This document shows, in pieces, positions 1 through 10,274 of a DNA stretch of 10,274 bases. The notes beneath the pieces are model-generated. The model had not been told where the DNA came from and ran no database searches. It was given only the letters and a program-made list of their open reading frames with translations. Made by a program: the position numbers and the translations under genes. Each line of letters begins with the position of its first letter. Position 1 is the first letter of the stretch. The stretch covers positions 1 to 10,274 of the forward strand of contig JAESUA010000086.1 of NCBI GenBank assembly GCA_016763255.1, in the 5' to 3' direction. The stretch comes from Magnetovibrio sp. Its GTDB lineage: Bacteria; Pseudomonadota; Alphaproteobacteria; Rhodospirillales; Magnetovibrionaceae.

Positions 1-1
1 C

Positions 2-136
2 ACCAGCGAACTGGGAAAAAAGGCCCGTCGCATGATGAAGCTGCAGGTTAATATTCAGGACGGCGATGTGATGGTCAGTGTTGATGACAACATCGTTTAC
101 GTTACCCCGGTCAAATGGAAAAATGCTGATCGTTAA
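2..136 (+). CDS. 3' end of an unrecognised protein (partial)
   Basis: An open frame enters from the left edge and ends at a TAA at 134-136, giving 44 residues that end in KWKNADR. It has two in-frame ATG codons at 32 and 35, but the frame is open to the edge, so it is most likely the C-terminus of a longer gene. The visible part alternates short hydrophobic and charged stretches (VNIQDGDVMVSVDDNIVYV), as in beta-strand-rich domains. No family was recognised. It lies immediately left of the first repeat cluster and may be the last native gene before the accessory block. An overlapping frame at 78-290 is made mostly of repeat sequence and was not accepted. Confidence 0.5.
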   Translation, partial: TSELGKKARRMMKLQVNIQDGDVMVSVDDNIVYVTPVKWKNADR

Positions 137-157
137 AAGCAATACTTATCCGTGTAG

Positions 158-251
158 AATTACGGTGACAGGGAAAATTTCGGTGACGGTGCACTGTCAC
201 CGTAATTGGGAGAGCGTCCACCGTAGCGCAATTAAACCGTGTCACCGTAAT
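158..251. repeat. REP-like repeat cluster 1
   Basis: This cluster holds a direct AATTACGGTGACA (158-170), its exact 13-base reverse complement (195-207), a diverged direct copy (TTTCGGTGACGGTGC, 178-192) and a further inverted copy (240-251). The stretch 176-207 is itself a near-palindrome centred on GTGCAC. The inverted copy continues leftwards to about 227 as the second repeat type, in which the ACGGTGACACGGT core is followed by TTAATTGC. Similar arms recur at 2273-2358, 2476-2497, 2931-2966 and 3984-4049. The inverted arms could fold into strong hairpins in RNA or single-stranded DNA, as REP/BIME elements do. The family assignment is inferred; the repeats are seen directly. Confidence 0.85.
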
Positions 252-415
252 CCGCGATTAAATGAAATCCCTCTAGTCTTAACTCCATGATATCGTGGTA
301 TCCAGCCTCTCAAGACAGATGATTGGCTAATTTTTAGAGATGCCCTGCACTTCAATACAAAAACATTTTACGATAACAAATCTTGACGAGTATTAGGACT
401 ATTTAGGAACGGCCA
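252..415. other. Intergenic stretch before the ATPase operon
   Basis: This AT-rich, non-coding stretch lies between repeat cluster 1 and the ATPase gene. It contains an imperfect palindrome, CCATGATATCGTGG (285-298), and a weak promoter-like pair (TTTACG 367-372 and TATTAG 391-396, spacer 18). Neither is convincing alone. A ribosome-binding site AGGA at 405-408 precedes the ATPase ATG by 7 bases. The operon promoter should lie here, because no gene reads in from the left beyond 136. Confidence 0.4.
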
Positions 416-1603
416 ATGAAACTGGAATACCTTCGTCTCAAAAACTTTAAAGCATTCCGACAAACGGAAATGCGTGATATTCCAAACTTCTGCGTGCTGG
501 TAGGGGCGAACGGCACTGGGAAATCAACACTTTTCCACGTGTTCTCTTTTCTCAGAGAAGCCATGTCGAGCAATATCCACACGGCCCTGGTCAAACACGG
601 GGGCAGCCGAGGATTCAGTGAGGTGCGCACACGCGGATGTGAAGGCGATATCGAAATTGAGTTGAAGTTTCGCGAAAAATCTAGAGCACCTTTGGTTACC
701 TACGCCCTTTCCATCGGCGAGAAAAATGGCAAACCTGTGGTCACGCGGGAAATCCTGAAATATCGTCGGGGCAGTAAGGGCCAGCCTTGGCAGTTTCTCA
801 ACTTCTCTCACGGCAAGGGCTATGCCGTAACCAATGAGGTTGATGATATTGACGATGAAAAACGCCTCAACCGCGAAGAACAAAGCCTTAAAGCCTCTGA
901 TATTCTCGCGATTAAAGGTCTTGCACAGTTTGAAAAATTTCCCGCCGTCGTAGCGTTGGGTGAATTAATTGAGAACTGGCACGTTTCTGATTTTCATATC
1001 AGTGCGGCGCGTCCCGAACGCGAAGCGGGGTATGCGGAGCACCTATCCACGGAAGGTGACAATCTGGCTTTGGTTACGGAATACCTTCACAATCGACATA
1101 TAGACGTCTTCGATACGATTTTAACGAAGCTGTCCGAACGTGTGCCAGGGATCACAAAAGTCGAAGCTAAGCCGACGGAAGAAGGACGGATACTACTCCG
1201 CTTCCAAGATGGCGCTTTCGAAGATCCTTTTCTGGCACGCTACGTTTCCGACGGTACAATCAAGATGTTTGCCTACCTTATCTTGCTCTATGACCCAGAG
1301 CCGCATCCTTTGCTATGTGTCGAAGAGCCAGAAAACCAGTTTTACCCAAGTTTGTTGGTCGAATTGGCTGAAGAATTTCGATCCTATGCCAATCGCGGCG
1401 GTCAAGTTTTCGTTTCCACCCACTCACCTGACTTCCTCAATGCGGTAGAAGCTGATGAGGTTTATTGGATAGTAAAGGAGAACGGCTTTAGTACCATCCA
1501 TCGGGCAAGCGAAGACAAACAAATCATGAGCTTTATGCAACAAGGTGACAAGATGGGCCATCTCTGGAAAGAGGGGTTATTACAGGGAGTTGACCCTCAA
1601 TGA
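416..1603 (+). CDS. OLD/ABC-like AAA family ATPase (AAA_15/AAA_21 type)
   Basis: A 395-residue P-loop ATPase of the SMC/Rad50/OLD-like group. An N-terminal MKLEYLRLKNFKAF strand, typical of RecF/OLD-like ATPases, leads into Walker A GANGTGKST (30-38). The middle region (about 80-270) includes the LSTEGDNLALV motif (210-220) common in AAA_21 proteins. Then follow a signature-like SDGT (278-281), Walker B LLCVEEPE (299-306) with the catalytic Glu pair, and the H-loop STHSPDF (334-340). All ATPase elements are present, so it should bind and hydrolyse ATP, probably as a dimer. There is no C-terminal Toprim domain as in classical OLD nucleases; the next gene may supply that role. ATG 416 has AGGA 7 bases upstream. 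The stop overlaps the next start (ATGA, 1600-1603), so the two genes are co-translated. A role in phage or plasmid defence is inferred from family and pairing; the cargo-like repeat flanks are consistent with this. Confidence 0.9.
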   Translation: MKLEYLRLKNFKAFRQTEMRDIPNFCVLVGANGTGKSTLFHVFSFLREAMSSNIHTALVKHGGSRGFSEVRTRGCEGDIEIELKFREKSRAPLVTYALSIGEKNGKPVVTREILKYRRGSKGQPWQFLNFSHGKGYAVTNEVDDIDDEKRLNREEQSLKASDILAIKGLAQFEKFPAVVALGELIENWHVSDFHISAARPEREAGYAEHLSTEGDNLALVTEYLHNRHIDVFDTILTKLSERVPGITKVEAKPTEEGRILLRFQDGAFEDPFLARYVSDGTIKMFAYLILLYDPEPHPLLCVEEPENQFYPSLLVELAEEFRSYANRGGQVFVSTHSPDFLNAVEADEVYWIVKENGFSTIHRASEDKQIMSFMQQGDKMGHLWKEGLLQGVDPQ

Positions 1604-2163
1604 ATCTTGTTTTTATGCTAGAAGAGCCTTCGGCCAAGGCCATGCTGGAGGGCTTAATGCCTCGCATTTTACCCGATCACTGCAACGTTCAATATATCGT
1701 ATTCGAGGGCAAGCAGGACTTGCTGAAACGGCTCCACATTAAATTAAGGGGCTGGCTGGCTCCTAACACCTGTTTCGTGGTTCTGTTCGATAAAGACAAC
1801 CAAGATTGCGTGGACTTGAAGGTTCAAGCCGCTCAAATATGCACAACCTCCGGAAAACCAAATGCGCTTGTCCGCATTGTCTGTCACGAACTTGAAAGCT
1901 GGTACCTGGGCGACCTTAAATCCGTGGAAACCGCGCTGCAAGTCCCTGGGCTAAGCAATAAGCAAAAAAGCCAGTACCAAACGCCAGACAACATCCTCGA
2001 TCCAAAAGGTGAACTAAAGCGCCTTACGAAAGATGCATACCAACAAGTCAACGGATCCCGCAAAATTGGAAAAATCCTATCCCCGACCAATAACCTATCA
2101 ACAAGCTTTAGCTTTTTTATATCGGGTATTCAGAAACTGGTCTCTGAAGAGTGTTTCAATTGA
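1600..2163 (+). CDS. DUF4276 family protein, Toprim-like, partner of the ATPase
   Basis: A 187-residue protein recognised as DUF4276 from three features. The N-terminal strand-turn-helix has acidic residues (FMLEEPSAKAMLEGLMP, 5-21). The HELESWYLGD block (96-105) is characteristic. The C-terminal KIGKILS...FSFFISGIQKL region (156-180) matches the family tail. FVVLFDKDNQDC (59-70) places Asp64 and Asp66 after a hydrophobic strand. Together with Glu8/Glu9 this resembles the Glu plus DxD metal site of Toprim nucleases, but a Toprim fold is an inference. The gene starts inside the ATPase stop codon (ATGA) and has GGGAG about 10 bases upstream, so expression is tightly coupled. An ATPase with a separately encoded Toprim-like partner recalls the AriA/AriB (PARIS) arrangement, though AriB is a different DUF family. 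The length is near the usual range and the gene looks intact. Confidence 0.85.
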   Translation: MNLVFMLEEPSAKAMLEGLMPRILPDHCNVQYIVFEGKQDLLKRLHIKLRGWLAPNTCFVVLFDKDNQDCVDLKVQAAQICTTSGKPNALVRIVCHELESWYLGDLKSVETALQVPGLSNKQKSQYQTPDNILDPKGELKRLTKDAYQQVNGSRKIGKILSPTNNLSTSFSFFISGIQKLVSEECFN

Positions 2164-2272
2164 AACTCAAGTTCGCCCCCTTGCTTCCAAAATCACCAAG
2201 CAAAGCGTCTACAAATTTAGGGGCATCTCAATGTACGCAAAGCGGTGACACGATCTGGTGTTCGATGCGAGG

Positions 2273-2358
2273 AATTACGGTGACACGGTGTAGTTGCACC
2301 GCAATTGCAACATTATGTTACAATTACGGTCAATTACGGTGACAGTGCACTAATTACG
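2273..2358. repeat. REP-like repeat cluster 2, left arms
   Basis: Two repeat types stand side by side. AATTACGGTGACACGGTG (2273-2290) is followed by a tail ending ATTGCAACATTATGTTA (2304-2320). Then come a short partial copy AATTACGGT (2322-2330) and a full first-type copy beginning AATTACGGTGACAGTGCAC (2332-2350) and continuing TAATTACG. The tail recurs almost exactly after the copy at 2931, and TGACAGTGCACTAATTA (2340-2356) recurs exactly at 3984-4000. The cluster sits just downstream of the ATPase-DUF4276 operon. Confidence 0.85.
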
Positions 2359-2468
2359 TTTTGGTTTTTTCTTCGGCCACGCTTGGCTGGCTTTAGAGGC
2401 TTTCCGGTTAGCTTTTCTGCCTGTAAAAAAATCATTGAATTAGGCTGACGGAAGTTGATGAAATTCAT
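2334..2468 (-). pseudogene. C-terminal remnant of a REP-associated tyrosine transposase (RAYT)
   Basis: The minus strand carries a 44-codon open frame from an ATG at 2468-2466 to a TAA at 2336-2334. It was too short for routine ORF calling. Its second half, EKLTGKPLKPAKRGRRK, resembles the conserved C-terminal tail of Y1-type REP-associated transposases (a Leu-Thr-Gly-Arg/Lys block followed by a basic Pro/Gly/Arg-rich tail). The frame ends inside the repeat: its last codons and stop are the reverse complement of ACGGTGACAGTGC. The catalytic HUH and Tyr regions are absent, so this cannot be an active enzyme. It is probably the 3' end of a deleted transposase next to its own recognition repeat. 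The match is made from memory of the family's tail and needs a search. Confidence 0.45.
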
Positions 2469-2475
2469 TTGCAAT

Positions 2476-2497
2476 TTAATGCACTGTCATCGTAATT
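2476..2497 (-). repeat. Inverted first-type repeat copy
   Basis: TTAATGCACTGTCATCGTAA and the next two bases form the reverse complement of the repeat arm at 2332-2353 with two substitutions. This is the right end of the segment that contains the transposase remnant. Confidence 0.8.
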
Positions 2498-2609
2498 CCA
2501 GAAGCAGAACTGTCAAGGTTTATGAATTTTATCCCATATGCTTGACAAGTAAATCGTCTTAGGTGAGTGTTGCGATCATTCAAAACCTATCTTCGTCAAG
2601 AATGGGTAA

Positions 2610-2882
2610 ATGGTAGATTCAGTGAATAAAATAATTACGATGGCAATCGCTGTCGCAGCGGTCTTGGGCGCTCCGGGTTTGTCAAAATCGGCCAGTGCAG
2701 AGGAAGACTGGACAGAATTTTATGGGGGTGGTGTTGATTGGCGGATAGATGAGCGGTTTAGCGTTCGTGGTGAGTATATGTACGGTAACTACGGTTCCGA
2801 AAGCCTTGCAATTGTATCCACGCCCGACAGTGTTGAATTTGAAACGCATATTATGCGGGAGGGACTTGTCTGGAACTTATAA
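2610..2882 (+). CDS. Truncated outer-membrane beta-barrel protein (internal deletion remnant)
   Basis: A 90-residue frame. Residues 1-30 look like a signal peptide (MAIAVAAVLGAPGLSKSASA, cleavage near Ala30). The rest resembles only the last strands of an OmpA-like/Opa-type porin barrel: GVDWRIDERFSVRGEYMYGNYGS (about 41-63) followed by EFETHIMREGLVWNL (76-90). Such proteins normally have roughly 200 or more residues and eight strands. Here the signal sequence is joined in frame straight to the C-terminal hairpin, so an internal deletion is likely. The final residue is Leu rather than the usual Phe/Tyr/Trp needed for BAM recognition. The ribosome-binding site before ATG 2610 is weak; ATG 2640 (residue 11) is an alternative without a better site. 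It is probably non-functional, although a short secreted peptide cannot be excluded. Confidence 0.55.
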   Translation: MVDSVNKIITMAIAVAAVLGAPGLSKSASAEEDWTEFYGGGVDWRIDERFSVRGEYMYGNYGSESLAIVSTPDSVEFETHIMREGLVWNL

Positions 2883-2930
2883 ACAACAATTTGCTTCTTA
2901 TAAGTGGCGCTAATCGCGTTTCGCATAAGC

Positions 2931-2966
2931 ATTACGGTGACACGCTGTAATTGCAATATTATGTTA
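2931..2966 (+). repeat. Second-type REP-like repeat copy
   Basis: ATTACGGTGACACGCTGTAA followed by TTGCAATATTATGTTA. Both halves match 2274-2320, with about 12 bases of that copy missing in the middle. It lies between the beta-barrel remnant and the 320-residue gene. Its tail is 34 bases before the next ATG, so it may overlap the promoter or 5' UTR of that gene. Confidence 0.8.
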
Positions 2967-2999
2967 GAAAATAAATACTTAATGTCCCTGGGGCTGTAA

Positions 3000-3962
3000 A
3001 TGTTAAAAAAAATCCTAATTTATTCGGCTGCCGTATTTGGCACTTATTCTGCTCATGCAAATGATCATATCGACTTCAAGTTGTCTGCTGGTGCTCAAGA
3101 AATCAGGGGGATTGAGGTTTCTTACAACTACGATGTTGATGAGAATGAGCTAATCAAGTCAAGAGACAACGCAAAGGGTCTATACAGTGACACTGTTCTA
3201 AGCATTGGCTTAGACGGAGACTCGTTTGTCAGTGGTACAATGTTTGGATCTAAGCCAACCCTGTCTTTTGGGTTTGATTATGATGGCTATTGGGCGGATG
3301 CTAAATCGACTTTAGTACCTGGCACAGGAAATAGCCCCCTTGATGTAAATGGTAACGTACTGGCTACAAACTTTATTGCAGGTACGTTTGTTTCTGAATT
3401 CCAGCAAAAGCAGTATGAGCTAGGTATCGAACTTGCGGGCGAGCTTGGGGAAGATGAGTTTATCTCACCGATTTTAGGGTTTTTCGTCAGGTCTAAGACG
3501 CAAGATCATGAAGTTTTGGGTAAATGGACATCACAACCTAATAACCCTCGTTCGCTTATGGATAGCGACTTGACGTCTAGGTCTGTCGGTTTGTCCATTG
3601 GGGCAAATGTACAATCACCTGACTACGGTGGCTTTAGGTTTTCAGCACTTCCAGAACTGAAAACGTCTTATACAAAAAGCCATATGAGAACCACGCAAGA
3701 TAAAAATGGTATTGTTGGTGGTGTTCCTGATGGCGTGTCTGTAACCGATGTAGAGCATCACGTTGTAGTGGAGCCTTCATTGACTATGGGAGGACATTAC
3801 CAAGCTGGTAGCTTTACCATTGGTGCAGAATTTTTTAGTGCATATTCTTATGGTGATGCATTGATACGGTTGTCAGAAAAACAGGGGCAGCCTGCTCAAA
3901 TTGATACCAATAATGATGGATACAGCTACGGTGGTGGATTGACATTGAAAGTTGTTTTTTAA
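3000..3962 (+). CDS. Putative outer-membrane beta-barrel protein, function unknown
   Basis: A 320-residue protein with a clear signal peptide (MLKKILIYSAAVFGTYSAHA, cleavage after Ala20). It has many alternating amphipathic strands rich in Gly, Tyr, Phe and Ser, for example TLSFGFDYDGYWADAKSTL (86-104) and the closing GYSYGGGLTLKVVF. The chain ends in Phe320, the typical C-terminal signal for outer-membrane insertion. The pattern fits a barrel of perhaps 10-14 strands, with loops rich in Asp and Asn. No named family was recognised. ATG 3000 is directly preceded by an in-frame TAA, so the start is firm; the ribosome-binding site (GGGG at 2990-2993) is modest. Base composition is clearly AT-richer than the genes right of 4150, and repeats lie on both sides, which suggests acquisition by transfer. 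It could be a surface receptor, adhesin or phage-exposed protein, but nothing visible decides this. Confidence 0.7.
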   Translation: MLKKILIYSAAVFGTYSAHANDHIDFKLSAGAQEIRGIEVSYNYDVDENELIKSRDNAKGLYSDTVLSIGLDGDSFVSGTMFGSKPTLSFGFDYDGYWADAKSTLVPGTGNSPLDVNGNVLATNFIAGTFVSEFQQKQYELGIELAGELGEDEFISPILGFFVRSKTQDHEVLGKWTSQPNNPRSLMDSDLTSRSVGLSIGANVQSPDYGGFRFSALPELKTSYTKSHMRTTQDKNGIVGGVPDGVSVTDVEHHVVVEPSLTMGGHYQAGSFTIGAEFFSAYSYGDALIRLSEKQGQPAQIDTNNDGYSYGGGLTLKVVF

Positions 3963-3983
3963 TCATCACCAATAGGATTACAT

Positions 3984-4049
3984 TGACAGTGCACTAATTA
4001 AGAATTACGGTGACGGTTACACGGTATAATTGTATCATCACCGTAATTC
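3984..4049. repeat. REP-like repeat cluster 3 with 12-bp perfect stem
   Basis: TGACAGTGCACTAATTA (3984-4000) is identical to 2340-2356. It is followed by an inverted pair, GAATTACGGTGA (4002-4013) and TCACCGTAATTC (4038-4049), a perfect 12-base stem around a 24-base loop. The loop carries a form of the second repeat type (TTACACGGTATAATTG). The cluster lies 20 bases after the beta-barrel stop. It could act as a 3' hairpin that stabilises or partly terminates that transcript, but it has no T-tract for a classical intrinsic terminator. Confidence 0.85.
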
Positions 4050-4149
4050 GTATTGCGGGTTTTGCAAACGTTGGAGCACGAACACCAAATCCCAGAAACC
4101 TTAAGCGGGTGAGCAGAGGCTTGAATTTTAGGCTGAACCTAGGTCTGGG

Positions 4150-4911
4150 TTATTTAACAGTACCCAAGATCAAGCGGTTGTTACTGGCCTGAACGGGGCG
4201 CGCATTTTCACCGCCAAACGCCGCTTTCATCTTCGCAATTTGTGCCTTGGATACGGTCATGGCCTGCTTCACGACGAACCAGTTCACCCCTTCCGAACAC
4301 GGAGGCGTCGTCAACGACCCCATGTAACGATAATAACTGCGCTTGTTGGGAAGGATGGCGCGCAAATCAACCGTCACCCCTTTCACCACCTTTGCGCCAT
4401 GGCTGTTGCCCTTTGGGGCATGGGTAATGACCTCTTTCAACGCAGCATTTTCCACACCTTCGTTAAAGAACACCCCAATCACAGCCAAGGGGCCTCCACC
4501 GGAGACTTGGTGCACGAAGTGGGCCTCCATATCATAAGTCTTTCCACTGATGGGATGCTCAGAAGGAGTGTGAAAATGGACCTGGCGCAGGTAGAATGTC
4601 TTATTGTGGGATCTCATAAACGATCCATTTTCCACATTCATCTGAACGGTGTGACCATTATTGAGAATTTCCAATCCAACCGGCCTGTAATCAAGCGACA
4701 CCTCAACGCCACTTGTTGCGTTTGCATCAGATAAATCTACCGGTGACTGCATTTTTCCTGAACCGCAGACCTTGAAGTCCGGCGATAGATCTCCCCACTT
4801 GGCAGGCCCCTCATCCCCACCATAGCCCCAAGACGCCGTTTGAGCGGGCTGCGTTACTACGGAACCGGCGACCACGACAACTGCTGCGCATGACAAAAGA
4901 TTGATATTCAT
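4150..4911 (-). CDS. Periplasmic alpha-class carbonic anhydrase
   Basis: A 253-residue alpha-carbonic anhydrase that interconverts CO2 and bicarbonate in the periplasm. The signal peptide covers about 1-26 (cleavage near QTA|SW). Family blocks appear in order: SWGYGGDEGPAKW (27-39), QSPVDL (55-60), NNGHTVQMN (84-92), QVHFHTPSEH (110-119), MEAHFVHQ (128-135), YYRYMGSLTTPPCSEGV (193-209) and NARPVQASNNR (236-246). The zinc ligands are His112, His114 and His131. Thr201 matches Thr199 and His87 matches the proton-shuttle His64 of the human enzyme. Cys49 and Cys205 fit the disulfide of bacterial alpha enzymes. The active site is complete and the length normal. It is transcribed alone, with its own promoter at 4947-4976 and AGGGA about 12 bases before the ATG. 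It is the first ordinary gene to the right of the accessory block. Confidence 0.95.
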   Translation of the reverse strand: MNINLLSCAAVVVVAGSVVTQPAQTASWGYGGDEGPAKWGDLSPDFKVCGSGKMQSPVDLSDANATSGVEVSLDYRPVGLEILNNGHTVQMNVENGSFMRSHNKTFYLRQVHFHTPSEHPISGKTYDMEAHFVHQVSGGGPLAVIGVFFNEGVENAALKEVITHAPKGNSHGAKVVKGVTVDLRAILPNKRSYYRYMGSLTTPPCSEGVNWFVVKQAMTVSKAQIAKMKAAFGGENARPVQASNNRLILGTVK

Positions 4912-4946
4912 TGGTGCAAGCGTCCCTTAAAGTTGAACAGGAACAA

Positions 4947-4976
4947 ATTATACACGCAATAAGGGTTTACCTGCAA
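4947..4976 (-). promoter_or_regulatory. Predicted sigma-70-type promoter of the carbonic anhydrase gene
   Basis: Read on the minus strand, TTGCAG (4976-4971) is followed after 18 bases by a perfect TATAAT (4952-4947). The expected start of transcription is near 4940, about 30 bases before the ATG at 4911. The -10 match is perfect and the -35 match is only partial. It lies in the 84-base gap downstream of the ankyrin-protein gene, so the carbonic anhydrase need not depend on that gene for expression. Confidence 0.55.
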
Positions 4977-4995
4977 CATTGGCGCCGCCAAAGCT

Positions 4996-6549
4996 TCAAT
5001 TAAACCGTTGCAGCTCGACCGGGATGGTGTAGCGGAAGATGTTTTCTTCACCGACGTAGCTGAGCTTCACCGCGCCCTCCTCCATCACCGGGAAGGTTCC
5101 TCGTTGGTCATCGTATTTGAAGATCTCCAACACGATTTTACGCCCGGCTTGAGAGTCAAAGCCATACCAGGTGCGCACCGGGTTGGCTTCTAGCGTTTGG
5201 CCAAATGGGCGCACGCCGCGCTGATGGATTTCGTCCGGCGCGCCAAGGCGTTGGGTGAAAATATCAATCACCGCATCAAATCCGGAAGAGCGAAACACCG
5301 CGTACATGAAATCCGCACGACCGTCTTCATAACCCACCACCGCTTTATTACCGCGATAAAGGGTGGAGCGCATGTCGCCAAAATAGGCCTTCATCTCATC
5401 GGGCCACGTAACTTTTTCCAAGCACACAACGCCCCAGCGCCCTTTGCTGACACACGGCCATTGTTGGGCCGCCTTCATGCTTGAGGCTTCGAGAGTGGGC
5501 TTTATAGGGGTGGGTTGGCCCAGGCTTAATTGCGCGTTCAGTTGAATGAAGCGAGGCGCGGCTCCGGCCTTCGACCCGGCCTTAGATAATGGTTGAGACA
5601 CGCCAAGGCGTGCGGGCGCAACGGCAATAGCCGTCGGCTCAATTGGTCGTGAAAGCGGCGTTGTGGGCGCTGCTTCAGCGATCTGCGTATCGTCCGTAAA
5701 GAAGTTGGTCATCTTGTCAAACCAGCCCGGCTCTTTTTGCGAGGGGGCTTCGACTTTTGCAGTCATGGCAACGGGCGTGGGCGCGGGCGCGGGCACGGCT
5801 TGAATTGGCGTGGGCGGCGTTGCATGGGTTTGAGAAACCGGCACGGGCTGATCAACATTCGGGGCAACATGCAGCGCTGACTGAGGATCACGTGCCGGGG
5901 CCACCAAGGTTTTTGGCTGTGCCGATGTAAGGGCGGCGGGTTTTACAGCCGCAATGCGCAACACCGGCTTGCTTAACGTCACCGGCGCGGGAATTGGCGG
6001 TGGCGCAGTCTTCGGCGGCGCAACGCGCACGGTTTTATGCAACATCAAGGCTTGAGACGGCCCGCCAACTTCAAATGGATTGGGCCCCGAAAACAATGGG
6101 ACAATGGGTGCAATGGGCAGCGGCGTTTGGGCACCTGCTTGGGATATGGGTTGAGATACAGGTGCAGGCCGGGCCTGAACGATTTCAACTGCGGGCTTAA
6201 GCGTCGGCGGCTGTTGGGTCCGGGCTTTTTGCGCCGCACGCCTGTGATCCATCACCGACAACAGATAATGGGCCACATCAAACAGCCCCAGATCGACCGC
6301 CACATCGGCGGCACGGTTGCCCACCAGATCGGTGGCGAATATATTCGCACCGGCATCCAAGGCGGTGCGGACCCCATCCAAATCGTTGCTGCGCACGCTG
6401 TTGAACAAATCTTGTTCCAAGCTGGCGTTGCGCACCTGCGCGGATGCCGTACCAACCATGCCAAAGACCACACCAAAGACCACTGGCCCCATCAGCAAAA
6501 GGCACGCCAAGGTCAGAATTTTAAACCAAGCAGACATTTTCACCACCAT
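4996..6549 (-). CDS. Secreted ankyrin-repeat protein with long Pro/Ala-rich linker
   Basis: A 517-residue protein if started at ATG 6549. An N-terminal hydrophobic segment (about 9-37, ending TASAQ) is a signal peptide or anchor. Two ankyrin-like units follow (about 45-99, NDLDGVRTALDAGANIFATD and the next helix pair). Then comes about 260 residues of Pro/Ala/Val/Thr-rich, low-complexity linker (100-361) and a folded C-terminal domain of about 156 residues (PCVSKGRWGVVC...ELQRFN). The two Cys at the start of that domain could form a disulfide in the periplasm. The long linker suggests a spacer across the periplasm or cell wall between an interaction module and the C-terminal domain. That domain was not recognised. 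An upstream in-frame ATG at 6558 directly abuts GGGGAGG (6565-6559), leaving no spacing, so ATG 6549 with 9 bases is preferred. Ankyrin and secretion are secure; function is unknown. Confidence 0.75.
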   Translation of the reverse strand: MVVKMSAWFKILTLACLLLMGPVVFGVVFGMVGTASAQVRNASLEQDLFNSVRSNDLDGVRTALDAGANIFATDLVGNRAADVAVDLGLFDVAHYLLSVMDHRRAAQKARTQQPPTLKPAVEIVQARPAPVSQPISQAGAQTPLPIAPIVPLFSGPNPFEVGGPSQALMLHKTVRVAPPKTAPPPIPAPVTLSKPVLRIAAVKPAALTSAQPKTLVAPARDPQSALHVAPNVDQPVPVSQTHATPPTPIQAVPAPAPTPVAMTAKVEAPSQKEPGWFDKMTNFFTDDTQIAEAAPTTPLSRPIEPTAIAVAPARLGVSQPLSKAGSKAGAAPRFIQLNAQLSLGQPTPIKPTLEASSMKAAQQWPCVSKGRWGVVCLEKVTWPDEMKAYFGDMRSTLYRGNKAVVGYEDGRADFMYAVFRSSGFDAVIDIFTQRLGAPDEIHQRGVRPFGQTLEANPVRTWYGFDSQAGRKIVLEIFKYDDQRGTFPVMEEGAVKLSYVGEENIFRYTIPVELQRFN

Positions 6550-6558
6550 TTTCCACAT

Positions 6559-6565
6559 CCTCCCC
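6559..6565 (-). promoter_or_regulatory. Ribosome-binding site that decides the ankyrin-protein start
   Basis: GGGGAGG on the minus strand is a strong Shine-Dalgarno sequence. It touches the ATG at 6558 (zero spacing) but lies 9 bases from the in-frame ATG at 6549, so the shorter form is favoured by 3 residues. Confidence 0.6.
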
Positions 6566-6654
6566 GAATCAAGCTCATTTCACTTAGCTCGATTCTCATG
6601 GTTGATCACTATAGCGCACACCAAATGATAAGATGAGCTGTTTCGTTCTGGATC

Positions 6655-6671
6655 CCTTAAGTTACTTAAGG
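6655..6671. promoter_or_regulatory. Perfect 7+3+7 dyad, possible operator
   Basis: CCTTAAG TTA CTTAAGG is a perfect inverted repeat with a 3-base centre, 38 bases before the ATG of the Sel1-like gene and in the divergent gap between it and the ankyrin-protein gene. The geometry suits a dimeric helix-turn-helix regulator binding near the promoter or 5' UTR. No T-tract follows, so it is not a terminator. The regulator is unknown. Confidence 0.4.
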
Positions 6672-6709
6672 TTCAGCCCCTAGATCATCCCCACTGGAGA
6701 ACACCGGAC

Positions 6710-7360
6710 ATGAGCCGTTTTATGAGGGCCTTGGTCGCGGCCCTGATGACAGCCCTGGCAGCGCCCACAGTAACTTGGACCGATGCGGGGGCCGATGCGG
6801 GAACTGATGCCTATCAAAGCGGAAATTATGCAGCCGCGCGCACGGCCTGGGAGAAGGCCAGCTACCGCGACCCCTACGCGGCCTACAACTTAGGCACCCT
6901 GTTTGAGACCGGCAAAGGCGGCGAGGCGGATTATAAGCTGGCGTTTAAGTGGTACAACGAAGCCGCCCGCAATGCCCGTGGCGATCAACTCAAAGCGCTC
7001 AAACGCAAAGCCGTCTTGGCGCTGACGCGGCTGGTGATCAAAAATCGCGATCATGACTTTTACGCCACCGCGAGCATGTACATGTCGACCTTGGCGATGA
7101 AAACCGGGGAGCCAGAAGCCTTGCGCATGCGCGGGCTTTTGAATGAATTCATGGGTGATTATTCGATCGAAAACAACATCGCCAACGCCGACAATCCGAT
7201 GCGCTTTTCCTGGGCTTTGTTGCGCACCGCCGCCGATCGCGGATCAAAGCGTGCGGCCAAAGAAGCATCCCGAGTGTGGGCCAAAATCGAAGATAAAAAA
7301 AGCGCCAAGGGCTTCATCAAGCTGGTGAACGACGAGCTGAAACGCAACGGCGTAAAGTGA
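6710..7360 (+). CDS. Secreted Sel1/TPR-like repeat protein
   Basis: A 216-residue protein with an N-terminal signal-like segment (MSRFMRALVAALMTALAAPT, about 1-22). A Sel1-like region follows: DAYQSGNYAAARTAWEKASY (33-52), DPYAAYNLGTLFETGKGG (54-71) and KLAFKWYNEAAR (76-87). A weaker helical repeat appears at about 167-190 (SWALLRTAADRGSKRAAKEASRVW). Such alpha-alpha repeats mediate protein-protein contacts, often in envelope processes. The sequence between signal and repeat contains GADAGTDA, arising from a small DNA duplication (GATGCGGG twice around 6783-6801). GGAGA at 6696-6700 is 9 bases before the ATG. The gene diverges from the ankyrin-protein gene and converges with the small secreted protein gene, leaving only 13 bases. 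The specific partner is unknown. Confidence 0.75.
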   Translation: MSRFMRALVAALMTALAAPTVTWTDAGADAGTDAYQSGNYAAARTAWEKASYRDPYAAYNLGTLFETGKGGEADYKLAFKWYNEAARNARGDQLKALKRKAVLALTRLVIKNRDHDFYATASMYMSTLAMKTGEPEALRMRGLLNEFMGDYSIENNIANADNPMRFSWALLRTAADRGSKRAAKEASRVWAKIEDKKSAKGFIKLVNDELKRNGVK

Positions 7361-7373
7361 TGAGGGTTCGGAC

Positions 7374-7634
7374 CTAGATGCGATCCTGATCGGCACCGGG
7401 CTGGGAATAGTTTTGGTCGTCATCGTCGCGTTTGCGCCGGATCAAGATATAGCCGTTGTCCAAGATCACCGGCGGCTCGTACTGCGGCACCGCTTTGATC
7501 AACAACTCCATCGCCTGCATCACCATGCGGGTGGCCCCTTCGAACAGTTCTTGGGGGCCGTCCTCTTGCGCGTGCACAGCCGGAGCCGTCATCAAAAGCC
7601 CCATAAAGGCGAATACGGGTAATATTTTCAGCAT
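7374..7634 (-). CDS. Small secreted protein, conserved type, function unknown
   Basis: An 86-residue protein with a clear signal peptide (MLKILPVFAFMGLLMTAPAVHAQ, cleavage after Ala22). The mature chain has one amphipathic helix (QELFEGATRMVMQAMELLIKAVPQYE, about 28-53), then a short strand segment PPVILDNGYILIRRK (54-68) and a charged Asp-rich tail. This layout (secreted, helix, PQYE.P...NG.I.IRRK) resembles small uncharacterised proteins I associate with Rhodospirillales; this is recall, not a search. AAGGGG lies about 12 bases upstream of the ATG. It is downstream of and on the same strand as the rubredoxin-MBL gene (55-base gap), possibly in the same operon. Confidence 0.65.
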   Translation of the reverse strand: MLKILPVFAFMGLLMTAPAVHAQEDGPQELFEGATRMVMQAMELLIKAVPQYEPPVILDNGYILIRRKRDDDDQNYSQPGADQDRI

Positions 7635-7689
7635 CGATCAGGCCCCTTCCATGGTGCAGTTACTGTTTTAGCACCTTGCGCGCACAAAG

Positions 7690-8403
7690 CTAAGCCACCA
7701 ATGGCTCGTAACCCTCGATCCAGCCTTCAAACGGGGCGACATAGTTGTAACCACACACCGTTTTGAGTGAACGTTGGCGGGCAATATCGACGATGCGTTG
7801 GCCCCGGACCTTAGTCTCGCCGGGGTCACCATGGACGTTGAGCATCAAATGTCCATCTTGATAATATGCATAGTCACAGACGAACAAGGTGTCGTCGAAG
7901 ATGTAGATGGTGAAGCCCTGGGTATGGCCGCCGATGTGAAAAGCATCGATGCCGTATGCGTTAAAATCCCCCTTAAACCGATCATCGATCGTAAACGGCC
8001 GCGCCAACAGATGTTCGGCAGCCAAGGCATGCAGCCCAACCCGCGCCTGCCACAGATCGCGGTACTGATTGCTGGCGCCCAAAAAATCTTTATGGGTGAA
8101 ATAAATCGCCTTCACCGGAACCAGATCGCGGTTGAACGCCGACGGGCAATCGATCCACACCGCACCGTTTTTGGTCTCAACACGATAAGCGGCGTGCTCG
8201 ATACCCAACCGTGGCACCGACATCAGCTGGCTCACCGCATCGTTCACCCGGGTTGGCGTGACGCGGTAAATGCGCTCGGCCTCTTGCCAGGTGACGAATT
8301 GATCATGTCGTGCACCGCAAAACGGACATACATTGGGCATTTCACCAATCATGTTGTAGCCACACGGCACACACACCCATTGTTTTTGAGCCTCATCAAT
8401 CAT
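7690..8403 (-). CDS. Rubredoxin-like domain fused to a degenerate metallo-beta-lactamase fold
   Basis: A 237-residue protein. Residues 9-36 form a rubrerythrin-type rubredoxin knuckle pair (CVPCGY at 11-16 and CPFCGA at 26-31), giving a Cys4 iron site. From about 65 on the sequence follows a metallo-beta-lactamase fold: a strand region up to VKAIYFTHKDFLGA (97-110), then FHIGGHTQGF (155-164) and LFVCDYAY (173-180). The usual HxHxDH motif is reduced to His104-Lys-Asp106-Phe, while His160 and Asp177 are kept and a final His is not obvious. Hydrolase activity is therefore doubtful; a redox or NO/O2-related role with the rubredoxin is conceivable. No flavodoxin domain is present. The gene starts 27 bases after the cytochrome gene stop and is probably co-transcribed with it; AAAGG lies about 10 bases before the ATG. 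Confidence 0.8.
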   Translation of the reverse strand: MIDEAQKQWVCVPCGYNMIGEMPNVCPFCGARHDQFVTWQEAERIYRVTPTRVNDAVSQLMSVPRLGIEHAAYRVETKNGAVWIDCPSAFNRDLVPVKAIYFTHKDFLGASNQYRDLWQARVGLHALAAEHLLARPFTIDDRFKGDFNAYGIDAFHIGGHTQGFTIYIFDDTLFVCDYAYYQDGHLMLNVHGDPGETKVRGQRIVDIARQRSLKTVCGYNYVAPFEGWIEGYEPLVA

Positions 8404-8430
8404 CGATTTGACCTTTTCAAAACCAACTCC

Positions 8431-9138
8431 CTAAAACCAATTTAGGGGTGATGTCCCCCAGCGCGATATCAGCCAAGTCAAAAATAGCGAAAGCCCCAGC
8501 GCCCCCCAGCCGCGGATCAAGCGTGCACCGGACAACGGCGCGACAGACAGATCCTCCTGGTCCTGCGAAGCCTTACAGGCCTTCTCACCGGTGATCATCG
8601 TGCGCACAAGGTTTTCACCGCTCAAGATCGAATTGGCGATCACCCCCACCACATGAACCAGCGCCAAAATCATCAACACATTGGCCGCTTCTTCATGCAG
8701 CCCCGCCATCAATGCGGTGACCTTGGAGGTCGGCGCAAGCATCACAAATGGTCCAATCGACCAATCATCGGAACTATAAAGCCCGGTCAAAATTGCCAAC
8801 ATCAAGGCCACCAACAGGGCAACAATCATCCACCCGCCCAGCGGATTGTGACCGACAAAATGTTTAGGCGTGCCCTTCAACATACCCTTGGTGTAAGTCC
8901 ACACCTGGGGCCAGCTGCGCACAAACTGGGAAAAACGCGCGTATTTAGTGCCCAACAGGCCCCAAATCAAGCGAAAAAACACCAACACCAACAACAGGTA
9001 CCCGGCCTTAAAATGCAGATCCATCCAATCAGAACTGAAATAAGTCACCAAAACCAACGCCACACAGGCCCAATGAAACAGGCGCACCGCCAGATCCCAT
9101 ACGCGTAAGGTTTTCGATGCTGATGTGCGGTTTGTCAT
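8431..9138 (-). CDS. Cytochrome b561-like membrane protein
   Basis: A 235-residue integral membrane di-haem-type cytochrome b. The motif TLRVWDLAVRLFHWACVALVLVTYFS (about 10-35) is the classic start of prokaryotic b561/hydrogenase-type cytochromes, with the haem-ligand His in LFHW. Further membrane segments follow at about 40-62, 95-120 and 147-170 (HEEAANVLMILALVHVVGVIANS, with two more candidate haem His), and at the C-terminus (GWGALGLSLFLTWLISRW). LHFKAGYLLL and HNPLGGWMIVALL fit the family. It shuttles electrons across or within the inner membrane, usually to or from a c-type cytochrome or quinone. An in-frame ATG exists at 9288, but the added 50 residues lack family similarity and cross the divergent promoter gap, so ATG 9138 is chosen. 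No Shine-Dalgarno sequence precedes it, and a TATATA lies directly upstream. Confidence 0.85.
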   Translation of the reverse strand: MTNRTSASKTLRVWDLAVRLFHWACVALVLVTYFSSDWMDLHFKAGYLLLVLVFFRLIWGLLGTKYARFSQFVRSWPQVWTYTKGMLKGTPKHFVGHNPLGGWMIVALLVALMLAILTGLYSSDDWSIGPFVMLAPTSKVTALMAGLHEEAANVLMILALVHVVGVIANSILSGENLVRTMITGEKACKASQDQEDLSVAPLSGARLIRGWGALGLSLFLTWLISRWGTSPLNWF

Positions 9139-9275
9139 GGCGCTATATATAGGAAGCCCAGGCCCCCATTGTCGCGAAAGTAAGGCATTTCTTGTTTTGC
9201 GGGAAAATAATCCCACATGCATCATAGTGTTAGAACGCATCAGGGATGAGACGCGCCCACACGGGAGAAAATGCC
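9139..9275. promoter_or_regulatory. Divergent control region, cytochrome b561 and CDGSH-glutamate synthase
   Basis: This gap of 137 bases lies between two divergent genes. On the minus side a palindromic CTATATATAG (9143-9152) sits 5 bases before the cytochrome ATG. On the plus side GGGAG (9263-9267) lies 8 bases before ATG 9276. A small inverted repeat, GGGA (9201-9204) and TCCC (9211-9214), stands between them. Both promoters must lie here, but no strong -35/-10 pair was found for either. Confidence 0.4.
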
Positions 9276-9279
9276 ATGA
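9263..9279 (+). promoter_or_regulatory. Ribosome-binding site with a two-codon start-stop before the CDGSH-GltS start
   Basis: GGGAG (9263-9267) is followed by ATGCCATGA (9271-9279). The first ATG encodes only Met-Pro and its TGA overlaps the ATG of the main gene at 9276. The ribosome-binding site is 3 bases from the first ATG and 8 bases from the second, so the second is favoured. Confidence 0.4.
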
Positions 9280-10274
9280 CCACGCCAAAAATCGCCGACA
9301 CGCAGCCCGCCCAAGTCAATATGGAAGCCGGGAAAAAATACGCCTGGTGCGCCTGTGGACGATCTCAAAAGCAGCCCTACTGCGACGGGTCACACAAAGG
9401 CACAGGCATCAAGCCACACGTCTTCACCGCCGCAGAGAGTGGCGAAGCGTGGCTGTGCATGTGCAAACGCACCGGCGATCAACCGTTTTGCGACGGCACC
9501 CATTCCAGCCTTGGTGAAGATGAAGGCGGGGAGGATGAAGACGGCGATGACGAGGACGAAGAACCATCTATATCCGGGGGGGCGTCCCCTAATGCACCCC
9601 CGAACGCCCCCCCCAACGCAGCTCCGGCTCCAAAGCGCACCGCCACCGAACCACATGTCGAATTCATCCACGCCCTGGCCAAGGATGGCCTAGAGGCCTT
9701 TGGCCATCACGGTCCGATGACCGCCATGGGGGTGCCACGATTAGAGCTGCCCAGTTGGGATGACATTCAAATTCTCACCGCCCAACTGGCCACCAAGCCG
9801 TTGCTCGACGATGTCGCGGTGGGCACCGAACTGATCATCGGGCCCAACGCCAAAAAACCCTTAAAACTCGATATCCCGCTGTTTGTTTCGGACATGAGCT
9901 TCGGTTCCTTATCGATGGAAGCCAAGGTTGCCCTGGCCCGGGGTGCCGAGCGTTCGGGCACCGGCATCTGTTCCGGCGAAGGCGGCATGCTGGCCGAAGA
10001 ACAGGCCGAAAATTCACGCTATTTTTATGAGCTGGCTTCGGCACAATTCGGCTATCGAGACGAGCTGATGAAAAAGGTCCAGGCGTTCCATTTCAAGGGC
10101 GGCCAGGCAGCCAAGACCGGCACCGGCGGTCACCTACCGGGGATCAAAGTCACCGCCAAAATCGCCGAGGTGCGCGGCGTGCCGGTGGGCGAGCCGGCGG
10201 TGTCGCCCGCCACCTTCACCGAAATGAGCAGCGCCGATGATTTTCGCCGCTTCGCTGACCGGGTGCGTGAGATC
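9276..10274 (+). CDS. Double CDGSH iron-sulfur domain fused to FMN glutamate-synthase domain (5' part)
   Basis: The frame is open from ATG 9276 to the right edge (333 codons, no stop). Two CDGSH [2Fe-2S] domains come first: Cys25/Cys27/Cys36/His40 (CACGRSQKQPYCDGSH) and Cys61/Cys63/Cys72/His76 (CMCKRTGDQPFCDGTH). Each has the 3Cys-1His ligand set. A very acidic and then Pro/Asn/Ala-rich linker follows (80-120). From about 126 the GltB-type FMN domain begins, with IPLFVSDMSFGSLS (200-213), GTGICSGEGGM (228-238) and FKGGQAAKTGTGGHLPG (273-289). These GltS-family blocks bind FMN and the 3Fe-4S/2-oxoglutarate site. It is probably an FMN-dependent glutamate-synthase-like oxidoreductase fed by the CDGSH centres; no amidotransferase domain is visible. 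Starting at ATG 9271 would end at once (ATG CCA TGA), so ATG 9276 is used. Confidence 0.9.
   Translation, partial: MTTPKIADTQPAQVNMEAGKKYAWCACGRSQKQPYCDGSHKGTGIKPHVFTAAESGEAWLCMCKRTGDQPFCDGTHSSLGEDEGGEDEDGDDEDEEPSISGGASPNAPPNAPPNAAPAPKRTATEPHVEFIHALAKDGLEAFGHHGPMTAMGVPRLELPSWDDIQILTAQLATKPLLDDVAVGTELIIGPNAKKPLKLDIPLFVSDMSFGSLSMEAKVALARGAERSGTGICSGEGGMLAEEQAENSRYFYELASAQFGYRDELMKKVQAFHFKGGQAAKTGTGGHLPGIKVTAKIAEVRGVPVGEPAVSPATFTEMSSADDFRRFADRVREI

Follow-up and report, generated by a model that had tools for sequence, protein, structure and literature searches.

The window, by which we mean the whole stretch of DNA analyzed (10,274 nucleotides), is one entire contig, C15, of a Magnetovibrio genome of 2.71 Mb that is held in 425 contigs and is 67% complete. 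Two genes, for an ATPase and a DUF4276 protein, start only 415 bases from the 5′ end of this contig. Both open reading frames (ORFs), with the ATGA overlap between them, are present as the original prediction had described them. The features considered here are as follows.

159-251, no strand: cluster of REP-type repeats 5′ of the pair, with ATTACGGTGACA units in both orientations (from sequence and a Y1 transposase link).
416-1603, plus strand: OLD/SMC-type ABC ATPase (AAA_21), HEC-01 ATPase, 395 aa (PF13304, E = 4.3e-29; PADLOC PDLC04144; invariant motifs; fold).
1600-1603, plus strand: ATGA, in which the ATPase stop and the DUF4276 start overlap (from sequence).
1600-2163, plus strand: DUF4276 protein, predicted OLD-type Toprim nuclease, 187 aa (PF14103, E = 4.1e-14; PADLOC PDLC04143; predicted fold; conservation).
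2274-2496 (within 2234-2500), no strand: cluster of REP-type repeats 3′ of the pair (from sequence and a Y1 transposase link).
2925-2969 and 3977-4053, no strand: further ATTACGGTGACA repeats in the window, with units at 2931 and 3977-4047 (from sequence).

GC content per 500-base window is 0.41 to 0.49 across positions 1 to 4000 and 0.49 to 0.62 from 4001 onward, and repeats lie on either side of the pair; the AT-richer, repeat-bounded block described earlier is therefore real. The ATTACGGTGACA repeats also separate the pair from two outer-membrane-like ORFs in the same half of the window. One, at 2610-2882, encodes 90 residues with a signal-like start and an apparent outer-membrane barrel tail, and is perhaps a shortened porin-type gene; the other, at 3000-3962, encodes 320 residues with a signal-like start and is possibly a surface barrel. 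Neither has a Pfam match. A carbonic anhydrase of eukaryotic (alpha) type is encoded at 4150-4911 (PF00194, E = 1.8e-42); among the 17 other family genomes searched, just two (G008 and G006) have strong relatives of it. An Rfam scan of the window gave no match.

The first gene encodes a complete P-loop ATPase, and all the motifs named beforehand were found: Walker A (GANGTGKS, residues 30-37), an SDGT signature (278-281), a VEEPE Walker B with the Walker B/catalytic glutamates at 303-304, and an STHSPD H-loop with its histidine at 336. The protein thus shows the full motif set expected of an OLD/SMC-type ABC ATPase in the OLD family (broad sense). Across 23 ATPase-DUF4276 pairs (the window's counted), G30, N32, G33, G35, K36, S278, D279, G280, T281, E303, E304, and H336 are invariant. 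The second protein carries the motifs MLEEPSA, FDKD, and HELESWYLGD; in the same 23 pairs, all from the order, E8, D64, E97, E99, and D130 are invariant and D66 is conserved at 0.96, in keeping with the possible Glu plus DxD metal site noted from the sequence. Because these residues are conserved over the 23 pairs, the motifs of both proteins are not chance occurrences.

Both proteins match HEC-01 models of PADLOC-DB version 2.0.0 over nearly their full lengths: the ATPase matches PDLC04144 (E = 4.6e-201, 395 of 395 positions), and the DUF4276 protein matches PDLC04143 (E = 3.5e-72, residues 2-183). HEC-01 calls for an ATPase match and an adjacent DUF4276 match, and both are present. The pair had at first been matched to no named defense system; these matches rule out an unnamed system and identify it as the catalogued candidate system HEC-01. 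The HEC-01A and HEC-01B labels are swapped between PDLC04143/PDLC04144 and PDLC04182/PDLC04202, a possible source of error in automatic calls. The abbreviation HEC means Hma-embedded candidate, and passages of one paper credit several HECs, including HEC-06, with antiviral activity (PMC12988326). Elsewhere HEC-04 is said, in the part of the text available, to protect against T4 and T5 (PMC12111858), and HEC-01 is mentioned in an excerpt as present in strains of Desulfovibrio piger (PMC12724379). A literature search, which covered sources other than the preprint describing the HECs, found no experimental account of HEC-01 and no paper using the names DUF4276 or PF14103. Pfam searches of ten window ORFs gave nothing Hma-like, on a contig that ends 415 bases 5′ of the pair; Hma embedding is the origin of the HEC-01 name and is not known as a requirement.

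The two genes are constantly paired. PF14103 was found in 30 of 199 genomes (own genome counted; 44 match rows), and at all 30 loci, one per genome, an ATPase gene lies directly 5′ of the DUF4276 gene on the same strand; compared with the window ATPase, 18 of these ATPases score at least 120 bits and 12 score 41 to 98 bits. When 317 genomes of the order were searched in reverse, for the ATPase (E ≤ 1e-30), 26 of them gave 29 matches. A separate DUF4276 ORF adjoins 27 of these matches; the remaining two are fragments, at contig ends, of a single gene in G035. At the scale of the phylum, PF14103 occurs in 48 of 397 genomes, with the ATPase at 20 of 20 loci examined, one of them cut by a contig end. 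The expected co-occurrence of the two families was thereby confirmed. A single search gave 858 relatives of the window DUF4276 protein. In G035, an ATPase tail stands in frame with a DUF4276 start (L116), of which only the start was matched; we considered a natural fusion and did not take it as evidence. This contig-end piece (L116, 1114-1923), together with L111, is probably a decayed pair.

The spacing of the genes is also constrained. When the possible start codon nearest to the ATPase stop is taken, the overlap is −4 in 14 of the 23 pairs (window counted), and the spacing lies between −4 and +4 in all 23; the ATGA overlap suggests that translation of the two genes may be coupled. Over the 23 pairs, the matrix of ATPase distances and that of DUF4276 distances have a correlation of 0.84, compared with a maximum of 0.33 in 2000 permutations; shared descent contributes to this correlation. 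No match to the pair was found in the five other genomes of the genus, and this absence, with the varied locations of the pair elsewhere, identifies it as accessory and not a core gene.

The DUF4276 protein was modeled with AF2 at a pLDDT of 94.8, and structure searches with this model gave the Toprim regions of OLD proteins as the best fold matches; the proposed structure prediction thus came out in favor of a Toprim fold. At the level of sequence, the corresponding link did not materialize: Pfam reports DUF4276 alone, a single-sequence search for a solved Toprim gave no match at E ≤ 10, and a profile (A6) searched against the PDB gave seven chance-like matches, the best being Hax3 at 0.0032, and no Toprim link. 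The OLD-type Toprim assignment therefore comes from predicted structure and not from sequence. AriB is absent among the structure-search matches listed for the model, which excludes nothing.

In the model, E8 lies directly after strand 1, D64-x-D66 at the end of strand 3, and E97-x-E99 after strand 4; E8, D64, D66, E97, and E99 are candidate metal ligands. In OLD from Bp, the ligands of metal A are E400, D455, and D457, and those of metal B are E404, T506, and E508 (portions of PMC6755086); the ligands given for TsOLD are E377, D431, and D433, and D381, S478, and E480 (portions of PMC7049728). The predicted arrangement of E8, D64-x-D66, and E97-x-E99 fits this layout. Model residue 1 aligns opposite chain residue 393 of 6nk8, and E8 would accordingly fall on OLD E400, a placement taken from the start of the alignment and not from a residue-level one. 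If E8 does match E400, the residue at +4 is Ala12, and the OLD E404/D381 ligand has no counterpart. Set against the two-metal pattern (E, DxD, E/D at +4, T/S-x-E) by motif position and without residue-level superposition, the protein thus has E8, D64/D66, and E97-x-E99, with Ala12 at +4. In a more diverse set of 26 DUF4276 proteins, invariance is limited to E8, E97, and E99, and a distant branch does not retain the DxD column. There (6 rows: L221, L222, L223, L224, L225, and L227), the first motif is VEGQTEE or similar, which would give an acidic residue at +4 in 6 of 6 rows, and a D-x-YG-like region replaces the DxD column. By these alignments, the distant branch is probably a separate subfamily.

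Several known systems resemble the pair in part. OLD classes 1 and 2 and GajA of Gabija are like the predicted folds of both window proteins, with a similar Glu, DxD, x-x-E pattern, but they are single chains; the window system has two chains and a nonacidic residue at the E404/D381 equivalent. More generally, OLD classes 1 to 3 hold ATPase and Toprim in one chain, whereas the window has two ORFs with a stop between them. No UvrD-like helicase, as in Gabija, was found among the ten window ORFs scanned. HEC-04 (IbfA), also a HEC, has the same ABC ATPase-TOPRIM domain pair but in one fused chain. Mad3 of MADS is represented by the best NCBIfam match of the ATPase, MAD3, yet the score of 108 bits is far under the cutoff of 420 bits. 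In PARIS, the partner of AriA is AriB, a DUF4435-type Toprim protein; the partner in the window is DUF4276, and no AriB match was found at E ≤ 0.1. PARIS, termed class 4 OLD, likewise builds an ABC ATPase and a Toprim nuclease from adjacent genes, according to parts of PMC10568477 and PMC12796447. The pair, as modeled, therefore has a split-OLD anatomy like that of PARIS but with a different Toprim family; predicted folds, motifs, and pairing all back the earlier reading of a split OLD-like ATPase and Toprim partner.

TOPRIM-linked OLD-ABC gene pairs were reportedly described by Aravind and colleagues. Pairs of the same general architecture also appear in a BREX survey, in the sections available to us, although "4276" does not occur in its main text (PMC12839542). 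Since OLD-type ATPases paired with TOPRIM nucleases are thus already in print as a general arrangement, the architecture itself has precedent, and this analysis contributes evidence on the identity of the second protein and on where such pairs sit.

The genomic neighborhood of the pair was compared with control ORFs at two scales, neighbor ORFs being the longest open stretches, some of which are not genes. Within the order of the window (three ORFs per side at 19 of the 30 loci, 109 ORFs, or 144 at four per side; control, 109/111 ORFs), neighbors are mostly housekeeping genes. By bit score, 14 of the 19 loci belong to the window-like branch. In PADLOC searches at 1e-20, the 109 focal ORFs gave two families with one member each (mad3 and PDC-M30A), and the 109 control ORFs also gave two with one each; the mad3 match may be a pair's own ATPase. 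At the scale of the phylum (20 genomes chosen by hand from the 48 with PF14103; control, 114/115 ORFs), 114 focal ORFs matched 56 PADLOC families versus 7 in 114 control ORFs, counts that refer to families and not to distinct proteins and so give no protein-level ratio. The best 25 of the 56 include type I restriction (2 members, E down to 0), KwaA, KwaB, NERD plus UvrD, and three PDC families. This focal set is mostly of the distant branch: against an ATPase profile of the window branch, 17 of the 20 ATPases give 100 bits or less, or match no better than E values of 1e-19 to 1e-21, the exceptions being L274, L275, and L279 at 331 to 560 bits. The anticipated location near known defense genes thus agrees with the family counts at the phylum scale, mostly for the distant branch, but not with those in the order, where PADLOC matches are no more frequent among neighbors than among controls and a defense-island location is not supported.

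Plasmid contexts were drawn from 13 records chosen for diversity, with no control set; 12 are annotated (L228 is not), and two (L223 and L230) are plasmids of one strain sharing the same segment. In the window-like branch, a Meiothermus plasmid (L220) has the pair immediately 5′ to the R gene in a type I restriction-modification (R-M) row, and the surroundings of the pair on pSYSM include toxin-antitoxin (TA) genes, HNH endonuclease genes, and a methyltransferase linked to phosphorothioation; on a Pseudanabaena conjugative plasmid, no R-M, TA, or similar gene is near. The Meiothermus row also has DUF4433 and macro-domain genes between the subunit S gene and the pair (L220, 5004-8612), which look DarTG-like, so that two candidate systems lie within one R-M row. 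Most of the defense-linked contexts belong to the distant branch: in three of them a methyltransferase flanks the pair on one side, with Mrr on the other side in Ideonella, a DEAD/DEAH helicase in A. veronii, and an SNF2 protein in A. media; elsewhere the pair adjoins VapBC (one plasmid) or AIPR proteins (two plasmids of one strain). A Nostoc plasmid of that branch carries HNH endonucleases plus an integrase, with R-M and TA genes absent. R-M, TA, or similar genes are absent in 3 of the 12 annotated plasmid contexts. Pairs of an intermediate branch were found in a Rahnella prophage and in the conjugation region of a Pseudomonas plasmid. On a P2-like viral contig (L217), a window-like pair lies between a CI repressor and an integrase; a scan of viral contigs for ATPase relatives gave none and missed this copy, and two DUF4276 queries against 50,697 phage records gave no match.

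The repeats around the pair were followed through the genome. The 18-base form of ATTACGGTGACA, with at most 2 mismatches, occurs 14 times on four contigs, 5 of them in the window; a reversed-pattern control gave 0. REP-type repeats also border a Y1_Tnp transposase (E = 1.6e-10) on contig C167 (L016), presumably of the RAYT type or RAYT-like. We examined 75 loci carrying a longer form of this repeat, mostly alphaproteobacterial: 26 hold a relative of this transposase, in 25 cases with a repeat within 300 bases of it, and 49 hold no such relative in the stretch examined. A set of 32 regions from other genomes (560 kb in total) gave no match to such a transposase; because the repeat was the basis for selecting the 75 loci, this control shows that the transposase is rare and not that the repeat is specific. 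The same repeats stand beside genes with no Pfam match elsewhere in the genome (L016, 220-975 and 975-1625; L017, 1-563), genes that by eye we would assume to be a polymorphic-toxin and immunity pair; the first 99 bases of L016 recur exactly at 2558-2656, perhaps an assembly break.

The suggestion that the block is repeat-bounded mobile defense cargo proved weak. The repeats also lie between other genes of the window and are therefore no sign of defense cargo; they occur on three other contigs and are absent at the closest relative locus, where the ATPase is 85% identical. The regions examined showed no empty site: relatives have the gene fragment of the left flank and the genes of the right flank, but never together in those regions. 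Mobility of the pair through its flanking repeats is thus not supported. Integron-type sites, considered as the identity of the repeats, were dropped by eye.

We think it probable that this operon, as a member of the HEC-01 candidate family, works as an OLD-family ATPase-nuclease over two chains, with an ATPase-controlled Toprim that stops phage growth; a role in defense is likely. The two proteins would form a complex in which the ABC ATPase acts as sensor and regulator and the DUF4276 protein, a Toprim metal nuclease, is kept inactive by the ATPase or recruited to it. The trigger would be infection, or inhibition of a guarded process such as restriction; the ATPase would then free or activate the Toprim subunit, which would cut nucleic acid, either tRNA, the PARIS target, or DNA, the target of Gabija and OLD, and phage growth would stop. 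A more specific proposal, possible but doubtful, is that these pairs form a split-OLD class apart from PARIS, in which the window-branch Toprim has a rebuilt metal-B site (E97/E99, nonacidic at OLD E404). They would act as restriction guards: copies in type I and methyltransferase-helicase R-M rows would fire when restriction is blocked, and solitary copies, such as that of the window, would guard another process.

The best structural matches of the ATPase model are SMC and Rad50 heads, and neighbors in the window order are ordinary genes. Together with the Cran1 precedent (passages of PMC12796447, in which a class 5 OLD protein serves the cell cycle rather than defense), these results could indicate a cellular ATPase-nuclease of DNA repair or the cell cycle, Rad50/SMC-like or class 5 OLD-like. 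We regard this as unlikely, however: the distribution described above is patchy, and the absence from the five other genomes of the genus is not that of a core gene; no Pfam family is common to more than two neighbor ORFs in either the focal or the control set; and copies lie on plasmids, on a phage contig, and in R-M rows. The overlapping two-gene operon and its plasmid and prophage locations would also suit a TA-like addiction pair that stabilizes mobile DNA, with DUF4276 as toxin and the ATPase as its control, and Pfam describes the ATPase family as "putative AbiEii toxin, Type IV TA system." A large OLD/SMC-like ATPase with catalytic motifs invariant in 23 pairs is, however, unlike a simple antitoxin, and OLD-type ATPase-Toprim pairs are known as defense systems from parts of PMC10568477; we consider an addiction pair quite improbable, and it is not exclusive of defense by abortive infection. 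That the pair is PARIS proper, sensing phage anti-restriction proteins and cutting tRNA, is very improbable, for although it shares the two-gene ATPase-Toprim layout, matches the PADLOC AriA model (E = 1.1e-27), and has relatives in R-M gene rows as a restriction guard would, the AriA match is unspecific, the ATPase matching 139 PADLOC families at E ≤ 0.1 with HEC-01 models scoring far higher, and the 13 families matched by the second protein at this threshold are all HEC-01 and none AriB.

If the pair is a two-chain OLD-family ATPase-nuclease, its fold and likely active site would make the uncharacterized DUF4276 family a testable nuclease, and DUF4276 would be the second Toprim family in the split arrangement known from PARIS. 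The copies within restriction gene rows suggest a concrete, testable trigger.
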